Origin: Gordonia sp. SID5947
GTDB taxonomy: Bacteria > Actinomycetota > Actinomycetes > Mycobacteriales > Mycobacteriaceae
Reading direction: 5' to 3'
DNA: 64,000 bases
Assembly: GCF_009862785.1 (NCBI RefSeq)
Contig: NZ_WWHU01000001.1
Coordinates: forward strand, 4,526,001-4,590,000
Both the position numbers and the translations under genes were made by a program. Numbering within the stretch: the stretch's first letter is position 1; every line of letters starts with the position of its first letter. This document shows, piece by piece, positions 1-64,000 of the stretch. A model generated the notes under the pieces. It worked only from the letters and a program-made list of their open reading frames with translations. It searched no databases and was not told the origin of the DNA.

Positions 1-682
1 CGGCCGCCTGCAGCGAGTTGATCGCCGAGTACGACCAGCCGGTCAGCCCGACGGAACCGTCGCACCAGTCCTGTTCGGTCATCCAGTCGATGATCTCGAC
101 CGAGTCCGCCTGTTCGCGGGCGCCCAGGATCTGCCACTTGCCCTGGCTCGCGCCGGTGCCCCGGACGTCGACGATGACCTGCACGTAGCCGCTGCGGACG
201 AGGTTCCGGTTGATTCCGAAGACGTCGAGCACCCCGCCGGAGAGGGTCTTGGTCAAGGTGGTGAGACCTTCGAGACCGGTTCCCGCCCCGTCCATGGACG
301 CCGACGCCGTCTGCAGGGCCTTGCTGAGTCCGGGTGCGTGCAGCGCGTGGTCGAGGGCGTCGATCGCGACCCGGTTGTAGGGGTTGATGTTGAGAATCGC
401 AGGGTAGGGCGTGAGGACCGTCTGACCGAACCGGTTGGCCGGGCGGACCACCGTTGCCCGCAGCCGGACACCGTCGCTCATGGTGAGGACCACGTCGCGG
501 TCGATCGCCACGCGCGGATAGAGCTGCTTGCCGTCGACCTGTTCGCGCCAGCGGATGCCGTCGGAGCCGCCGGTGGGATCGCCGAGAGGAAGCGAACCGA
601 AATGCGGGGCGCTGCCGGTTCCGACCGGCCGCGCAGTGCGTCCGCGGCGTGGTTGCGCGGGTTGGTCCAACTGGTACGTCAT
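1..682 (-). CDS. CocE/NonD family hydrolase (C-terminus cut by window edge)
   Basis: Reading the minus strand from an ATG at 680-682 gives 227 codons without a stop before the window edge, so only the N-terminal part is present. The visible part has a segment reading VIVDVRGTGASQG and, 30 residues later, GLTGWSYSA, the nucleophile-elbow region of X-Pro dipeptidyl-peptidase/CocE-type alpha/beta hydrolases, where the Ser of GWSYS is the expected nucleophile. Such enzymes cleave acyl or peptidyl ester and amide bonds; the substrate cannot be told. A GGGCAGGG stretch about 10 bases upstream may be the ribosome site. No signal peptide is evident in the N-terminal 40 residues, which are Pro/Arg rich. 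The next gene upstream on the same strand is the GH76 gene. Confidence 0.8.
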   Translation of the reverse strand, partial: MTYQLDQPAQPRRGRTARPVGTGSAPHFGSLPLGDPTGGSDGIRWREQVDGKQLYPRVAIDRDVVLTMSDGVRLRATVVRPANRFGQTVLTPYPAILNINPYNRVAIDALDHALHAPGLSKALQTASASMDGAGTGLEGLTTLTKTLSGGVLDVFGINRNLVRSGYVQVIVDVRGTGASQGKWQILGAREQADSVEIIDWMTEQDWCDGSVGLTGWSYSAINSLQAA

Positions 683-853
683 GGTGCATCACCCTGCCCA
701 GGCGAGTGCCTCTCAGGTCATGCACGAGGGCATCGTCGCCAAACTCGATTCCCCGACACCCATCGTGTCGGCGGCGAGGTGACGGACGTTACACATGTGG
801 CGTTCCTCACCTCGTCGGACGAGGGTATCTCAGCCCCGATATCGGATCGCTAA

Positions 854-2074
854 CTAGGTAGCCTCGTTTTGGACATGCTCCGGTAACCGCAAGTCGACGG
901 CGGCAGCCGCCTCGAGCACCATCCACGCCGAGAGCTGGACCGACAGGTCTCGTTCGGGGACCTGTGACGAATGGACCGCACCGTCGATGAGCTGGGCTTT
1001 TGCGCCCTCATCGCACGGATGGTCCGCCGGCTTGCGCCAATCGGGACCGAAGACCGGACCGTGATCGGTCTCCACGCGATTCGTCCAGGCGGCCTCGGCG
1101 CTCGTGGTCACGATCTGCGCCGCCCGTCGGCGTAGGTCGTCGGCCCCCTGAATGATCGGAGGCAGGTCGGTCGCGAGTAGCGCCAGGTACCGCGCGAGGA
1201 TGCCTGCGAACAATCCGCCGTCGCCACCGCCCGCCCCGGGGATCACATCGTCGTCGCACACCCGCGTCTGTACCGCCGTCAGCAGTCGGTCGATACGTTC
1301 GGCATGCACGGTGTCGCCGGTGAGCCGGAGCAACTCGAGTTCGGCGCCGAGTACGACGCCCTGACAGTAGGTGTAGATCGCCGGGACCCGTTCCATGATG
1401 TCGGGACGCGCGGCGGGTTTGATGCCGTCGATGATCAGGTGCGAGGTCCCGTCGACCAGACGCGCGTCCATCCAGTCCGCCATCGCCGCGGCCCGGTCCA
1501 CGCGGCCGGTGCGGGCCATCAGGACCGCCGCCGGACCGTTGGCCGGTGCGTTGAAGAACAGGTCCATGGTGCGCCACGGGATGCCGCCGCCGAGGTGGGG
1601 CATCCACGCATCGGCCAGGCGGCCCGAGAGAGTGCGGACCGCCCCCTCGTGGCGGAGCCCGAGACGCCGGTCGGCGCGCTCGATGGCGAGCCCGAGCCAC
1701 GCCATGTCGTCGAAGTAGTTGTTGGTCCATTTGCCCAGGTTGCGCAGACGGATGCCGCGTAACAGCCTGGTGACGATGTCGGCGGTATCGGGATCGAATC
1801 GCGCACCTGTCGACGGTTGCCGGTCGCCACCCGGCCGATGGACGGCGGCGTCCACGAGCAGGTCCGCCAGGTGGGCGTGCCACCAGTAGTGCCACGTGCC
1901 GAAGTGACCGGCGACCGTGCCGATCGGCCACGCGACTGCGGCGAGCCGGGTGCCGGGCGTCCACATCATCCGCCGCAGATGGCGGTCGGTCACCGCCGCG
2001 GCGGCCAGTGCCGCGCGGTCGTTCGCGACCGTCGGCCCAGGTCCGTCGGCCGCCGATTTGGTTGCATCCGCCAC
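854..2074 (-). CDS. Glycoside hydrolase family 76-type protein
   Basis: 406 residues from a GTG start at 2072-2074, chosen because GGAAAGG lies 10 bases upstream; the open frame extends further upstream to 2185 without a ribosome site. The motif NNYFDDMAWLGLA, with an adjacent Asp pair at about residues 122-123, is the hallmark of GH76 (alpha-1,6-mannanase-type) alpha/alpha-toroid enzymes, where both Asp residues are catalytic. Later helices contain IPWRTMDLFFN and YTYCQGVVLGAELEL, also typical of the family. No signal peptide is seen, so an intracellular or non-classically exported enzyme is suggested. In mycolic-acid bacteria GH76 proteins are thought to act on mannan or lipomannan backbones; the substrate here is inferred only from family. 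It is followed on the minus strand by the CocE-type hydrolase after a 171-bp gap. Confidence 0.8.
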   Translation of the reverse strand: MADATKSAADGPGPTVANDRAALAAAAVTDRHLRRMMWTPGTRLAAVAWPIGTVAGHFGTWHYWWHAHLADLLVDAAVHRPGGDRQPSTGARFDPDTADIVTRLLRGIRLRNLGKWTNNYFDDMAWLGLAIERADRRLGLRHEGAVRTLSGRLADAWMPHLGGGIPWRTMDLFFNAPANGPAAVLMARTGRVDRAAAMADWMDARLVDGTSHLIIDGIKPAARPDIMERVPAIYTYCQGVVLGAELELLRLTGDTVHAERIDRLLTAVQTRVCDDDVIPGAGGGDGGLFAGILARYLALLATDLPPIIQGADDLRRRAAQIVTTSAEAAWTNRVETDHGPVFGPDWRKPADHPCDEGAKAQLIDGAVHSSQVPERDLSVQLSAWMVLEAAAAVDLRLPEHVQNEAT

Positions 2075-2254
2075 GGTCGGGTAGCCTTTCCGCTTGGTGT
2101 GGCACATATCCGTGTGCCGTATCGGTTCAACCGGAGACCGTCGGTTGTCGGGAGAGATCCCGACCGAAGGTCCGATCCACGTCATCGACGATGACGAGGT
2201 CGGCGGCCCACGCAGGGAGAACGAGGATCAGCAGCGTGCTCATGTGCCTGCTCA

Positions 2255-2288
2255 CGCCCCGGACCTTCTGCGTGCCCGGGGCGTTTTT
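2255..2288 (+). terminator. Terminator-like hairpin in the rplJ leader
   Basis: CGCCCCGG (2255-2262) pairs perfectly with CCGGGGCG (2276-2283) and is followed by five T residues, an intrinsic terminator shape. It sits about 90 bases before rplJ, in the position of the L10-leader attenuator known upstream of rplJ-rplL in many Gram-positive bacteria, where L10(L12)4 binding controls expression. The preceding segment from about 2190 is probably the rest of the leader. That it is autoregulated by L10 is inference. It cannot serve the GH76 gene, which is divergent. Confidence 0.5.
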
Positions 2289-2379
2289 GTATTGATGGCA
2301 GTCTTTCTCGACGTCACCTCGCCCCTCTCGGCTCAGGTTGGGCCCGACCCAACTCTAGTGATGAGAGAGGAGGCGAAGT

Positions 2380-2904
2380 ATGGCCAAGTCCGAAAAGGTC
2401 GCCGCAGTCGCGGAGATCGCTGAGCAGTTCAGGGGAGCTACGGCGACGGTCGTCACGGAATACCGTGGCCTGTCCGTCAAGCAGATCTCCGAGCTGCGTC
2501 GTTCCCTCGGTGAGGGTGCAACCTACTCCGTCGCCAAGAACACCCTGGTGAAGCGTGCCGCCGCCGAGGCGGGCGTGGAAGGGCTCGACGAGCTGTTCAC
2601 CGGTCCGACCGCGATCGCCTTCATCGAAGGCGAGCCGGTGGTGGCCGCGAAGGCGATGAAGACGTTCGCCAAGGACAACAAGGCTCTGGTCATCAAGGGC
2701 GGCACCATGGACGGCCGTGCGCTGTCCGTGGCGGAGATCGAACAGATCGCCGACCTGGAGACCCGTGAGGTTCTGTTGGCCAAGCTCGCCGGTGCCATGA
2801 AGGGCAACTTGGCAAAGGCTGCCGGTCTGTTCAACCAGCCGGCTTCGCAGGTGGCGCGCCTCGCCGCGGCCCTGCAGGAGAAGAAGAACGAAGCCGGCGA
2901 GTAG
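2380..2904 (+). CDS. rplJ: 50S ribosomal protein L10
   Basis: 174 residues beginning [17 protein letters not shown], with GAGAGGAGG seven bases before the ATG. The motif [20 protein letters not shown] and the AKNTLVKRA segment are characteristic of L10. The protein anchors L7/L12 dimers on the ribosomal stalk base at 23S rRNA and binds its own leader in bacteria where this has been studied. Length matches the actinobacterial family. It is followed after 92 bases by rplL, and together they form the usual stalk operon. Unlike the common arrangement, rplK-rplA are not directly upstream: a divergent GH76 gene is. Confidence 0.98.
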
Positions 2905-2996
2905 AACTCGCCGCAACACACCAATCCTTGGGCGGGCGCGAATCCGTGCCGGGATGAACCAAGCCCCGTCTGGGGACTGACAGGAAGGACGCCACC

Positions 2997-3386
2997 ATGG
3001 CGAAGCTCACCGCTGACGAGCTCATCGATCAGTTCAAGGAACTGACCCTGCTGGAGCTCAGCGATTTCGTGAAGAAGTTCGAAGAGGTCTTCGAGGTCAC
3101 CGCGGCCGCTCCGGTCGCCGTCGCCGCTGCCGGTGCTCCGGCTGCCGGTGGTGCCGAGGCCGCTGCCGAGCAGGACGAGTTCGACGTCGTGCTCGAGGGC
3201 GCGGGCGACAAGAAGATCCAGGTCATCAAGGTGGTCCGCGAGATCGTCTCGGGCCTGGGCCTGAAGGAAGCCAAGGACCTCGTCGAGGGTGCTCCGAAGG
3301 CTCTGCTGGAGAAGGTCGACAAGGAAGCTGCCGAGGCTGCCAAGGCCAAGCTCGAAGAGGCCGGCGCTTCGGTGTCCGTCAAGTAA
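2997..3386 (+). CDS. rplL: 50S ribosomal protein L7/L12
   Basis: 129 residues starting [21 protein letters not shown], with GGAAGG upstream of the ATG. The N-terminal dimerisation helices, an Ala/Gly/Pro-rich hinge at about residues 38-55, and the C-terminal domain beginning [21 protein letters not shown] are all intact and of normal length. L7/L12 forms the mobile stalk that recruits translation factors. It is co-transcribed with rplJ and followed by a strong hairpin at 3451-3490. Confidence 0.98.
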
Positions 3387-3450
3387 GACCCCTCTCGGTT
3401 CCGTAGCGACAATCCGCGCTGGGCGCGGACTAGTGCTACAGATCGCGAAA

Positions 3451-3490
3451 AACTATGGCCCGTGGGTGAGATATCCCACGGGCCATAGTT
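3451..3490. terminator. Perfect 16-bp hairpin after rplL
   Basis: AACTATGGCCCGTGGG (3451-3466) and its exact reverse complement (3475-3490) enclose an 8-base loop. A run of five A lies on the left flank, which reads as a T tract on the minus strand, while the plus-strand tail (GTTGTCCC) is poor in T. This is the I-shaped type of terminator common in actinobacteria and could work in both directions. It separates the ribosomal operon from mkl-mce. Confidence 0.75.
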
Positions 3491-3563
3491 GTCCCTGGAC
3501 TGTGATCGGAAGCGCACTTTCCATCCGACGGTGCGATCGGCTACGCTCATCTTCCGGACGAAG

Positions 3564-3577
3564 TTACCGACGGGTAA
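3564..3577. promoter_or_regulatory. TTACC-N4-GGTAA operator-like palindrome upstream of mkl
   Basis: TTACC GACG GGTAA is a perfect palindrome with 5-base arms. The wider 18-mer GTTACCGACGGGTAAGGG (3563-3580) matches GTTACCGAACAGTAAGGG at 30191-30208 at 15 of 18 positions. It lies about 170 bases before the mkl start. The protein that binds it is unknown. Confidence 0.5.
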
Positions 3578-3602
3578 GGGGATGGCGGCCAGCTTGGGGG
3601 CT

Positions 3603-3618
3603 TGGGTCGATCGACCCA
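3603..3618. promoter_or_regulatory. 16-bp perfect palindrome upstream of mkl
   Basis: TGGGTCGATCGACCCA is a perfect 16-bp palindrome, 40 bases upstream of a TACAGT hexamer (3659-3664) that may be the mkl -10 element. It could be an operator for the mkl-mce operon. No regulator can be assigned. Confidence 0.4.
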
Positions 3619-3745
3619 GTCGGTGGCACGGACGGTGTGGTGATGATGGGGTGTCGGCTACAGTGACCCCAACCACAAATGTCACCGGTTCGTGTGTGGT
3701 CGCACCGACCGCCGCAAGGGGGCAGCGAATGTCTGGGAGGATGCA

Positions 3746-4978
3746 GTGGGTGTAGAGGTCAGCGTCGAGGGGCTCACCAAGTCATTCGGATCGCAGAACA
3801 TCTGGCGTGACGTGTCGTTGACGTTGCCGACAGGTGAGGTGTCTGCATTGTTGGGGCCGTCGGGTACCGGCAAGTCGGTGTTCCTGAAGACTTTGATCGG
3901 CCTGTTGCATCCGGAGCAGGGTTCGGTGGTCATCGACGGCACCGACATCACCCAGTGTTCGGCCAAGGAACTGTACGAGATCCGCAAGCTGTTCGGCGTC
4001 CTCTTCCAGGACGGGGCTCTGTTCGGTTCGATGAGCCTGTTCGACAACGTGGCCTTCCCTCTTCGTGAGCACACGAAGAAGAAGGAGAACGAAGTCCGCG
4101 ACATCGTGATGGAGAAGATCGACCTGGTCGGTCTGACCGGTGCCGAGGACAAGCTGCCCGGTGAGATCTCCGGTGGTATGCGCAAGCGTGCCGGTCTGGC
4201 GCGTGCGCTGGTGCTCGATCCGCAGATCATCCTGTGCGATGAGCCGGACTCGGGTCTGGACCCCGTGCGTACCGCCTACATCTCCCAGTTGCTGATCGAC
4301 ATCAACTCGCAGATCGACGCGACGATCCTGATCGTGACGCACAACATCAACATCGCCCGCACCATCCCGGACAACATCGGCATGCTGTTCCGCAAGGAAC
4401 TGGTCATGTTCGGTCCGCGTGAGCAGTTGCTGACCTCGGAGCAGCCGGTGGTCAAGCAGTTCCTCTCCGGCGACCGGTTCGGTCCGATCGGCATGTCCGA
4501 GGAGAAGGACGAGGCGGTGCAGAAGCAGGAAGAGGCCATGCAGGCCGCCGGTATCGGCGGCGGTGGCACCAAGGACGACTTCTCCGAGATCATCCCGCAG
4601 GTCCAGCCCAATCCAGGTATGCCAGAACGCAAGGCCGTGGCCCGCCACCGCCAGCGGGTGCACGAGATGCTGCACACCATGCCGCCGAATGCTCAGGAAG
4701 CAATCCGCCGCAGCATGGAGGAGGAGGACCGGATGCGCGCCGAGGCCGACGCGCATGCCGCCGACCAGGACACCGAGAACGTGCCCGTCGGAGCCGCCCA
4801 CTCATCGGGCGAGTGGACCCCGGCCCATGCCGCAGGCTCCGACTACGCGGGAAGTGACGCGCCCACCCAGAGCTGGGCGACACCTCCGGTGGGATCGGGC
4901 GCCAACGACAACACCGTCACGCAGCCGATCGAAACCGGCCGGCAGTTCCAGCAGCCCAACGACGGTCGGAGTCAGTAA
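3746..4978 (+). CDS. mkl: Mkl/MceG-type ABC ATPase of the Mce transporter
   Basis: 410 residues from a GTG at 3746, chosen because TGGGAGG ends five bases upstream; the frame is open back to 3692 without a ribosome site. Walker A GPSGTGKS is at about residues 37-44, the signature SGGMRKR and Walker B ILCDEPDSGLDP follow in order. The ABC domain ends near residue 250. The long Gln/Glu- and Ala-rich tail, then a Ser/Thr/Pro-rich end, makes it longer than M. tuberculosis Mkl. MceG-type ATPases power Mce lipid import with YrbE permeases at the inner face of the membrane. It is followed two bases later by yrbEA, so here the ATPase is in the same operon as a full mce set, unlike M. tuberculosis where mkl stands apart. 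Confidence 0.93.
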   Translation: MGVEVSVEGLTKSFGSQNIWRDVSLTLPTGEVSALLGPSGTGKSVFLKTLIGLLHPEQGSVVIDGTDITQCSAKELYEIRKLFGVLFQDGALFGSMSLFDNVAFPLREHTKKKENEVRDIVMEKIDLVGLTGAEDKLPGEISGGMRKRAGLARALVLDPQIILCDEPDSGLDPVRTAYISQLLIDINSQIDATILIVTHNINIARTIPDNIGMLFRKELVMFGPREQLLTSEQPVVKQFLSGDRFGPIGMSEEKDEAVQKQEEAMQAAGIGGGGTKDDFSEIIPQVQPNPGMPERKAVARHRQRVHEMLHTMPPNAQEAIRRSMEEEDRMRAEADAHAADQDTENVPVGAAHSSGEWTPAHAAGSDYAGSDAPTQSWATPPVGSGANDNTVTQPIETGRQFQQPNDGRSQ

Positions 4979-4980
4979 GG

Positions 4981-5787
4981 ATGACCAGTGCCACCACGCG
5001 TGGCGTTGATCGGATCGCTCAGGCCGGAACGGGCGCGCTCGCCCAGACCGGCAACATCGTGCAGCTTTTCGTCGACGTCGCGCGTCAGTCCTTCGTGCGT
5101 CCGTTTCAGTGGCGTGAGTTCATCCAGCAGGCCTGGTTCATCGCCAGTGTGACGATTCTGCCGACCGCGCTGATCGCGATTCCGTTCGGCGCGATCGTGT
5201 CGCTGCAGACCGGTTCGCTGATCAAGCAGCTCGGTGCGGAGTCGTACACCGGCGCGGCGAGCGTCCTGGTGGTGATCCAACAGGGATCGCCACTGGTCAC
5301 GTCGTTGTTGATCGCCGGTGCCGCAGGGTCGGCGGTGGCCGCCGACCTCGGTTCCCGCACCATCCGCGAGGAGATCGACGCGATGGAGGTGCTCGGTATC
5401 AACCCGATCCAGCGCCTGGTGGTTCCGCGTGTCATCGCGATGGTGCTGGTGGCGATGCTGCTCAACGGACTGGTCGCGGTGGTCGGTATCGGTGGTGGCT
5501 ACTTCTTCAACGTCGTCGTGCAGGGCGGCACCCCCGGTGCATACCTCGCGTCGTTCGGCGCCCTGGCGCAACTCCCGGACCTGTACGTCTCCACACTCAA
5601 GGCCGCCATCTTCGGTGTGCTGGCAGGCGTTGTCGCCGCCTATAAGGGGCTCAACCCTAAGGGCGGTCCCAAGGGTGTGGGTGACGCGGTGAACCAGAGC
5701 GTGGTCATCACCTTCCTGCTGCTGTTCCTCGCCAATCTGATCATCACTGCGGTGTACCTGCAGATCGTTCCGCCGAAGGGAAGCTAG
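4981..5787 (+). CDS. yrbEA: YrbE-type permease A of the Mce transporter
   Basis: 268 residues, several membrane segments, and the MlaE-family pattern IREEIDAMEVLGINPIQRLVVPRVIA, the cytoplasmic EExDAxxVxG loop that contacts the ATPase. Starts at ATG 4981 directly after the mkl stop, with GTAAGG upstream. YrbE A and B form the heterodimeric membrane channel of Mce importers, fed by the periplasm-spanning Mce proteins. Which lipid it imports cannot be read from the sequence. Confidence 0.93.
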   Translation: MTSATTRGVDRIAQAGTGALAQTGNIVQLFVDVARQSFVRPFQWREFIQQAWFIASVTILPTALIAIPFGAIVSLQTGSLIKQLGAESYTGAASVLVVIQQGSPLVTSLLIAGAAGSAVAADLGSRTIREEIDAMEVLGINPIQRLVVPRVIAMVLVAMLLNGLVAVVGIGGGYFFNVVVQGGTPGAYLASFGALAQLPDLYVSTLKAAIFGVLAGVVAAYKGLNPKGGPKGVGDAVNQSVVITFLLLFLANLIITAVYLQIVPPKGS

Positions 5788-5789
5788 CG

Positions 5790-6662
5790 ATGGCCGGTGG
5801 AGTGACGATCTCCAAATCGCGGCCCGAGTACTACCTGTACGAGGCCCGCAAGCAACTGCGGAAACCGCTGAAGCTGCTCGACGGCGCGGGCGAGCAGATG
5901 TCGTTCTACGGACGCACCCTCGCGTGGATTCCCAAGACGTTGGTCCATTACACCCGCGAGGTGTTGCGGCTGTTGGCCGAGGTCGCCTTCGGGTCGGGCG
6001 GACTCGCGGTGATCGGCGGCACGATCGGTGTGATGGTGCTGATGTCCGGTTTCACCGGCGTCGTCGTCGGCCTGCAGGGGTATGCGGCACTCGATCAGAT
6101 CGGTTCGCAGGCACTCACCGGCTTCCTCTCCGCGTATGTGAACACCCGCGAGGTGGCGCCGCTGGTGGCCGGTCTCGCGCTCTCGGCCACGGTCGGATGT
6201 GGCTTCACCGCTCAGCTGGGCGCCATGCGCATCTCCGAGGAGATCGACGCGCTCGAGTCGATGGCCGTGCCGTCGATCCCGTTCCTGGTCTCCACGCGGG
6301 TGATCGCCGGGTTCATCGCGGTCATCCCGCTCTACGTGCTCGGACTGCTCTCGGCCTACCTGGCGTCGCGCGTCATCACCACCGTCTTCAACGGGCAGTC
6401 GGGTGGTTCGTACGACCACTACTTCAACCTGTTCCTGCCACCCGGAGATGTGCTCTGGTCGTTCGGCAAGGTGCTGGTCTTCGCCTTCGTGATCATCCTC
6501 GTGCACTGCTACTACGGCTACTACGCGACCGGCGGCCCCGCGGGCGTCGGCGTGGCGGTCGGGCACGCCGTGCGTGCTGCGCTCGTCCTGATCGCGGTTC
6601 TGGACTTCTTCCTGGGGCTCGCGATCTGGGGCACCACGACGACCGTGCGAGTGGGAGGCTGA
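5790..6662 (+). CDS. yrbEB: YrbE-type permease B of the Mce transporter
   Basis: 290 residues; begins two bases after yrbEA stops. It has the MlaE-family motif MRISEEIDALESMAVPSIPFLVSTRVIAG and about five to six hydrophobic segments. The N-terminal 60 residues are cytoplasmic and basic. It partners yrbEA to form the permease core. Gene order mkl-yrbEA-yrbEB-mceA-F is continuous, with gaps of three bases or overlaps of one to four bases, so a single transcript is expected. Confidence 0.93.
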   Translation: MAGGVTISKSRPEYYLYEARKQLRKPLKLLDGAGEQMSFYGRTLAWIPKTLVHYTREVLRLLAEVAFGSGGLAVIGGTIGVMVLMSGFTGVVVGLQGYAALDQIGSQALTGFLSAYVNTREVAPLVAGLALSATVGCGFTAQLGAMRISEEIDALESMAVPSIPFLVSTRVIAGFIAVIPLYVLGLLSAYLASRVITTVFNGQSGGSYDHYFNLFLPPGDVLWSFGKVLVFAFVIILVHCYYGYYATGGPAGVGVAVGHAVRAALVLIAVLDFFLGLAIWGTTTTVRVGG

Positions 6663-6665
6663 CCG

Positions 6666-8000
6666 ATGTCGACGATTCGTCGCCGGCTGCTCGGGCTGGT
6701 GTTCTTTGTCGTGGTTGCGATGTTCTTCGTGGTCACCGTCACGAAGTTCAACGACGGCTTCACGACGTTCACCGACGTGACCCTCAAGACCGACTCCACC
6801 GGTAACGCGCTGCCCACCAACGCCGACGTCAAGGCACGCGGCGTGGTCGTCGGCGAGGTCCGTGCCGTGGACCCCGCACCCGACGGCACGGTCGCGGTCA
6901 CCCTGGGGCTCACCCCTGACATGGCGTCGCAGTTGCCGCAGAACACCACTGCGCGCATCCTGCCGAAGACCCTGTTCGGCGAGCGATATGTGGCGTTGCA
7001 GGTCCCGACCGACGATCCGTCGGCCGCGACGCTGGCCAACGGCGACACCATCTACACCGATCAGAGCGGCAACGCGCGCGAGGTCCAGGACCTCTTCGAC
7101 AAGCTGCTTCCGGTGCTGAAGGCGATCCCGCCGCAGGACCTCAACGTCACGCTGACCTCGCTGTCGCAGGCGCTCGCAGGCCGGGGACAGCAGTTGGGCG
7201 TCACCTTCGACGAGCTCAACAAGATCTTCATGCGCGTCAACGACAACATGCCCGAGCTGCAGGGCACCCTGCGCGGGCTCGCCAGCTTCTCGCAGACCTA
7301 TTCCGAGGCGCTGCCCGACGTCATCGACGCCCTGGACAACTTCCGGACCACGAGCAACACCATCGTCGAGCGTCAGGGCGATCTGCGCACCCTCATCGCG
7401 ACCGTGGGCGTTGCGGCGACCGACACGACGAAGTTCCTCCGCCAGAATCGGGCCGACCTGATCGACCTCGCGGTGGATTCCGAGCCGTTCCTGGTCGGTC
7501 TGGCGAAGCAGTCGCCGACATTCGTCTGCACCTTCCACAACTTCGCGACGCTGATCCCGGAGTCCCGCAAGATCGTCGGCCAGGGCACCGACAACCCGGG
7601 CGTGCGGGTGAACCTGCAGTTCGTGAATCCCCGGGGTCGCTACCTCCCGAACCAGGACGAGCCGCGACTGCTCGACACCGACCCGCCCGCCGTCTGCTAC
7701 GAGCCGGCCAAGAACGGTCGTCCGTTCCCGCAGTACCCGGGTGGCGGGCTCGCCGACGGCTCCTACCAGCCGCCGTCGCGCAACCCCGGCCCGCGCACGA
7801 TGCCGACGCTGCCGCAGCCGCAGTTCTCCGCCACCCCGGCGGGATCCGTCCGGGCGAACCCGTTCGACGACCCGGACTACGTGAAGCAACTGAAGGTCAT
7901 CTACGGCGGCGCCAACGGCACCGACCCGGAGAAGGTTCCGACCTGGGTCACGACGATCGGCGGCGTATCGCTACAGGGAGCGCAGGTCACCATCCGATGA
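6666..8000 (+). CDS. mceA: MCE family protein MceA
   Basis: 444 residues with GGGAGG seven bases before the ATG. One N-terminal membrane anchor (LVFFVVVAMFFVVTV) precedes the MCE domain, recognised by TNADVKARGVVVGEV and, 50 residues on, LPKTLFGERYVAL. A helical region follows (about residues 150-290) and then a Pro-rich C-terminal tail with VKQLKVIYGG. Six different Mce subunits A-F assemble into a channel that carries lipids across the envelope. The stop overlaps the mceB start by four bases. Confidence 0.93.
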   Translation: MSTIRRRLLGLVFFVVVAMFFVVTVTKFNDGFTTFTDVTLKTDSTGNALPTNADVKARGVVVGEVRAVDPAPDGTVAVTLGLTPDMASQLPQNTTARILPKTLFGERYVALQVPTDDPSAATLANGDTIYTDQSGNAREVQDLFDKLLPVLKAIPPQDLNVTLTSLSQALAGRGQQLGVTFDELNKIFMRVNDNMPELQGTLRGLASFSQTYSEALPDVIDALDNFRTTSNTIVERQGDLRTLIATVGVAATDTTKFLRQNRADLIDLAVDSEPFLVGLAKQSPTFVCTFHNFATLIPESRKIVGQGTDNPGVRVNLQFVNPRGRYLPNQDEPRLLDTDPPAVCYEPAKNGRPFPQYPGGGLADGSYQPPSRNPGPRTMPTLPQPQFSATPAGSVRANPFDDPDYVKQLKVIYGGANGTDPEKVPTWVTTIGGVSLQGAQVTIR

Positions 8001-9313
8001 AATCCATCACCGGACCACTGATCAAACTCATCGTCTTCGCGGTGGTGACCGTGGTCGCCACCAGCTTGCTGGCGTTGACGATCGCCAACGCGGGCGGCGA
8101 CGGCGACAGCGACTTCAAGGCCGTCTTCTCCGATGCCGCGCTGCTCAACAAGGGCGACGACGTCCGCATCGCGGGCGTCCGCGTCGGCCAGGTGACCGAC
8201 GTGAAGGTCCACGATCGCAACCAGGCGATGGTCGCGTTCAACGTCAACCGTGATCGGCTGCCCGAGGGCACTCAGATCTACATCCGCTATCGGAACCTGA
8301 CCGGGCTGCGGTATCTGGCGCTGGAGAAGGGCGCGGGTGATCCCGATCAGACAGTCGGCACCGGATACACGTTCGGAACCGATCCGAGCCACCAGGACAC
8401 CCACCCCGCGGTGAACCTCACCGAGCTCTTCAACGGCTTCAAGCCGTTGTTCCGCGAACTGTCCGCCGACGACGTCAACAAGCTGTCGGAGCAGATCATC
8501 AAGGTCTTCCAGGGCGAGAGCGGGACGATCTCGCAACTGATCAGCAGCACTGCCGATCTGACCAACGCGATCGCCGACAAGGACAAGGTGATCGGGCAGC
8601 TGATCACCAACCTCACGACGGTGCTCGACACCGTCAATCGCAACGACGAGCAGTTCACCGCCCTCCTCGACAACACCGAGAAGCTGGTGACGGGCCTTGC
8701 CGCGCAACGAGGTTCGGTCGGCTCGGCGATCAGTTCGGTGTCGAACCTGACCGCGGTGACCGCGTCGATCCTGCAACCGACCCGCCCGGCCATCCAGGGC
8801 GACATCGCCGGCCTGAAGTCGTTGTCGGATCAGATCAACGCTCGCGACGAGGACGTCGCCAAGGTGCTGACGAACCTGCCGGTCAAACTGCAGAAGATCG
8901 GCCGGGCGGCGACCTTCGGTTCCTGGTTCCAGTTCTATCTCTGCGGCATCGACGTCGTCGCGGGCAACGGCAAGTCCCCGCTGCTGACGCAGCCGGTGGT
9001 ACCGCTGCCCGACATCAATCATGTGCTGTACACCAGTGCGGCCACCCGTTGCTGGAAAGACGAAAGGCCGGGGGCTGATCTGTGGCTGACGAACAGAACC
9101 GGCATGCTCAGCCTGAGGGCGACGACGCCCGGACCGAGCAGTTCTCGAGTGACGAGGTGCGTCACGCGGCGGCGCGCGCCGACGACGCGGACGCCGAACG
9201 CGCCGACACCTCCGACGACGGTGGCGCACCGCCGCCGTCGAGTTCCCACCGGCGATTCGGTGGACGTCGCAGCCCCGTCAGCATCGGTGCCATCGGCATC
9301 CTCGTGCTGCTGA
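7997..9313 (+). CDS. mceB: MCE family protein MceB (reading frame probably runs past its true end)
   Basis: The frame gives 438 residues, but real MceB similarity ends near CWKDERPG at about residue 359, codons 9050-9073. N-terminal anchor, MCE domain (GDDVRIAGVRVGQV, IRYRNLTGLRYLAL) and helical region are normal. The last 80 residues are Arg/Thr/Pro-rich and look like an out-of-frame reading of mceC. A TGA at 9076-9078 would end the protein at about 363 residues, four bases before the mceC GTG, if the G run at 9070-9074 held one more G. Either the sequence has lost a G, or the gene has a recent frameshift. Family members are about 340-360 residues. Start overlaps the mceA stop (ATGA). Confidence 0.85.
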   Translation: MKSITGPLIKLIVFAVVTVVATSLLALTIANAGGDGDSDFKAVFSDAALLNKGDDVRIAGVRVGQVTDVKVHDRNQAMVAFNVNRDRLPEGTQIYIRYRNLTGLRYLALEKGAGDPDQTVGTGYTFGTDPSHQDTHPAVNLTELFNGFKPLFRELSADDVNKLSEQIIKVFQGESGTISQLISSTADLTNAIADKDKVIGQLITNLTTVLDTVNRNDEQFTALLDNTEKLVTGLAAQRGSVGSAISSVSNLTAVTASILQPTRPAIQGDIAGLKSLSDQINARDEDVAKVLTNLPVKLQKIGRAATFGSWFQFYLCGIDVVAGNGKSPLLTQPVVPLPDINHVLYTSAATRCWKDERPGADLWLTNRTGMLSLRATTPGPSSSRVTRCVTRRRAPTTRTPNAPTPPTTVAHRRRRVPTGDSVDVAAPSASVPSASSCC

Positions 9314-10266
9314 TGATGGCCGTCTCGGCGTTCTATCTGAACCAACTCCCGCTGGTCGGGGCGGGCGCACGCTACACCGCGAAGTTCACCGAGGCGGCCG
9401 GGCTCAAGCCGGGTGCCGAGGTCCGGGTGGCGGGCGTGAAGGTCGGCGAGGTCGATGGCGTCACGCTCGACGGCGACCGCGTGAACGTGAAGTTCCGGGT
9501 GACCAACACGTGGGTCGGCAACCAGACGCAGGCGTCGATCCAGATCAAGACGATCCTCGGCCAGAAATACCTGGCACTGAACCCGCGCGGCAGCGAGCCC
9601 GCCGATCCCGACGTCCCGTTGACCGACACGGTCTCGCCCTACGACGTCATCGAGGCGTTCTCCGACGCGGCCGATCAGATCGAGGATCTCGACACCGATC
9701 AGCTCGCGAACTCGATGGAGTCGCTGTCGGAGGCATTCTCCGGTACCGCAGGTGACATCGGTCCGTCGCTCGACGGGTTGTCCCGGCTGTCGCAGACCAT
9801 CGCCAGTCGCGACCAGGAGGTCCAGCACCTCCTCGCGGCGACGAAGGACACGTCGAAGATCCTGGCCGATCGCAATCAGGAGTTCGTGCGGCTCATCGCC
9901 GGTGCGGGCCAGCTGCTCGACGAACTGAACAATCGGCAGAAGGCCATCTCGAAGCTGTTGTCGACCACCACGACCCTGTCGGACTCGCTGTCGGGGATTG
10001 TGCGCGACAACCAGGCCCAGATCGGACCCGCGCTCGACTCGCTGCAGGACGTAAACAAGCTCCTGATCTCCCAGAACGACAACCTGCGGAAGACCATCAC
10101 CTACATGGCGCCGTTCTATCGGCTCTACGCCAACGTGCTGGGCAACGGACGCTGGTTCGAGTCCGTGGTGACCAACCTGCTGCCGCCCGGTCTGCCGCAG
10201 CAGAACACCACCCGACCGCCCAACAAGCAGAAGCTCCAGAACAACGGTGGAACGGAGGCCGGCTGA
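9082..10266 (+). CDS. mceC: MCE family protein MceC
   Basis: 394 residues from GTG 9082. The first 70 residues are hydrophilic, Asp/Ala/Arg-rich and cytoplasmic, followed by a membrane anchor ([19 protein letters not shown]) and an MCE domain with [14 protein letters not shown] and [13 protein letters not shown]. Codons in the first 230 bases have the strong G/C third-position bias expected of a coding frame, supporting this frame over the overlapping mceB extension. Helical region, then a Pro/Gln/Asn-rich tail. Stop and mceD start share one base (TGATG). Confidence 0.9.
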
Positions 10267-11600
10267 TGACCACAGCTCCCGACCTCAGCCGCACCTCCGG
10301 CCCCGGCCGGTGGTTCACCCCACGTCACATCGTGATGCTCGTGATCGGCCTGATCCTCGCGTTGATCGTCGCCGGGGTCCTGTGGTGGGCGTTCGCGGTG
10401 ATCGGTACCACCAAGATCACTGCGACCTTCAGCCGCAGCGTCGGCATCTACTCGGGCTCTGACGTCCGCGTGCTCGGTGTACCGGTCGGCAAGGTCGACT
10501 CGGTGACTCCCGAGGGGAAGACCGTGAGGGTGACGATGACGGTCGATCGCGGGATCGATCTGCCCGCCGACGTCCGTGCCGTCCAGATCATCCCGTCGGT
10601 GGTCGCCGACCGGTATGTGCAACTCACCCCGGCCTACTCCGGGGGAGAGAAGGCGCCCCGCGACATCACCCTCTCGCTGGACCAGACAATGGTCCCGGTG
10701 GAGGTCGACCAGATCTATTCGAGCGTCAAGAAACTCTCCGAGGCGCTCGGTCCGGAGGGTGCGAACAAGAACGGTGCGGTCAGCGACGTGATCGCCACCG
10801 GCGCGGACAACCTGAAGGGCAATGGCGCCAAGCTCGGCGATGCGATCGAGCAGCTCTCCAAGGCGTCGACCACGCTGAGCAACTCTCGCGGCAACATCGT
10901 GGACACCGTGAAGAACCTCAACGTCTTCGTGGGTGCGCTGCGCGAGAACGATTCGCAGGTCCGCCAGTTCAACACGCAGATGGCGTCGTTCAACAAGTTC
11001 CTGGCGGGGGAGCGGACCCAGTTGTCGGCGTCCCTGAACAAGCTGTCCGTCGCGCTCGGCGACGTCGCCACGTTCGTCGAGGACAACCGGGACAAGCTCG
11101 GGCAAACGGTGAAGGATCTGCAGCCCACGACCAAGGCATTGCTGGACACCAAGGACCACCTGAAGGAAGTCCTCACCGTCCTGCCGGTGACCATCAACAA
11201 CCTGATCAACGCGTACGACGCGGAGTCCGGAACCCTGGCGATGCGCCTGACCATCCCGGATCTCCAGGACCTGATCGGCGCCCAGTGCCGACTGCTCGAC
11301 CTGGGCAAGCTGCTACCCGGCAATCCTCAGGCGAAGCAGTTCAGCACCACGCTGAGTCCGCTGATCAGCCAGTGTGAGGACATCGGCCAGCAGATCACCA
11401 AGGGCGTTCTCGATCCGCTCCTGCCGGTATTGCCATTCGGCATCATGAGCAACAACAAGCTCCAGCGATACCCGGCACCGGGTACGAATCCGGGCAACCC
11501 GGATCCGGGTCTGGAGACGGGCCCCGGTGCGCCGAAACGGCCGTCGAGCACACCGACCACGACGCGTCCGTCCGCACGCTCCGGGACAGGTGGGAATTGA
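10266..11600 (+). CDS. mceD: MCE family protein MceD
   Basis: 444 residues starting at ATG 10266, overlapping the mceC stop. One anchor ([20 protein letters not shown]) at about residues 20-40, then the MCE domain with [16 protein letters not shown] and [11 protein letters not shown] long helical segment runs to about residue 330, and a Pro/Ser/Thr-rich tail closes the protein. It is one of the six ring subunits of the Mce importer. The stop overlaps the mceE start region. Confidence 0.92.
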
Positions 11601-12988
11601 TGATGCGAGAAATTCTGTCGCGTAAGTCGATTCGCGCCGTGCTCGCGGCGGCGATGGTTTCTGCGGTGCTCGCGGTCACGGGCTGCGGCAACGGGATCCA
11701 GTCGATCCCGCTGCCGGGTGGTGTGGACACGGGCGACAACCCCCGGACCTATCAGATCCAGTTCGCCGACATCCTGGACCTCGTCCCGCAGTCGATGGTG
11801 AAGAAGGACGGCATCCCGGTCGGACGTGTCGAGTCCGTCGAGGTGCCCGACAACGAGTGGTACGCGCAGGTCAAGATCAAGGTGAAGAACGACATCGACC
11901 TGTCGGACAAGGCGACTGCCGCCGTGCAGCAGACGTCGTTGCTCGGTGAGAAGTTCGTCGCGCTGAGCGAGCCGAAGGATGCCGAGTCGTCGCCGCGCCA
12001 GAATCCCGCGCAGCCGATCCCGCTCGATCGCACCCGCACGGCCACCGACATCGAACAGGTCCTCGGCGCGCTGTCGATGCTGCTCAACGGTGGCGGCATC
12101 AACCAGCTCGAACCGATCGTGACGGAACTGAACAAGGCGTTGGCCGGCTCGACCAGTCAGCCCTGTGACGTTTCGCCCAAGGGACAGTCCTGCCCGGTGT
12201 TCCGGAGTCTGCTGGAACAGTCGCAGACGCTGATCACCGGACTCAACCGACAGCGTGACGACATCGTCAACGCCATCGACGGACTCGCGAAGCTGTCGAC
12301 GCGGGCGTCGAATCAGAAGACGCAGATCGAGCGGATCCTCAAGGAACTGCCCGCGGGTGTCGCGGTGCTGGAGGAACAGCGGCCCGAACTGGTGGATCTG
12401 CTCACCAAGCTCGACGACCTGGGCAAGGTCGGGACGGACGTGCTCGGCAAGTCCCGGGACGCGCTCATCACCGACCTCAAGGCGCTGCGCCCGGTGTTGA
12501 CGCAGCTGTCCAAGGCCGCACCGGATCTCATCACGGCTGCGCCGCTGATGCTCACCGTTCCGTTCCCGGACTGGCTCCTGCCAGGCGTGAAGGGTGACGC
12601 GACCAACTTGTTCATGACGCTGGACCTGCGGACGCTGAATCAGCTCGAGGCGCTCGGCGTCGGCCAGGGGACGCCGAAGTATTCACCGCCGGCGCGCGTG
12701 AATGTGCCCGTCAACCCCAGCAACCCGTACGTCGGGGGCAATGGCCCGCGCTACGGCTGGCCGACCATCACGTTGCTTCCGCCGGGGCCGGACGCGCGGC
12801 CGGGGCCCAACACCCCGCCGTCGGGCGGCACGTATCCGATGAATCCCGCGTCTGGTTCCACCCGGTCGCCGGCGTCGGCGAAGTCGCAGAAGAAGCGTGA
12901 CACCGATCAGCAATACACGCTGATGCCGCCGGCTCAGCCGGGCCAGCGCTTCATCGACGGTCCGCTCAGCATGATCGGAGCCAAGTGA
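11600..12988 (+). CDS. mceE: MCE family lipoprotein MceE
   Basis: 462 residues from ATG 11600 (a second ATG at 11603 and a TTG at 11597 are alternatives; AGGTGGGA upstream fits any). The signal peptide ends in a lipobox AVTGC with Cys at about residue 29, the usual lipidated E subunit of mce operons. The MCE domain shows KKDGIPVGRVESVEV and TSLLGEKFVAL. The C-terminal third is Pro/Gly-rich, ending in a low-complexity stretch. Its stop overlaps the mceF start (TGATG). Confidence 0.92.
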   Translation: MMREILSRKSIRAVLAAAMVSAVLAVTGCGNGIQSIPLPGGVDTGDNPRTYQIQFADILDLVPQSMVKKDGIPVGRVESVEVPDNEWYAQVKIKVKNDIDLSDKATAAVQQTSLLGEKFVALSEPKDAESSPRQNPAQPIPLDRTRTATDIEQVLGALSMLLNGGGINQLEPIVTELNKALAGSTSQPCDVSPKGQSCPVFRSLLEQSQTLITGLNRQRDDIVNAIDGLAKLSTRASNQKTQIERILKELPAGVAVLEEQRPELVDLLTKLDDLGKVGTDVLGKSRDALITDLKALRPVLTQLSKAAPDLITAAPLMLTVPFPDWLLPGVKGDATNLFMTLDLRTLNQLEALGVGQGTPKYSPPARVNVPVNPSNPYVGGNGPRYGWPTITLLPPGPDARPGPNTPPSGGTYPMNPASGSTRSPASAKSQKKRDTDQQYTLMPPAQPGQRFIDGPLSMIGAK

Positions 12989-14229
12989 TGTTGTCGAAGG
13001 TCGCGAGAATTCAGCTGATCGTGTTCGTCGTCGTCGGACTGGTGGCACTCGTCTACGTGGGCGCGAAGTACGCCCGGCTCGACCGGCTGGCCGGCATCGG
13101 TCAGTACACGGTGACGGCGTCGATGAAGGATTCGGGAGGCATCTTCACCAACGCCGAGGTGACCTACCAGGGTGTCCCGGTGGGTCGCGTCGGCAAGTTG
13201 ACGCTGACGCGTTCGGGTGTCGATGTGGCGTTGGAGTTGAACTCGGGCGGCCCGGACATCCCGGCGTCGGCGACCGCGGTGGTGGCGAATCGGTCGGCGA
13301 TCGGTGAGCAGTACGTGGATCTGCAGCCGACGTCGTCGGAGGGCCCGTTCCTGGCCGATGGGTCGGTGATCACGAAGACGTCGGTGCCGCCGCCGCTGGA
13401 GGACGTGGTGTCCTCGGCGATCGATTTCACGTCGTCGATTCCGGTCGATGACCTGCACACGGTGATCACCGAACTCGGCAAGGCGTTCAACGGTCAGGGC
13501 GAGAACCTGACCCGGTTGGTGGATTCGCTGTCGAAGTTGTCGCGATCGGGTTATGACTCGTTGGATGAGACGATCTCGCTGATCCAGAATTCGAACGTGG
13601 TGTTGGCGACGCAGGCGGACCAGTCCGATGCGATCTTGTCGTGGTCACGCAATCTGGATCTCATCACGGCGACGTTGGCGTCCTCGGATCCGGATCTGCG
13701 GAGGTTGTTGACGACGGGCACGGCCTCGGCGACGCAGATCTCGGAGTTGTTGCAGCGCAGTGGTGGTGACATCTCGACGGTGGTGAAGCAGTTGGCCGGC
13801 ACCCTGCGGACCATCGAGCCGACCAGCTACGCCACCTCGACGACTTTCGCGATGTTGTCCGCCCTCTCGGCCGGTAGCCATTCGCCTGCACCGGGTGACG
13901 GTCAGATCCACTTCGGCGTGGTGTTGGAGACCAACAATCCGGCGGCATGTACGCGGGGTTATGAGAGTACGGACGCGATGATCCGGGAGATGAAGCGTAA
14001 GGATCCGTCGTTCGACATCCATTACGACGAGTTCCCGTTCAACACGAATGCGAAGTGTTCGGTTCCGGTGGGTAATCCGACCGGTGTGCGCAGTGCTGAT
14101 CGGGCGGCGCTGGCCAACCCGGCCTACAAGCAGCCGTGGGACAACATCCCGAAGAAGGACCCGGACAGGCTGAACCTCAACCCGCTGGCACAGCAGCTGG
14201 CGGCGTTGATGGGAGTCCACCCGAAGTGA
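12988..14229 (+). CDS. mceF: MCE family protein MceF
   Basis: 413 residues from ATG 12988, overlapping the mceE stop; a GTG at 12985 is also possible. A membrane anchor (IVFVVVGLVALVYVGA) is followed by the MCE domain with TNAEVTYQGVPVGRVGKL and SAIGEQYVDL. From about 13200 to 14050 the codon choice changes: Thr is mostly ACG, Ser mostly TCG and Leu often TTG, whereas the neighbouring mce genes prefer ACC and CTG/CTC. This may mark recombination with another mceF. Last of the six Mce subunits. Confidence 0.92.
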   Translation: MLSKVARIQLIVFVVVGLVALVYVGAKYARLDRLAGIGQYTVTASMKDSGGIFTNAEVTYQGVPVGRVGKLTLTRSGVDVALELNSGGPDIPASATAVVANRSAIGEQYVDLQPTSSEGPFLADGSVITKTSVPPPLEDVVSSAIDFTSSIPVDDLHTVITELGKAFNGQGENLTRLVDSLSKLSRSGYDSLDETISLIQNSNVVLATQADQSDAILSWSRNLDLITATLASSDPDLRRLLTTGTASATQISELLQRSGGDISTVVKQLAGTLRTIEPTSYATSTTFAMLSALSAGSHSPAPGDGQIHFGVVLETNNPAACTRGYESTDAMIREMKRKDPSFDIHYDEFPFNTNAKCSVPVGNPTGVRSADRAALANPAYKQPWDNIPKKDPDRLNLNPLAQQLAALMGVHPK

Positions 14230-14291
14230 TCTCACCACGTCAGGGGGCCCGCGGGCGCAGCTCGCTTGGCCTCCTCTCAGGTGCCAACCAT

Positions 14292-14297
14292 TACAGT
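14292..14297 (+). promoter_or_regulatory. Possible -10 element just before the first Mce-associated gene
   Basis: TACAGT lies eight bases before the ATG at 14306, which would give a transcript with almost no leader. No convincing -35 hexamer is seen, and the gene may also be read from the mce transcript. Confidence 0.3.
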
Positions 14298-14305
14298 GAC
14301 GGCCG

Positions 14306-14968
14306 ATGACTAGCGACACACCCCAAGCCAGCCGCGACGACTCCGCAGCCTCGACCGGCCGCCGCGACCGCGGACGGACGGTGGCCAGCTTGCTGGCGCT
14401 GCTGCTGGTGGTCGCTGCGGCCGCATGTGCGGCATGGTTCGGCTACCAGGGGTACCAGGCGTACTTCGTGCAGAAGCCGATCCAGCAGGCGCGCGACGGG
14501 GCCGTCAACGGGGCGGAACAGGCGATCATCAACGTGACGACGGTGGACCCCAAGGACACCGCGGGATGGAAGCGTCGCGTCGACGGGTCGCTGACCGGCA
14601 AGGCACGCGAGCAGATCACGAGCCAGGACGTCAGCAACCTGAATTCGATGATCACGCAGGCGGGCCCACAGGCCGCCTCGTTGAGCTCCCGGCTCCTTCG
14701 GAGTGCGCCGACCGAGGTCGACGCGGACGGCGGAAAAGCCAAGGTGCTCGTCTATGTCGCGGCGACGTCGAAGCGTGAGAACGAAGCGGGTGTCACCCAG
14801 ACGATGGGGTTCTCGGTCTCGATGACCAAGGAGGGCGACTCGTGGAAGGCCAGCGACATCGCACCGCTCGAGTCGCTCGCATACCAGGATCCGGGCGCTG
14901 CCGCCGGTGGCGCCGCCCCGGGCGGTCAGGGCACGGCTCCGGCGGGGACACCAGGGGGAGGTAACTGA
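14306..14968 (+). CDS. Mce-associated membrane protein
   Basis: 220 residues. A basic cytoplasmic N-terminus of about 25 residues is followed by one membrane segment (VASLLALLLVVAAAACAAWF) and an extracytoplasmic domain with the pattern of Mam proteins: a helix, then TTVDPKDTAGWKRRVDGSLTG, then a beta-rich NTF2-like region ending SVSMTKEGDSWKASDI. The C-terminus is Gly/Ala/Pro-rich. Mam proteins are encoded downstream of mce operons and stabilise the importer. It is 76 bases after mceF; its stop overlaps the next Mam gene by one base. Confidence 0.85.
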   Translation: MTSDTPQASRDDSAASTGRRDRGRTVASLLALLLVVAAAACAAWFGYQGYQAYFVQKPIQQARDGAVNGAEQAIINVTTVDPKDTAGWKRRVDGSLTGKAREQITSQDVSNLNSMITQAGPQAASLSSRLLRSAPTEVDADGGKAKVLVYVAATSKRENEAGVTQTMGFSVSMTKEGDSWKASDIAPLESLAYQDPGAAAGGAAPGGQGTAPAGTPGGGN

Positions 14969-15975
14969 TGGCGCCGCAGAACCCGCGCCCGCCGCGTAAG
15001 AAGTCCGGTCGCAAGCCCTACACCCCGCGTGTCGCCGGCAGTGGGCAGCGTCCCGGCGGCCCCCGTCCGGAGTCCGAATCGCAGGCGGCCGAGAGCACTC
15101 CGAGCCCGGAGCGCGTCGACAGCAACCTCGAGCGCGTCGACGGCAACCTCGAGTCCGCCGACAGCAACGTCGAGTCCGCCGACGGCAACGTCGAGTCCGC
15201 CGACGGCAACGTCGAGTCCGCCGACGGCAACGTCGAGTCCGCCGACGGCAACGTCGAGTCCGTCGACGGCAACGTCGAGTCCGTCGACGGCAACGTCGAG
15301 CCCGCCGACGGCAACGTCGAACCCGCCGAGAAGGCCAAGCCGGCGGGCAAGACCCGGCCGGTCGCCCGCGTGTCCACACTGCGGACCGGTGACGCCGCTG
15401 CCTCCTCGGCCAACCGTGCCGGCACCGCCGGCACCCCCGCCGAGCCCGCGGTCGCGTCGACGTCGGGCATGTTCCCGTTCAGTCGGCGTGCCATCGGCAT
15501 CCTGATCGGTGTCGCCGTGGTGCTCGGGATCTTCGCGCTGATCGCCGGACTCCATCCCGGGGCCTCGATCAGCTCGAACAAGGCCTTCATCGACCAGCCC
15601 GCCACCACGGAGCTCACGTCTCAGGTACAGAGCAAGGCCTGTTCGCTGACGGTCGACACGCTCGATGTCGACAAATGGGCGGACGAGGCGCGCGCGGTGC
15701 TGACCGGCAATGCGCGTTCCGAGTTCGACAAGTACCTGCCGCAGCAGCGCGAGATCCTCAAGCAGACCAAGCAGGTCGCGGATTGCCGGGTCGAATCGGT
15801 CGGTGTCGCCGACCTGTCGGGCGGTGGCGACGGCGCGACAGCGCGCGTGGTGGCGAACCTGATCGTCAGCCAGAAGCAGGCCGGAATTTCCGGTCAGAGC
15901 GCGGCACCCAGGTATCAGTTCTCCATGGTCAAGCACGGTGACGACTGGCTGATCAGCCAAGTCGAGGCATTCTGA
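14968..15975 (+). CDS. Mce-associated membrane protein with a heptad-repeat cytoplasmic arm
   Basis: 335 residues. The N-terminal 165 residues are cytoplasmic and disordered and carry ten tandem heptads of the form xADGNVE (residues about 49-118). A membrane segment (AIGILIGVAVVLGIFALIAG) follows, and then a Mam-type extracytoplasmic domain with VDTLDVDKWADEARAVLTGN and FSMVKHGDDWLISQVEAF at the very end. It presumably helps assemble the Mce importer. It starts by overlapping the stop of the previous Mam gene (TGATG). The repeat arm is much longer than in usual Mam proteins. Confidence 0.85.
   Translation: MAPQNPRPPRKKSGRKPYTPRVAGSGQRPGGPRPESESQAAESTPSPERVDSNLERVDGNLESADSNVESADGNVESADGNVESADGNVESADGNVESVDGNVESVDGNVEPADGNVEPAEKAKPAGKTRPVARVSTLRTGDAAASSANRAGTAGTPAEPAVASTSGMFPFSRRAIGILIGVAVVLGIFALIAGLHPGASISSNKAFIDQPATTELTSQVQSKACSLTVDTLDVDKWADEARAVLTGNARSEFDKYLPQQREILKQTKQVADCRVESVGVADLSGGGDGATARVVANLIVSQKQAGISGQSAAPRYQFSMVKHGDDWLISQVEAF
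15112..15321 (+). repeat. Ten tandem 21-bp repeats coding for heptads
   Basis: Ten head-to-tail copies of a 21-bp unit, core GAGTCCGCCGACGGCAACGT. Four central copies are identical at the protein level (SADGNVE); outer copies vary to RVDSNLE, RVDGNLE, SADSNVE, SVDGNVE and PADGNVE. The frame is preserved throughout, so copy number can change without breaking the gene. Most likely a variable-number repeat. Confidence 0.95.
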
Positions 15976-16135
15976 CCTGCGCCATCTGGTCATGGCGGGT
16001 GCCTGCGCGCCCGGTCGGGAAATCTTCGGCAAAAAGATGCGCGTAGCGCTTGACGAAATAGCGTTGTCGGGCCAGGCTGTCACCAGTGAATGACGTGCAG
16101 GCAGCCATCAGCGCGTACTCGCTTCCAGACGTGGC

Positions 16136-16166
16136 TTGACAAAGTACGTCTATTTTCTGCTACAGT
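16136..16166 (+). promoter_or_regulatory. Promoter of rpoB-rpoC
   Basis: TTGACA (16136-16141) and TACAGT (16161-16166) are separated by 19 bases, a fair match to the housekeeping sigma-A pattern of actinobacteria. The transcript would have a leader of about 140 bases. A second TTGACG at 16050-16055 upstream may belong to another promoter. The 336-bp gap 15976-16311 holds nothing else that is recognisable. Confidence 0.65.
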
Positions 16167-16311
16167 TGGACGTTGCGCTGGCTGCCTCCTGTCCACCTCT
16201 CGATCCTTCCTCAAGCCACCTTTGCTGTGTGTGCTCGTGGTGATCGCCGAAATCAGGGTGTCACCAGCGAACGGCCCATCAAGCCAAGCACCGAGCTAGG
16301 TAGAACACTTC

Positions 16312-19300
16312 GTGTTGGAAGGACGTATCTTGGCACTCGACCGCCAGTCCACCTCAACCATTCCGGGCGCGCCCAAGCGCGCATCCTTTGCAAAGATCAG
16401 TGAGCCACTGGAGGTCCCCGGCCTCCTCGACCTCCAGCTCGATTCCTTCGAGTGGCTCGTCGGTTCGCCGGAGTGGCGCGCCAAGGCGATCGCCCGCGGC
16501 GACGACAACCCCACCGGCGGCCTCGAGGACATCCTGCACGAACTGTCCCCGATCGAGGACTTCTCGGGTTCGATGTCGCTGTCCTTCACCGATCCGCACT
16601 TCGACGAGGTCAAGGCCTCGGTCGAGGAGTGCAAGGACAAGGACATGACCTACGCGGCGCCGTTGTTCGTCACCGCAGAGTTCATCAACAACAACACCGG
16701 CGAGATCAAGTCGCAGACCGTCTTCATGGGCGACTTCCCGATCATGACCGACAAGGGCAGCTTCATCATCAACGGCACCGAGCGTGTCGTGGTGAGCCAG
16801 CTCGTCCGTAGCCCGGGCGTCTACTTCGACTCCAACATCGACAAGACGACCGAGAAGACCCTCCACACCGTGAAGGTGATCCCGGGTCGTGGTGCATGGC
16901 TCGAGTTCGACGTGGACAAGCGCGACACCGTCGGCGTCCGCATCGACCGCAAGCGTCGCCAGCCGGTCACCGTGCTGCTCAAGGCGCTGGGTTGGACCAA
17001 CGAGGAGATCGCCGAGCGTTTCGGGTTCTCCGAGATCATGATGTCCACCCTGGAGAAGGACAACACCGCCAATCAGGACGAGGCGCTGCTCGAGGTCTAC
17101 CGCAAGCTGCGTCCGGGCGAGCCGCCGACCCGCGAGTCCGCGGAGAATCTGCTGGAGAACCTGTTCTTCAAGGAGAAGCGCTACGACCTGGCCCGCGTCG
17201 GCCGCTACAAGGTCAACAAGAAGCTCGGTCTGGCCGCCAACCCGATGAACGGCGACTCGGTACTGACGCGCGAGGACATCGTCGCGACCGTCGAGTACCT
17301 GGTCCGCCTGCACGAGGCCGATCCGCACACCACGACCTACATGACCGTCCCCGGTGGTGTGGAGGTCCCGGTGGAGGTCGACGACATCGACCACTTCGGC
17401 AACCGTCGTCTGCGTACCGTCGGCGAGTTGATCCAGAACCAGATCCGCGTCGGCCTCTCGCGTATGGAGCGTGTCGTGCGTGAGCGCATGACCACCCAGG
17501 ACGTCGAGGCGATCACGCCGCAGACCCTGATCAACATCCGTCCCGTCGTGGCGGCGATCAAGGAGTTCTTCGGCACCTCGCAGCTGTCGCAGTTCATGGA
17601 CCAGAACAACCCGCTGTCGGGTCTGACCCACAAGCGTCGTCTGTCGGCCCTGGGCCCCGGCGGTCTGTCCCGTGAGCGCGCCGGCCTCGAGGTCCGCGAC
17701 GTGCACCCGTCGCACTACGGCCGCATGTGCCCGATCGAGACCCCTGAGGGTCCGAACATCGGTCTCATCGGTTCGCTGTCGGTGTACGCGCGGGTCAACC
17801 CGTTCGGCTTCATCGAGACCCCGTACCGCAAGGTCGTCGACGGTGTCGTCTCCGACGACATCCAGTACATGACCGCCGACGAGGAGGATCGCTACCTCAT
17901 CGGTCAGGCCAACACCGCCTACGACCTCGACGGCCGGATCACCGACGACCGCGTGCTGGTCCGTAAGAAGGGCTCCGAGGTCGAGTTCGTCGGCATCGGT
18001 GATGTCGAGTACCTCGACGTCTCGCCGCGCCAGATGGTGTCGGTCGCGACCGCGATGATCCCGTTCCTCGAGCACGACGACGCGAACCGTGCCCTGATGG
18101 GTGCGAACATGCAGCGTCAGGCCGTGCCGCTGGTCCGTAACGAGTCGCCGCTGGTCGGCACCGGCATGGAGTTGCGTGCCGCGGTCGACGCAGGCGATGT
18201 CCTCGTCTCCGCCAAGACCGGTGTGGTCGAGGAGGTCTCGGCCGACTACATCACCGTGATGGCCGACGACGGCAGCCGCGACACCTACCGGATGCGCAAG
18301 TTCGCCCGCTCCAACCACGGCACCTGTGCCAACCAGCGTCCGATCGTGGACGAGGGTCAGCGGGTGGAGACCGGACAGGTCCTCGCCGACGGTCCGTGCA
18401 CCGAGAACGGTGAGATGGCCCTGGGCAAGAACCTGCTCGTGGCGATCATGCCGTGGGAGGGTCACAACTACGAGGACGCGATCATCCTGAGCCAGCGGCT
18501 CGTGGAGGAGGACACCCTCACCTCGATTCACATCGAGGAGCACGAGATCGACGCTCGCGACACCAAGCTCGGTGCCGAGGAGATCACCCGGGACATCCCG
18601 AACGTCTCCGACGAGGTCCTCGCCGATCTCGACGAGCGTGGCATCGTCCGCATCGGTGCGGAGGTCCGCGACGGCGACATCCTGGTCGGCAAGGTCACCC
18701 CGAAGGGTGAGACCGAGCTGACCCCGGAGGAGCGTCTGCTGCGCGCGATCTTCGGTGAGAAGGCGCGCGAGGTTCGCGACACCTCTCTCAAGGTGCCGCA
18801 CGGTGAGACCGGCAAGGTCATCGGCGTCCGCGTCTTCAGCCGCGACGACGACGACGATCTGGCGCCCGGCGTCAACGAGCTGGTCCGCGTCTACGTGGCC
18901 CAGAAGCGCAAGATCCAGGACGGCGACAAGCTGGCCGGCCGCCACGGCAACAAGGGCGTCATCGGCAAGATCCTCCCGCAGGAGGACATGCCGTTCCTGC
19001 CCGACGGCACGCCGGTCGACATCATCCTGAACACCCACGGTGTGCCCCGTCGTATGAACATCGGTCAGATCTTGGAGACCCACCTCGGGTGGGTCGCCAA
19101 GGCAGGCTGGAACATCGACGTCGCCAGCGGAGTGCCGGACTGGGCGTCGAAGCTGCCCGAGGAGATGTATTCGGCGGAGCCCGACACCAACACCGCCACC
19201 CCGGTGTTCGACGGCGCTCGCGAGGAGGAGCTGACCGGACTGCTGTCCTCGACGCTGCCGAACCGCGACGGTGAGGTCATGGTGAACGGCGACGGCAAGG

Positions 19301-19818
19301 CGACCTTGTTCGACGGTCGCTCGGGTGAGCCGTTCCCGTACCCGGTGTCGGTCGGCTACATGTACATCATCAAGCTGCACCACCTGGTCGACGACAAGAT
19401 CCACGCTCGTTCGACCGGTCCGTACTCGATGATCACGCAGCAGCCGCTCGGTGGTAAGGCGCAGTTCGGTGGTCAGCGCTTCGGTGAGATGGAGTGCTGG
19501 GCCATGCAGGCCTACGGCGCCGCCTACACACTGCAGGAGCTGCTCACCATCAAGTCGGACGACGTGGTCGGCCGCGTGAAGGTGTACGAGGCGATCGTGA
19601 AGGGCGAGAACATCCCCGAACCCGGTATCCCGGAGTCGTTCAAGGTGTTGCTCAAGGAGCTCCAGTCGCTCTGCCTCAACGTCGAGGTGCTCAGCTCCGA
19701 CGGTGCCGCGATCGAGATGCGCGACACCGACGACGAGGATCTCGAGCGCGCCGCCGCGAACCTGGGTATCAACCTGTCGCGCAACGAATCCGCCACGGTC
19801 GACGACCTGGCGAACTGA
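16312..19818 (+). CDS. rpoB: DNA-directed RNA polymerase subunit beta
   Basis: 1168 residues from GTG 16312. A TTG at 16330 has GAAGGA six bases upstream and is an equally good start; the residues between (LEGRIL) resemble those annotated in corynebacterial RpoB. All core landmarks are present: [17 protein letters not shown] and [13 protein letters not shown] in the rifampicin region (from 17572), with Asp, His and Ser at the three main resistance positions, so no resistance substitution is visible. [13 protein letters not shown] and the C-terminal [19 protein letters not shown] are intact. It forms the catalytic core of RNA polymerase with RpoC, 42 bases downstream. Confidence 0.98.
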
Positions 19819-19860
19819 CCCTCACCGCTTTACGACATTAGAGCTCTCGAAAGGTAACAA

Positions 19861-23817
<3,957 letters not shown>

Positions 23818-23830
23818 GTAGCCGCACCTG

Positions 23831-23860
23831 ACGGCCCCCGCACTTCGGTGCGGGGGCCGT
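23831..23860 (+). terminator. rpoBC terminator
   Basis: ACGGCCCCCGCAC (23831-23843) pairs exactly with 23848-23860 around a stable TTCG tetraloop. The tail TGTGGTTT is moderately T-rich. It begins 13 bases after the rpoC stop and is the clear end of the operon. Confidence 0.9.
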
Positions 23861-23879
23861 TGTGGTTTCTGGCCGTGGT

Positions 23880-23929
23880 TTCTGGCCGCGGTTTCGTGTT
23901 CCGGCTTGGGGCCGAAACTGCGGCCAGAA
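23880..23929. terminator. Second hairpin between rpoC and the convergent TetR gene
   Basis: TTCTGGCCGCGGTTTCG (23880-23896) is complementary to 23913-23929 with one mismatch. It lies between convergent genes and may stop transcripts from the TetR gene on the minus strand. A partial copy of the left arm (GGTTTCTGGCCG) occurs just before it. Confidence 0.4.
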
Positions 23930-23949
23930 GCTGCAGGTTCGGCCAGAAC

Positions 23950-24648
23950 CTATCGTCGTGCCTCTGCCTGGAGGCGGATGCCGTTGAGCAGCAGTTCGAG
24001 GCCTGCGCGGAACTGGTCGATGTCCTCGTGGCTGTCGAACTCGTCGACGATGTGGTGCATGAACGGGAACTGCTCAGGGTCGAGCGCCCGCCACTGGTCG
24101 GCGATCCCGTGTAGATAGGTCTCGGCCGCAACGGTTCCGTCGAGCACTTCCGACGGGGGTTCCTGGCCGAGGTCGGCGGCCACCCCGATGACATATCCGA
24201 GCACTGCCGACACCGCGTGAAAGCTCTGTCGCGGTGAGAGGTCCAAGCGCATCACCTGTTCGCCGAGCCGTTCATAGAAGACCAGTCCGTTGGCCTGGAT
24301 CGTCGTGTTGCGCATGAAATAGGCGGCCAACCAGGGCCGCTCGGCGATGGTCGCGAAAAGTGCGTCCGCGAGCGACCGGATGTTGTCGATCGGGTCGCCA
24401 TCAGCGGTGAGCGATTCGGTGTCGGCGAGGACGCCCTGCAGCACGTGGTCGGTTGCCCGGTCGAGAAGCTCGTCCTTGTTGGACACGTACCAGTAGATGC
24501 TGCCCACGCCGCCGCCCAGGCGAGCGGCGAGCGCGCGGAACGTGAGAGCCGATTCGCCGGACTCGTCCAGAAGGCCGACCGCCGCTTCGATGACTGTGTC
24601 CAGAGAGTGCGTGACGCGACGTCGCGTGCCTTGTCGTTCCGGTGCCAT
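23950..24648 (-). CDS. TetR family repressor, divergent from an MFS efflux gene
   Basis: 232 residues from the ATG at 24646-24648. The N-terminal helix-turn-helix is clear (ALTFRALAARLGGGVGSIYWYVSNKDELLDRA). The rest is the helical ligand-binding domain, with WLAAYFMRNTTIQ and a C-terminal FDSHEDIDQFRAGLELLLNGI like the tetracycline-repressor-type C domain. It is transcribed away from the MFS gene, and three CGAAC-N3-GTTCG palindromes lie between them. The arrangement implies drug-responsive repression of the pump and of itself. The inducer is unknown. Confidence 0.9.
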   Translation of the reverse strand: MAPERQGTRRRVTHSLDTVIEAAVGLLDESGESALTFRALAARLGGGVGSIYWYVSNKDELLDRATDHVLQGVLADTESLTADGDPIDNIRSLADALFATIAERPWLAAYFMRNTTIQANGLVFYERLGEQVMRLDLSPRQSFHAVSAVLGYVIGVAADLGQEPPSEVLDGTVAAETYLHGIADQWRALDPEQFPFMHHIVDEFDSHEDIDQFRAGLELLLNGIRLQAEARR

Positions 24649-24692
24649 GACGTCTATCCCATCACATCGCCGGGAGCGCCCTTGCGGCGGAT

Positions 24693-24741
24693 CGAACAAC
24701 GTTCTATTCTCGAACCATGTTCGAGACTCGAACAACGTTCG
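24693..24741. promoter_or_regulatory. Three phased TetR operators
   Basis: CGAACAACGTTCT (24693-24705), CGAACCATGTTCG (24711-24723) and CGAACAACGTTCG (24729-24741) share the form CGAAC-N3-GTTCG. Their centres are at 24699, 24717 and 24735, exactly 18 bp apart. They fill the space between the TetR start and the MFS ribosome site, so bound repressor would block both promoters. Confidence 0.8.
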
Positions 24742-24759
24742 ATGAAAGGAGGTGTGGTG

Positions 24760-26214
24760 ATGAACTCGGTAACCGAATCGACTCCGTCCCGGACCTACGG
24801 ATCTCTGCGTGCCGCGTGGATTCCGCTCACTGCACTGTGTCTGGCCTTCTTCGTGGAGATGGTCGACAACACGCTGCTCACCATCGCCCTGCCGACGATC
24901 GGTCGCGACCTCGGTAGCGGTACCACCGCACTGCAATGGGTGACCGGTGCATACTCACTCACGTTCGGCGGGCTATTGCTCACCGCCGGTTCGGCCGCCG
25001 ACCGACTGGGCAGGCGCCGCGTGCTGCTCGTCGGTCTCGCGGCGTTCGGCCTGATCAGTCTGCTGGTCGTCGCGGTCAACTCGGCCGGGCAGCTGATCGC
25101 ACTACGGGCGGCCCTCGGAGTGGCTGCCGCCGCGATGGCGCCGATCACCAATTCGCTGGTGTTCCGGCTCTTCGATGCCCAAGACCTGCGCATGCGTGCG
25201 ATGACGATCATGATCGTCGTGGGCATGAGTGGTTTCATCCTGGGGCCGCTGCTCGGCGGCACCGCGCTGGCCCACGTCGGGTGGGAATGGCTGCTCGTCG
25301 TCAATGCGCCGATCGCACTCATCGCCTGGGTCGGGGTTCGACTCGGGGTGGCCGCCGACCGTCCCGAGGATCTGACCGGCGACCGCCTCGACCTCCCCGG
25401 CGCCGTCCTGAGCATCGCCACGATCGGTCTGGCGTGCTACTCGCTGACCAGCGGGGTGGAGCACGGCTGGGCCTCGCTCGCCACGCTCGGCTGTGTGCTC
25501 GGCGCGGTCCTCGCGCTGGTCGCCTTCGTCTGGCATGAGCGTCGGGCGAGCCAGCCGATGCTGGATCTGAAAGTGTTCCGGACGGGCACGGTGCGTGGTG
25601 CCGCGATCGCCCAGATCGGCACCTCGATCGCCATGGCCGGCGTCATGTTCGGCCTGATCCTGCACTTCCAGTACGCCTACGGGTGGAGTCCGGTGAAGGC
25701 CGGATTGGCGAATCTGCCGATGATCATCACGATGATCGCCGCGACCCCGATCTCGGAGGGGTTGGCCAAGAAGTTCGGCCATCGGATCGCGTGCCTCGTC
25801 GGCGCCGCACTGCTGGCCATCTCGCTGGCCGGTCTCGCCTGGGGAGTCGACCACGGCTACCTGGCCATCGCGGTCTTCATGGTCATCATGACCGTCGGTC
25901 TGCGGACGGTCATGACGATCTGCGCGGTCGCCCTCGTCGACGCGATGCCCGAGAACCGGACCTCGATCGGCACGGCGCTCAACGACACCGCGCAGGAGGT
26001 TGGCACGAGTATCGGGACCGCCGTCGTCGGGACCTTCATCGCCGCGCTGGTGACCGCGAGTCTGCCCGCCGGGGTGTGGAGCAGCGACCTCGTGACGTCG
26101 TTCTTCCAAGGTGAACGGATCACCTACGCCGTGTTGGCCGTGGTCGTCGGTCTGATCGCCGGCTGGGGTGCATTGACGCTGACCGATTCGCGTTCGACCG
26201 AAGAACCGCACTGA
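24760..26214 (+). CDS. MFS drug efflux transporter, DHA2 type
   Basis: 484 residues from ATG 24760, with an excellent AAAGGAGG seven bases upstream; an adjacent GTG at 24757 is possible. About 14 hydrophobic segments. The first helix carries MVDNTLLTIALPTIGRDLG, the motif D1 region of DHA2 drug:proton antiporters, followed by motif A as GSAADRLGRRRVLL. A later motif C-like MSGFILGPLLGG is present. It should export a toxic organic compound across the membrane. Regulated by the divergent TetR through the three operators that precede it. Confidence 0.9.
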   Translation: MNSVTESTPSRTYGSLRAAWIPLTALCLAFFVEMVDNTLLTIALPTIGRDLGSGTTALQWVTGAYSLTFGGLLLTAGSAADRLGRRRVLLVGLAAFGLISLLVVAVNSAGQLIALRAALGVAAAAMAPITNSLVFRLFDAQDLRMRAMTIMIVVGMSGFILGPLLGGTALAHVGWEWLLVVNAPIALIAWVGVRLGVAADRPEDLTGDRLDLPGAVLSIATIGLACYSLTSGVEHGWASLATLGCVLGAVLALVAFVWHERRASQPMLDLKVFRTGTVRGAAIAQIGTSIAMAGVMFGLILHFQYAYGWSPVKAGLANLPMIITMIAATPISEGLAKKFGHRIACLVGAALLAISLAGLAWGVDHGYLAIAVFMVIMTVGLRTVMTICAVALVDAMPENRTSIGTALNDTAQEVGTSIGTAVVGTFIAALVTASLPAGVWSSDLVTSFFQGERITYAVLAVVVGLIAGWGALTLTDSRSTEEPH

Positions 26215-26272
26215 CGCGACCGCTATGCTGCTCGGCAGGCGGCCGATCGGGGGCGGCCGAGAGGGGAAACCG

Positions 26273-27064
26273 ATGAGCGGCAGCGACGACGATTTCGTGC
26301 CGATTGACGAGTTCGACGACGAGCGGCTCATGGCCGAACCGCCGCTGGGCGGGGCCGGCAGCTCGGCGCCCGCGCTCACGGTCCTCGGCATCGGGATCCT
26401 GGTGGTGGTGTTGCTGTTGGCCGGGATCGTCGCGCTGCTCTCCAGGGTGGACCTGCCGCGCCATGCCGCGGCGTCGGACGCCCTGGTCCCCAGTGGGTCC
26501 GCGTCGAGCGTGTCGTCGCCGAGTTCGTCGTCCACCGAGGCCCCGGCGCCGACCCTGGCCGCCATCGACGGCCGTCCGGGCCCGGTGGCGGGCGCGAACT
26601 TCAGTGTGGCCGACCGGCCCTACGAGGTCGGACCGAAGCGGCTGCCGTTCGGGTTCGCCTTCCCTGCTCATTGGGACTGTATCTACTCGACGAAGTCGAC
26701 CGTCCAGACGACCGGCGGCTACACCTGTTTCGAGGCCACCGGCGACAGCCGTGTCGGCGGGCGTATCGGCTACCAGCAGTGCGCCGCGGTGTGCACACCG
26801 GCGGAGGTCCTCGAGGTGGGCGACAAGATGTACATCGATCCGCGGGACTGGCGCCCGATCGATGCGCAGACCACCTTCGCCGATGTGACCGGTCCGATGG
26901 TCGGGACGAACGTGACGAGGACCCGGGTCGGGATGCGCTACGTATACGCGCCCGGCGGACGCGCTGCGCCCTCGATCATCGCCTTCGCGGTCCTGACCGG
27001 AGATCCGGCGTATCGCGAGACGATGCTCAAGGTGCTCAACAGCGTCCGTGCCAACGCGGTGTGA
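26273..27064 (+). CDS. Membrane-anchored protein of unknown function
   Basis: 263 residues from ATG 26273, with GAGAGGGG upstream. An acidic N-terminus of about 36 residues is followed by one membrane helix (VLGIGILVVVLLLAGIVALL), a Ser/Ala/Pro-rich linker, and an extracytoplasmic domain of about 150 residues with four Cys (WDCIYS, YTCFEA, QQCAAVC), which probably form disulfides. No family is recognised. It follows the MFS gene by 58 bases and could be co-transcribed, but nothing links the functions. Similar small anchored domains are common in Gordonia and relatives. Confidence 0.75.
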   Translation: MSGSDDDFVPIDEFDDERLMAEPPLGGAGSSAPALTVLGIGILVVVLLLAGIVALLSRVDLPRHAAASDALVPSGSASSVSSPSSSSTEAPAPTLAAIDGRPGPVAGANFSVADRPYEVGPKRLPFGFAFPAHWDCIYSTKSTVQTTGGYTCFEATGDSRVGGRIGYQQCAAVCTPAEVLEVGDKMYIDPRDWRPIDAQTTFADVTGPMVGTNVTRTRVGMRYVYAPGGRAAPSIIAFAVLTGDPAYRETMLKVLNSVRANAV

Positions 27065-27089
27065 CCAGGCGGAGGCACCGGCAGCCCGC

Positions 27090-27455
27090 CTACCGGTAGG
27101 GCAGGTACTGCACGTTCCAATGGTTCCCGTCCGGATCGTCGAAGTACACGAAGTGACCCCATGCCTGGATGTCGACCTCGCTGGCATCGACTCCGGCGTC
27201 GATCAGGTGCTTACGCGCGGCGTCGATGTCGGATACACAGAGCATCAGGGTCCCGGCATTCGGCGGTGCGGCGTCGACGATGCCCTTTCCGAACGCGATC
27301 GAGCAGTTCGACCCGGGCGGCGTCATCTGGACGAACCGGATGTCGTCGGTCGGGGACTGGTCGTGGTCGGGATTGAAACCGATTCGCGTGTAGAACTCCT
27401 TCGCCCGGTCGACATCGGTGACGGGCAGAAACGCAACCTCGAGTGTCCAGTCCAT
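27090..27455 (-). CDS. Glyoxalase/bleomycin-resistance (VOC) family protein
   Basis: 121 residues from the ATG at 27453-27455, with GGAGAGG six bases upstream. Two beta-alpha-beta-beta-beta modules: MDWTLEVAFLPVTDVDRAKEFYTRIGFN at the start and WGHFVYFDDPDGNHWNVQYLPY at the end, the latter with the canonical DPDGN. The VOC fold serves glyoxalases, dioxygenases and antibiotic-binding proteins. Which activity applies here cannot be told. It is convergent with the preceding membrane-protein gene and divergent from davB. Confidence 0.88.
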   Translation of the reverse strand: MDWTLEVAFLPVTDVDRAKEFYTRIGFNPDHDQSPTDDIRFVQMTPPGSNCSIAFGKGIVDAAPPNAGTLMLCVSDIDAARKHLIDAGVDASEVDIQAWGHFVYFDDPDGNHWNVQYLPYR

Positions 27456-27601
27456 GATGTGCCTCTCCTGTGTGATGGTGCGTGGGTCGAGCTCCGATAC
27501 CCATGAGTCTCCTATGGATAGCGGACATCTGGCGTCCTCATTGCGCACATGGCTCGGCGCGTCACAACCCGATGTGTCGCGCGCGCGGTGGATCCGGGCC
27601 A

Positions 27602-27607
27602 TACGCT
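27602..27607 (+). promoter_or_regulatory. -10 element for leaderless davB
   Basis: TACGCT is followed by six bases and then the davB GTG, the layout of leaderless actinobacterial transcripts that begin at the start codon. No ribosome site is evident. Confidence 0.5.
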
Positions 27608-27613
27608 GGGACG

Positions 27614-29275
27614 GTGCAGCCCGACCGGCACGTGACCATTTTCGGTCCCGACTTCCCGTTCGCCCACGACGACTGGATCACTCATCCCGCCGGCATCGGC
27701 TCGGTGCCCGCCGATGCTCTCGGTGCCGAGGTCGCGGTCGTCGGTGCGGGGATGGCGGGGATGGTCGCCGCGTACGAGTTGATGAAAGTCGGGTTGCGCC
27801 CGGTGGTCTACGAGCCCGAGCGGATCGGCGGCCGCCTCCGGTCGGAGCACTTCGTGCCGGGGGCGCCGGAGGTCGCCGAGCTCGGCGGCATGCGCTTCCC
27901 GGCGTCGTCGTCGACGTTCTTCCACTACGTCGACACCTTCGGCCTGCGCAGCCGCCCATTTCCGAACCCGCTCACCTCGGCGGCCGGGAGCACCGTCATC
28001 GACCTCGGGGGAGAGACGCTCTACGCACGCACTCTCGACGACCTGCCGCCGATCTACACCGAGATCGAGAACGCCTGGGACAGTGCGCTGGAACGGGTCG
28101 CCGGGTTCTCCGCTCTGCAACGCGCGATCAGGGAACGGGACGTCCCGAGACTCAAGGCACTGTGGAACCGGCTCGTCATCGACTGGGACGACCGCAGCTT
28201 CTACGACTTCCTGGCGACCTCCGACGAGTTCGGGTCGCTCTCATTCCGTCATCGGGAGCTGTTCGGTCAGGTCGGATTCGGCACCGGCGGTTGGGATTCC
28301 GACTTCGCAAATTCGATGTTGGAGATCCTTCGAGTGGTGGTGACCAACTGCGACACCGAGCAGTATCTCATCGTCGGCGGAGCCGAGCAGGTTCCGCGCA
28401 AACTGTGGTCCGACAGCCCCGTCGACATCCGTCACTGGCCGGTCGGTACCAGCCTGTCGTCGCTGCACAGCGGAGTTCCGCGGGCCGGTGTATCCGCGAT
28501 CCGACGTCTCGGCCCCGACCGAATCGAGGTCGTCGACCACTGGGGTGATTCGCGGGAATTCGCCGCGGTGGTCGCCACCTGTCAGGCATGGCTGCTCTCC
28601 ACCGAGATCGAGTGCGACGAAAGCCTGTTCGGACAGGACCTGTGGATGGCGCTGGATCGCACGCGATACATGCAGTCGTCGAAGACGTTCGTGATGGTCG
28701 ACCGGCCGTTCTGGACCGACCGCAACCCGGCGACAGGCCGCGACACGATGAGCATGACGTTGACCGACCGTCTCACGCGCGGTACCTACCTGTTCGACAA
28801 CGGTCCCGACCGTCCGGGCGTCATCTGCCTGAGCTACACGTGGATGAGTGACGCCCTGAAGGTGTTGCCACACCCCGTCGACCGGCGCGTTTCGTTGGCG
28901 CTGGACGCGTTACGCAAGATCTACCCCGAGGTCGACATCGCCGCGCACATCGTGGGACGGCCATTGACCGTGTCCTGGGAGGCCGAACCGCACTTCCTGG
29001 GTGCATTCAAGGGAGCGTTGCCCGGCCACTATCGGTACAACACGCGCATGTACGGGCATTTCCACCGGCAGGATCAGTTGCCCGTCGCCGAGCGAGGCAT
29101 CTTCATCGCAGGCGACGACGTGTCGTTCATGCCCGCCTGGGTGGAGGGGGCCGTGCAGACAGCGCTCAACGCGGTGTGGGGTGTGATCAGGCATTTCGGC
29201 GGATCGTCGCACCCGGACAATCCCGGTCCCGGCGATCGCTACGACGAACTCGGTCCGATCGACATCGGGCTGTGA
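27614..29275 (+). CDS. davB: L-lysine 2-monooxygenase-type flavoenzyme (DavB-like)
   Basis: 553 residues from GTG 27614. The N-terminus HVTIFGPDFPFAHDDW, the FAD-binding GAGMAG at residues 44-49, ELGGMRFP, SMTLTDRLTRGTYLFDNG and C-terminal IFIAGDD...PAWVEGAVQTALNAVWG follow the pattern of Pseudomonas DavB and related tryptophan/phenylalanine monooxygenases. DavB oxidatively decarboxylates L-lysine to 5-aminovaleramide in the cytoplasm. The assignment is strengthened by the nitrilase-fold amidase gene four bases downstream, which matches DavA, the next enzyme. An arylalanine-oxidising paralogue is the main alternative. The downstream steps (aminovalerate transaminase, glutarate semialdehyde dehydrogenase) are not clustered here. 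Confidence 0.85.
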   Translation: MQPDRHVTIFGPDFPFAHDDWITHPAGIGSVPADALGAEVAVVGAGMAGMVAAYELMKVGLRPVVYEPERIGGRLRSEHFVPGAPEVAELGGMRFPASSSTFFHYVDTFGLRSRPFPNPLTSAAGSTVIDLGGETLYARTLDDLPPIYTEIENAWDSALERVAGFSALQRAIRERDVPRLKALWNRLVIDWDDRSFYDFLATSDEFGSLSFRHRELFGQVGFGTGGWDSDFANSMLEILRVVVTNCDTEQYLIVGGAEQVPRKLWSDSPVDIRHWPVGTSLSSLHSGVPRAGVSAIRRLGPDRIEVVDHWGDSREFAAVVATCQAWLLSTEIECDESLFGQDLWMALDRTRYMQSSKTFVMVDRPFWTDRNPATGRDTMSMTLTDRLTRGTYLFDNGPDRPGVICLSYTWMSDALKVLPHPVDRRVSLALDALRKIYPEVDIAAHIVGRPLTVSWEAEPHFLGAFKGALPGHYRYNTRMYGHFHRQDQLPVAERGIFIAGDDVSFMPAWVEGAVQTALNAVWGVIRHFGGSSHPDNPGPGDRYDELGPIDIGL

Positions 29276-29279
29276 CACG

Positions 29280-30095
29280 ATGGGGCTCACGAAGGACCTC
29301 CGAATAGCGCTCTGGCAGTGTGAATCCCGAACCGGCGACGTCCCGGGAAACATGGCGCGGCTCGACGCGGCGCTCGAGGAGTCGGCACGTCGATCGGTCG
29401 ACCTCCTGGTCACGCCCGAGATGGTCGTCTCCGGATATTCCCTCGACGCCGAGGCGGCGCGCCATCTCGCGGATCCGCCGGGCGGGGCGATCGCCGAGCA
29501 GGTCAGATCAATGGCGCGGCACCACCGGGTCGGCGTTCTGTACGGATGTGCGGAGCGGGGGCGGGAGGGGCTGGTCTACAACGCCATCCGGTGTGTCGAC
29601 CGATCCGGCACCCCGGTCGCCACGCACCACAAGACCCACCTGTTCGGCGACCTCGACCGCGGCATGGTCACACCTGGCGCGACCGTACCCCCGGTTGTCG
29701 ATGTCGGTGGATGGCGTCTCGGTCTGCTGACCTGTTACGAGGTCGAGTTCCCGGAGCTGGTCCGGTCACTTGCGGTCCGCGGGGCCGATGCCGTGTGCGT
29801 GCCCACCGCGAACATGATCGAATACGACGCCGTGCAGGACGTGCTCCTCCGCGCACGTGCGCTGGAGAACCAGGTGTTCGTCGCGTACGCGAATTACTGT
29901 GGCAGGGAAGGAGATCTGGTCTACGGCGGGCGCAGCGAGATCGTCGCTCCGACGGGTGAGGTACGTGTCGAGGCCGGCCGCGAACCAGACCTCGTCGTCG
30001 CCGATCTGGACCGTTCGACGCTCGCGCGGTCGCGGCTGCGCTACCCGTATCTCGCCGACCGTCGCCCGGATCTGTACCGGCGTGGATGGCTGTGA
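29280..30095 (+). CDS. davA: 5-aminovaleramidase-type carbon-nitrogen hydrolase (DavA-like)
   Basis: 271 residues starting four bases after davB. The nitrilase-superfamily triad is present: Glu47 (VTPEM), Lys118 (HHKTHLFGDLDRGM) and Cys152 (LLTCYEVEFPE). The motif KTHLFGDLDRGMVTPG and PTANMIEYD resemble DavA, which hydrolyses 5-aminovaleramide to 5-aminovalerate and ammonia. Length is normal. Tight coupling to davB supports a two-step lysine pathway. Substrate specificity is inferred, since related omega-amidases use other amides. Confidence 0.87.
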   Translation: MGLTKDLRIALWQCESRTGDVPGNMARLDAALEESARRSVDLLVTPEMVVSGYSLDAEAARHLADPPGGAIAEQVRSMARHHRVGVLYGCAERGREGLVYNAIRCVDRSGTPVATHHKTHLFGDLDRGMVTPGATVPPVVDVGGWRLGLLTCYEVEFPELVRSLAVRGADAVCVPTANMIEYDAVQDVLLRARALENQVFVAYANYCGREGDLVYGGRSEIVAPTGEVRVEAGREPDLVVADLDRSTLARSRLRYPYLADRRPDLYRRGWL

Positions 30096-30160
30096 CCGAA
30101 CGTTCGATCGCCGGAAGTCCCAGGCAATGACGGGATTTGCCTCTGGACACTGCGGCCTCC

Positions 30161-30205
30161 GTACCCTACGGTAACGTTACGCGTCCGAAAGTTACCGAAC
30201 AGTAA
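30161..30205. promoter_or_regulatory. Array of TTACC-N4-GGTAA-like sites upstream of the 30409 gene
   Basis: GTACC CTAC GGTAA (30161-30174), a half-conserved TTACG (30177) and TTACC GAAC AGTAA (30192-30205) are spaced 15-16 bp apart. They match the site before mkl and the triple array before the lipase gene. They lie about 200 bases before the GTG of the downstream gene. The rest of the 30096-30408 gap holds no recognisable element. Confidence 0.5.
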
Positions 30206-30408
30206 GGGCGCTGGGGGTCGGTCTCCACCTCTGCCGGCGACCGCATCCGGTCGCGTAACCGGACCGAGGTGTCATCTCCGACAAGAGGTTTCGACAAGTC
30301 ATTCACAATCCGATGCCGGTCGGCAAGCCGGCAGATTCGGTCGTCATGCACCCACGTGTCGGGGCGGGGTCGTGCGGAATATCCGAAGAACCACCACAAG
30401 GGGGACCT

Positions 30409-31137
30409 GTGCCCGACACGCTCAGTACCATCCGCCTGCGCGGCATGCCCGACGATGCGATCCGGCGGCCATTGGAGCTTCTCGAAGCGGTCGAGATCAT
30501 GGAGTTGGTCGTCATTCCCGGCCTCGACGCGGTCCTCGATGCGCCTCAACGGTTCGCGTTGAGCTTCGAATCCTCGATAGCGTTGTCCGGCATGCTGCGC
30601 AAGCACGCTCAGCGCGTGAGCATCCTCAAGGAGATGGTCACCGAGGCGCTGAGTGAAAACGGCTGTGGTCCACAGCATCTTGCGCATATTCCGGGAGCCC
30701 TGCCGGTCCGTGCGATACAGTCGATCGCTGCGTACCCGAGGTGGTCGGCCGACCCGGATGGGCTGGCGGTGGTCCGGATCGCGTTCGCCTTTGTCGCCGT
30801 CCATGCGTTGACGGACCCGACCGACTGTCGTACCGCATCGCGGGCGCTACACCTGCGGCCGCGGCCGTTGCACGACGACAGGGCGCTGCTGCGGCGCGTG
30901 CTGAGCGATGCCCTGCCCTGCCTCGGTGCGAACGCCCGCCAGCTCCTGTCGATCTATGTCAGCAAAGCCAGTGTCTTCTTCTCCGATCCCGATGCCGGCC
31001 GTTGGTCCGTGCAGTCCGGCGGCAGGCGCGACACCTCCGCGTCCTCGTTGCTCGTCTACAACCCCGATGCTTTGCGCGAGGCATGCCGAGGCGTCGGACT
31101 CGACCTGCGGGAGATTCGGATCTCGGCCCGGAGGTGA
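30409..31137 (+). CDS. Protein of unknown function
   Basis: 242 residues from GTG 30409, with AAGGGGGA upstream; the frame is open back to 30313. No known family is recognised. It has no signal peptide and no long hydrophobic stretch, so it is probably cytoplasmic. It is rich in Leu, Ala and Arg and mostly predicted helical. Its promoter carries the same type of TTACC-N4-GGTAA array as that of the lipase gene next door, so the two are probably controlled together. Codon bias is normal for the window, which supports a real gene. A regulator or lipase-associated factor is possible, but nothing in the sequence shows this. Confidence 0.7.
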   Translation: MPDTLSTIRLRGMPDDAIRRPLELLEAVEIMELVVIPGLDAVLDAPQRFALSFESSIALSGMLRKHAQRVSILKEMVTEALSENGCGPQHLAHIPGALPVRAIQSIAAYPRWSADPDGLAVVRIAFAFVAVHALTDPTDCRTASRALHLRPRPLHDDRALLRRVLSDALPCLGANARQLLSIYVSKASVFFSDPDAGRWSVQSGGRRDTSASSLLVYNPDALREACRGVGLDLREIRISARR

Positions 31138-31196
31138 CGCTCCGGGTCACTTCACGGCCAGAAAGTGGCTCGGATCACTGGACAACGGAGAGTGAC

Positions 31197-31240
31197 TTAC
31201 CTTACGGTAGCTTACGCATCGGTAACCTACTCGAGGGTAA
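31197..31240. promoter_or_regulatory. Triple 15-bp-phased operator array upstream of the lipase
   Basis: TTACCTTACGGTAGC (31197), TTACGCATCGGTAAC (31212) and CTACTCGAGGGTAAC (31227) form three tandem 15-bp units, each fitting YTAC-N5-GGTA-R. They sit 45-90 bases before the lipase start, where a repressor or activator would act. The regulator is unknown. Confidence 0.6.
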
Positions 31241-31284
31241 CCGTCGTGAGCTGCAGTAATAGCACGTCAGAGGGGATGTTGGCC

Positions 31285-32472
31285 GTGGTCGGTGTTGGGC
31301 GGGGTGGGACATTTGGGCGGCTCGCGGCGCTGATGATCGCGGTGGCAACCACCATGGCGGTCGGCGCGAGCGTGGCACCGTCGGTGTCGGCGCAGCCGTC
31401 GGAGAGCGGGGCGGCCGCCGTTGCGACGCCGACTCCCGCCGAGATCGCCCGCGCGCAGGAACTCACCGACTACATCAACGCGCACGCCACCCCGGGCTCC
31501 CCGCGAGCGGTCAACGGTCTGCGCCGCGACGTCGCCACCCGTCCGCTCGGTCCGATCGTCGACACCGTGGGCGTCGGACCGGTGCAGCGCGGGTTCTGGT
31601 CCGCGTTCGTGTACTCGCAGTTCCATCCGAACGTCGCACCGCCGGGTGCCAACGACTGGAACTGCAAGCCGAAGGCCGGGCAACGTCCCGTCGTGCTCGC
31701 GCACGGGACCTGGGAGAATGCCTACAACAACTGGGCGGCCTTCGCGCCGGTCCTGAAAAAGGCGGGCTACTGCGTGTTCGCGCCGAATTACGGGCGCACC
31801 GATCTCCTCAACGGTGGTGGCCTCGGTGTGGTCCTGCCGGGCACCAACGGTGAGGTCGCGATCGAGTACTCGGCGGCGCAGTTCGGCGACTACGTCGATC
31901 GTGTCCTGAAGGCGACAGGCGCGAAAAAGGTTGACGTCATCGGACATTCGCAGGGCGGCCTGATGGTGCGTCAATGGATGAAGTTCGGCGGCGGCGCCGA
32001 CTACGACCACCCCGAGCGTTCCAAGATCGGCAAGCTCATCACCTACGGGGCCACCCACAAGGGCACCACACTGCTCGGAATCGGCGCGCTCGGCCGCGGG
32101 ATCAACAATCTCGGACCCGCATTCAACGTCCTCGGTGTCACCGAGCTCTTGGTCGGTCGCTCGGGAATCCAGCAGACCGTCGATTCGCCGTTCATCAAGA
32201 ATCTCAATCGGTCGAAGCTGGTGTTCCCGGGTGTCGACTACACCATCGTCGGTTCACGATACGACGAGGTGACCACACCGTTCGATCTCACGTTCATCCG
32301 TCGTCCGGGTGTGAACAACATTGTGCTGCAGGATGGTTGCGAACAGGACACATCCGACCACCTGTCGATGTCCTATTCGCCGCGGGCCATGTCGATCGCC
32401 CTTCGTGCGCTCGATCCCGAACGATTCGCACGATTGGCGTGCGGGCCGAGCCCGTGGTTCTTCAGTTTCTAG
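31285..32472 (+). CDS. Secreted alpha/beta-hydrolase lipase (class 2 lipase type)
   Basis: 395 residues from GTG 31285, nine bases after GAGGGG; an ATG at 31276 is too close to that site. A signal peptide ends near SVSAQP. The mature enzyme shows RPVVLAHGTW (oxyanion region), the nucleophile elbow VDVIGHSQGGLMVRQ with its Ser, an Asp-containing YTIVGSRYDEVTTP and a final DHLSMSYSP with the likely catalytic His. It should hydrolyse acylglycerols or other esters outside the cell. A smaller paralogue lies at 33753-34721. Its promoter array links it to a regulon that may include the mce importer. Confidence 0.9.
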   Translation: MVGVGRGGTFGRLAALMIAVATTMAVGASVAPSVSAQPSESGAAAVATPTPAEIARAQELTDYINAHATPGSPRAVNGLRRDVATRPLGPIVDTVGVGPVQRGFWSAFVYSQFHPNVAPPGANDWNCKPKAGQRPVVLAHGTWENAYNNWAAFAPVLKKAGYCVFAPNYGRTDLLNGGGLGVVLPGTNGEVAIEYSAAQFGDYVDRVLKATGAKKVDVIGHSQGGLMVRQWMKFGGGADYDHPERSKIGKLITYGATHKGTTLLGIGALGRGINNLGPAFNVLGVTELLVGRSGIQQTVDSPFIKNLNRSKLVFPGVDYTIVGSRYDEVTTPFDLTFIRRPGVNNIVLQDGCEQDTSDHLSMSYSPRAMSIALRALDPERFARLACGPSPWFFSF

Positions 32473-32604
32473 AGTCCTGTCGACGTCGACGCAGGGGAGG
32501 GCGTCGTCGCGGGGTCGGGTCGGGCTCGGCTGTCGGTTGCCTTGCCACCGACAGCCGGTCCGACCCGAAAATCACGGTGGGTCCGCCGGAGTGGCCGGGC
32601 GTCG

Positions 32605-32610
32605 TACGCT
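32605..32610 (+). promoter_or_regulatory. -10 element for leaderless dinP
   Basis: TACGCT followed by six bases and the GTG of the polymerase gene; the same hexamer and spacing as at davB. No ribosome site precedes the GTG. Confidence 0.5.
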
Positions 32611-32616
32611 GAGACC

Positions 32617-33753
32617 GTGGCTGACACTGCACGGCGGTTTCGCTGGCTGCTCCACGTGGACCTCGATCAGTTCCAGGTCTCGGTCGAGCGGTTGCGGAGC
32701 CCGGAGCTCGTCGACGTCGCGGTGATCGTCGGTGGCAACGGCGATCCCACCGAGGCGCGAAAAGTGGTGACCTGTGCGTCGTATGAGGCGCGGGACGTGG
32801 GCGTCCGGGCCGGGATGCCGCTGCGCGCCGCATATCGCAAGCTTCCCGGCGCGGTCTATCTGCCGTTGGACGTCCCCGCCTACGACGTGGCGTCGGGCGA
32901 GGTGATGGCGGTCTTGCGAAGCTTCGGCCATCCGGTCGAGGTGTGGGGATGGGACGAGGCATACGTCGGGGTGAATCCGATCCCGCACGACGGCGGCGTC
33001 GACGCCGCCGGGCCCGAGGTCGACGACGCGCGCATCCGCCAGACCGCGCACGAGATCCGGGCGGCCGTCCTGGCCCGGAACGGACTGGCGTGTTCGATCG
33101 GTGTCAGTGACAACAAGCAGCGCGCGAAGATGGCCACCGGCTTCGCCAAGAAGTCCGCAGACGACAAGGTGTTCCTGCTGGATTCGCGGAACTGGCTGAC
33201 GGTGATGGGTGACAAGCCGTGTCGCGATCTGTGGAGTGTCGGTCCGAAGACCGCCGCGAAACTCTCCGCCCGGGGCGTCGACACGGTGAACCAGCTCATC
33301 GCGACCCCGCGCGAGGAACTGATCGAGACTTTCGGTCCCCACCAGGGCAACTGGCTCTATGTGCTGTGTCGCGGTGGTGGTGATTCGACGATCACCGAGG
33401 AACCATGGCTCGCGCGATCGCATTCGAAGTCGCGGACCTTCCCGGTCGATCTGGTCGACCAGGAGGAGATGCGTCGCGCCGCGCAGGCGCTGGCGCGCGA
33501 CGTCCTCGATCAGGTTCTGGCGCAGGAGCGGGTGGTGTTCCGGGTTGCGGTTACGCTGCGGACGTCGACGTTCTTCACCCGGACCAAGTCTCGAAAGTTG
33601 CCCGCGCCGACCACGGTGTACGACCAGATCGAACCGGTCGTGGTCGCGTTGCTCGATGGCTTCGAACGGGATCGACCTGTTCGGCTGCTCGGCGTGCGGC
33701 TGGATCTGGTCACCGACGACGCCGACGGCGATGCGGCCACGGAGGGGGACTGA
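32617..33753 (+). CDS. dinP: DinB2-type Y-family DNA polymerase with a Gln steric gate
   Basis: 378 residues from GTG 32617. The palm residues Asp15 (LLHVDLDQFQ), Asp113 and Glu114 (VEVWGWDEAYV) that bind catalytic metals are intact. VIVGGNGDPTEARKVVTCASYEAR and ACSIGVSDNKQRAKMATGFAKK match mycobacterial DinB2 (M. tuberculosis Rv3056). The thumb helix-hairpin-helix (DLWSVGPKTAAKLSARG) and little-finger domain are present. The residue that excludes ribonucleotides, aromatic in most DinB proteins and Leu in mycobacterial DinB2, is Gln20 here. DinB2 enzymes copy damaged templates and use ribonucleotides readily. No beta-clamp motif stands out at the C-terminus. Its stop overlaps the second lipase start. 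Confidence 0.92.
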   Translation: MADTARRFRWLLHVDLDQFQVSVERLRSPELVDVAVIVGGNGDPTEARKVVTCASYEARDVGVRAGMPLRAAYRKLPGAVYLPLDVPAYDVASGEVMAVLRSFGHPVEVWGWDEAYVGVNPIPHDGGVDAAGPEVDDARIRQTAHEIRAAVLARNGLACSIGVSDNKQRAKMATGFAKKSADDKVFLLDSRNWLTVMGDKPCRDLWSVGPKTAAKLSARGVDTVNQLIATPREELIETFGPHQGNWLYVLCRGGGDSTITEEPWLARSHSKSRTFPVDLVDQEEMRRAAQALARDVLDQVLAQERVVFRVAVTLRTSTFFTRTKSRKLPAPTTVYDQIEPVVVALLDGFERDRPVRLLGVRLDLVTDDADGDAATEGD

Positions 33754-34721
33754 TGCGAGTAAGACGAGGAGCGAGGTGGGTCGCGCTGGGAATGGCGCTG
33801 GCCGCGATCGTGGGACTTGCCGGAGCCGGCGCGGCCGGTGCCCGACCGTCGACGCCGCTCCCGGTGAGTTACAGCTTCCTGGCCGGGATCGACGCGGAGT
33901 TGCGCCACCCGGGAGGGTCGCTGCCGGGGACCAACGATTTCCGGTGCCGCCCTTCGCCCGCACATCCGCGTCCGGTCGTGCTCGTGCACGGTAGCGGTGG
34001 TGGGCGCCAGACCAATTGGGGAACTCTGGCACCGGTTCTCGCGAACGCCGGCTATTGCGTGTTCGCCCCGACCTACGGGGCGTTGTCGCCGGTGTGGCCG
34101 CTGTCGGCGTTGGGTGGCCTCGGCGTCAAGGAAGACGGCGCCTGGCAACTCAAGACGTTCGTCGACCGGGTTCTGGCCGGTACGGGAGCGTCGCAAGTCG
34201 ACATCGTCGGTCATTCACTCGGCACCGAGATCCCCACGTACTGGATGAAATACCTCGGCGGGCGGGGCCTGGTCGGCAACTATGTGTCGTTGGCCCCGTA
34301 CTGGCGGCAGGGTCCTGACGAGGACGACACCCGAAGTGAGCTGGTGGCCCTGGTGCAGCGGCGGCTCGGCATCCCGCCGCTGACCCCATCGCAGTGCGCG
34401 GGTTGCACGGCGCGTCCATCCGATACCGACTTCAACCAGGCGGTGCGTCGGGGCACCCCATATCTGCCGGGTGTTCGCTACACCAACATCACCACTCGAG
34501 ACGACGAGATCGTGACTCCCTACCGCAACGGGCTGCTTCCCGGCCCGCCCGGTACGGATGTGGTGAACATCGTTGTGCAGCAGGGCTGTCCACTCGACCA
34601 TTCGGACCATCTCTCGATCGTCGCGAATCGGCGTTCGGCCGGGTTCGTCCTCAACGCACTCGATCCGGCACATCCGCATCCGGTGCCGTGCGTGGCCGTC
34701 CCGCCGTACACCGGTGCGTGA
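33753..34721 (+). CDS. Secreted alpha/beta-hydrolase lipase, second copy
   Basis: 322 residues starting at ATG 33753, overlapping the dinP stop by one base. A signal peptide (WVALGMALAAIVGLAGAGAAGA) precedes RPVVLVHGSGGG, the nucleophile elbow VDIVGHSLGTEIPTYW, and a closing DHSDHLSIVANRR with the presumed His. It is a paralogue of the lipase at 31285-32472: both share AGYCVFAP and VDRVL between the oxyanion and nucleophile motifs. Four Cys may pair in the mature enzyme. Expression may depend on the leaderless dinP transcript, which is odd for a secreted lipase. Confidence 0.88.
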   Translation: MRVRRGARWVALGMALAAIVGLAGAGAAGARPSTPLPVSYSFLAGIDAELRHPGGSLPGTNDFRCRPSPAHPRPVVLVHGSGGGRQTNWGTLAPVLANAGYCVFAPTYGALSPVWPLSALGGLGVKEDGAWQLKTFVDRVLAGTGASQVDIVGHSLGTEIPTYWMKYLGGRGLVGNYVSLAPYWRQGPDEDDTRSELVALVQRRLGIPPLTPSQCAGCTARPSDTDFNQAVRRGTPYLPGVRYTNITTRDDEIVTPYRNGLLPGPPGTDVVNIVVQQGCPLDHSDHLSIVANRRSAGFVLNALDPAHPHPVPCVAVPPYTGA

Positions 34722-34742
34722 ACGGCGGGACAGGATCGGGCG

Positions 34743-35579
34743 TCAGTACAGATAGTCCTCACCGCTGGCGCGAACGGTGATGTCGCTGAGACTGATTCCC
34801 CACGGCTGATCGATCACGTGGACGACGGCCGCCGCGAGGTCGTCCGGCTTGATGAGCCAGTACTGGATCGAGTTGACGTCGGTCAGTTCCTCCGACAGAT
34901 CGTCGTCGAGCAGCGCGGTCATGTGTTCGCCGAAGGGAACTGCGCGCTGTCCGACGAGACCCGCGATGGCTGCCTCGTTCACGATCCAGGATGCCAGGTT
35001 GGTGCCGGTGACACCGGTCGGCTTCACGGTGGTGACCTTGATCTTGCCCTTGGCCTCGATACGTAGTGAGTCCGACAAGGTGGTGACGGCCGCCTTGGTG
35101 GCGCTGTAGACCCCGGAACCCTCGATGCCCGCGTTGCCGTAGATCGACGAGATGTTGACGACCTGTCCGCGGCCCTGCGTCATCATCTGGTCATAGACTG
35201 CCGAGATCCCGTTGACCACACCCTTGATGTTGATGTCGATGGCCTTGTGCCACTTCGGCAGCGCGCGCTCGTGGTCGGCGAAGTAGGCCAGTGGCATCAC
35301 ACCTGCGTTGTTCACCAGCACGTCGATGGCGCCGAACTCGTCGACTGCCGCCTGCGCCGCGGCCCGCACCTGCTCGAAGTCGGTGACGTCGGCGACCTGT
35401 GCGTTCGCCGAGCCGCCGGCGGCGCGGATGCCGTCGACCACGGATGCGAGACCGGCGCCGTCGACGTCGACGCCCACCACGTGAGCACCTCCGGCAGCAC
35501 ACTTCTCGGCTATGAGTTTCCCGAAGCCGCTTGCGGCGCCGGTGATGACGATGACCTTGTCCTTCAGGTATTCGGACAT
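34743..35579 (-). CDS. Short-chain dehydrogenase/reductase
   Basis: 278 residues from the ATG at 35577-35579, with GGAG upstream. The cofactor motif TGAASGFGK (residues 14-22), NNAGVM, and the catalytic Ser-Tyr-Lys set (NISSIYG, YSATKAA) are all present. Asp at the end of beta-2 (VVGVDVD) favours NAD over NADP. It oxidises or reduces an alcohol or carbonyl group in the cytoplasm. It is the last gene of a minus-strand set with a mycothiol-type isomerase-like protein and an aldehyde dehydrogenase, so an alcohol-to-acid oxidation path is likely. The substrate is not known. Confidence 0.9.
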   Translation of the reverse strand: MSEYLKDKVIVITGAASGFGKLIAEKCAAGGAHVVGVDVDGAGLASVVDGIRAAGGSANAQVADVTDFEQVRAAAQAAVDEFGAIDVLVNNAGVMPLAYFADHERALPKWHKAIDINIKGVVNGISAVYDQMMTQGRGQVVNISSIYGNAGIEGSGVYSATKAAVTTLSDSLRIEAKGKIKVTTVKPTGVTGTNLASWIVNEAAIAGLVGQRAVPFGEHMTALLDDDLSEELTDVNSIQYWLIKPDDLAAAVVHVIDQPWGISLSDITVRASGEDYLY

Positions 35580-35657
35580 GGAGTGCTCCGTTCGTTCGGG
35601 ATCTTCGGAAGGTTAATTCGCGAGATGTCGGGGGAGGGTGACAGTTGCCGGCGGGGA

Positions 35658-36455
35658 TCAGACGATGTCGACGGCATCGAGGACTGCGCTGATCCGCGCG
35701 CGATCGCCCTCGGTGACGACCGCCGAACGCCACGAGGTTCGGGTGGTTCCCCACCGCAGGAAGTCGGTGGCCGACGATGTCGCCACATCGTCGGGCAGGT
35801 CGTCGGTCTCGGAGACCGTGACCGACGACGGGTCGGCGCCGCGTGCGATGACGAAGGTCCGGTCGGTGGCCCCGGTCAGGCGGAGACCGATCGGGGCGAC
35901 GAGAGTCGGATGTAGTGCTGCCCCGTTCATCTGGGGCAGACCGGACATCATCCAGTCGATCGCGGGATCGATGGCGGCAGCCACCGAGATCGGCACGCTC
36001 GACACCGGGCCGTACGGCTCGAGGAGGTCGGAGGTGAGGTGGGTCAGGTGGTCGAAGGCGACGGCATCGCTGAGCTGACTCATCCGGTAGATACCCAGGT
36101 CCTGCATGTCCAGCGGGACGTCCCGCAGGTCCTCGTGTTGCAGCGCCGCGAGAGCGGCGAGGCCTGCTTCGGACTGGGCCCGGTAATAGTCGGTCGCCTG
36201 CTGCACCGACCAGTCCGCGCGCTCCCGCACCGCGGCGTCGTTGAGCCTCTCCGCCTTGCCGCTCGGATTGTCTGGCAACACCAGGGTCGGATCAGCGATG
36301 AAATTGAAGAAGAAGCCCATGTGGGTGATCACATCGTGGACGCGCCAAGCGTGGCAGGCACTGTCGGCCGCCCAATCGGCGGGCTCGAGTCGGTCCAGCA
36401 GTGTGAGGGTGTCGTTCACCAGCGCGGTGGCCGCGGTGACTCCGGCATCGGACAT
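35658..36455 (-). CDS. Maleylpyruvate-isomerase-family, mycothiol-dependent-type protein
   Basis: 265 residues from the ATG at 36453-36455, with GGAGG nine bases upstream. The N-terminal four-helix DinB-like/MDMPI domain is indicated by LEPADWAADSACHAWRVHDVITHM, with two His of the usual metal-binding triad and a third at FDHLTHL. The C-terminal domain is also of the MDMPI type. Members use mycothiol, the actinobacterial thiol, in isomerisation or detoxification. It lies between the aldehyde dehydrogenase and SDR genes, which suggests a thiol-dependent step in the same pathway. The reaction is unknown. Confidence 0.82.
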   Translation of the reverse strand: MSDAGVTAATALVNDTLTLLDRLEPADWAADSACHAWRVHDVITHMGFFFNFIADPTLVLPDNPSGKAERLNDAAVRERADWSVQQATDYYRAQSEAGLAALAALQHEDLRDVPLDMQDLGIYRMSQLSDAVAFDHLTHLTSDLLEPYGPVSSVPISVAAAIDPAIDWMMSGLPQMNGAALHPTLVAPIGLRLTGATDRTFVIARGADPSSVTVSETDDLPDDVATSSATDFLRWGTTRTSWRSAVVTEGDRARISAVLDAVDIV

Positions 36456-36499
36456 GGTTGTTCGCCTCCGTCAGTACAGGGTGGGTGGGGTCGCCGGGT

Positions 36500-37954
36500 T
36501 CAGCCGGGCAAGAAGATGGACTTGAGGTTCTGGTAGGCGGCCAGCCCCTCCGGGCCGAGTTCGCGGCCGATGCCGCTCGCCTTGACGCCCCCGAAGGGTG
36601 AGTTCCAATCGAGGTTGAAGTAGTTGACGCCGAAGGAACCGGTCTCGATCTGGCGTGCGACATCCACGCCCCGGTCGGGATCCGATGTCCACACCGTGCC
36701 GCCGAGCCCGTAGGCGGAGTCGTTCGCGAGTGCGATCGCGTCGTCGAGGTCGTCGTAGCGCAGGACGGTGAGGACCGGTCCGAAGACCTCCTCGCGCGCG
36801 ATGGTCGCCGAGTTGTCGACCCCGCCGAACACCGTCGGCTCCACGAAGAACCCGCGGTCGACGGCGGCGGGTGTGCCGCCACCGGTGGTGATGGTTCCGC
36901 CCTCGTCGCGGGCGCGGGCGATCATCGAGAGCACCCGGTCCCGGTGTCGTGCACTGGCGAGCGGGCCGATCGCGACGCTCTCGTCCATCGGATCGCCGAT
37001 CGGCAGACCGGCCGACATCGCGCTGATCGCCTCGAGATAGGTGTCGTAACGGTTGGCGGGGACCAGGATTCGAGTCGACATGTAACAGGTCTGGCCGGTG
37101 TTGAGCAGCGACGCGGTGGCCAGGCCGGTGACCGTCTGTTCGAGGTCTGCGTCGTCGAGCACGAGGGCCGCCGACTTCCCGCCGAGTTCGAGGGTCACCG
37201 GACGTATCAGCTCTCCGCAGACCTTGCCGATCTCGCGGCCGGCCGCGGTGGAACCGGTGAACGCGACCTTGTCCACGTGCGGATGTGCCACGAGATATTG
37301 CCCGATGTCACTGCCGCCGTTGACGATGTTGAGAACGCCGTCGGGCAGCCCGGCCGCGACTGCGGCCTCGGCCAGGATGTAGGAATCGAGGCTCGTCTCC
37401 GGCGACGGCTTCAGGACCACCGTGCATCCGGCGGCCAGCGCCGGGGCGATCTTGAACATCGACAACACGGCCGGGAAGTTCCATGGGGCGATCGCCGCGA
37501 CGACGCCGATCGGTTCGCGCCGCACCACCGTGGTGCCCGGCAGCGGTTGGCTGGTGCGTCGCTCCTCGACGGGAGTGGATTCGATGAGGTCGGCGTAGTA
37601 GCGCAGGAGTTGAACGGGGGCGGCGCCTTCGGCGAAGCGGGCGAGCCCGATCGGCATCCCGTTCTCCGACGTGACGGCGCGTGCGCGGTCCTCGGCACGG
37701 TCCTCGAGTGCGTCGGCGAAGCGGCGGAGATGTGCGGCGCGCTCGGCGGGGGAGATGTCCCGCCACTCCGGCAGGCGGCGGGCCGTTCGGGCGGCGTCGA
37801 CCGCCGCGTCCACGTCCGAGGTGGTGGCGGCGGGCACCGAGCCGATCTGCTCTTCGGTCAGCGGTGAGATCACCGGCAGGGTCGACGATCCCGACGGTGC
37901 GTGCCACCCACCGTTGATGAAGAACGACGTGCGTACGGATTCGATTGTGGTCAT
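36500..37954 (-). CDS. NAD(P)-dependent aldehyde dehydrogenase
   Basis: 484 residues from the ATG at 37952-37954, with GAGGAG six bases upstream. The catalytic Glu256 (VTLELGGKSA) and Cys290 (NTGQTCYMSTR) are present, as are the Rossmann motif FTGSTAAGREI and PWNFPAVLSMFK. The start of the chain (SFFINGGWHAPSG) is typical. It oxidises an aldehyde to the acid in the cytoplasm. It is first in the minus-strand operon and divergent from an AraC-type regulator, with TTGACA direct repeats between them. The aldehyde is not known. Confidence 0.93.
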   Translation of the reverse strand: MTTIESVRTSFFINGGWHAPSGSSTLPVISPLTEEQIGSVPAATTSDVDAAVDAARTARRLPEWRDISPAERAAHLRRFADALEDRAEDRARAVTSENGMPIGLARFAEGAAPVQLLRYYADLIESTPVEERRTSQPLPGTTVVRREPIGVVAAIAPWNFPAVLSMFKIAPALAAGCTVVLKPSPETSLDSYILAEAAVAAGLPDGVLNIVNGGSDIGQYLVAHPHVDKVAFTGSTAAGREIGKVCGELIRPVTLELGGKSAALVLDDADLEQTVTGLATASLLNTGQTCYMSTRILVPANRYDTYLEAISAMSAGLPIGDPMDESVAIGPLASARHRDRVLSMIARARDEGGTITTGGGTPAAVDRGFFVEPTVFGGVDNSATIAREEVFGPVLTVLRYDDLDDAIALANDSAYGLGGTVWTSDPDRGVDVARQIETGSFGVNYFNLDWNSPFGGVKASGIGRELGPEGLAAYQNLKSIFLPG

Positions 37955-38029
37955 CGGAGACTCCTCATCGTGTGTCGGCAGCCGCGATACGTGGCGTATG
38001 TGTCCATGCTCACTCACCGAATCGGTGAT

Positions 38030-38063
38030 TTCTTGACATCTCACGACCAATTATTGACACTTC
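38030..38063. promoter_or_regulatory. Direct repeats suited to AraC binding
   Basis: TTCTTGACATCTC (38030-38042) and TTATTGACACTTC (38051-38063) share TTnTTGACAnnTC and start exactly 21 bp apart, two helical turns. This is the geometry used by AraC-family activators. They lie between the aldehyde dehydrogenase start and the AraC gene. Confidence 0.5.
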
Positions 38064-38147
38064 GACACATGGCGGACCTGATCTGCGCCTCGTCGCTGAG
38101 TCAAGCGCCCGAGCTGATCGACGAATGCCGGGGGTTCGGCCGCGACG

Positions 38148-39074
38148 ATGCTGGCCCGTGTGGGGATCGATCCGGCAGTGGTCGGCGCCTACGACAGGTT
38201 CGTTCCGTTCACCTCGCTGTCGACGCGCATCGGTTTGTGCGCCGTCGAGTTCGATGTGCCCGACTTCGGTCTGCGGCTCGCGGCGCGCCAGGACCCGGAC
38301 ATCCTCGGACCCGTCGCCATCGCGGCCCGCAACGCCGAGACGATGGGTGAGGCCCTGCGTCAGGTCGCCGAGTTCGCCCATGTCTACAGCCCGGCGATCA
38401 CCGTCACGCTCCATCACGGCGCCCGGGATGTGGCGTACGAGTTCGGCACCGTGCTGCGGCGCATTCCCTATCGACCGCATGTTGTCGAGCTGGCGATGGG
38501 CGTGACGATGTCGAGTTTCAAGCTGCGGGGCGGCATCGATTTCCGGCCCACCCGCGTCACCCTGGACCATCCGCCGATGTCCGACCCGCGGGTTTATCGG
38601 GACTACTTCGGATGTGCGGTCGACTTCGAGGCGGACGCCAATCTGGTGGTGTTCCCGCGCGCGCTGATGCATCGTCGGTTGCCCGAGGTCGACTCGGTCG
38701 CCTACGACGTCGCCGTCCGATTCATGGCCGGCCACGAGCGGGAGCGCGCTCTCGACGACGCGGTCACCGGCCTGATCGTCCGCGCGTTACCCGCCGGGGC
38801 GGCGCATCTCGACAGCGTCGCGCGCCTGCTGATGATGCATCCGCGCGCCCTGCAACGCGAACTGGCCGATTGCGGAACCACATTCGAGCAACTCGTCGAC
38901 GATGCGCGACGGGATCTGGCGGACTCGCTGCTGTCCAATCGCGGGGTGACGTTGTCGGCGGTCGCGCGCCAGATCGGCTACTCCGAGCAGAGCACACTCA
39001 CACGGAGCTGCCGCCGGTGGTTCGGGTGTCCGCCCTTGGCCAGACGTCGGGAGCTGATCGCGGGCGGCCGGTAG
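38148..39074 (+). CDS. AraC family regulator (probably N-terminally frameshifted)
   Basis: 308 residues from ATG 38148. The N-terminal half is the arabinose-binding-like effector domain found in AraC/OruR-type proteins (YDRFVPFTSLSTRIGL, YRDYFGCAVDFEADANLVVF). The C-terminus holds two helix-turn-helix units, the second as SAVARQIGYSEQSTLTRSCRRWFG. No ribosome site precedes this ATG. A better N-terminus, beginning ATG 38069 and reading MADLICASSLSQAPELIDECRG, is in another frame; removing one G from the five-G run at 38130-38134 would join it directly. The likely target is the divergent aldehyde dehydrogenase operon. Confidence 0.85.
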   Translation: MLARVGIDPAVVGAYDRFVPFTSLSTRIGLCAVEFDVPDFGLRLAARQDPDILGPVAIAARNAETMGEALRQVAEFAHVYSPAITVTLHHGARDVAYEFGTVLRRIPYRPHVVELAMGVTMSSFKLRGGIDFRPTRVTLDHPPMSDPRVYRDYFGCAVDFEADANLVVFPRALMHRRLPEVDSVAYDVAVRFMAGHERERALDDAVTGLIVRALPAGAAHLDSVARLLMMHPRALQRELADCGTTFEQLVDDARRDLADSLLSNRGVTLSAVARQIGYSEQSTLTRSCRRWFGCPPLARRRELIAGGR

Positions 39075-39090
39075 GCGCTGGATCCGCTCC

Positions 39091-39471
39091 TCACCTCGAC
39101 AGGGGTGGCAACGACGCGACCGCGTCGAGCTGCGCACGGCTCGCGCCGAGCGTGTCGGCGAGAAAGGTCCGGGCGATCACCAACAGTTCGGCGATCTGTG
39201 GATGCGCCAGTTCGTAGAACACCGCACTGCCCACGCGTTCGGCTGCCACCACGTGATGCCGCTTCAACACGGCGAGGTGCTGCGAGAGGCGCGTCGGCTC
39301 GATCTCGGTGATCGTGAGCAACTCGCTCACCGCCGTCGGATCCCCGTTGGCGCTGAGCACCTCGAGTACGCGGATGCGTGCGGGATGGGCGAGTGCCTTG
39401 AACAGATTCGCCTTGATCTCGTACAACGGCCGCTCGGGACCGTCTGCGGTGGTCGAGGACCTGTTGGGCAC
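39091..39471 (-). CDS. ArsR/SmtB family regulator
   Basis: 126 residues from the GTG at 39469-39471, with AAGGAGA six bases upstream. A winged helix-turn-helix is seen: LFKALAHPARIRVLEVL, then PTRLSQHLAVLKRHHVVAAERVGSAVFY. No CxC metal site is visible in the recognition helix, so it may sense something other than a thiophilic metal, or use His/Asp ligands near the C-terminus. The next gene upstream on the same strand is sixA; no transporter is adjacent, so the target is unclear. Confidence 0.88.
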   Translation of the reverse strand: MPNRSSTTADGPERPLYEIKANLFKALAHPARIRVLEVLSANGDPTAVSELLTITEIEPTRLSQHLAVLKRHHVVAAERVGSAVFYELAHPQIAELLVIARTFLADTLGASRAQLDAVASLPPLSR

Positions 39472-39533
39472 GTGGAGTCTCCTTGCGGGCGACGATCCGA
39501 GAGCATCGGCTCACCGATTTGACGGATAGACGA

Positions 39534-39551
39534 ATTGCGCAAGAGTGCAAT
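39534..39551. promoter_or_regulatory. Palindromic site upstream of the ArsR gene
   Basis: ATTGC GCAAGAGT GCAAT has perfect 5-base arms and lies about 60 bases before the ArsR start on the minus strand. It resembles the size of ArsR/SmtB operators. Autoregulation is inference. Confidence 0.35.
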
Positions 39552-39619
39552 CCGTGGCCGTACGGTACCGCACCGCTGTGCTCGACGGCCGTCACGACGC
39601 GACGGTTCGGCGCGTCCGG

Positions 39620-40114
39620 TCAGTCGCCGGATGCACGGGGGATGCGGACCCCGATGAGGTGGGCGTCCGGGTCGACGTCGACACCGATTCGCTCCCAGGG
39701 GAGCCCGATCGTGACCACGGCATAGGCGGACGTCGGGAAGCGGTCGATGTGTCCGCCGGAATCGAGGGTGAGTGCGGTGGCCGGCATCCCGGGCGAATGC
39801 CCGACGACCAGCACCGTCGAGGCGTCGGCCGGTGCGTGGATGCGCAATGCCTCGAGAATCTCGTGCGGCGCGCCGCCGTAGACGTCGTCGACGTAGGTGG
39901 TGGGGGCGAGGATCCCGGTGCGGTCCAAGGTCTCGCGCGTGCGGGTTGCGGTCGAACACACCACCGCGTCGATGGTCAGCCCCTCATCGGCCATCCATCG
40001 GCCGGCCAGTGCGGCTTCGCGTCTACCGCGATCGGCCAGGGGGCGTTCGTGGTCTCCGACGCCGGGCGGATATCCGGATTTCCCGTGGCGCATCAGCACC
40101 AGCGTCCGCGTCAT
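39620..40114 (-). CDS. sixA: SixA-type phosphohistidine phosphatase
   Basis: 164 residues from the ATG at 40112-40114. The phosphate-binding LVLMRHGKSGYP holds the catalytic RHG, with further motifs CSTATRTRETLDRT and VVGHSPGMP giving the second Arg and His of histidine phosphatases. Length matches the small SixA group. SixA removes phosphate from phosphohistidine, for example in phosphotransfer or PTS proteins; the real target here is unknown. The start overlaps the stop of the small 40111-40392 gene, so the two are co-translated. Confidence 0.85.
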   Translation of the reverse strand: MTRTLVLMRHGKSGYPPGVGDHERPLADRGRREAALAGRWMADEGLTIDAVVCSTATRTRETLDRTGILAPTTYVDDVYGGAPHEILEALRIHAPADASTVLVVGHSPGMPATALTLDSGGHIDRFPTSAYAVVTIGLPWERIGVDVDPDAHLIGVRIPRASGD

Positions 40115-40392
40115 GCCACGCCCGCGGTACGCCGCTCGGTCCTGGCATGTGACCTCGCGAGCGAACGCAGCACCGCGGCCGTCGCGCGCCATGCGGCGGC
40201 TTCCTGACGGCAGAACGCGGCGTGTTCGTGCTCGCCGGCCGCGAGGTGTTCGTCGCCGAGTTCGTCGAACTCGATGCACTCGTCGACCGCTTCGTCGATC
40301 AGCTCCATGACCGCCTCCGGTGACGAACACGCTCGCGTGATCGCGAGGGCGTCCAGGGTGGTGAGGTTCTCGAGCTCGGCCTGGTACCGCAT
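40111..40392 (-). CDS. Small acidic protein of unknown function
   Basis: 93 residues starting at the ATG at 40390-40392. It is largely helical and acidic in the middle (ELIDEAVDECIEFDELGDEH), then Ala/Arg-rich. No family is recognised. A TAAGTT hexamer six bases before the ATG suggests leaderless transcription. Its stop overlaps the sixA start, implying one transcript and perhaps a linked function. Confidence 0.7.
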   Translation of the reverse strand: MRYQAELENLTTLDALAITRACSSPEAVMELIDEAVDECIEFDELGDEHLAAGEHEHAAFCRQEAAAWRATAAVLRSLARSHARTERRTAGVA

Positions 40393-40398
40393 GCCCCC

Positions 40399-40404
40399 AA
40401 CTTA
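40399..40404 (-). promoter_or_regulatory. -10 element for the small protein-sixA pair
   Basis: Read on the minus strand, TAAGTT is followed by six bases and the ATG at 40392, a leaderless layout. Confidence 0.4.
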
Positions 40405-40484
40405 CGACGCCGGGCCGACATCGTGGCGGACACACACCGTGACCGGCGTCGATCCGAGCAGGTTGAACCGCGCTCGCCAACCGA

Positions 40485-40490
40485 TAGCCT
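40485..40490 (+). promoter_or_regulatory. -10 element for the DMT transporter gene
   Basis: TAGCCT is followed by seven bases and the GTG at 40498, again a leaderless layout. Confidence 0.4.
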
Positions 40491-40497
40491 GGGCAGG

Positions 40498-41361
40498 GTG
40501 CACTCCTGGGTTCCCGCGCTGCTGGCGATCGTCGCAGCGGTACTGATCGCCGGCGGCACGGTGATGCGTCAGCGCGCGTCCCACGCCAGCGGCGCCATCG
40601 GTCGGGGCTGGTGGATCGGTGCCACCGTCGCGCTCTGTGGCTTCGCGGCGCAGGTGGCGGCGCTGGGGCTGGGTTCCATCCTGCTCGTGCAACCGCTCGT
40701 GGTCCTCGCGATCCTGTTCGCCCTGCCCATGGAGGCATGGGCCGATCATCGGTGGCCGCAGAAGACAGAGTGGACCTGGGGTGCGGTGCTGGTCGTCTGT
40801 GTGACGGTGTTCCTCGCCATCTCCCGGCCCGAACCGTCGCTCCGCAGGCCGGGGGGACTGCTGATGGTCGTGACGATCGGTGCGGTGGTCGTCGTCCTCG
40901 CCGGCTGCGTGCTGGCCGCCGAACGGTCCAACCAGCACTACAAAGCGCTTCTCTACGGGGTCACCGCCGGTGCCTTGTTCGGCATGTCCGCGCTTCTCGT
41001 CAAGACCGTCGCCTACCAGTTCATCCATGATTTCGCGGGGGCATTCCGCCAGCCGGAGTTCTATCTCTTCCTGGTGGTGGCGGCAGGTGGTGTGGTCGCC
41101 CAACAGCGGGCCTTCGGCGCAGGCGAGTTGCAGACGTCGTTCCCGGCGCTGACCGTGATCGAACTCGCGGTCTCGATGGGACTGGGGGTGGTGCTCCTCG
41201 GTGAGAACCTCAACGTCTCGGTGCCGACCGCGTTGTTCCTGGGTGTCGTTCTCGCCGTGATGGTCCGTGCGGTGCTCGAACTCGCCAAACTGGCCGCGAT
41301 CCGTGCCGAGGAGATCAACCTCGCCCGCGGCGCCGCACGCGACGCGGTCATGGTCCGATGA
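40498..41361 (+). CDS. DMT superfamily membrane transporter
   Basis: 287 residues from GTG 40498. About nine to ten membrane helices in two repeats, starting VPALLAIVAAVLIAGGTVMRQRAS. The pattern is that of DMT-type (EamA- or magnesium-transporter-like NIPA-type) integral membrane proteins found in actinobacteria, with SILLVQPLVVLAILFALPMEA in the first half. The C-terminus is cytoplasmic and basic. It faces the convergent flavodoxin gene, six bases away. The transported compound is unknown. Confidence 0.8.
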   Translation: MHSWVPALLAIVAAVLIAGGTVMRQRASHASGAIGRGWWIGATVALCGFAAQVAALGLGSILLVQPLVVLAILFALPMEAWADHRWPQKTEWTWGAVLVVCVTVFLAISRPEPSLRRPGGLLMVVTIGAVVVVLAGCVLAAERSNQHYKALLYGVTAGALFGMSALLVKTVAYQFIHDFAGAFRQPEFYLFLVVAAGGVVAQQRAFGAGELQTSFPALTVIELAVSMGLGVVLLGENLNVSVPTALFLGVVLAVMVRAVLELAKLAAIRAEEINLARGAARDAVMVR

Positions 41362-41367
41362 CCGGCG

Positions 41368-41829
41368 TCAGCTCGCGTTGACGGGTTCGACGACAGCCGC
41401 GATGCTCCTGGCCCACTCGGTGGCCTGTCCCGCCGGCTTGACCGCCGATGAGTTGTCGTGGCGCCCGTGCTCGCCGACCTGCTGGGCCCCGCGCGCGGTC
41501 AGCTTCTCGGCCATGATCTCGCCGCCGCGGTTGAAGGTCTCGCCGTACACACGGTCCCCGAGTCCGAACACGGCGAAGCGCACGCCGGTCAGATCCGGCT
41601 GTACGTCGTCGAGCTCCTCGGCAAACGGCTCGGCGCCGCTGGGCAGCTCGCCCTCTCCGTAGGTCGAGCACACCACCACCAGGAAGTCCGCGGGATCGAG
41701 GTCGTCCACCGAGAACTCGCTCATGTCGTAGATCGAGGGATCGTGATCCGCTGCGAGAACATCGGCGATGGCGTCGGCGACCAGCTCACCGTTTCCCGTT
41801 TCGGTGCCGTACAGGATGACGACCGACAT
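41368..41829 (-). CDS. Flavodoxin (MioC-like)
   Basis: 153 residues from the ATG at 41827-41829, with AAAGGGG six bases upstream. The FMN phosphate loop YGTETGNGE (residues 7-15), the second loop CSTYGEGELPSGA and the third FGLGDRVYGETFNRGG are complete. It is a short-chain flavodoxin that carries electrons in place of ferredoxin. A DtxR/IdeR-like iron box lies 47 bases upstream, which would induce it in iron limitation, a usual pattern for flavodoxins. The partner reductase is not known; FprB at 59702 is a candidate. Confidence 0.88.
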   Translation of the reverse strand: MSVVILYGTETGNGELVADAIADVLAADHDPSIYDMSEFSVDDLDPADFLVVVCSTYGEGELPSGAEPFAEELDDVQPDLTGVRFAVFGLGDRVYGETFNRGGEIMAEKLTARGAQQVGEHGRHDNSSAVKPAGQATEWARSIAAVVEPVNAS

Positions 41830-41875
41830 GACAGACCCCTTTCGTCCGCACCTCGAGGTGCCGCGACCAAATTAG

Positions 41876-41894
41876 CAAAGCAAGGCTACCCTAA
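41876..41894. promoter_or_regulatory. Putative DtxR/IdeR iron box
   Basis: On the minus strand TTAGGGTAGCCTTGCTTTG matches 13 of 19 positions of the classic TTAGGTTAGCCTAACCTAA box, with the left half nearly exact. It lies upstream of the flavodoxin start and not far from mmsA on the other side. Confidence 0.5.
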
Positions 41895-41930
41895 ATCAAT
41901 GCCGGGCAACAAACCGCAGGTGGGGCGGGG

Positions 41931-41958
41931 TTGCAGATTTACTTGGATGTCCTACTAT
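41931..41958 (+). promoter_or_regulatory. Promoter of the valine-catabolic operon
   Basis: TTGCAG (41931-41936) and TACTAT (41953-41958) are 16 bases apart, a good housekeeping-type pair about 60 bases before mmsA. Confidence 0.5.
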
Positions 41959-42019
41959 TGAGAGATGCAAGCCACACGGGCCTGCTCGCCATCCGACTGT
42001 GAATCAAGGTGATCTACAC

Positions 42020-43561
42020 GTGTCCGCTACTGATGCAGCCAACGTCCGTACTGTTCCGCACTTCCTGAACGGTGGTCTGGTGACCGCCACCGAGGGTCGC
42101 TTCGCCGACGTCTTCAACCCCAGCACCGGTGCCGTCGCCGCCAAGGTGCCGTTGGCCAGTACCGCGGAGGTCGACGCCGCGGTCGCGACCGCGGTCGACG
42201 CGCAGCGTGAGTGGGCGGCCTGGAACCCGCAGCGTCGGGCCCGGGTTCTGATGCGTTTCGTCGACCTGGTCAACCAGAACTCCGACGAACTGGCCACTCT
42301 GCTGTCCCTCGAGCACGGCAAGACCCACGCCGACGCCAAGGGGGACATCCAGCGCGGCATCGAGGTCATCGAGTTCGCGATCGGTATCCCGCATCTGCTC
42401 AAGGGTGAGTTCACCGAGGGCGCCGGCGGCGGTATCGACGTCCACTCGATCCGCCAGCCGCTCGGTGTGGTGGCCGGCATCACGCCCTTCAACTTCCCCG
42501 CGATGATCCCGTTGTGGAAGGCCGGACCCGCGCTGGCCTGTGGCAACGCCTTCATCCTCAAGCCGAGTGAGCGTGATCCGTCGGTGCCGGTGCGCCTCGC
42601 CGAATTGTTCAGCGAGGCAGGTCTGCCCGACGGCGTATTCCAGGTCGTCCACGGCGACAAGGAATCCGTCGATGCACTGCTGAACAACCCCGATGTGCAG
42701 GCACTCGGTTTCGTCGGCAGCTCCGACATCGCCCAGTACATCTACTCGACGGCCGCGGCCAACGGGAAGCGTTCACAATGCTTCGGCGGCGCCAAGAACC
42801 ACATGATCATCATGCCCGATGCCAACCTGGATCAGGCCGTCGATGCGCTGATCGGTGCGGGCTACGGAAGCGCGGGTGAACGCTGCATGGCGATCAGTGT
42901 CGCCGTGCCGGTCGGCGAGCAGACCGCCGAACGCCTGCGCGCCAAGCTCGTCGACAAGGTCAACGCCCTCCGTGTCGGCCACAGTCTCGACCCCAAGGCC
43001 GACTACGGGCCGCTGGTCACCGCCGCGGCGCTCGAGCGGGTTCGCGGATACATCGGCAAGGGTGTCGAGGAAGGCGCCGAACTCGTCATCGACGGCCGCG
43101 AGCGGACCAGCGACGAGCAGCAGTACGGCGATGAGGATCTCTCGAACGGATTCTTCATCGGGCCAACCCTTTTCGATCACGTCACCAAGGACATGACGAG
43201 TTATGTCGACGAGATCTTCGGTCCGGTACTGCAGATCGTGCGTGCCGCCGACTACGAGGAAGCGCTCGCGCTCGCCTCGGATCACCAGTACGGCAACGGT
43301 GTCGCGATCTTCACGCAGGACGGCGACGCCGCTCGTGACTTCACCGCGCGCGTCAACGTCGGCATGGTCGGCGTGAACGTACCGATCCCGGTTCCGGTGG
43401 CCTACTACACCTTCGGTGGGTGGAAGCGGTCCGGGTTCGGCGATCTCAACCAGCACGGACCCGCGTCGATCCAGTTCTACACCAAGACCAAGACGGTCAC
43501 GACCCGTTGGCCTTCCGGTGTCAAGGACGGCGCCGAGTTCGTCATCCCGACGATGGATTGA
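42020..43561 (+). CDS. mmsA: Methylmalonate-semialdehyde dehydrogenase (CoA-acylating)
   Basis: 513 residues from GTG 42020, chosen because AAGGT lies 9 bases upstream; an earlier GTG at 41999 lacks a site. Features of the CoA-acylating ALDH group are present: HFLNGGLVTA, the Cys289 segment GYGSAGERCMAISVAVPVG, and GGAKNHMIIMPDA where other ALDHs have the catalytic Glu motif. The enzyme turns methylmalonate semialdehyde into propionyl-CoA with NAD and CoA. The operon continues with an acyl-CoA dehydrogenase and mmsB, giving three steps of valine breakdown. Confidence 0.95.
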   Translation: MSATDAANVRTVPHFLNGGLVTATEGRFADVFNPSTGAVAAKVPLASTAEVDAAVATAVDAQREWAAWNPQRRARVLMRFVDLVNQNSDELATLLSLEHGKTHADAKGDIQRGIEVIEFAIGIPHLLKGEFTEGAGGGIDVHSIRQPLGVVAGITPFNFPAMIPLWKAGPALACGNAFILKPSERDPSVPVRLAELFSEAGLPDGVFQVVHGDKESVDALLNNPDVQALGFVGSSDIAQYIYSTAAANGKRSQCFGGAKNHMIIMPDANLDQAVDALIGAGYGSAGERCMAISVAVPVGEQTAERLRAKLVDKVNALRVGHSLDPKADYGPLVTAAALERVRGYIGKGVEEGAELVIDGRERTSDEQQYGDEDLSNGFFIGPTLFDHVTKDMTSYVDEIFGPVLQIVRAADYEEALALASDHQYGNGVAIFTQDGDAARDFTARVNVGMVGVNVPIPVPVAYYTFGGWKRSGFGDLNQHGPASIQFYTKTKTVTTRWPSGVKDGAEFVIPTMD

Positions 43562-44733
43562 TGTCGATGACGACGATCACCGACAGCGGTCTCGACGCGG
43601 ACGAGCGCGTCATCGTCGAGACCGCGGCCGGATTCGCGGCCAAGCGACTGGCGCCGTTCGCGCTGGAATGGGATGAGAGCCACCATTTCCCGGTGGCCGA
43701 GCTGCGTGAGGCGGCCGAGCTCGGGATGGCCGCCATCTACTGCTCCGATGACGTCGGTGGTAGTGGATTGCGCCGCCTCGACGGCGTGCGCATCTTCGAG
43801 CAGCTCGCGTATGCCGACCCGGCAGTCGCGGCCTTCCTCTCCATCCACAACATGTGCACCTGGATGGTGGACAGCTACGGCACCGCCGAGCAGCGGTCCG
43901 CGTGGGTGCCGCGGATGGCCTCGATGGAGGCGGTGGCCAGCTACTGTCTCACCGAGCCGGGGGCGGGCTCGGATGCGGCCGCCCTCTCGACCCGCGCGGT
44001 CCGGTCCGGCGACGACTATGTGCTCACCGGCGTGAAGCAGTTCATCTCCGGCGCGGGTAGCAGCGACGTCTACGTGCTGATGGCCCGCACCGGCGACAGC
44101 GGACCGCGCGGCATCTCCACCTTCCTGGTCGAGAACGGGACGCCGGGACTGAGTTTCGGTGCGCAGGAACGCAAGATGGGCTGGCACGCGCAGCCCACCG
44201 CGCAGGTGATCCTCGACGAGGTCCGGGTGCCGGCCGCCAACCTGCTCGGTGGGGAAGAAGGCATCGGATTCGGCATCGCCATGAACGGTCTCAACGGTGG
44301 CCGCATCAACATCGCGGCGTCGTCGCTCGGTGGTGCGCAGGCGGCGTTCGATCGGGCGGCCTCGTACGTCGCCTCGCGTAAGGCGTTCGGCGGCGCGTTG
44401 ATCGACGAGCCGACCATCCGGTTCACGCTCGCCGACATGGCCACCTCCCTGCAGGCGTCGCGATTGATGCTGTGGCAGGCGGCGGCCGCGCTGGATGCCG
44501 ACGCACCGGACAAGGTCGAGCAGTGCGCGATGGCGAAGCGTTTCGTCACCGATACCTGCTTCACCGTGGCCGATCAGGCGCTCCAGCTCCACGGTGGATA
44601 CGGATATCTCAACGAATACGGTCTGGAGAAGATCGTCCGGGATCTCCGTGTGCACCGGATACTGGAGGGCACGAACGAGATCATGCGCGTCGTGGTCGGC
44701 AGGTCCATCGCCGCGCGCCACCGCGAGAACTGA
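43561..44733 (+). CDS. Acyl-CoA dehydrogenase, probably isobutyryl-CoA dehydrogenase
   Basis: 390 residues starting at ATG 43561, overlapping the mmsA stop by one base. FAD and substrate motifs are in order: YCLTEPGAGSDAAAL, QFISGAGSSDVYVL, QALQLHGGYGYLNEYGLEKIVRDLRVHRILEGTNEIMR; the Glu of EGTNEI is near the site expected for the catalytic base region. The neighbours mmsA and mmsB point to isobutyryl-CoA, oxidised to methacrylyl-CoA, in valine catabolism. Other short branched acyl-CoAs cannot be excluded. Confidence 0.92.
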   Translation: MSMTTITDSGLDADERVIVETAAGFAAKRLAPFALEWDESHHFPVAELREAAELGMAAIYCSDDVGGSGLRRLDGVRIFEQLAYADPAVAAFLSIHNMCTWMVDSYGTAEQRSAWVPRMASMEAVASYCLTEPGAGSDAAALSTRAVRSGDDYVLTGVKQFISGAGSSDVYVLMARTGDSGPRGISTFLVENGTPGLSFGAQERKMGWHAQPTAQVILDEVRVPAANLLGGEEGIGFGIAMNGLNGGRINIAASSLGGAQAAFDRAASYVASRKAFGGALIDEPTIRFTLADMATSLQASRLMLWQAAAALDADAPDKVEQCAMAKRFVTDTCFTVADQALQLHGGYGYLNEYGLEKIVRDLRVHRILEGTNEIMRVVVGRSIAARHREN

Positions 44734-44775
44734 ACTGTTTCACCGGCAACCGAATTCACACTGGGAGACTCGACA

Positions 44776-45645
44776 ATGACGACGATCGCCTTTCTGGGAC
44801 TGGGCAACATGGGTGGGCCGATGGCGGCGAACCTCGTGAAGGCGGGGCATACCGTCCACGGGTTCGATCCGGTGCCGGAAGCGGTGACCACGGCGGAGCA
44901 CAACGGCATCGAGACGTTTCCGACGGCTGTGGAGGCCGTGGCGGCCGCGGAGGTGGTGATCACGATGCTCCCGAGCGGGGCGATCGTGAAGAAGTGCTAC
45001 GCCGACATCCTGCCGGCGGCACCGACCGGCGCGCTGTTCATCGACAGCTCCACGATCTCGGTCGACGACGCGCGTGCGATCAACGAGCAGGCCGCCGACC
45101 ACGGGTTCGCCCAGCTCGACGCCCCGGTGTCGGGAGGGGTGAAGGGGGCGGTCGCCGGCACGCTCGCCTTCATGGTCGGCGGTGCCGACGATGCGTTCAC
45201 CGCTGCGCGCTCGACCCTGGATCCGATGGCGGGCAAGGTGATCCACTGCGGTGCTGCCGGGGCCGGCCAGGCCGCCAAGGTCTGCAACAACATGGTGCTC
45301 GCGGTCCAGCAGATCGCGGTCGGTGAGGCGTTCGTGCTCGCGGAGAAGCTCGGCCTCTCCGATCAGGCGCTCTACGACGTGATCACCGGGGCCACCGGCA
45401 ATTGCTGGGCGGTCCAGACGAACTGCCCCGTCCCCGGGCCGGTCCCGACCTCACCGGTGAACAACGACTTCAAGCCGGGCTTCGCGACGGCGCTGATGAA
45501 CAAGGATCTCGGCCTCGCGATGGATGCGGTGGCCAGCACCGGGTCCCGTGCGCCGCTCGGGACGCACGCCGCCCAGCTCTACAAGGCCTTCGCCGAGCAG
45601 CACGCCGATCTCGACTTCAGCGCCATCATCACCTCGCTGCACTGA
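44776..45645 (+). CDS. mmsB: 3-hydroxyisobutyrate dehydrogenase
   Basis: 289 residues from ATG 44776, 43 bases after the previous stop. The NAD motif FLGLGNMGGPMAANL at the start, the substrate motif LDAPVSGGVKGA and the catalytic Lys region GAGQAAKVCNNM are characteristic of beta-hydroxyacid dehydrogenases. It oxidises 3-hydroxyisobutyrate to methylmalonate semialdehyde, the substrate of MmsA. The two intermediate enzymes of the pathway, enoyl-CoA hydratase and hydroxyisobutyryl-CoA hydrolase, are not in this cluster. Confidence 0.94.
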   Translation: MTTIAFLGLGNMGGPMAANLVKAGHTVHGFDPVPEAVTTAEHNGIETFPTAVEAVAAAEVVITMLPSGAIVKKCYADILPAAPTGALFIDSSTISVDDARAINEQAADHGFAQLDAPVSGGVKGAVAGTLAFMVGGADDAFTAARSTLDPMAGKVIHCGAAGAGQAAKVCNNMVLAVQQIAVGEAFVLAEKLGLSDQALYDVITGATGNCWAVQTNCPVPGPVPTSPVNNDFKPGFATALMNKDLGLAMDAVASTGSRAPLGTHAAQLYKAFAEQHADLDFSAIITSLH

Positions 45646-45661
45646 CCGATCGTGCTCCCAG

Positions 45662-45725
45662 GAGACCTCATCCCTCGTCGGTGACCTTTCGCATGCGAAG
45701 GGTCGTCGGCGGGGAATGAGGTCTC
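45662..45725. terminator. Long bipartite hairpin between mmsB and the MarR gene
   Basis: GAGACCTCAT (45662-45671) pairs with 45716-45725, and inside it lies the 12-bp palindrome TTCGCATGCGAA (45688-45699) with flanking pairs. It separates two convergent genes and may stop transcription both ways. Confidence 0.6.
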
Positions 45726-45747
45726 TGGCCGCCGCTCGACGGCGCAG

Positions 45748-46251
45748 TCAGAAGTCTCCCGCGTTGCGGCGCAGAGATTGGATCGCGGTCACCATCGACG
45801 CCATCTCGTCGCCGTTCATCCCCACCGCGCCGAACACCTCCTTGTTGAGCGTCGTCGTGGCGTCCTCGACGGTCGATCGGCCGAGGTCGGTGATCTCCAC
45901 GAGCGTGGTTCGTCCGTCGGTCGGATGCGGCACGCGGCGTACCAACTTGGCTTCCTCCAAGCGACGGATCGCGTGGGTCACGCTGGTGACGTGCACCTGC
46001 AGCCGATCGCTCGCTTTGGTGATCGGCAGCGCACCTTGTCGCGAGAAGGCGAGCAGACGCAGCAGTTCGAAGCGCGAGAAGCTGAGGTCGTACGGCCGTA
46101 ACGCCGCCTCGACTCTCGCCAGCAGGATCTGATGTGCGCGCATCACCGAGGTGACCGCGACCATGCCGTCCGCGACGTCGCCCCAGCCGGCATCGGCCCA
46201 GTTCTGACGCGCCTCGGCGATCGGATCGAAACGCATGCTGCGGCCTGCCAT
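45748..46251 (-). CDS. MarR family regulator
   Basis: 167 residues from the ATG at 46249-46251. The winged helix is clear: LSFSRFELLRLLAFSRQGALPITKASDRLQVHVTSVTHAIRRLEEAKLVRRVPHPTDGRTTLVEITDLG, with the DxR wing motif. A TAAGCT hexamer six bases before the start suggests leaderless transcription. It converges on the valine operon and may or may not control it. The ligand is unknown. Confidence 0.9.
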   Translation of the reverse strand: MAGRSMRFDPIAEARQNWADAGWGDVADGMVAVTSVMRAHQILLARVEAALRPYDLSFSRFELLRLLAFSRQGALPITKASDRLQVHVTSVTHAIRRLEEAKLVRRVPHPTDGRTTLVEITDLGRSTVEDATTTLNKEVFGAVGMNGDEMASMVTAIQSLRRNAGDF

Positions 46252-46257
46252 GGGCTC

Positions 46258-46263
46258 AGCTTA
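46258..46263 (-). promoter_or_regulatory. -10 element for leaderless MarR gene
   Basis: On the minus strand TAAGCT is followed by six bases (GAGCCC) and the ATG. Confidence 0.45.
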
Positions 46264-46605
46264 AAGGACGGCACCGAGCCGGTCGTTCTCTCGTTTCCGG
46301 CCAGTGGCGCAGTCGAATTCGTAGATGCGGTATTCATGGGTAGCGGATTCGGTTCAGTAGGATGTCGATTTAATATCGCTAAAAGCGTCCCAGGCGCAGC
46401 GCTGCGGAATAGTGTTAATGACACCGGATTCAGCGGTCTCTTTCCGAGCAGCTCGAGGCAGGTGATTTCTACCGATCACGAACATGATTGACGCAAATCC
46501 ATGACTCGAGCGCGGTATTCGAAGCAAAAGGGCATACGCGCTGTGCGTGGGGGGTGAACGGGTCATATCCCTGACAAGAATTCCACCTGACATAGAGGAG
46601 TCCCC
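46264..46605. other. AT-richer intergenic region without a gene
   Basis: This stretch is distinctly richer in A/T than its surroundings (for example around 46365-46385 and 46410-46425) and contains no coding frame with normal codon bias. It must hold the promoter of the secreted-protein gene at 46606. A ribosome site AGAGGAG lies before that ATG. No operator repeat was recognised. Confidence 0.5.
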
Positions 46606-47325
46606 ATGTTTTCTCGTGGTCGTCGGTCCCTGTCCGCACGTTTGGCGGTCGTCGCGGTTTCTGCCGCCGCCTTTTCGCTCGTCTCCGGTGTGTCGAATGC
46701 GAACGCCGGTCCCAACGGAAGTCTCGATCCGATCCTTCCGCCAGGATTCCCGTGTATCCACACCAATGTCTTTCCCCCGGTTGCCACCTGGGGCTGGACG
46801 CGCCTCGACGGCCACGAACCGAAGTTCGTGGTGGGTCCGGGTGGTCAATCGGGCAAGGGCTCGCTGAAGCTGGAGAACAGCCGGGGTCCGGCGAGCTACT
46901 TCCATCCGGGTTTCAGCACGCCGCTACCGCAATTGGCGCGACAGCGAAATGCTCTCGGTTTCATGTTCAAGGGCACATCCGCCACTTTCCAGATCAGGGT
47001 GCGTGACGCGAAGCGGACAGACCGGGTGGTCTCCGGATTCACCACTCTCGTCTGGCAGCCCTCGAAGAACGGTGTCACAAACGCCGACAACTTCGTGACG
47101 CGCCGAGATCTCGCGCGCGGACGTTGGTGGAGCACGCAACCGATCGCCGGACAAGCGGCCGGACAGAACAACCTTCGGACCCTGACCCAGATCGCCGACC
47201 AGAATCCGCGTGCGTGGGTCACCGAATACGGCGTGCGTAATGGTTCGACGACGCCGACGTCGTATGTCGACAACATCGTCTACGGCTGCTCGAAGTGGGA
47301 TTTCGAACCGGACGCCGGTTCCTGA
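46606..47325 (+). CDS. Secreted protein of unknown function
   Basis: 239 residues from ATG 46606, with AGAGGAG upstream. A twin-Arg-less signal peptide (LAVVAVSAAAFSLVSGVSNANA) ends near residue 34. The mature part has only two Cys, one near the start (FPCIHTN) and one near the end (VYGCSKW), which could form a disulfide closing the domain. Many Trp, Gly, Thr and Asn suggest a beta-sandwich. No catalytic motif or known family is recognised. It stands alone, flanked by terminators. Confidence 0.8.
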   Translation: MFSRGRRSLSARLAVVAVSAAAFSLVSGVSNANAGPNGSLDPILPPGFPCIHTNVFPPVATWGWTRLDGHEPKFVVGPGGQSGKGSLKLENSRGPASYFHPGFSTPLPQLARQRNALGFMFKGTSATFQIRVRDAKRTDRVVSGFTTLVWQPSKNGVTNADNFVTRRDLARGRWWSTQPIAGQAAGQNNLRTLTQIADQNPRAWVTEYGVRNGSTTPTSYVDNIVYGCSKWDFEPDAGS

Positions 47326-47330
47326 CCACT

Positions 47331-47361
47331 CGCTGACCGGCGGTCCACCCGCCGGTCAGCG
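47331..47361 (+). terminator. Terminator of the secreted-protein gene
   Basis: CGCTGACCGGCGG (47331-47343) pairs perfectly with 47349-47361 around a 5-base loop, directly after the stop. There is no T tract. Confidence 0.7.
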
Positions 47362-47385
47362 TCCATCGATCCGCCTCTGAGCGCA

Positions 47386-47436
47386 GCCTCGGTGGGGGCC
47401 GTCACGACACCTGCCTGTCGTGGCCCCTGCCGAGGC
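47386..47436. terminator. Large hairpin between convergent genes
   Basis: GCCTCGGTGGGGGCC (47386-47400) pairs with 47422-47436 with two wobble pairs, and an inner ACGACA/TGTCGT stem (47404-47409, 47416-47421) extends it. It lies 36 bases after the end of the minus-strand TetR gene and probably ends that transcript. Confidence 0.65.
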
Positions 47437-47471
47437 TGCCGACATCTGGGAGGCGCGGTGTTCGGACACCG

Positions 47472-48116
47472 TCACCGTCTGGGCTGCGCCACCAGCATCT
47501 CGATCGCACCCACGATCGTGTCGACCAGTCCTGTGACCGTGTGCGCACCGAGTTCGCCCCGTGTCTCGTCCGAGCGCATCATGATCACCGACTCGACGAG
47601 GCGAAAGGGAAGTAGTCCGCGGGTGTCCGCGGGGTCGCCCAGGGCGTCGGTGGCGAGGGCCTCGTAGGCGGCCGCCAATTCCTGGCGGGCGGCCCGGAAC
47701 TCGGCGAACCTGTCGTCGGCCACCTCCGGCAACAGATACAGCGCGCCGAGGTTCCACCGGGCCTCCGCCAGCTGGGTCAGGTCGTAGCGGGCGAGTTCCA
47801 GCAGGCGTTGCCCGGGTTCACCCTCGGAGGCCAGTAGTTGCCGCGCCTGCTCCACAGACGGGTCGACCGTGGTGGCGAGCAATGCCGCCAGGATGTCGTC
47901 CTTGGTCTTGAAATAGTGATAGAGCGATGCCTGTCGTACCCCGACCGCATCGGCGATCATCCGTGTGGATGTGCCGGTGTAGCCATGTCGGGTGAAGAGT
48001 TCGGCAGCAGCATCGAGGATCTCGTCCCGGGCGGTGTCACCGTGCCGTCGCGGTTTGACGAGACGGGGACGTCCCGGGCTGGCGGCTGTGCGCGTCGAAG
48101 CGGGCCGCGTGGCCAT
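47472..48116 (-). CDS. TetR family repressor of the adjacent nitrogen operon
   Basis: 214 residues from the ATG at 48114-48116, which has GGGGA seven bases upstream; an ATG at 48132-48134 is an alternative without a site. After a basic tail comes the helix-turn-helix (TSTRMIADAVGVRQASLYHYFKTKDDIL). The ligand domain is Leu/Ala-rich. It is divergent from the APC permease gene, with two GACAG-type palindromes in between. TetR genes of this kind are commonly next to urea-carboxylase-type operons, so control of 48343-55212 is likely. The inducer may be a nitrogen compound. Confidence 0.9.
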   Translation of the reverse strand: MATRPASTRTAASPGRPRLVKPRRHGDTARDEILDAAAELFTRHGYTGTSTRMIADAVGVRQASLYHYFKTKDDILAALLATTVDPSVEQARQLLASEGEPGQRLLELARYDLTQLAEARWNLGALYLLPEVADDRFAEFRAARQELAAAYEALATDALGDPADTRGLLPFRLVESVIMMRSDETRGELGAHTVTGLVDTIVGAIEMLVAQPRR

Positions 48117-48247
48117 CTGATGGTCCCCGTTCATCGTTCGTTTCGGTCTCTCGGAAGCTTCACCCTAGTGCACGGCAGGCTGTCCCGCCGCGCGCTGACC
48201 TGCGCGGTGTTACACACTCGTAGCGTGCGTTTTCCGCCCCGAAACAA

Positions 48248-48297
48248 TTCTGTCATTCGACAGAAATCGTCGGGCGATTATCTATCACTCGACAGTT
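48248..48297. promoter_or_regulatory. Two operators for the nitrogen operon
   Basis: TTCTGTCATTCGACAGAA (48248-48265) is a perfect palindrome with 7-base arms around ATTC. ATCTATCACTCGACAGTT (48280-48297) is a degenerate second copy, 32 bp away centre to centre. Both lie 45-95 bases before the APC permease start, where the divergent TetR would act. Confidence 0.7.
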
Positions 48298-48342
48298 AAA
48301 GCTCACCGTGGAGCTCCGACCTCAGTAGAGAGGCGAACGATC

Positions 48343-49884
48343 ATGACCTCCACCGCCACCACGCCATCCGCGCAACCGCCCGCGTCCTCGGGCGGCGACG
48401 CCGGCGATCTGTCCGACTTCGGCTACGACCAACAACTGCACCGCTCGCTCGGCAAGTTCGCCTCCTTCGCCGCGGGGTTCTCCTTCGTCTCCATCCTCAC
48501 GACGATCTTCCAGCTCTTCGGTCTCGGCTTCGGCTTCGGCGGGCCGGCGTTCTTCTGGACCTGGCCCATCGTCTACGCCGGCCAGTTCCTCGTCGCGCTC
48601 TGCTTCGCGGAGATCGCCGCGCGGTATCCGATCTCGGGCGCCATCTACCAGTGGTCGCGGCGGATGGGAGGCGAGGTGATCGGATGGTTCGGCGGCTGGT
48701 TCATGATCATCGCCCAGATCGTCACCGCATCCGCGGCGGCAATCGCACTGCAGGTGGTCCTCCCATCGGTCTGGACCGGTTTCCAGATCATCGGTGACGA
48801 CCCGATGCTCACCAGCACCAGCGGTGCGGCCAATGCGGTGCTGCTCGGCTCGATCCTGCTGGTGATCGTGACGGCCATCAACTGCGTCGGCATCTCCTGG
48901 ATGAGCCGTATCAACAACATCGGCGTGACCTGTGAGCTCGTCGGTGTGACGGCAGTGGTCCTCGCCCTTTTCACGCACGCCAAGCGCGGACCCGACGTCG
49001 TGTTCGACACCGGTATCCCCGGCCAGCAGCCGGGCTACATCTGGGCGTTCATCGTCTCGGGCCTGATGGCGGCCTACGTGATGGTCGGATTCGGCTCGGC
49101 GGGCGAGCTCGCGGAGGAGACCCGCAACCCGCGTCGCGTCGCACCCCGCACGATCCGCCTGGCGCTGACCGTGTCCGCCATCGGCGGCGGACTCATGCTG
49201 CTCGGCGCGCTCATGGCTGCCCCGACCCTCGACGAACAACTCGCCACCGGCGGGCTGCCCTACGTCCTCGACTCCGTGCTCGGCAGCTTCTGGGGCAAGG
49301 TGCTGCTCTGCGACGTCGCCGTCGCGATCTTCATCTGCACGCTGGCGATCCAGACCGCATGTTCGCGACTCATGTTCTCCATGGCTCGCGACGGCCGGCT
49401 CCCGTTCTCCGCGACGCTGTCCCACGTCAACAAGCGCACTGGCACTCCCATCGCACCCTCGATCCTGATCGGAGTGCTCTGCATCGGCATCCTCGTCGTC
49501 AACGTCGGCAACTCGGCGATCTTCGCGACCCTCGCCAGTGTGTGCATCATCCTCATCTACCTGGCATATCTCGCGGTGACCGGACCGATGCTCTACCGGC
49601 GCCTGCAGGGTTGGCCGAAGGGTGGCGTGGCCGTCGACGCCGAGGGCAAGAAGCTGTTCTCGATGGGACGACTCGGCATCGTCGTGAACCTGCTGGCGGT
49701 GGTGTACGGCGCGCTCATGGTGGTCAACCTGGCGTGGCCGCGCGCCGAGGTCTTCGATCCGGCGGGGGAGATGCCGATCCTGCGTTGGGCAGGCCCGATC
49801 TGCATCGCGATCACCGTGCTCGTCGGCATCGCCTGCTTCCCCCGCGGCAAAGAGCACCCGAAGCCCGTGACGGTCGGCGCCTGA
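48343..49884 (+). CDS. APC family permease of the urea-carboxylase-related type
   Basis: 513 residues from ATG 48343, with AGAGG upstream. About 12 membrane helices. The first half shows SFAAGFSFVSILTTIFQLFGLGFGFGGPAF, and YPISGAIYQWSRRMGG, typical of amino-acid/polyamine/organocation permeases. GFGSAGELAEETRNPRRVAPRTI is the conserved loop of this group. It is first in the operon, so it probably imports the nitrogen substrate of the enzymes encoded downstream, such as guanidine, urea or an amine. The substrate is inferred only from context. Confidence 0.88.
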   Translation: MTSTATTPSAQPPASSGGDAGDLSDFGYDQQLHRSLGKFASFAAGFSFVSILTTIFQLFGLGFGFGGPAFFWTWPIVYAGQFLVALCFAEIAARYPISGAIYQWSRRMGGEVIGWFGGWFMIIAQIVTASAAAIALQVVLPSVWTGFQIIGDDPMLTSTSGAANAVLLGSILLVIVTAINCVGISWMSRINNIGVTCELVGVTAVVLALFTHAKRGPDVVFDTGIPGQQPGYIWAFIVSGLMAAYVMVGFGSAGELAEETRNPRRVAPRTIRLALTVSAIGGGLMLLGALMAAPTLDEQLATGGLPYVLDSVLGSFWGKVLLCDVAVAIFICTLAIQTACSRLMFSMARDGRLPFSATLSHVNKRTGTPIAPSILIGVLCIGILVVNVGNSAIFATLASVCIILIYLAYLAVTGPMLYRRLQGWPKGGVAVDAEGKKLFSMGRLGIVVNLLAVVYGALMVVNLAWPRAEVFDPAGEMPILRWAGPICIAITVLVGIACFPRGKEHPKPVTVGA

Positions 49885-49939
49885 GCCGAAGTCCTTCCTC
49901 CCGCGACCGACACCCGATCCTCCGAGGAGTTGCATCAGC

Positions 49940-50782
49940 ATGACCACAGCCACCACCGCCAGTACCGCCGGCGCCCGCGCTCATGCGCGTTCGCAGGCCG
50001 GCACCATCACCGACTCGATGCCGGTGGTACCCGCCGCCGACTGGCCGAACCCGCCCGACGATCTCGATCCCGCCCGATTGACCTGGGCCGAAACCGTTCC
50101 CGGGGGTCGCTACACCACCAAGGTGCTGGCTCGCGGAACCCGGTTGCGCCTGCGCGACGTCGCGGGCAGCGCCTGCGCGCATGTGATGCTCTGGCGCGCC
50201 GAGGCTCCATGGGAACGGCTCAACGTCGCCGACACCGTCAAGGTGCCCTGGCAGGCGTACCTCACCACCGGGCACCCGTTGCTCAGTGACCAGGGCCGCG
50301 TCCTGGCCACCGTCGTCGCCGATGACAGCGCCCATCACGACGCGCTGTGCGGCACCACCACCGCGAGTGGGAACTTCGCCAAGTACGGTGCCGGGGCAGC
50401 ACATTCGGACAGTCCGGCAGGCCGTGAACTGTTCACGCTGGCAGCTGCCAAGAACGGCTTGACCCCCGCCGACGTCGCGCCCTCGTTGTCGTTCTTCCAC
50501 GGTGTCGTGGTGGAGTCCGACGGCACGCTCACGTCCAAGGGTTCAGCGGGACCGGACAAGTCCGTCGACCTTGTCCTGCATCTGCCGTGTGTCGTCGCGA
50601 TCGTCAACACCGCGCATCCTCTCGATCCCGCACCGGTGTTCACCGCGGGCCCCCTCGAGGTGCTCGGGTGGCGGGCGCTCGACGACCTCGATGGCCTGCT
50701 GTCTTCTGTCGCGTCGACAGATCCGGAGTACCAGCGTGCCGTTGCCAACTCCGAAGATGCCTGGGCTGCAGCTCATTTCTGA
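49940..50782 (+). CDS. Urea-amidolyase-associated protein 1 (DUF1989; carboxyguanidine deiminase subunit candidate)
   Basis: 280 residues from ATG 49940, with GAGGAG upstream. The DUF1989 pattern appears as GGRYTTKVLARGTRLRLRDVAGSACAHVMLWRA, and DDSAHHDALCGTTTASGN with the His/Cys residues likely to bind zinc. In guanidine-degrading bacteria the pair UAAP1/UAAP2 has been identified as carboxyguanidine deiminase, which makes allophanate from carboxyguanidine. The partner is the next gene, 31 bases downstream. An older view linked them only to urea amidolyase. Confidence 0.85.
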   Translation: MTTATTASTAGARAHARSQAGTITDSMPVVPAADWPNPPDDLDPARLTWAETVPGGRYTTKVLARGTRLRLRDVAGSACAHVMLWRAEAPWERLNVADTVKVPWQAYLTTGHPLLSDQGRVLATVVADDSAHHDALCGTTTASGNFAKYGAGAAHSDSPAGRELFTLAAAKNGLTPADVAPSLSFFHGVVVESDGTLTSKGSAGPDKSVDLVLHLPCVVAIVNTAHPLDPAPVFTAGPLEVLGWRALDDLDGLLSSVASTDPEYQRAVANSEDAWAAAHF

Positions 50783-50813
50783 GAACTCGATCGATTCCGC
50801 AAGGAGAACCATC

Positions 50814-51506
50814 ATGACCACCACCCTGTCCCAGCGCGACGCAGCCGAGTTGGCACTCGTGCCCGGAGCGGTGATCGACGACGCCGAGGTGGGTGAACGG
50901 GCACCGTGGTCGGGCATCGTCGCTGCGGGGGACGTGTTGACCATCGTCGACCTGTACGGAAACCAGGCCGTGGACACTCTCTTCTACGGCGGCCGCGACC
51001 ACGGCATCCGCTACTCGGCGCAGGCCACCATCGCCGCGCAGGGCAACATCTTTCTCACCACCGGCACGGTCATCCGTGATCAGGAATCGAATCCGATGAT
51101 GACCATCGTCGACGACGAGGTCGGCAACCACGACACGCTCGGTGGCGCGTGCTCGCAAGAGTCGAACACCTTGCGATACGGCCACCACACCAAACATCAG
51201 CACGCGTGCGTGGAGAACTTCCTGATCGGCGGGGCGCGCCACGGCCTCGGGAAACGGGATCTGGTCGGGAACGTCAACTTCTTCATGAACGTGCCGGTCG
51301 ACCCCGACGGATCCCTCGGCATCGTCGACGGGTTGTCGGCGCCCGGGAAGAGGCTCGCGTTGCGGGCCGACGTCGACACCCTGGTGCTGATCTCCAACTG
51401 CCCGCAGATCAACAACCCCTGCAACGGGTTCGACCCGACGGCGGTTCGCGTCATCGTCACGCGCCCGGCCGATCGTCAGACGCCCGGAACACACACGAGG
51501 AGCTGA
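50814..51506 (+). CDS. Urea-amidolyase-associated protein 2 (DUF1989; carboxyguanidine deiminase subunit candidate)
   Basis: 230 residues from ATG 50814, with AAGGAGA upstream. The DUF1989 core reads GDVLTIVDLYGNQAVDTLFY and later NHDTLGGACSQESNTLRYGHHTKHQHACVENF, carrying the His and Cys residues expected to hold zinc, then LISNCPQINNPCNGFDPT. It pairs with the 49940 protein. Gene order permease-UAAP1-UAAP2-carboxylase-allophanate hydrolase is that of guanidine operons. Activity is inferred. Confidence 0.86.
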   Translation: MTTTLSQRDAAELALVPGAVIDDAEVGERAPWSGIVAAGDVLTIVDLYGNQAVDTLFYGGRDHGIRYSAQATIAAQGNIFLTTGTVIRDQESNPMMTIVDDEVGNHDTLGGACSQESNTLRYGHHTKHQHACVENFLIGGARHGLGKRDLVGNVNFFMNVPVDPDGSLGIVDGLSAPGKRLALRADVDTLVLISNCPQINNPCNGFDPTAVRVIVTRPADRQTPGTHTRS

Positions 51507-51511
51507 CTTCC

Positions 51512-53554
51512 ATGGCCACCATCACCGTCCTCCGCGCGGGGCCGCTCACCACGATTCAGGACTGGCCCGGCCGGGTCGGTTACTGGAAGGTGGGCGTGCC
51601 ACCGTCGGGACCGATGGACGACCTGTCGTTCCGCCTCGCCAACCGGGCGGTGGGCAATCCCGAACACGCTGCCGGATTGGAAGCCACCATGATGGGTCCG
51701 GCGCTGCGCTTCGCCGAGGCGACGGTGGTGGCGGTGACCGGAGCTCCCGCCGTGGTCACCATCAACGGAATCTCGGTGCCGCAATGGGTGTCTCACCCCG
51801 TCGCGGCGGGAGACGTGCTCGACGTCGGCCCGGCCACCGATCTCGGCATGCGCGTCTACGTCGCCGTCGGTGGCGGAGTCGACGCCGAGGACTATCTGGG
51901 GAGCAAGTCGACCTTCACCTTGGGCAGGTTCGGGGGGCTGGCCGGCCGCACACTCGCCGACGGCGATGAACTCCGCTCCGCGCGACTGCCCGTCGGCGTG
52001 ACCGGACGCGTCCTCGGCGACGAACAACCCGCCTTCACCCACTCCTGGCAGCTCGGCGTGACCGTCGGGCCGCACAGCGCACCCGAATTCTTCACCGCCG
52101 ACGACATCGACGACCTGTTCGGCACCGACTATGAGGTGCACTTCAATTCGGACCGAACCGGGATTCGTCTGATCGGGCCGAAGCCACGGTGGGCTCGCAC
52201 CGACGGCGGCGAGGCGGGATTGCACCCCTCCAACATCCACGACAACGCGTACTCGGTGGGCGCACTGGATTTCACCGGCGACACCCCGATCCTTCTCGGG
52301 CCCGACGGACCGAGCCTCGGTGGTTTTGTCTGTCCTGTCACCGTCGTGACCGCGCAGCGCTGGAAACTCGGGCAGCTCAAGCCCGGCGACACCGTCAGAT
52401 TCGTCCCGGTGCGCAGCGATCAGACCGCGTCACCCTCGCAGACCGGGCTGGGACGCCGGGCCTGCTTCGTGGATGTGCTCTCCGCCGGCGGGGATCCGGA
52501 CGGCGGGATTCTCGGTTCCACCACCACCGCGGACGGCACCACCTCGGTCACCTACCGCCGCAGCGGCGACGACAACATCCTCGTCGAGTACGGCGACATG
52601 CACCTCGATCTCGCGTTGCGGGCGCGGGTCCACGCGTTGAGTGAGCGGATCGACGCGGAGCGGCCTGCCGGCCTCATCGATCTGACCCCCGGCATCCGGT
52701 CGCTACAGGTCAAAGCGGATCCGGATGTGTGGTCACAGGAGCGAATGCTGGCGTGGCTCAACGAATGCGAGAGTCAGTTACCGGCGGCGGAGGACCTCGT
52801 CGTCCCGAGCCGGACCGTCCATCTGCCGCTGTCGTGGGACGACCCGGCAACCCGTGAGGCCATCGAACGGTACATGCTCGGTGTCCGCTCGGACGCGCCG
52901 TGGTGCCCATGGAACATCGAGTTCATCCGTCGGATGAACGGCTTGGGCTCTGTCGACGACGTGCACGAGATCGTCTTCGACGCAAGCTACTTGGTGCTGG
53001 GGCTGGGAGATGTGTATCTCGGTGCACCGGTCGCCGTTCCTCTCGATCCGCGCCACCGACTTGTCACCACCAAATACAACCCGGCGCGGACCTGGACACC
53101 CGAGAACGCCGTCGGGATCGGTGGCGCCTACATGTGCATCTACGGCATGGAGGGGCCGGGCGGGTACCAGTTCGTCGGCCGAACCACCCAGGTGTGGAAC
53201 CATCGCTACCCGTCGCAGGCCCCGGGTTTCGAACCGGAGCATCCGTGGCTGCTCCGGTTCTTTGATCAGATCCGTTGGTACCCGGTCAGTTCGGACGAAC
53301 TCCTCGACATGCGTGCCGACGTCGCGGCCGGTCGTGGCGACAGTGTGCGCATCTCCCACGGATCCTTCTCGCTCGCCGAGCACCAGCGGTTCCTCGACCG
53401 GAACGCCGCGGACATCGCGAGGAGGCGCACCACGATGGAAGCAGCGCGCGCCGAGGAGCGCGAACGATGGTCACGTCAGGGCGAGTTCGCAGTCGTGGCC
53501 GCGATAGATGCCGTGGGCCACGAGGAGGCCATGGACGAAGGGAAGGTTGCATGA
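51512..53554 (+). CDS. Carboxyltransferase part of a urea/guanidine carboxylase, lacking BC and BCCP domains
   Basis: 680 residues from ATG 51512, with GAGGAG upstream. Only the carboxyltransferase half of a roughly 1200-residue urea/guanidine carboxylase is present: the AHS2/KipA-type domain (about residues 1-330; GPLTTIQDWPGRVGYW, GVPPSGPMDDLSF) and the AHS1/KipI-type domain (about 370-600; APWCPWNIEFIRRMNG, ASYLVLGLGDVYLGAP, MEGPGGYQFVGRT). The N-terminal biotin carboxylase and the C-terminal biotin carrier with its MKME-type Lys are missing; the chain ends ERERWSRQGEF and a short acidic tail. UAAP1/UAAP2 and allophanate hydrolase flank it. It may rely on a biotin carboxylase encoded elsewhere, or work like 5-oxoprolinase PxpBC. 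Confidence 0.85.
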   Translation: MATITVLRAGPLTTIQDWPGRVGYWKVGVPPSGPMDDLSFRLANRAVGNPEHAAGLEATMMGPALRFAEATVVAVTGAPAVVTINGISVPQWVSHPVAAGDVLDVGPATDLGMRVYVAVGGGVDAEDYLGSKSTFTLGRFGGLAGRTLADGDELRSARLPVGVTGRVLGDEQPAFTHSWQLGVTVGPHSAPEFFTADDIDDLFGTDYEVHFNSDRTGIRLIGPKPRWARTDGGEAGLHPSNIHDNAYSVGALDFTGDTPILLGPDGPSLGGFVCPVTVVTAQRWKLGQLKPGDTVRFVPVRSDQTASPSQTGLGRRACFVDVLSAGGDPDGGILGSTTTADGTTSVTYRRSGDDNILVEYGDMHLDLALRARVHALSERIDAERPAGLIDLTPGIRSLQVKADPDVWSQERMLAWLNECESQLPAAEDLVVPSRTVHLPLSWDDPATREAIERYMLGVRSDAPWCPWNIEFIRRMNGLGSVDDVHEIVFDASYLVLGLGDVYLGAPVAVPLDPRHRLVTTKYNPARTWTPENAVGIGGAYMCIYGMEGPGGYQFVGRTTQVWNHRYPSQAPGFEPEHPWLLRFFDQIRWYPVSSDELLDMRADVAAGRGDSVRISHGSFSLAEHQRFLDRNAADIARRRTTMEAARAEERERWSRQGEFAVVAAIDAVGHEEAMDEGKVA

Positions 53555-55212
53555 GCAGGATCACCGACATCTATCGGCGCATCGAGGAGGTCGATCGTCC
53601 GGAGGTGTTCGTCACCCTGCGCCCGTGCGGCGACGTCGAGGCGGATCATCGGGAGCTGGCCGCCGGCGGTCCACTGGCGGGGATCGTCCTCGCGGTCAAG
53701 GACAACGTCGACGTGGCCGGGCTGCCGACGACCGCCGCGTGTCCCGGTTACGCGTACGTGGCGTCGGTCGACGCCCCCGTCGTCGCCGCGTTGCGCGCTG
53801 CGGGTGCGGTGGTGATCGGCAAGACGAACCTCGACCAGTTCGCGACCGGATTGGTCGGTACGCGCAGTCCGTATGGGGCGGTGCGGGATTCGCGCCGTGC
53901 CGATCGCATCTCCGGGGGCTCGAGTTCGGGGTCAGCGGTGGCCGTGGCGCTTGGCCTGGCCGACATCGCGATCGGCACCGACACCGCCGGATCGGGGCGG
54001 GTGCCCGCTGGTCTGCAGGGGATCGTCGGGATCAAACCGACGCTCGGGGTGGTCTCGACCGACGGCGTGGTGCCTGCGTGCGCGAGTTACGACACGGTGA
54101 CCGTCTTCGCGGTCGACCTGAACATGGCCGATCGGGCGATGGCCGTGATGGCCAGTGCGGCGGGCCCGAGACCATTCGGCTCCGCGACACGTCTTGCCGC
54201 GCCCGAGCAGCCCACCGTCGTGGTCCCGGCAGAGCTCCCCGAGCTCGACGACGCCTGGCGGGAAGCGTTCGGCACGGCGGTGGCCCGAGCGGAGGCGGCC
54301 GGTCTCCGGATCAAGACCGTCGACCTGGCGCCCTTCCTCGACGCGGCGAAGCTGCTGTACGAGGATGCCCTGGTCGCCGAACGTCACGATGCGGTCGGGT
54401 CATTCATCGACGATGCCGAACCGTCGGCCGGGATCGACCCCACGGTGGCCGGGATCATCAGTGGTGCAGCACGTTTCAGTGCGGTGGAGCTCCTGGCGGC
54501 GCGACGCCGGCTCGTCGAGCTGCGCGATGAGGCGATGGCCCAATGGGGTGATGCCGACGCCCTGCTGGTCCCGACGGCGCCGATGCACCCGTCTCTGGCC
54601 GATGTGGCCGCGGACCCGATCGGCGTGAACTCCCGATTGGGCACCTACACCAATTTCTGCAACCTCTTCGATCTGTGCGGTCTGGCCGTACCGGCAGGCG
54701 AGGTCGATGAGGCTGACGGTACCCGTGCGCAATTCGGGATCACCTTCCTGGGGCGTGCCCATGAGGATGCGGTGGTCGCCGACCTCTCGCGGCGGTTTCT
54801 CTCGGGCCCGATCGACGCGGTACCTGCCGCATGGCCCGAGTCGGGCGGTGCGCCGGCAATCGAGTTGGCGGTCTTCGGTGCGCATATGCGCGGTGGTCCG
54901 TTGACCCACGAACTCACCGCGCGGGGGGCTCGGTGGTCGGAAGAGATCCGTACGGCACCGAGCTATCGCCTCGTCGCCCTGGACACCACGCCGGCGAAGC
55001 CAGGTCTCGTCCGCGACCCCGAGCACGGCCAGGCCATCGAGGGGGAGGTGTGGACGCTGTCGCCGACAGCGCTGGGGGAGTTCCTCGCCGCCCTGCCCGC
55101 CCCGATGATGCTGGGCAGCGTAGAGCTGTCGGACGGCCGATGGGTGGTCGGGTTCGGTTGTGCGGCGGATGCGGCCGAGCGCGGTGAGGCGTTGGACCGC
55201 ATCCGCTGGTGA
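53551..55212 (+). CDS. atzF: Allophanate hydrolase
   Basis: 553 residues starting at ATG 53551, overlapping the previous stop (ATGA). The amidase-signature triad is present: Lys50 (AVKDNVDVAG), the Ser cluster GGSSSGS at 122-128, and the nucleophile Ser148 in TDTAGSGRVPAG. The C-terminal domain (about residues 440-553; LAVFGAHMRGGPLTHELTARGA) is the one found in AtzF/DUR1,2 proteins that finishes decarboxylation of the intermediate. It converts allophanate to ammonia and CO2. It is the last enzyme of the operon and the strongest clue that the pathway goes through allophanate. Confidence 0.93.
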   Translation: MSRITDIYRRIEEVDRPEVFVTLRPCGDVEADHRELAAGGPLAGIVLAVKDNVDVAGLPTTAACPGYAYVASVDAPVVAALRAAGAVVIGKTNLDQFATGLVGTRSPYGAVRDSRRADRISGGSSSGSAVAVALGLADIAIGTDTAGSGRVPAGLQGIVGIKPTLGVVSTDGVVPACASYDTVTVFAVDLNMADRAMAVMASAAGPRPFGSATRLAAPEQPTVVVPAELPELDDAWREAFGTAVARAEAAGLRIKTVDLAPFLDAAKLLYEDALVAERHDAVGSFIDDAEPSAGIDPTVAGIISGAARFSAVELLAARRRLVELRDEAMAQWGDADALLVPTAPMHPSLADVAADPIGVNSRLGTYTNFCNLFDLCGLAVPAGEVDEADGTRAQFGITFLGRAHEDAVVADLSRRFLSGPIDAVPAAWPESGGAPAIELAVFGAHMRGGPLTHELTARGARWSEEIRTAPSYRLVALDTTPAKPGLVRDPEHGQAIEGEVWTLSPTALGEFLAALPAPMMLGSVELSDGRWVVGFGCAADAAERGEALDRIRW

Positions 55213-55328
55213 CCGTGCCGGTCGCCGTCACTCGGCCGGTGTCGGACAATTATCCGAAAGCGCGTAATCCTCGCGAATCTCGTGTTTGAATGAGCCGGCT
55301 TGTTCGGGCGGGCAGGGGAGTGGGGCGG

Positions 55329-56888
55329 ATGACCGACTTGGGGCGCAACGGAATTCGGTTATCTCGACAACACCGACGTCGACGGGGCGGTCCGCGGGTG
55401 CGTCACCGGCTCGCCGTCGGCGTCACGGCTCTGGCCACGGTCGTGGCGGTCGGTGCCGGAGCGACGACGGGATCGGGACAGGCGGGGGCGGCGACGGTCG
55501 ACGACATCATCTCCGGCGTCGTCTTGGACGTGCTCGGCGGCAGTTCCGGTCTCGGGCAGCTGGGAACGCTCGCGGACGGCCTGATGGACGTCGTGAACGG
55601 CGGTGGCGCCGGCGTCGCCGACCAATGGCGGGTCCAGCTCTGCGGGTCCGGCGCCGCGAACGGTGGCGCGGATTGTTCGCGCTCGACCGGTGTCGGCCTC
55701 GCGATGGTGGCACCCGGCCGGATCGAACTCGTTCCGGTCGACGCATGGGGTGCGGCGTCGGGGATCTACGACGCCGTCGACACCGTCGACAATCTGCTGC
55801 CCGCCGCCTGGCAGTCGATCCCGGACCTGCGGCATCCCGAGCTTCCGGAGGGTGAGGCGACTATCGGCGGCAGCGGATTCCAGTTCGCCTTCGCCTCGAC
55901 CGGGGGCGAGGCCACGGCGATCTCGTATCTACCGGTGAGTCTGGCCACCGCCGGCGCGAGTGATGGCCGCGAGGCATACGCGTTCGCCGTCGTCGGTATG
56001 GCGAACGCATGGACGACCGACGACGTCACCACGTCGCTGGTCGGTATCCCGCTGCCGATCACCCTTCCCGGCATCGGCCACGTCAGCTGTTTCGGCGGAC
56101 TCACCGCTGCCTACGCGGACGGTGTCGGCGCCTGCGTGAACGTCGTGGGCACCTTCGACTTCCGCTGGACGGCACCGAACGGCGAGCTGCAGTTCGGCCT
56201 CACCGACCCGACCGGCATCCTGTTCGATCCCGCCTCGGTGCTCGGCACGGTGATCGCTGCGGTGATGACCGACGTCAGCGGCGCGGGGAACCTGCCGATC
56301 ACCCTCGGAAAGGACTTCGCCCGCCTGGGTTTCGGCGGGGACCACGGCCTCCTCAGCGGGAACTTCGTCCGTCTCACGAGCGATTACGGCAGTCAGGGTG
56401 AGACGACGATCGAGTGGCTGGGTCAGAAGCTGACCCTGAATCCGATGGTCGATGTCAACGGACAGGACCGTCCGAACCACCTCGGAGTGCCGTCCCTCGA
56501 TTTGAGCGAGCTCGACCCCGACGAGATCGTTCCCGTCGTGTCCCTCCCGGAGTTCGCGTCCCCCTTCGGCCTGCCGGACGCGGCCGGGCCGTCGGTCACG
56601 AGGACACCCTCGGCCGCGGCCGGTTCCGAGGTGACCGGCCCCGGGGTGACCGGCCCCGGGGACCCCGGCTCCGAGGTCGCTCGAACCGACGACGCCGGCT
56701 CCGAGGTCGCCGTCGACGGCACTTCGGTGACCTCGCCGAGCGGCGAGGCCACCGATTCGGACCCGACGTCGGGCGGGGGTGAATCCTCGAACTCGGCCGA
56801 CGGGTCGTCGACGGCAGACGACTCGTCGACAGACTCGTCCTCGCCACAGAGTGACTCGGCGTCGGCCGGTTCCGAAGACGCCTCCTAG
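55329..56888 (+). CDS. Large secreted protein with an acidic Ser/Asp tail
   Basis: 519 residues from ATG 55329, with GGGGAG upstream; an ATG at 55290 lacks a site. A signal peptide (AVGVTALATVVAVGAGATTGSGQAGA) ends near residue 55. The body is Gly/Ala/Val/Asp-rich and likely beta-helical, with four Cys. The last 110 residues, from about 56610, are low-complexity Ser/Asp/Gly/Thr, with repeated GSEV units. No catalytic motif is seen. Proteins of this kind are found in mycolic-acid bacteria as cell-wall surface proteins of unknown role. Confidence 0.78.
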   Translation: MTDLGRNGIRLSRQHRRRRGGPRVRHRLAVGVTALATVVAVGAGATTGSGQAGAATVDDIISGVVLDVLGGSSGLGQLGTLADGLMDVVNGGGAGVADQWRVQLCGSGAANGGADCSRSTGVGLAMVAPGRIELVPVDAWGAASGIYDAVDTVDNLLPAAWQSIPDLRHPELPEGEATIGGSGFQFAFASTGGEATAISYLPVSLATAGASDGREAYAFAVVGMANAWTTDDVTTSLVGIPLPITLPGIGHVSCFGGLTAAYADGVGACVNVVGTFDFRWTAPNGELQFGLTDPTGILFDPASVLGTVIAAVMTDVSGAGNLPITLGKDFARLGFGGDHGLLSGNFVRLTSDYGSQGETTIEWLGQKLTLNPMVDVNGQDRPNHLGVPSLDLSELDPDEIVPVVSLPEFASPFGLPDAAGPSVTRTPSAAAGSEVTGPGVTGPGDPGSEVARTDDAGSEVAVDGTSVTSPSGEATDSDPTSGGGESSNSADGSSTADDSSTDSSSPQSDSASAGSEDAS

Positions 56889-56993
56889 GCGGGCCGCGCC
56901 GCGTCCGAGCCGGTCACACGGTATGGGTCGCCCTCGTGGTTACAGTGGAGACCACGTTCAGCGTCACCCCGGTCCGCTCACCAAGGAGGAGCC

Positions 56994-57188
56994 ATGGCGG
57001 TAGATCCGGCGAAGAGCAAAGCGGTCTCCGAAGTCGTCCGTGCGCACCCGGGTATGAGCCTGGTAGCCGTCTCACCCGGCATCGTGGTGTTCCTGCTCGT
57101 CGGCTTCTTGCTGAACTGGCCGCTCGCCATCCTGTTGGGCCTTGTGGGGGCCGGCGCAGGCTACTACTTTCTGACCCGTCAGAAGTAG
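56994..57188 (+). CDS. Tiny membrane protein
   Basis: 64 residues with an excellent AAGGAGGA before the ATG. Two hydrophobic stretches (SPGIVVFLLVGFLLNWPLAILLGLVGAGAGYYF) follow a short cytoplasmic N-terminus. No family is recognised. It lies 13 bases before the S4-domain gene and is probably co-transcribed. Confidence 0.7.
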   Translation: MAVDPAKSKAVSEVVRAHPGMSLVAVSPGIVVFLLVGFLLNWPLAILLGLVGAGAGYYFLTRQK

Positions 57189-57201
57189 GCCCCGAGGAGC
57201 G

Positions 57202-58098
57202 ATGACCACACGCGTCGACAGCTGGATCTGGGCGATCCGGCTCACCAAGACCCGTTCAGCGGCCGGTGCCGCATGCCGCGGCGGACACGTGCGCGTCAAC
57301 GGCGCCACCGCCAAACCGGCGCAGCCGGTCGCCGTCGGCGATGAAGTACGGGTCCGACTCCACGGTCACGAGCGGGTCGTCGAGGTCACCGCGCTGATCA
57401 GCAAGCGTGTGTCCGCGCCCGCGGCCGCCGAATGCTACATCGACCGGAGCCCGCCGCCGCCTCCGCGAGAGGTGGTCGCGAGTCAGCCGCGCCGAGATCG
57501 CGGTGCCGGCCGTCCGACCAAACGGGAACGCCGCGAACTCGATCGTCTTCGGATGCACGGCGGGCTTCTCGTCTCGCTCGTCCTCGTGCTCGTTGTCGCA
57601 CTCGCGGGCTGTTCGGACGATTCCGACGATCCGGCCGCACCCACCACGGCGGACGCACCCGGCAAGGCCGGCAGCGGACCGTTCTTCGGCGCGTGTGGCG
57701 GCGTCACGACCGAAGAGGTCACCCGTATCACGAGGTTCGCCGGACTCGGCAACACCGTCAACAATCCGTCGGTCTGCGAATGGGACGGCAGCAGCGACCG
57801 CACCGGACCGGTGGCGTCGTTCAACTGGTATCGCGGGTCCCCGATCGGTCGCGAACGGGCGACCGAGCAGTTGTCGCGTGCGTCCACCAAGGACCTCGAC
57901 ATCGACGGGCACAAGGGCTTCATCGCCTCCGACCTCGGGATCTGCGAGATCGGCATCGCCTTCGGAGCCGACTTCTTCGAATGGTCGGTGAGTTCCGGCA
58001 CGCAGGCACTCGGGAGCGACCAACCCCCACCCACGACCGAGCAGATATGCGATTCGACGCGTGAACTCGCCCGGCTCTCGATCGAGCGTGCCTCATGA
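57202..58098 (+). CDS. S4 RNA-binding domain fused in frame to a DUF3558 lipoprotein
   Basis: 298 residues from ATG 57202. Residues 1-117 are an Hsp15-like S4 RNA-binding domain (TRVDSWIWAIRLTKTRSAAGAACRGG) with a Pro/Arg-rich end that normally terminates near RRELDRLR. Here there is no stop: the frame runs directly into M118, a lipoprotein signal with lipobox LAGC at Cys137, and a DUF3558 domain. The second part has its own start-like ATG at 57553 but no clear ribosome site. Whether one fused protein or two are made cannot be told. A similar lipoprotein follows, overlapping the stop by four bases. Confidence 0.75.
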   Translation: MTTRVDSWIWAIRLTKTRSAAGAACRGGHVRVNGATAKPAQPVAVGDEVRVRLHGHERVVEVTALISKRVSAPAAAECYIDRSPPPPPREVVASQPRRDRGAGRPTKRERRELDRLRMHGGLLVSLVLVLVVALAGCSDDSDDPAAPTTADAPGKAGSGPFFGACGGVTTEEVTRITRFAGLGNTVNNPSVCEWDGSSDRTGPVASFNWYRGSPIGRERATEQLSRASTKDLDIDGHKGFIASDLGICEIGIAFGADFFEWSVSSGTQALGSDQPPPTTEQICDSTRELARLSIERAS

Positions 58099-58643
58099 AA
58101 CGCGTCCTCATGCTGATCGCGGCCCTCCTCCTGGTGCTCGGCCTCGGCACCGCGTGCGCCCGCGATATCGACGGCGAGCCCGTGGCGGTGGGCGCCGCCG
58201 ACAACGAGCAGGAGGGCCACGTCGACACCGATCAATACGACAAGCTGCTCCTCGAGTGCGAGGTTCTGTCGACGGCGCAGATCGCCCAGGCGGTCGGCGG
58301 GAGTGTCGCCCGTGGCACCTTCAACGGGGCCATCTGCCGGTGGCTGGTGGAGGGCGCGACCTCGGCGAGTGTCACCTTCAACTGGTTCGAGTGGGGCGAC
58401 CCGAACGTCGAGAAGGAGACCGCCAAGAAGCTCGGCTACGAGACCGAGAACATCAAGGTGGCCAGTCAGGCGGCATTCACCCAGCGCGACCCGAAACGGC
58501 CCGCGGTCTGCGGGGTCACCGCGCGCGCCCCGAGCCGCGGCGTGTTCACCTGGTGGGTCGAGCCGCGCACCGCCGCAGTGGCCGCGGATCCGTGTGCAGC
58601 GCCGATCAAGCTGATGGAGTTGCTGCTCAGCGGTGGTCAGTAG
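58095..58643 (+). CDS. DUF3558 lipoprotein
   Basis: 182 residues from ATG 58095, overlapping the previous stop (ATGA). A signal peptide ends in the lipobox LGTAC with Cys21. The mature part has the DUF3558 layout: CEVLSTAQIAQAVGG, ICRWL, and a closing segment with two more Cys. Members are small cell-surface lipoproteins of mycolic-acid bacteria with unknown ligands. It follows the DUF3558 domain of the preceding fusion, so the two probably work together. Confidence 0.82.
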   Translation: MKRVLMLIAALLLVLGLGTACARDIDGEPVAVGAADNEQEGHVDTDQYDKLLLECEVLSTAQIAQAVGGSVARGTFNGAICRWLVEGATSASVTFNWFEWGDPNVEKETAKKLGYETENIKVASQAAFTQRDPKRPAVCGVTARAPSRGVFTWWVEPRTAAVAADPCAAPIKLMELLLSGGQ

Positions 58644-58701
58644 ACCCGGTTCGCCGCGCGCAACAGCGGGTCGATTCTGGTGACGCGAGCCGATTCTGGA
58701 G

Positions 58702-58725
58702 ACGCGGGCCGTCGACGACCCGCGT
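58702..58725. terminator. Hairpin between convergent lipoprotein and thioesterase genes
   Basis: ACGCGGG (58702-58708) pairs with CCCGCGT (58719-58725). A direct repeat of GACGACCCGCGTG follows (58714 and 58733), which can form alternative stems. It is likely a two-way terminator, though without a T tract. Confidence 0.4.
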
Positions 58726-58774
58726 GAGCCCCGACGACCCGCGTGGGCCCAGACGCACCGCGGGATCCGGGGCC

Positions 58775-59602
58775 TTACCTGTTCAACTTCGAGACGGACA
58801 CCGTCGCCGCGACCACCGGTGTGCCGTCATCGCCGGGGATCTGCATCCACACCAGCAGACGTTCCGGCTCCCGCACCCGCCGTAGGGTGATCCGAACACC
58901 GGGCACGATCGGACGCAGGTACTCGATCACGGCGCGGTGCGGACCGTCGACCAGGTCGGGATGATCGACGAGTTCATCCTCGATCGCCTCGAGGTAGGCG
59001 GCGTTGTTGAGGTGTTTGAACGGATCGAAATCGGTGATCCGCAGAACGTGCTCGCGATCCTCCAGCTCGATCGACGACGGGTCGGGCGCCTTGTCGGGGT
59101 TCATCGACTTCCAGCGCAGCCGGTGCTCGTCGGTCATCTCCGAGAGCATCTCGAACATCTCGTCGGTGATCCTCGACGGCATGCCCTGATTGTTCACGTT
59201 GATCCAGAACGCCTCGGTCTCGATGAGTCCCGGTGCGCGCTCCTCGGGGTTGAAGCGGTTCGTCTCGTGATCGGCGGTCAGGCGCACGCGCATGTTGGTC
59301 CAGCGCGTGGACAGTGCGCCACACCAGCGCTGCGCGGTGACGGCGGCGGGCCACGAGAAGGGGCGGATCACGTCGATCACGGTCCGCCGGACGATCCAGA
59401 ACGGGTCGGACGCGCCGTAGTCGGTGGCCTCGATGTTGTCGTTGGCGACATCCTGCAGGTATCGCGCCACGGCATCGAGCCGTACACGCATCTCCTGATC
59501 GACGTCGCCGGTCCGCACGCGATAGCCGGCTTCGAAGTATCGAGCGCCGTCCTTCCGATCCCGCAGTGGTTCGATGTCAGTCCCGCTAGGTGGGGCGGTC
59601 AC
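58775..59602 (-). CDS. Acyl-ACP thioesterase domain protein
   Basis: 275 residues from the GTG at 59600-59602; the frame stays open far upstream but only this part is coding. Two hot-dog folds are seen: the first with YFEAGYRVRTGDVDQEMRVRLDAVARYLQD, and the second with the Asp/His/Asn segment FDPFKHLNNAAYLEA typical of acyl-ACP thioesterases. It should release fatty acids from acyl carrier protein or CoA. It is divergent from the fprB-like gene across a short region with palindromes. Substrate chain length is unknown. Confidence 0.88.
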   Translation of the reverse strand: MTAPPSGTDIEPLRDRKDGARYFEAGYRVRTGDVDQEMRVRLDAVARYLQDVANDNIEATDYGASDPFWIVRRTVIDVIRPFSWPAAVTAQRWCGALSTRWTNMRVRLTADHETNRFNPEERAPGLIETEAFWINVNNQGMPSRITDEMFEMLSEMTDEHRLRWKSMNPDKAPDPSSIELEDREHVLRITDFDPFKHLNNAAYLEAIEDELVDHPDLVDGPHRAVIEYLRPIVPGVRITLRRVREPERLLVWMQIPGDDGTPVVAATVSVSKLNR

Positions 59603-59625
59603 TCGGTCCCTACTTTCCGTCGCCG

Positions 59626-59676
59626 GTATCTTTACAGTTAAGATACGCAGGACGAGAAAACTAGAACACGTTCCAC
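59626..59676. promoter_or_regulatory. Operators between thioesterase and fprB genes, including a KstR-like box
   Basis: TAGAACACGTTCCA (59663-59676) fits the KstR consensus TnnAACnnGTTnnA exactly. Overlapping it, AACACGT TCC ACGTGTT (59667-59683) is a perfect 7-base inverted repeat. Upstream, GTATCTT-N8-AAGATAC (59626-59647) is another perfect inverted repeat and overlaps a TACAGT hexamer. Both genes could be controlled here. Confidence 0.5.
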
Positions 59677-59701
59677 GTGTTGGATTACGAGGAAACAGCA
59701 G

Positions 59702-61381
59702 ATGGCGCATGTGATCACCCGACCATGTTGCAACGATGCCAGTTGTGTCAGCGTGTGTCCGGTCAACTGCATTCACCCCACGCCCGATGAGCCGGAGTTC
59801 TTCACGGCGGAGATGTTGTTCATCGATCCCGAGACGTGCATCGACTGCGGGGCGTGCATCGACGAGTGCCCGGTGGAGGCGATCCTCCCCGACGACCAAC
59901 TCGATGAGCGGGATGAGCCGTATCTGCAGATCAACGCCGACTACTACAAGGACCACGACGTCGAAGGCGGTCTGGTGCCGCCGAAGAAGGCGCCGCAGCT
60001 GCCCGAGGGCGAACTGCATGTCGCCATCGTCGGTGCTGGACCGGCCGCCTTCTATGCGGCCGAGGAGCTCGTGCGCAAGCCTCAGGTCAAAGTCGACATG
60101 TTCGACCGGCTGCCGACTCCCTACGGCCTCGTGCGGGCCGGTGTCGCCCCCGACCACGCGCCCACCAAGGGCGTCGAGAAGACGTTTGCGGCCACGGCGG
60201 CGAAGCGGAACTTCCAGTACTTCCTGAATGTGGAGGTCGGCAAGCACATCACCCACGCAGAGCTTGTCGAGCGCTATCACGCGGTGGTGTACGCTGTCGG
60301 TGCGTCCACCGACAAGCGTATGGGGCTCGAGGGGGAGGATCTGGCCGGGTCGATCCCGGCGACGGAGTTCGTCGCCTGGTACAACGGCCATCCCGACTAC
60401 GCCGATCTCGATGTCGATCTGTCCTCCGAGCGGGCGGTGGTGGTCGGCAACGGCAACGTGGCCCTCGACGTCGCGCGCATCCTGGTCAGTGATCCCGACG
60501 AACTCGCGAAGACCGATATCGCCGACCACGCGCTGGCAACCCTGCGTGAGTCGAATGTGAAAGAGGTCGTCCTGCTCGCCCGGCGCGGTGTCGCGCAGGC
60601 GGCGTACACCAACAGCGAGTTCCTGGCTCTCGGTGACGTCGAGGGCGTCGATGTGGTCATCGACCCCGACGAACTCGTCCTCGATCCGGCCAGCGAGGCT
60701 GCGCTCGAGGCCGACACCCTGGATTCGACGATCGCGACCAAGATCCGTCTCGCGCGCGAGGTCGCCGAGCGGCCGACCACCGAGGGAAACCGGCGAATCG
60801 TCTTCCGCTTCCTGGTCTCGCCGATGGAGCTGGCAGGCGACGGGCATGTGGAGCGGTTGACGTGCGTGCGAAACGTGTACGCCCCGGGCACCGAACGGGT
60901 GGCGGTGACGCCATCGGACGAGCGCTTCGACATCGACGCCGGCGTGGTGCTGCGGGCGATCGGTTATCGTGGTGTACCTGTCATCGATCTGCCGTTCGAC
61001 GAGGTGAACGGCGTCGTGCCGAACACCGACGGCAGAGTTCAGGTCGCGGCCGACGGTGAGGTCGTGCCGGGACTCTTCGTCGCTGGATGGATCAAACGTG
61101 GTGCGACCGGGGGGATCGGCATGAATCGGATATGTGGCCAGGAGACCGCGGAAGCCATATTGAAAGACTATGTGGCGGGGGTCTTCTCGGGGCCGGCCAC
61201 GTCTCGCGACGACGTCGCTGAGATCGTCGCGGACCGCGGCGCCCGCCGCATCGGCATGGATGGCTGGAAGGCCATCGACGCAGCCGAGAAGGATGCCGGT
61301 AAGTCTGCCGGTCGTCGACGCGTGAAGTTCGTGTCGCTCAACGAGTTCGAGGTCGCCGCCGGTATGGAACCGGTGCAGTAG
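59702..61381 (+). CDS. fprB: Ferredoxin-NADP reductase with an N-terminal ferredoxin domain (FprB type)
   Basis: 559 residues from ATG 59702. The first 90 residues form a ferredoxin domain with two Cys clusters (CCNDASCVSVCPVNC; CIDCGACIDECPVEA). From about residue 105 the adrenodoxin-reductase fold follows: FAD motif HVAIVGAGPAAFYAAEEL, TPYGLVRAGVAPDH, NADP motif VVVGNGNVALDVARIL, and GWIKRGATGGIGMNRICGQ at the end. This matches mycobacterial FprB. It passes electrons from NADPH to ferredoxins, for example for P450s; a KstR-like box upstream would fit sterol metabolism. The glycosyltransferase gene starts three bases later. Confidence 0.93.
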   Translation: MAHVITRPCCNDASCVSVCPVNCIHPTPDEPEFFTAEMLFIDPETCIDCGACIDECPVEAILPDDQLDERDEPYLQINADYYKDHDVEGGLVPPKKAPQLPEGELHVAIVGAGPAAFYAAEELVRKPQVKVDMFDRLPTPYGLVRAGVAPDHAPTKGVEKTFAATAAKRNFQYFLNVEVGKHITHAELVERYHAVVYAVGASTDKRMGLEGEDLAGSIPATEFVAWYNGHPDYADLDVDLSSERAVVVGNGNVALDVARILVSDPDELAKTDIADHALATLRESNVKEVVLLARRGVAQAAYTNSEFLALGDVEGVDVVIDPDELVLDPASEAALEADTLDSTIATKIRLAREVAERPTTEGNRRIVFRFLVSPMELAGDGHVERLTCVRNVYAPGTERVAVTPSDERFDIDAGVVLRAIGYRGVPVIDLPFDEVNGVVPNTDGRVQVAADGEVVPGLFVAGWIKRGATGGIGMNRICGQETAEAILKDYVAGVFSGPATSRDDVAEIVADRGARRIGMDGWKAIDAAEKDAGKSAGRRRVKFVSLNEFEVAAGMEPVQ

Positions 61382-61383
61382 GG

Positions 61384-62667
61384 ATGCGCGTCGCACTGCT
61401 GTCGTATCGCAGCAAGCCGCACTGTGGCGGTCAGGGAGTCTACGTCCGCCATCTGTCCCGGGAGCTCGCGTTGCTCGGCCATGAGGTCGAGATCTTCTCC
61501 GGCCAGCCATATCCCGAACTCGACCAGGTTGCCATCGACGCGGGGGTCAAGCTCACCGAGGTGCCGAGCATGGCGCTCTACGACGAGCCGGATCCGTTCC
61601 GTACGCCGCGACCTGGTGAGTACCGCGACTGGATCGATCTGCTCGAGGTCGGCTCCATGTGGACGGCCAGCTTCGGCGAGCCCCTGACCTTCAGTCTGCG
61701 GGTGGCCCGGATGCTGAAGGAACGACGGGACGACTTCGACATCGTCCATGACAACCAGTGCCTCGGTTACGGTCTGCTCGACATCCAGCGCGCCGGTTTC
61801 CCGCTGATCGCCACCATCCACCATCCGATCACGCGCGACCGCACCCTGGCGGTCAAGGCGGCCAAGGGCTGGCGCAAGATCACCGCCTGGCGCTGGCACT
61901 CGTTCCTCCGGATGCAGGGCCGGGTCTCCCGCCGAATCCCGGAGCTGCTCACCGTGTCCCGGAGCAGCGAGGTGGACATTCGGAAGGCATTCGACATCTC
62001 GTCGGGCCGCATCACCACCATCCCTCTCGGCGTGAACACCGACGTCTTTCGGCCCGGTGTCGAGCGGGTGCCGGGACGCATCGTCTGCGTCGCGAGTGCG
62101 GATGCACCGCTCAAGGGTGTCTCCTACCTGCTCGAGGCGGTCGCCAAGCTCAGTGCCGAACGCGAGACCGAGTTGGTCCTGGTGTCCAAGCTCGACCCGA
62201 ACGGTCCGTCGGCCAAGATGATCGACGACCTGGCCATCGGTGATCGCGTCCGAGTGGTCTCCGGACTGGAGGACGAGGAGATGGCCGACCTGCTGGCGTC
62301 TGCCGAGGTCGCTTGTGTCCCATCGTTGTACGAGGGCTTTTCACTCCCAGCGGTCGAGGCGATGAGCTGCGCGACGCCGCTCGTCGCGACGCGCGCCGGC
62401 GCGATCCCCGAGGTCGTCGGGACCGCGGAGGAGGCAGCGTTGCTCGTGCCGCCGGGCGATTCCGGCAAGCTCGCGCAGTCCATCGGACGCCTGCTCGACG
62501 ACGCCGAGCTGCGGGGCAGGCTCGGGCGGGGAGGCCGGAGCCGTGTCGAGGAGCGTTACAGCTGGGCGGCGGTGGCCGCCAAGACCGCAGCTCACTACGA
62601 GACCGTCCTGGAACGGGTCGCGCGCGACGGGGGCGTGGCGAACGAGTCCGGCCCGGTCGCGGGCTGA
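61384..62667 (+). CDS. Glycosyltransferase family 4 protein
   Basis: 427 residues starting at ATG 61384, directly after fprB. The GT-B fold is indicated by the start MRVALLSYRSKPHCGGQGVYVRHLSRELALLGHEVEIFSG, the donor-site SLYEGFSLPAVEAMSCATPLVATRAGAIPEVVG with its E-x7-E, and a C-terminal crossover helix (YSWAAVAAKTAAHYE). It transfers a sugar from a nucleotide donor to an unknown acceptor at the cytoplasmic side. It is followed by a methyltransferase and a toroid protein, as in a cell-envelope glycan or glycolipid cluster. The link with fprB may only be by operon. Confidence 0.9.
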   Translation: MRVALLSYRSKPHCGGQGVYVRHLSRELALLGHEVEIFSGQPYPELDQVAIDAGVKLTEVPSMALYDEPDPFRTPRPGEYRDWIDLLEVGSMWTASFGEPLTFSLRVARMLKERRDDFDIVHDNQCLGYGLLDIQRAGFPLIATIHHPITRDRTLAVKAAKGWRKITAWRWHSFLRMQGRVSRRIPELLTVSRSSEVDIRKAFDISSGRITTIPLGVNTDVFRPGVERVPGRIVCVASADAPLKGVSYLLEAVAKLSAERETELVLVSKLDPNGPSAKMIDDLAIGDRVRVVSGLEDEEMADLLASAEVACVPSLYEGFSLPAVEAMSCATPLVATRAGAIPEVVGTAEEAALLVPPGDSGKLAQSIGRLLDDAELRGRLGRGGRSRVEERYSWAAVAAKTAAHYETVLERVARDGGVANESGPVAG

Positions 62668-62703
62668 CCACAGCAACATCACCGATCGACGAAGGGAACG
62701 CGC

Positions 62704-63432
62704 GTGCTGACAGTGGATTTCGACCGCCTGGGGGTGGGTCCGCAGACCAAGGCGATCGATATCGGTGCCGGGCAGGGGAGGCACTCGTTCGAGATGTTCC
62801 GGCGTGGCGCGGATGTCATCGCCTTCGACCAGTCCGAATCCGATATGGCCGACGTCGGCGAGATGTTCGACGCGATGATGGCCGAAGGGCACGTGCCCGC
62901 GGATGCGAAAGCGCGCGCCGAGGTCGGTGACGCACTTCGTCTTCCGTACGCCGACAACAGCTTCGACGTCGTCTTGATGTCGGAGATCCTCGAGCACATC
63001 CCAGGTGACGAGGCCGCGATGGCCGAGATGGTGCGCATTCTGCGCCCGGGCGGGGTCGCGGCCGTCACGGTCCCGCGGTACTGGCCGGAAAAGGTCTGCT
63101 GGGCACTGTCCGACGAGTATCACGAGGTGGAGGGCGGGCATGTCCGCATCTACAAGGCCTCCGAGCTCGCGGACAAGCTGACCAGGGCCGGCCTCGAGGT
63201 CACCGGTACCGACCATTCGCACGCACTGCATGCGCCGTACTGGTGGCTGAAATGTGCTGTCGGCGTGGAGAACAACGACAATCTCCTGGTGAAGGGCTAT
63301 CACCAGCTGCTCGTCTGGGACATGATGAGCAAGCCGTGGCTGACGCGGGTGGGGGAGCAGGCGCTCAACCCGTTCATCGGCAAGTCGGTGGCGCTCTACC
63401 TACGGAAGCCGGCCGACTCCGGGACACCGTGA
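62704..63432 (+). CDS. Class I SAM-dependent methyltransferase
   Basis: 242 residues from GTG 62704, with GAAGGGAA upstream. Motif I AIDIGAGQGRHSFEM binds SAM; the acidic residue at the end of beta-2 is in IAFDQSE. DALRLPYADNSFDVVLMSEILEHIPGDEAAMAEMVRILRPGG covers motifs II-IV of Methyltransf_11. The acceptor is unknown; a sugar or lipid made by the adjacent glycosyltransferase is likely. Its stop overlaps the next start (GTGA). Confidence 0.9.
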   Translation: MLTVDFDRLGVGPQTKAIDIGAGQGRHSFEMFRRGADVIAFDQSESDMADVGEMFDAMMAEGHVPADAKARAEVGDALRLPYADNSFDVVLMSEILEHIPGDEAAMAEMVRILRPGGVAAVTVPRYWPEKVCWALSDEYHEVEGGHVRIYKASELADKLTRAGLEVTGTDHSHALHAPYWWLKCAVGVENNDNLLVKGYHQLLVWDMMSKPWLTRVGEQALNPFIGKSVALYLRKPADSGTP

Positions 63433-64000
63433 CGCGGTTTCCGGCAATCGCCGGGGTGCTGACCGCGCAGCAGGTGGATGCCACGGGCGCCGCAGTCGCT
63501 GCGATGCAAGAGGATTCGGGAGCACTGCCGTGGTTCCCGGGCGGACAGACCGATCCGTGGGATCACATCGAATCCGCGATGGCGCTGTCGGTCACCGGAC
63601 GTGTCGCCGAGGCGGAAGCGGCCTACGAATGGTCGCGCCGCCTGCAGCGCGAGGACGGCTCGTGGCCGATTCGCACCGTCATCGGACACGTCGAAGATGC
63701 GAACGTCGACAGCAACTTCTGTGCCTACATCGCGGTCGGGGTCTGGCACCACTACCTGATCACCGGCGACTCGGTGTTCCTCGATCGGATGTGGCCGATG
63801 GTGTGGTCGGCGATCGATCTGGTGATGAAGTTCCAGCGACCCGACGGTGCGTTCCGCTGGGGCGGAGACCATCGCACCGGAGCGATGTTCGACCAGGCTC
63901 AGATCACCGGCAGCGCAAGCATTTTCCAGGCCATCGATTGCGCGGTCCGGATCGCCGACGAGGTGGGCCAGCCCGACGAGGAGTGGGTCGCCGCGCACGC
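63429..64000 (+). CDS. Alpha/alpha-toroid protein of the prenyltransferase/glucoamylase-like type (cut by window edge)
   Basis: The frame from GTG 63429 stays open for 190 codons to the right edge, so only the N-terminal part is seen. It begins VTRFPAIAGVLTAQQVDATGAAVAAMQ, with repeated helical pairs: DSGALPWFPGG, EDGSWPIRTVIG, RPDGAFRWGG. These QxxDGxW-like turns mark (alpha/alpha)6 barrels found in prenyltransferase/squalene-cyclase and some glycan hydrolases. It overlaps the methyltransferase stop and is part of the fprB-GT-methyltransferase operon. The reaction cannot be read from this part. Confidence 0.8.
   Translation, partial: MTRFPAIAGVLTAQQVDATGAAVAAMQEDSGALPWFPGGQTDPWDHIESAMALSVTGRVAEAEAAYEWSRRLQREDGSWPIRTVIGHVEDANVDSNFCAYIAVGVWHHYLITGDSVFLDRMWPMVWSAIDLVMKFQRPDGAFRWGGDHRTGAMFDQAQITGSASIFQAIDCAVRIADEVGQPDEEWVAAH

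Follow-up and report, generated by a model that had tools for sequence, protein, structure and literature searches.

The protein encoded at positions 51512..53554 (+ strand) of the window, i.e. the whole stretch of 64,000 nucleotides (64 kb) from Gordonia sp. SID5947 analysed here, is a guanidine carboxylase homologue of 680 amino acids that consists of carboxyltransferase (CT) domains only. In the reading we prefer, with a probability of roughly 0.58, it is the CT part of a predicted guanidine carboxylase, and the carboxyl group comes from the carboxybiotin of another protein, the alpha subunit of an acyl-CoA carboxylase, with AccA3 as the most probable candidate. The analysis itself shows gene content, missing domains, single origin, selection, retained catalytic residues and the presence or absence of candidate donors.

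The operon genes are all on the + strand. An APC permease (48343..49884), likely an importer of guanidine or a urea-type compound, reaches 857.7 bits against TIGR03428, the model of the urea-carboxylase-system permease (cut-off 740.45). Two DUF1989 proteins follow, UAAP1 at 49940..50782 (TIGR03425, 277.5 bits, cut-off 205.95) and UAAP2 at 50814..51506 (TIGR03424, 320.4 bits, cut-off 284.7). The pair passes both cut-offs that define a carboxyguanidine deiminase pair, and the two proteins are predicted from the literature to be subunits of that enzyme. Downstream of the CT gene lies an allophanate hydrolase (53551..55212; TIGR02713, 627.8 bits, cut-off 511.05) with both an amidase and an AH_C domain. 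These Pfam and TIGR matches agree with the initial annotation, which had read the genes as an APC permease, a DUF1989 pair, a protein made only of AHS2 and AHS1 domains, and an allophanate hydrolase. The CT gene starts 5 bp after the stop of UAAP2 and its own stop is overlapped by the allophanate hydrolase by 4 bp, so that no hidden gene is present in the gaps; spacing and overlap also suggest that the genes from permease to allophanate hydrolase share a single transcript. A divergent regulator (47472..48134, - strand) was matched by TetR-type models alone, none of them above cut-off, and would be AmtR-like as judged by its position. A homologue of this regulator was matched in 75 of 80 fetched loci.

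Two Pfam domains were found in the CT protein, CT_A_B (AHS2, PF02626) at residues 27-299 (51590..52408, + strand) and CT_C_D (AHS1, PF02682) at residues 347-565 (52550..53206, + strand), and none besides. The urea/guanidine carboxylase model TIGR02712 is matched at positions 448-1127 of 1201, with a score of 977.1 bits that lies below the cut-off of 1303.85. According to Pfam and TIGR02712, both the biotin carboxylase (BC) domain and the biotin carboxyl carrier (BCCP) domain with its biotin lysine are absent, model positions 1-447 and 1128-1201 being unmatched; an ATP-binding domain was likewise not found by Pfam. Compared with known guanidine/urea carboxylases (TIGR02712; K. lactis 3VA7 and 5I8I), the protein is alike in its CT sequence over residues 3-673, in an aspartate pair and in the catalytic lysine, and the operons are alike in UAAP1/UAAP2, allophanate hydrolase and a candidate operator, whereas BC and BCCP are lacking and the chain has 680 instead of approximately 1200 residues. 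A predicted structure (mean pLDDT 76) gave 5I8I and 3VA7 as best fold matches. It was used for confirmation of the fold only, given that pLDDT is largely below 50 at residues 229-271, 520-559 and, around D500, 499-505.

The CT-only architecture recurs in 39 of the 80 fetched loci, from Gordonia, Williamsia, Rhodococcus, Nocardia, Mycobacterium, Skermania and Dietzia; the remaining 41 are full-length, the enzyme of about 1200 residues being retained in related operons of Streptomyces, Arthrobacter and others. In a tree of 91 rows built by a quick method (40 CT-only and 51 full-length or presumed full-length sequences), the CT-only sequences form one clade explained by one change (SH-aLRT 100), and dN/dS of the CT gene was 0.08-0.18 in five comparisons, i.e. 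purifying selection. Recurrence and selection mark the architecture as no chance occurrence, and together with the single clade they rule out a pseudogene or a truncation artefact. The initial annotation had proposed such a survey of relatives, and had named a full-length carboxylase at the same locus, with this copy simply truncated, as the finding that would speak against it. Full-length enzymes do stand at this locus in other actinobacterial groups, but the copy is not simply truncated, since the short forms make up one conserved clade on which purifying selection acts. The BCCP query gave zero matches in the 39 CT-only loci, and the BC queries matched in just one (L067), far upstream and on the opposite strand. 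Nor did a BC or BCCP family recur among the clustered neighbouring genes of these loci, which rules out a BC or BCCP gene concealed in or beside the CT-only operons. The neighbours that do recur (Fic-like, CBS/nucleotidyltransferase-like and others) seem unrelated when inspected by eye. An allophanate hydrolase was matched in 20/39 CT-only loci versus 39/41 full-length loci, and a permease in 29/39 CT-only loci; in 10/39 the fetched stretch retained the CT gene and both DUF1989 genes but lacked a permease as well as an allophanate hydrolase. This weighs against the preferred reading: where one of these genes is missing from the locus, the proposed pathway would have to find it elsewhere in the genome.

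The residues of the active site are retained. A Nature 2024 paper gives Asp at K. lactis positions 1584 and 1330 as the mark of guanidine carboxylases, and the CT protein has both: D253 (52268..52270, + strand; K. lactis 1330), which points to guanidine rather than urea, and D500 (53009..53011, + strand; K. lactis 1584), Asp in 91/91 rows. Lys is found in 91/91 rows at K521 (53072..53074, + strand; K. lactis K1605), the putative general base of carboxyl transfer. With both aspartates and the pathway genes in place, the earlier assignment to guanidine is supported. All three residues are kept in 40/40 CT-only sequences, and the chemistry is therefore probably unchanged. Furthermore, the 43 full-length sequences, among them that of yeast, have 168 invariant positions, of which 142 do not vary in the 40 CT-only sequences either. 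A patch at residues 123-153 (51878..51970, + strand) is conserved in full-length and variable in CT-only sequences (0/2000 shuffles reach the value). It is possibly a former contact of BC or BCCP, and its relaxation fits a changed partner and equally no partner. Additionally, D214 (52151..52153, + strand) follows the architecture perfectly, without explanation, being Asp in 40/40 CT-only sequences and A, S or N in the 51 full-length or presumed full-length ones.

Upstream of the operon we found two candidate operators, CTGTCATTCGACAG (48250..48263) and CTATCACTCGACAG (48282..48295), with the motif CTRTC-N4-GAYAG, which occurs twice in the whole window. The motif is present upstream of 31/38 CT-only and 31/38 full-length operons, with 0/38 and 0/38 in the controls; such a common candidate operator is consistent with one regulon. 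A search with Rfam gave no match to a guanidine riboswitch at E-values up to 1 within positions 46000-57000. The gene order is the same as in the published description of M. smegmatis MSMEG_2184-2189 (PMC4222082), where the relevant part describes these genes as an AmtR/GlnR regulon induced by nitrogen starvation and annotated as a urea pathway, and does not mention the lacking domains.

A biotin donor in trans was one of two alternatives in the initial annotation, and the genome search proposed there for a stand-alone BC-BCCP gene did yield candidates. Six BC proteins are encoded in the genome. Three are BC-BCCP subunits, one is a pyruvate carboxylase, and the other two are longer: L134 fuses BC with CT, and L132 is taken as such a fusion by eye. 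A free biotin carrier of 72-74 amino acids is also encoded. AccA3 is already common to several CT partners in mycobacteria (parts of PMC4347857 and PMC11001197), and PDB entry 9YX5, which contains AccA3, names in its title MSMEG_0435-MSMEG_0436 as bound to the long-chain acyl-CoA carboxylase complex of M. smegmatis. These two proteins are a CT_A_B/CT_C_D pair from the superfamily of the CT protein, PxpBC-like and not of the urea carboxylase CT type; wherever the pair binds on the complex, the entry would serve as a precedent for a CT-type pair with an AccA3-containing complex. If our proposal holds, the system would resemble these mycobacterial acyl-CoA carboxylases in a BC-BCCP alpha subunit common to several CTs, and would differ in a CT of the CT_A_B/CT_C_D rather than the CoA type and in a predicted substrate without CoA. 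The AccA3 type is present in 58/59 Gordonia and 197/201 family genomes. Of the 141 family genomes in which a CT was matched, it was not found in two: G065, a single contig of 99% completeness whose CT-only form was verified, and the draft G194, counted by its CT match. We assign a low probability to a donor of another kind, be it AccA1- or AccA2-type, a fused acyl-CoA or pyruvate carboxylase, the free carrier, or possibly any biotin protein at hand. All of these are encoded in the genome, the BCs found in G065 are just two, one AccA2-like and one pyruvate-carboxylase-like, and the AccA1 type, present in 59/59 Gordonia (matched in four only along a portion of the protein), has the BC most like that of urea carboxylase among the six (TIGR02712, 586.8 bits against 512.5 for AccA3). 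However, the AccA1 type is missing in three of the 141 CT-matched family genomes (G065, G094, G099), which rules it out as an obligatory partner. The AccA2 type (at least 65% identity) is missing in 13/40 CT-only Gordonia and is thus ruled out as a dedicated one; it is present in 19/19 Gordonia without the CT-only form, in three of these in pieces only. Both types also adjoin CoA-type CT genes of their own. Every one of the AccA1, AccA2 and AccA3 types is thus absent from one or more CT-only genomes, so that none of them is obligatory and co-occurrence singles out no donor.

The other alternative of the initial annotation, a PxpBC-like enzyme that needs no biotin and relies, for example, on ATP and bicarbonate or on a carboxyphosphate-like donor within its own site, appears rather unlikely. 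PxpBC, distant relatives of the CT protein, are taken to act without biotin. PxpBC 5-oxoprolinase and KipI-KipA (3MML, 5DUD) share CT_A_B and CT_C_D and the lack of biotin domains with the CT protein, which differs in having both CT domains in one chain, in its retained urea carboxylase residues and in scores of 121.8 bits (PxpC, cut-off 500) and 35.1 bits (PxpB, cut-off 145.55). No PxpA partner was found by Pfam among the five operon proteins. A loss of the need for biotin would suit the loss of both BC and BCCP in one clade, the relaxed patch, the lack of a donor universal among the genomes surveyed, and D214, as Asp is also aligned with this site in 3MML, a PxpC-like M. smegmatis homologue. 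Nevertheless, it is the less likely of the two alternatives, because the 142 of 168 positions retained are those of biotin-dependent enzymes, and the protein is without an ATP-binding domain of its own. The value of D214 as a PxpC-like, biotin-free marker is weakened as well: the PxpC homologue of the same genome, its single further CT_A_B protein, has Asn there. The Asp of 3MML, moreover, belongs to the very pair that accompanies AccA3 in 9YX5, so that this residue does not mark an enzyme as independent of biotin. That the whole actinobacterial clade carboxylates guanidine without biotin, with a CT site remodelled at D214 activating bicarbonate, is in our view unlikely; if true, this CT would be the first such member of the biotin-dependent urea/guanidine carboxylases. 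It is very doubtful that the protein is no longer a carboxylase but a regulator or scaffold within the same nitrogen operon, or that it acts on another urea-like substrate. KipI/KipA-type pairs, related to the CT protein, do serve other roles, the pair in 9YX5 is bound to a carboxylase complex, and the ten reduced loci would agree with such a role, but the catalytic lysine and both aspartates are invariant, and without a carboxylase the predicted deiminase and allophanate hydrolase would be left without a substrate.

With AccA3 as the donor, which remains the favoured prediction, we infer substrate, donor, docking and flux of the following cycle. Guanidine is likely imported by the permease. 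AccA3, with BC and BCCP in one chain, would load its own biotin with CO2, spending ATP, and the biotin carrier would then swing over to the active site of the CT protein, with K521 and D253/D500 as the residues that would act there. The DUF1989 pair would deiminate the carboxyguanidine formed, and from the resulting allophanate the hydrolase would free two ammonia.

The CT-only form would be a split version of an enzyme that the literature consulted describes as a single chain, and this would account for the name '5-oxoprolinase/urea amidolyase family' under which databases label CT-only proteins. Either reading can be tested biochemically with one protein and three candidate partners, and a biotin-free enzyme would mean new carboxylation chemistry. 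If AccA3 is the donor, nitrogen scavenging in these mycolic-acid bacteria would draw on a biotin subunit that is used for making malonyl-CoA and mycolic acids too, and the response to nitrogen starvation would be tied directly, at the level of biochemistry, to lipid synthesis.

The source genome (5.1 Mb in two contigs) carries an operon with the order permease, DUF1989 protein (UAAP1), DUF1989 protein (UAAP2), CT protein (51512-53554, 680 residues) and allophanate hydrolase; a TetR gene lies ahead of it in divergent orientation. The urea carboxylase model TIGR02712 (1201 positions) was aligned to the CT protein over model positions 448-1127. This is the complete carboxyltransferase (CT) part with biotin carboxylase (BC) and biotin carrier (BCCP) gone, and bears out the initial annotation of a carboxylase lacking these two. 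The CT gene starts 5 bp after its neighbour and overlaps the next gene by 4 bp, which leaves no space for BC or BCCP. As the two defining domains were tested and are absent, the CT protein falls outside the single-chain family. Immediately 3' of the operon, 55290-56888 encodes a protein with a Ser/Asp/Gly-rich tail, secreted by its look; two further Gordonia loci, L049 (67%) and L123 (50%), also have a relative of it 3' of their operon.

A survey of relatives had likewise been proposed. Counting rows of at least 69% identity over most of the query, the CT-only gene was found in 40 of 59 Gordonia genomes, its open frames, 965 residues at most, leaving too little length for a BC as well. The gene is split across two frames in G035 and G039 (both among the 40), and a single stop within the match in G027, G031 and G032 is perhaps the gene's own end. 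The remaining 19 genomes comprise 17 without a CT match at 1e-30 and two (G012, G052) with PxpC/PxpB-like matches only. One genome, G006 (L137, L138), encodes the CT-only form and also a full-length enzyme (open frame 1296) whose guanidine/urea site has Asn, and the pair suggests separate urea and guanidine enzymes. The full-length gene adjoins genes resembling, by eye, a branched-chain/urea-type ABC transporter.

A CT match at 1e-100, both architectures pooled, was obtained in 141 of 201 family-sample genomes. From a scan of named genomes the best 80 of at least 594 confirmed stretches were taken. The gene-calling script divided these 40:40, and reassignment of L117, where BC lies in a neighbouring frame, gave 39 CT-only and 41 full-length loci. 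Among these 80, the CT-only loci belong to Gordonia, Williamsia, Mycobacterium/Mycolicibacterium, Rhodococcus/Rhodococcoides, Nocardia, Skermania and Dietzia. The full-length loci are mainly from Streptomyces, along with Actinoplanes, Arthrobacter/Pseudarthrobacter, Amycolatopsis and others; a few (Lolliginicoccus, Mycobacterium sp. 1465703.0, Smaragdicoccus) belong to the taxonomic order that the CT-only set comes from.

Neighbours were counted in the same 80 loci, using flanks of up to 10 kb on either side, some of them truncated where the contig stops. The DUF1989 pair was matched in all 39 CT-only loci, the permease in 29/39 CT-only versus 21/41 full-length loci, and the allophanate hydrolase in 20/39 versus 39/41. 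In the CT-only loci L065, L067, L072, L075, L078, L081, L084, L087, L090 and L094 the CT gene is accompanied by both DUF1989 genes, and the same permease and allophanate hydrolase were unmatched within the fetched stretch (several cut by contig ends; L094 8.9 kb). A distant allophanate hydrolase is plausible, since PMC4222082 lists an amidase of Rhodococcus jostii far from the carboxylase gene.

A quick-method tree was built from 91 rows: 40 CT-only (window included), 43 full-length (yeast and G006 included) and 8 proteobacterial from plasmids. Annotation gives seven of the latter as single-chain enzymes, 1179-1228 residues long; L139, the eighth, is unannotated and entered with its matched stretch only. 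The CT-only rows form a single clade (SH-aLRT 100) requiring one change of state. Among the matches listed, the nearest named relatives of the CT protein are from Gordonia hankookensis (90%) and Gordonia sp. DT101 (90%), and the dN/dS of its gene against five relatives was 0.084-0.177.

The 43 full-length sequences share 168 invariant positions, and 142 of these are invariant in all 40 CT-only sequences too. K521 corresponds to K. lactis K1605, the most likely general base according to PMC5770610. D253 and D500 correspond to the two Asp residues used to call guanidine carboxylases in PMC11410670. D500 and K521 are conserved in 91/91 rows; D253 is Asp in 40/40 CT-only, 41/43 full-length and 8/8 proteobacterial rows, the two exceptions (yeast and G006) having Asn. 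Asp at D214 is found in 40/40 CT-only rows and 0/51 others, and newly fixed positions include H564 (His in 40/40 versus 0/51) and D328 (Asp in 39/40, with one gap, versus 12/51). The CT-only set is on average more divergent than the full-length actinobacterial set (71% versus 77% mean identity). Even so, residues 123-153 stand out as the stretch that is most relaxed in the CT-only set compared with the full-length actinobacterial one, a level reached by 0 of 2000 shuffles, followed by 68-98 and 626-656. The patch at 123-153 may be a former contact with BC or BCCP.

The whole-genome search for BC-BCCP genes that the initial annotation proposed did return candidate donors of the carboxyl group. 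Six own-genome proteins have the biotin carboxylase C-domain: an AccA3-like (L129), an AccA1-like (L131) and an AccA2-like subunit (L133), the last two adjoining a CoA-type CT gene, a BC-CT fusion (L134), an 1872-residue protein taken by eye for a fused acyl-CoA carboxylase (L132), and a pyruvate carboxylase over two cut-offs (L130). The AccA1-3 labels are tentative and follow gene context. The genome also encodes a free biotin carrier of 72-74 residues (PRK05889 family; L135:6964-7185), which adjoins an apparent sigma-factor/anti-sigma pair. The genome has two CT_A_B proteins, the CT protein and a PxpC homologue scoring below the PxpC cut-off.

The AccA2 type (at least 65% identity) is missing from 13 of the 40 CT-only Gordonia genomes and present in all 19 others, as two pieces only in G016, G057 and G058. 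The AccA1 type occurs in 59/59 Gordonia and 185/201 family genomes and the AccA3 type in 58/59 and 197/201; among the 141 family genomes with a CT match they were not found in 3 and 2, respectively. The loci of G065 and G094 were read, and both are CT-only. In G065 (one contig, 99% complete) neither the AccA1 nor the AccA3 type was found; the search there returned one AccA2-like subunit and one protein resembling pyruvate carboxylase, and no other candidate. From these counts and the content of G065, AccA3 is the most widespread candidate and none is obligatory. No AccA3-type subunit was found in the complete-looking G065, though AccA3 is described in essential complexes of M. tuberculosis.

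In a fold search with the predicted CT model, yeast urea carboxylase took ranks 1-3 and PxpBC-like pairs were also matched. At rank 20 (E 1.4e-3) was PDB 9yx5, titled as a Mycobacterium smegmatis long chain acyl-CoA carboxylase complex structure with MSMEG_0435-MSMEG_0436 bound. Sequence searches found AccA3 and a CT_A_B protein in it, so that, as far as title and sequences tell, a relative has CT-superfamily proteins together with a complex that contains AccA3. No paper on 9yx5 was found in the literature searched.

The TetR-permease gap holds a palindromic repeat in two nearly identical copies spaced by 32 bp (48249-48295). The motif CTRTC-N4-GAYAG has two copies 5' of the permease and none elsewhere in the window. 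Where the lead gene was called (38/39 CT-only and 38/41 full-length loci), the motif lies upstream of 31/38 operons of either kind, against 0/38 in each control. The repeats are a candidate operator conserved across genera. The TetR gene need not be AmtR, because PMC4222082 places amtR of Gordonia bronchialis apart from the corresponding operon. The authors of that mycobacterial study worked with urea; the result reported there fits guanidine better than urea as the substrate, and by gene order MSMEG_2187 of the similar M. smegmatis operon would be the CT-only form.

The literature searched, most subscription papers being outside its coverage, yielded no reference to a urea or guanidine carboxylase without BC and BCCP. 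The CT protein most likely works like the CT half of the single-chain enzyme and would be a variant of guanidine/urea carboxylase.
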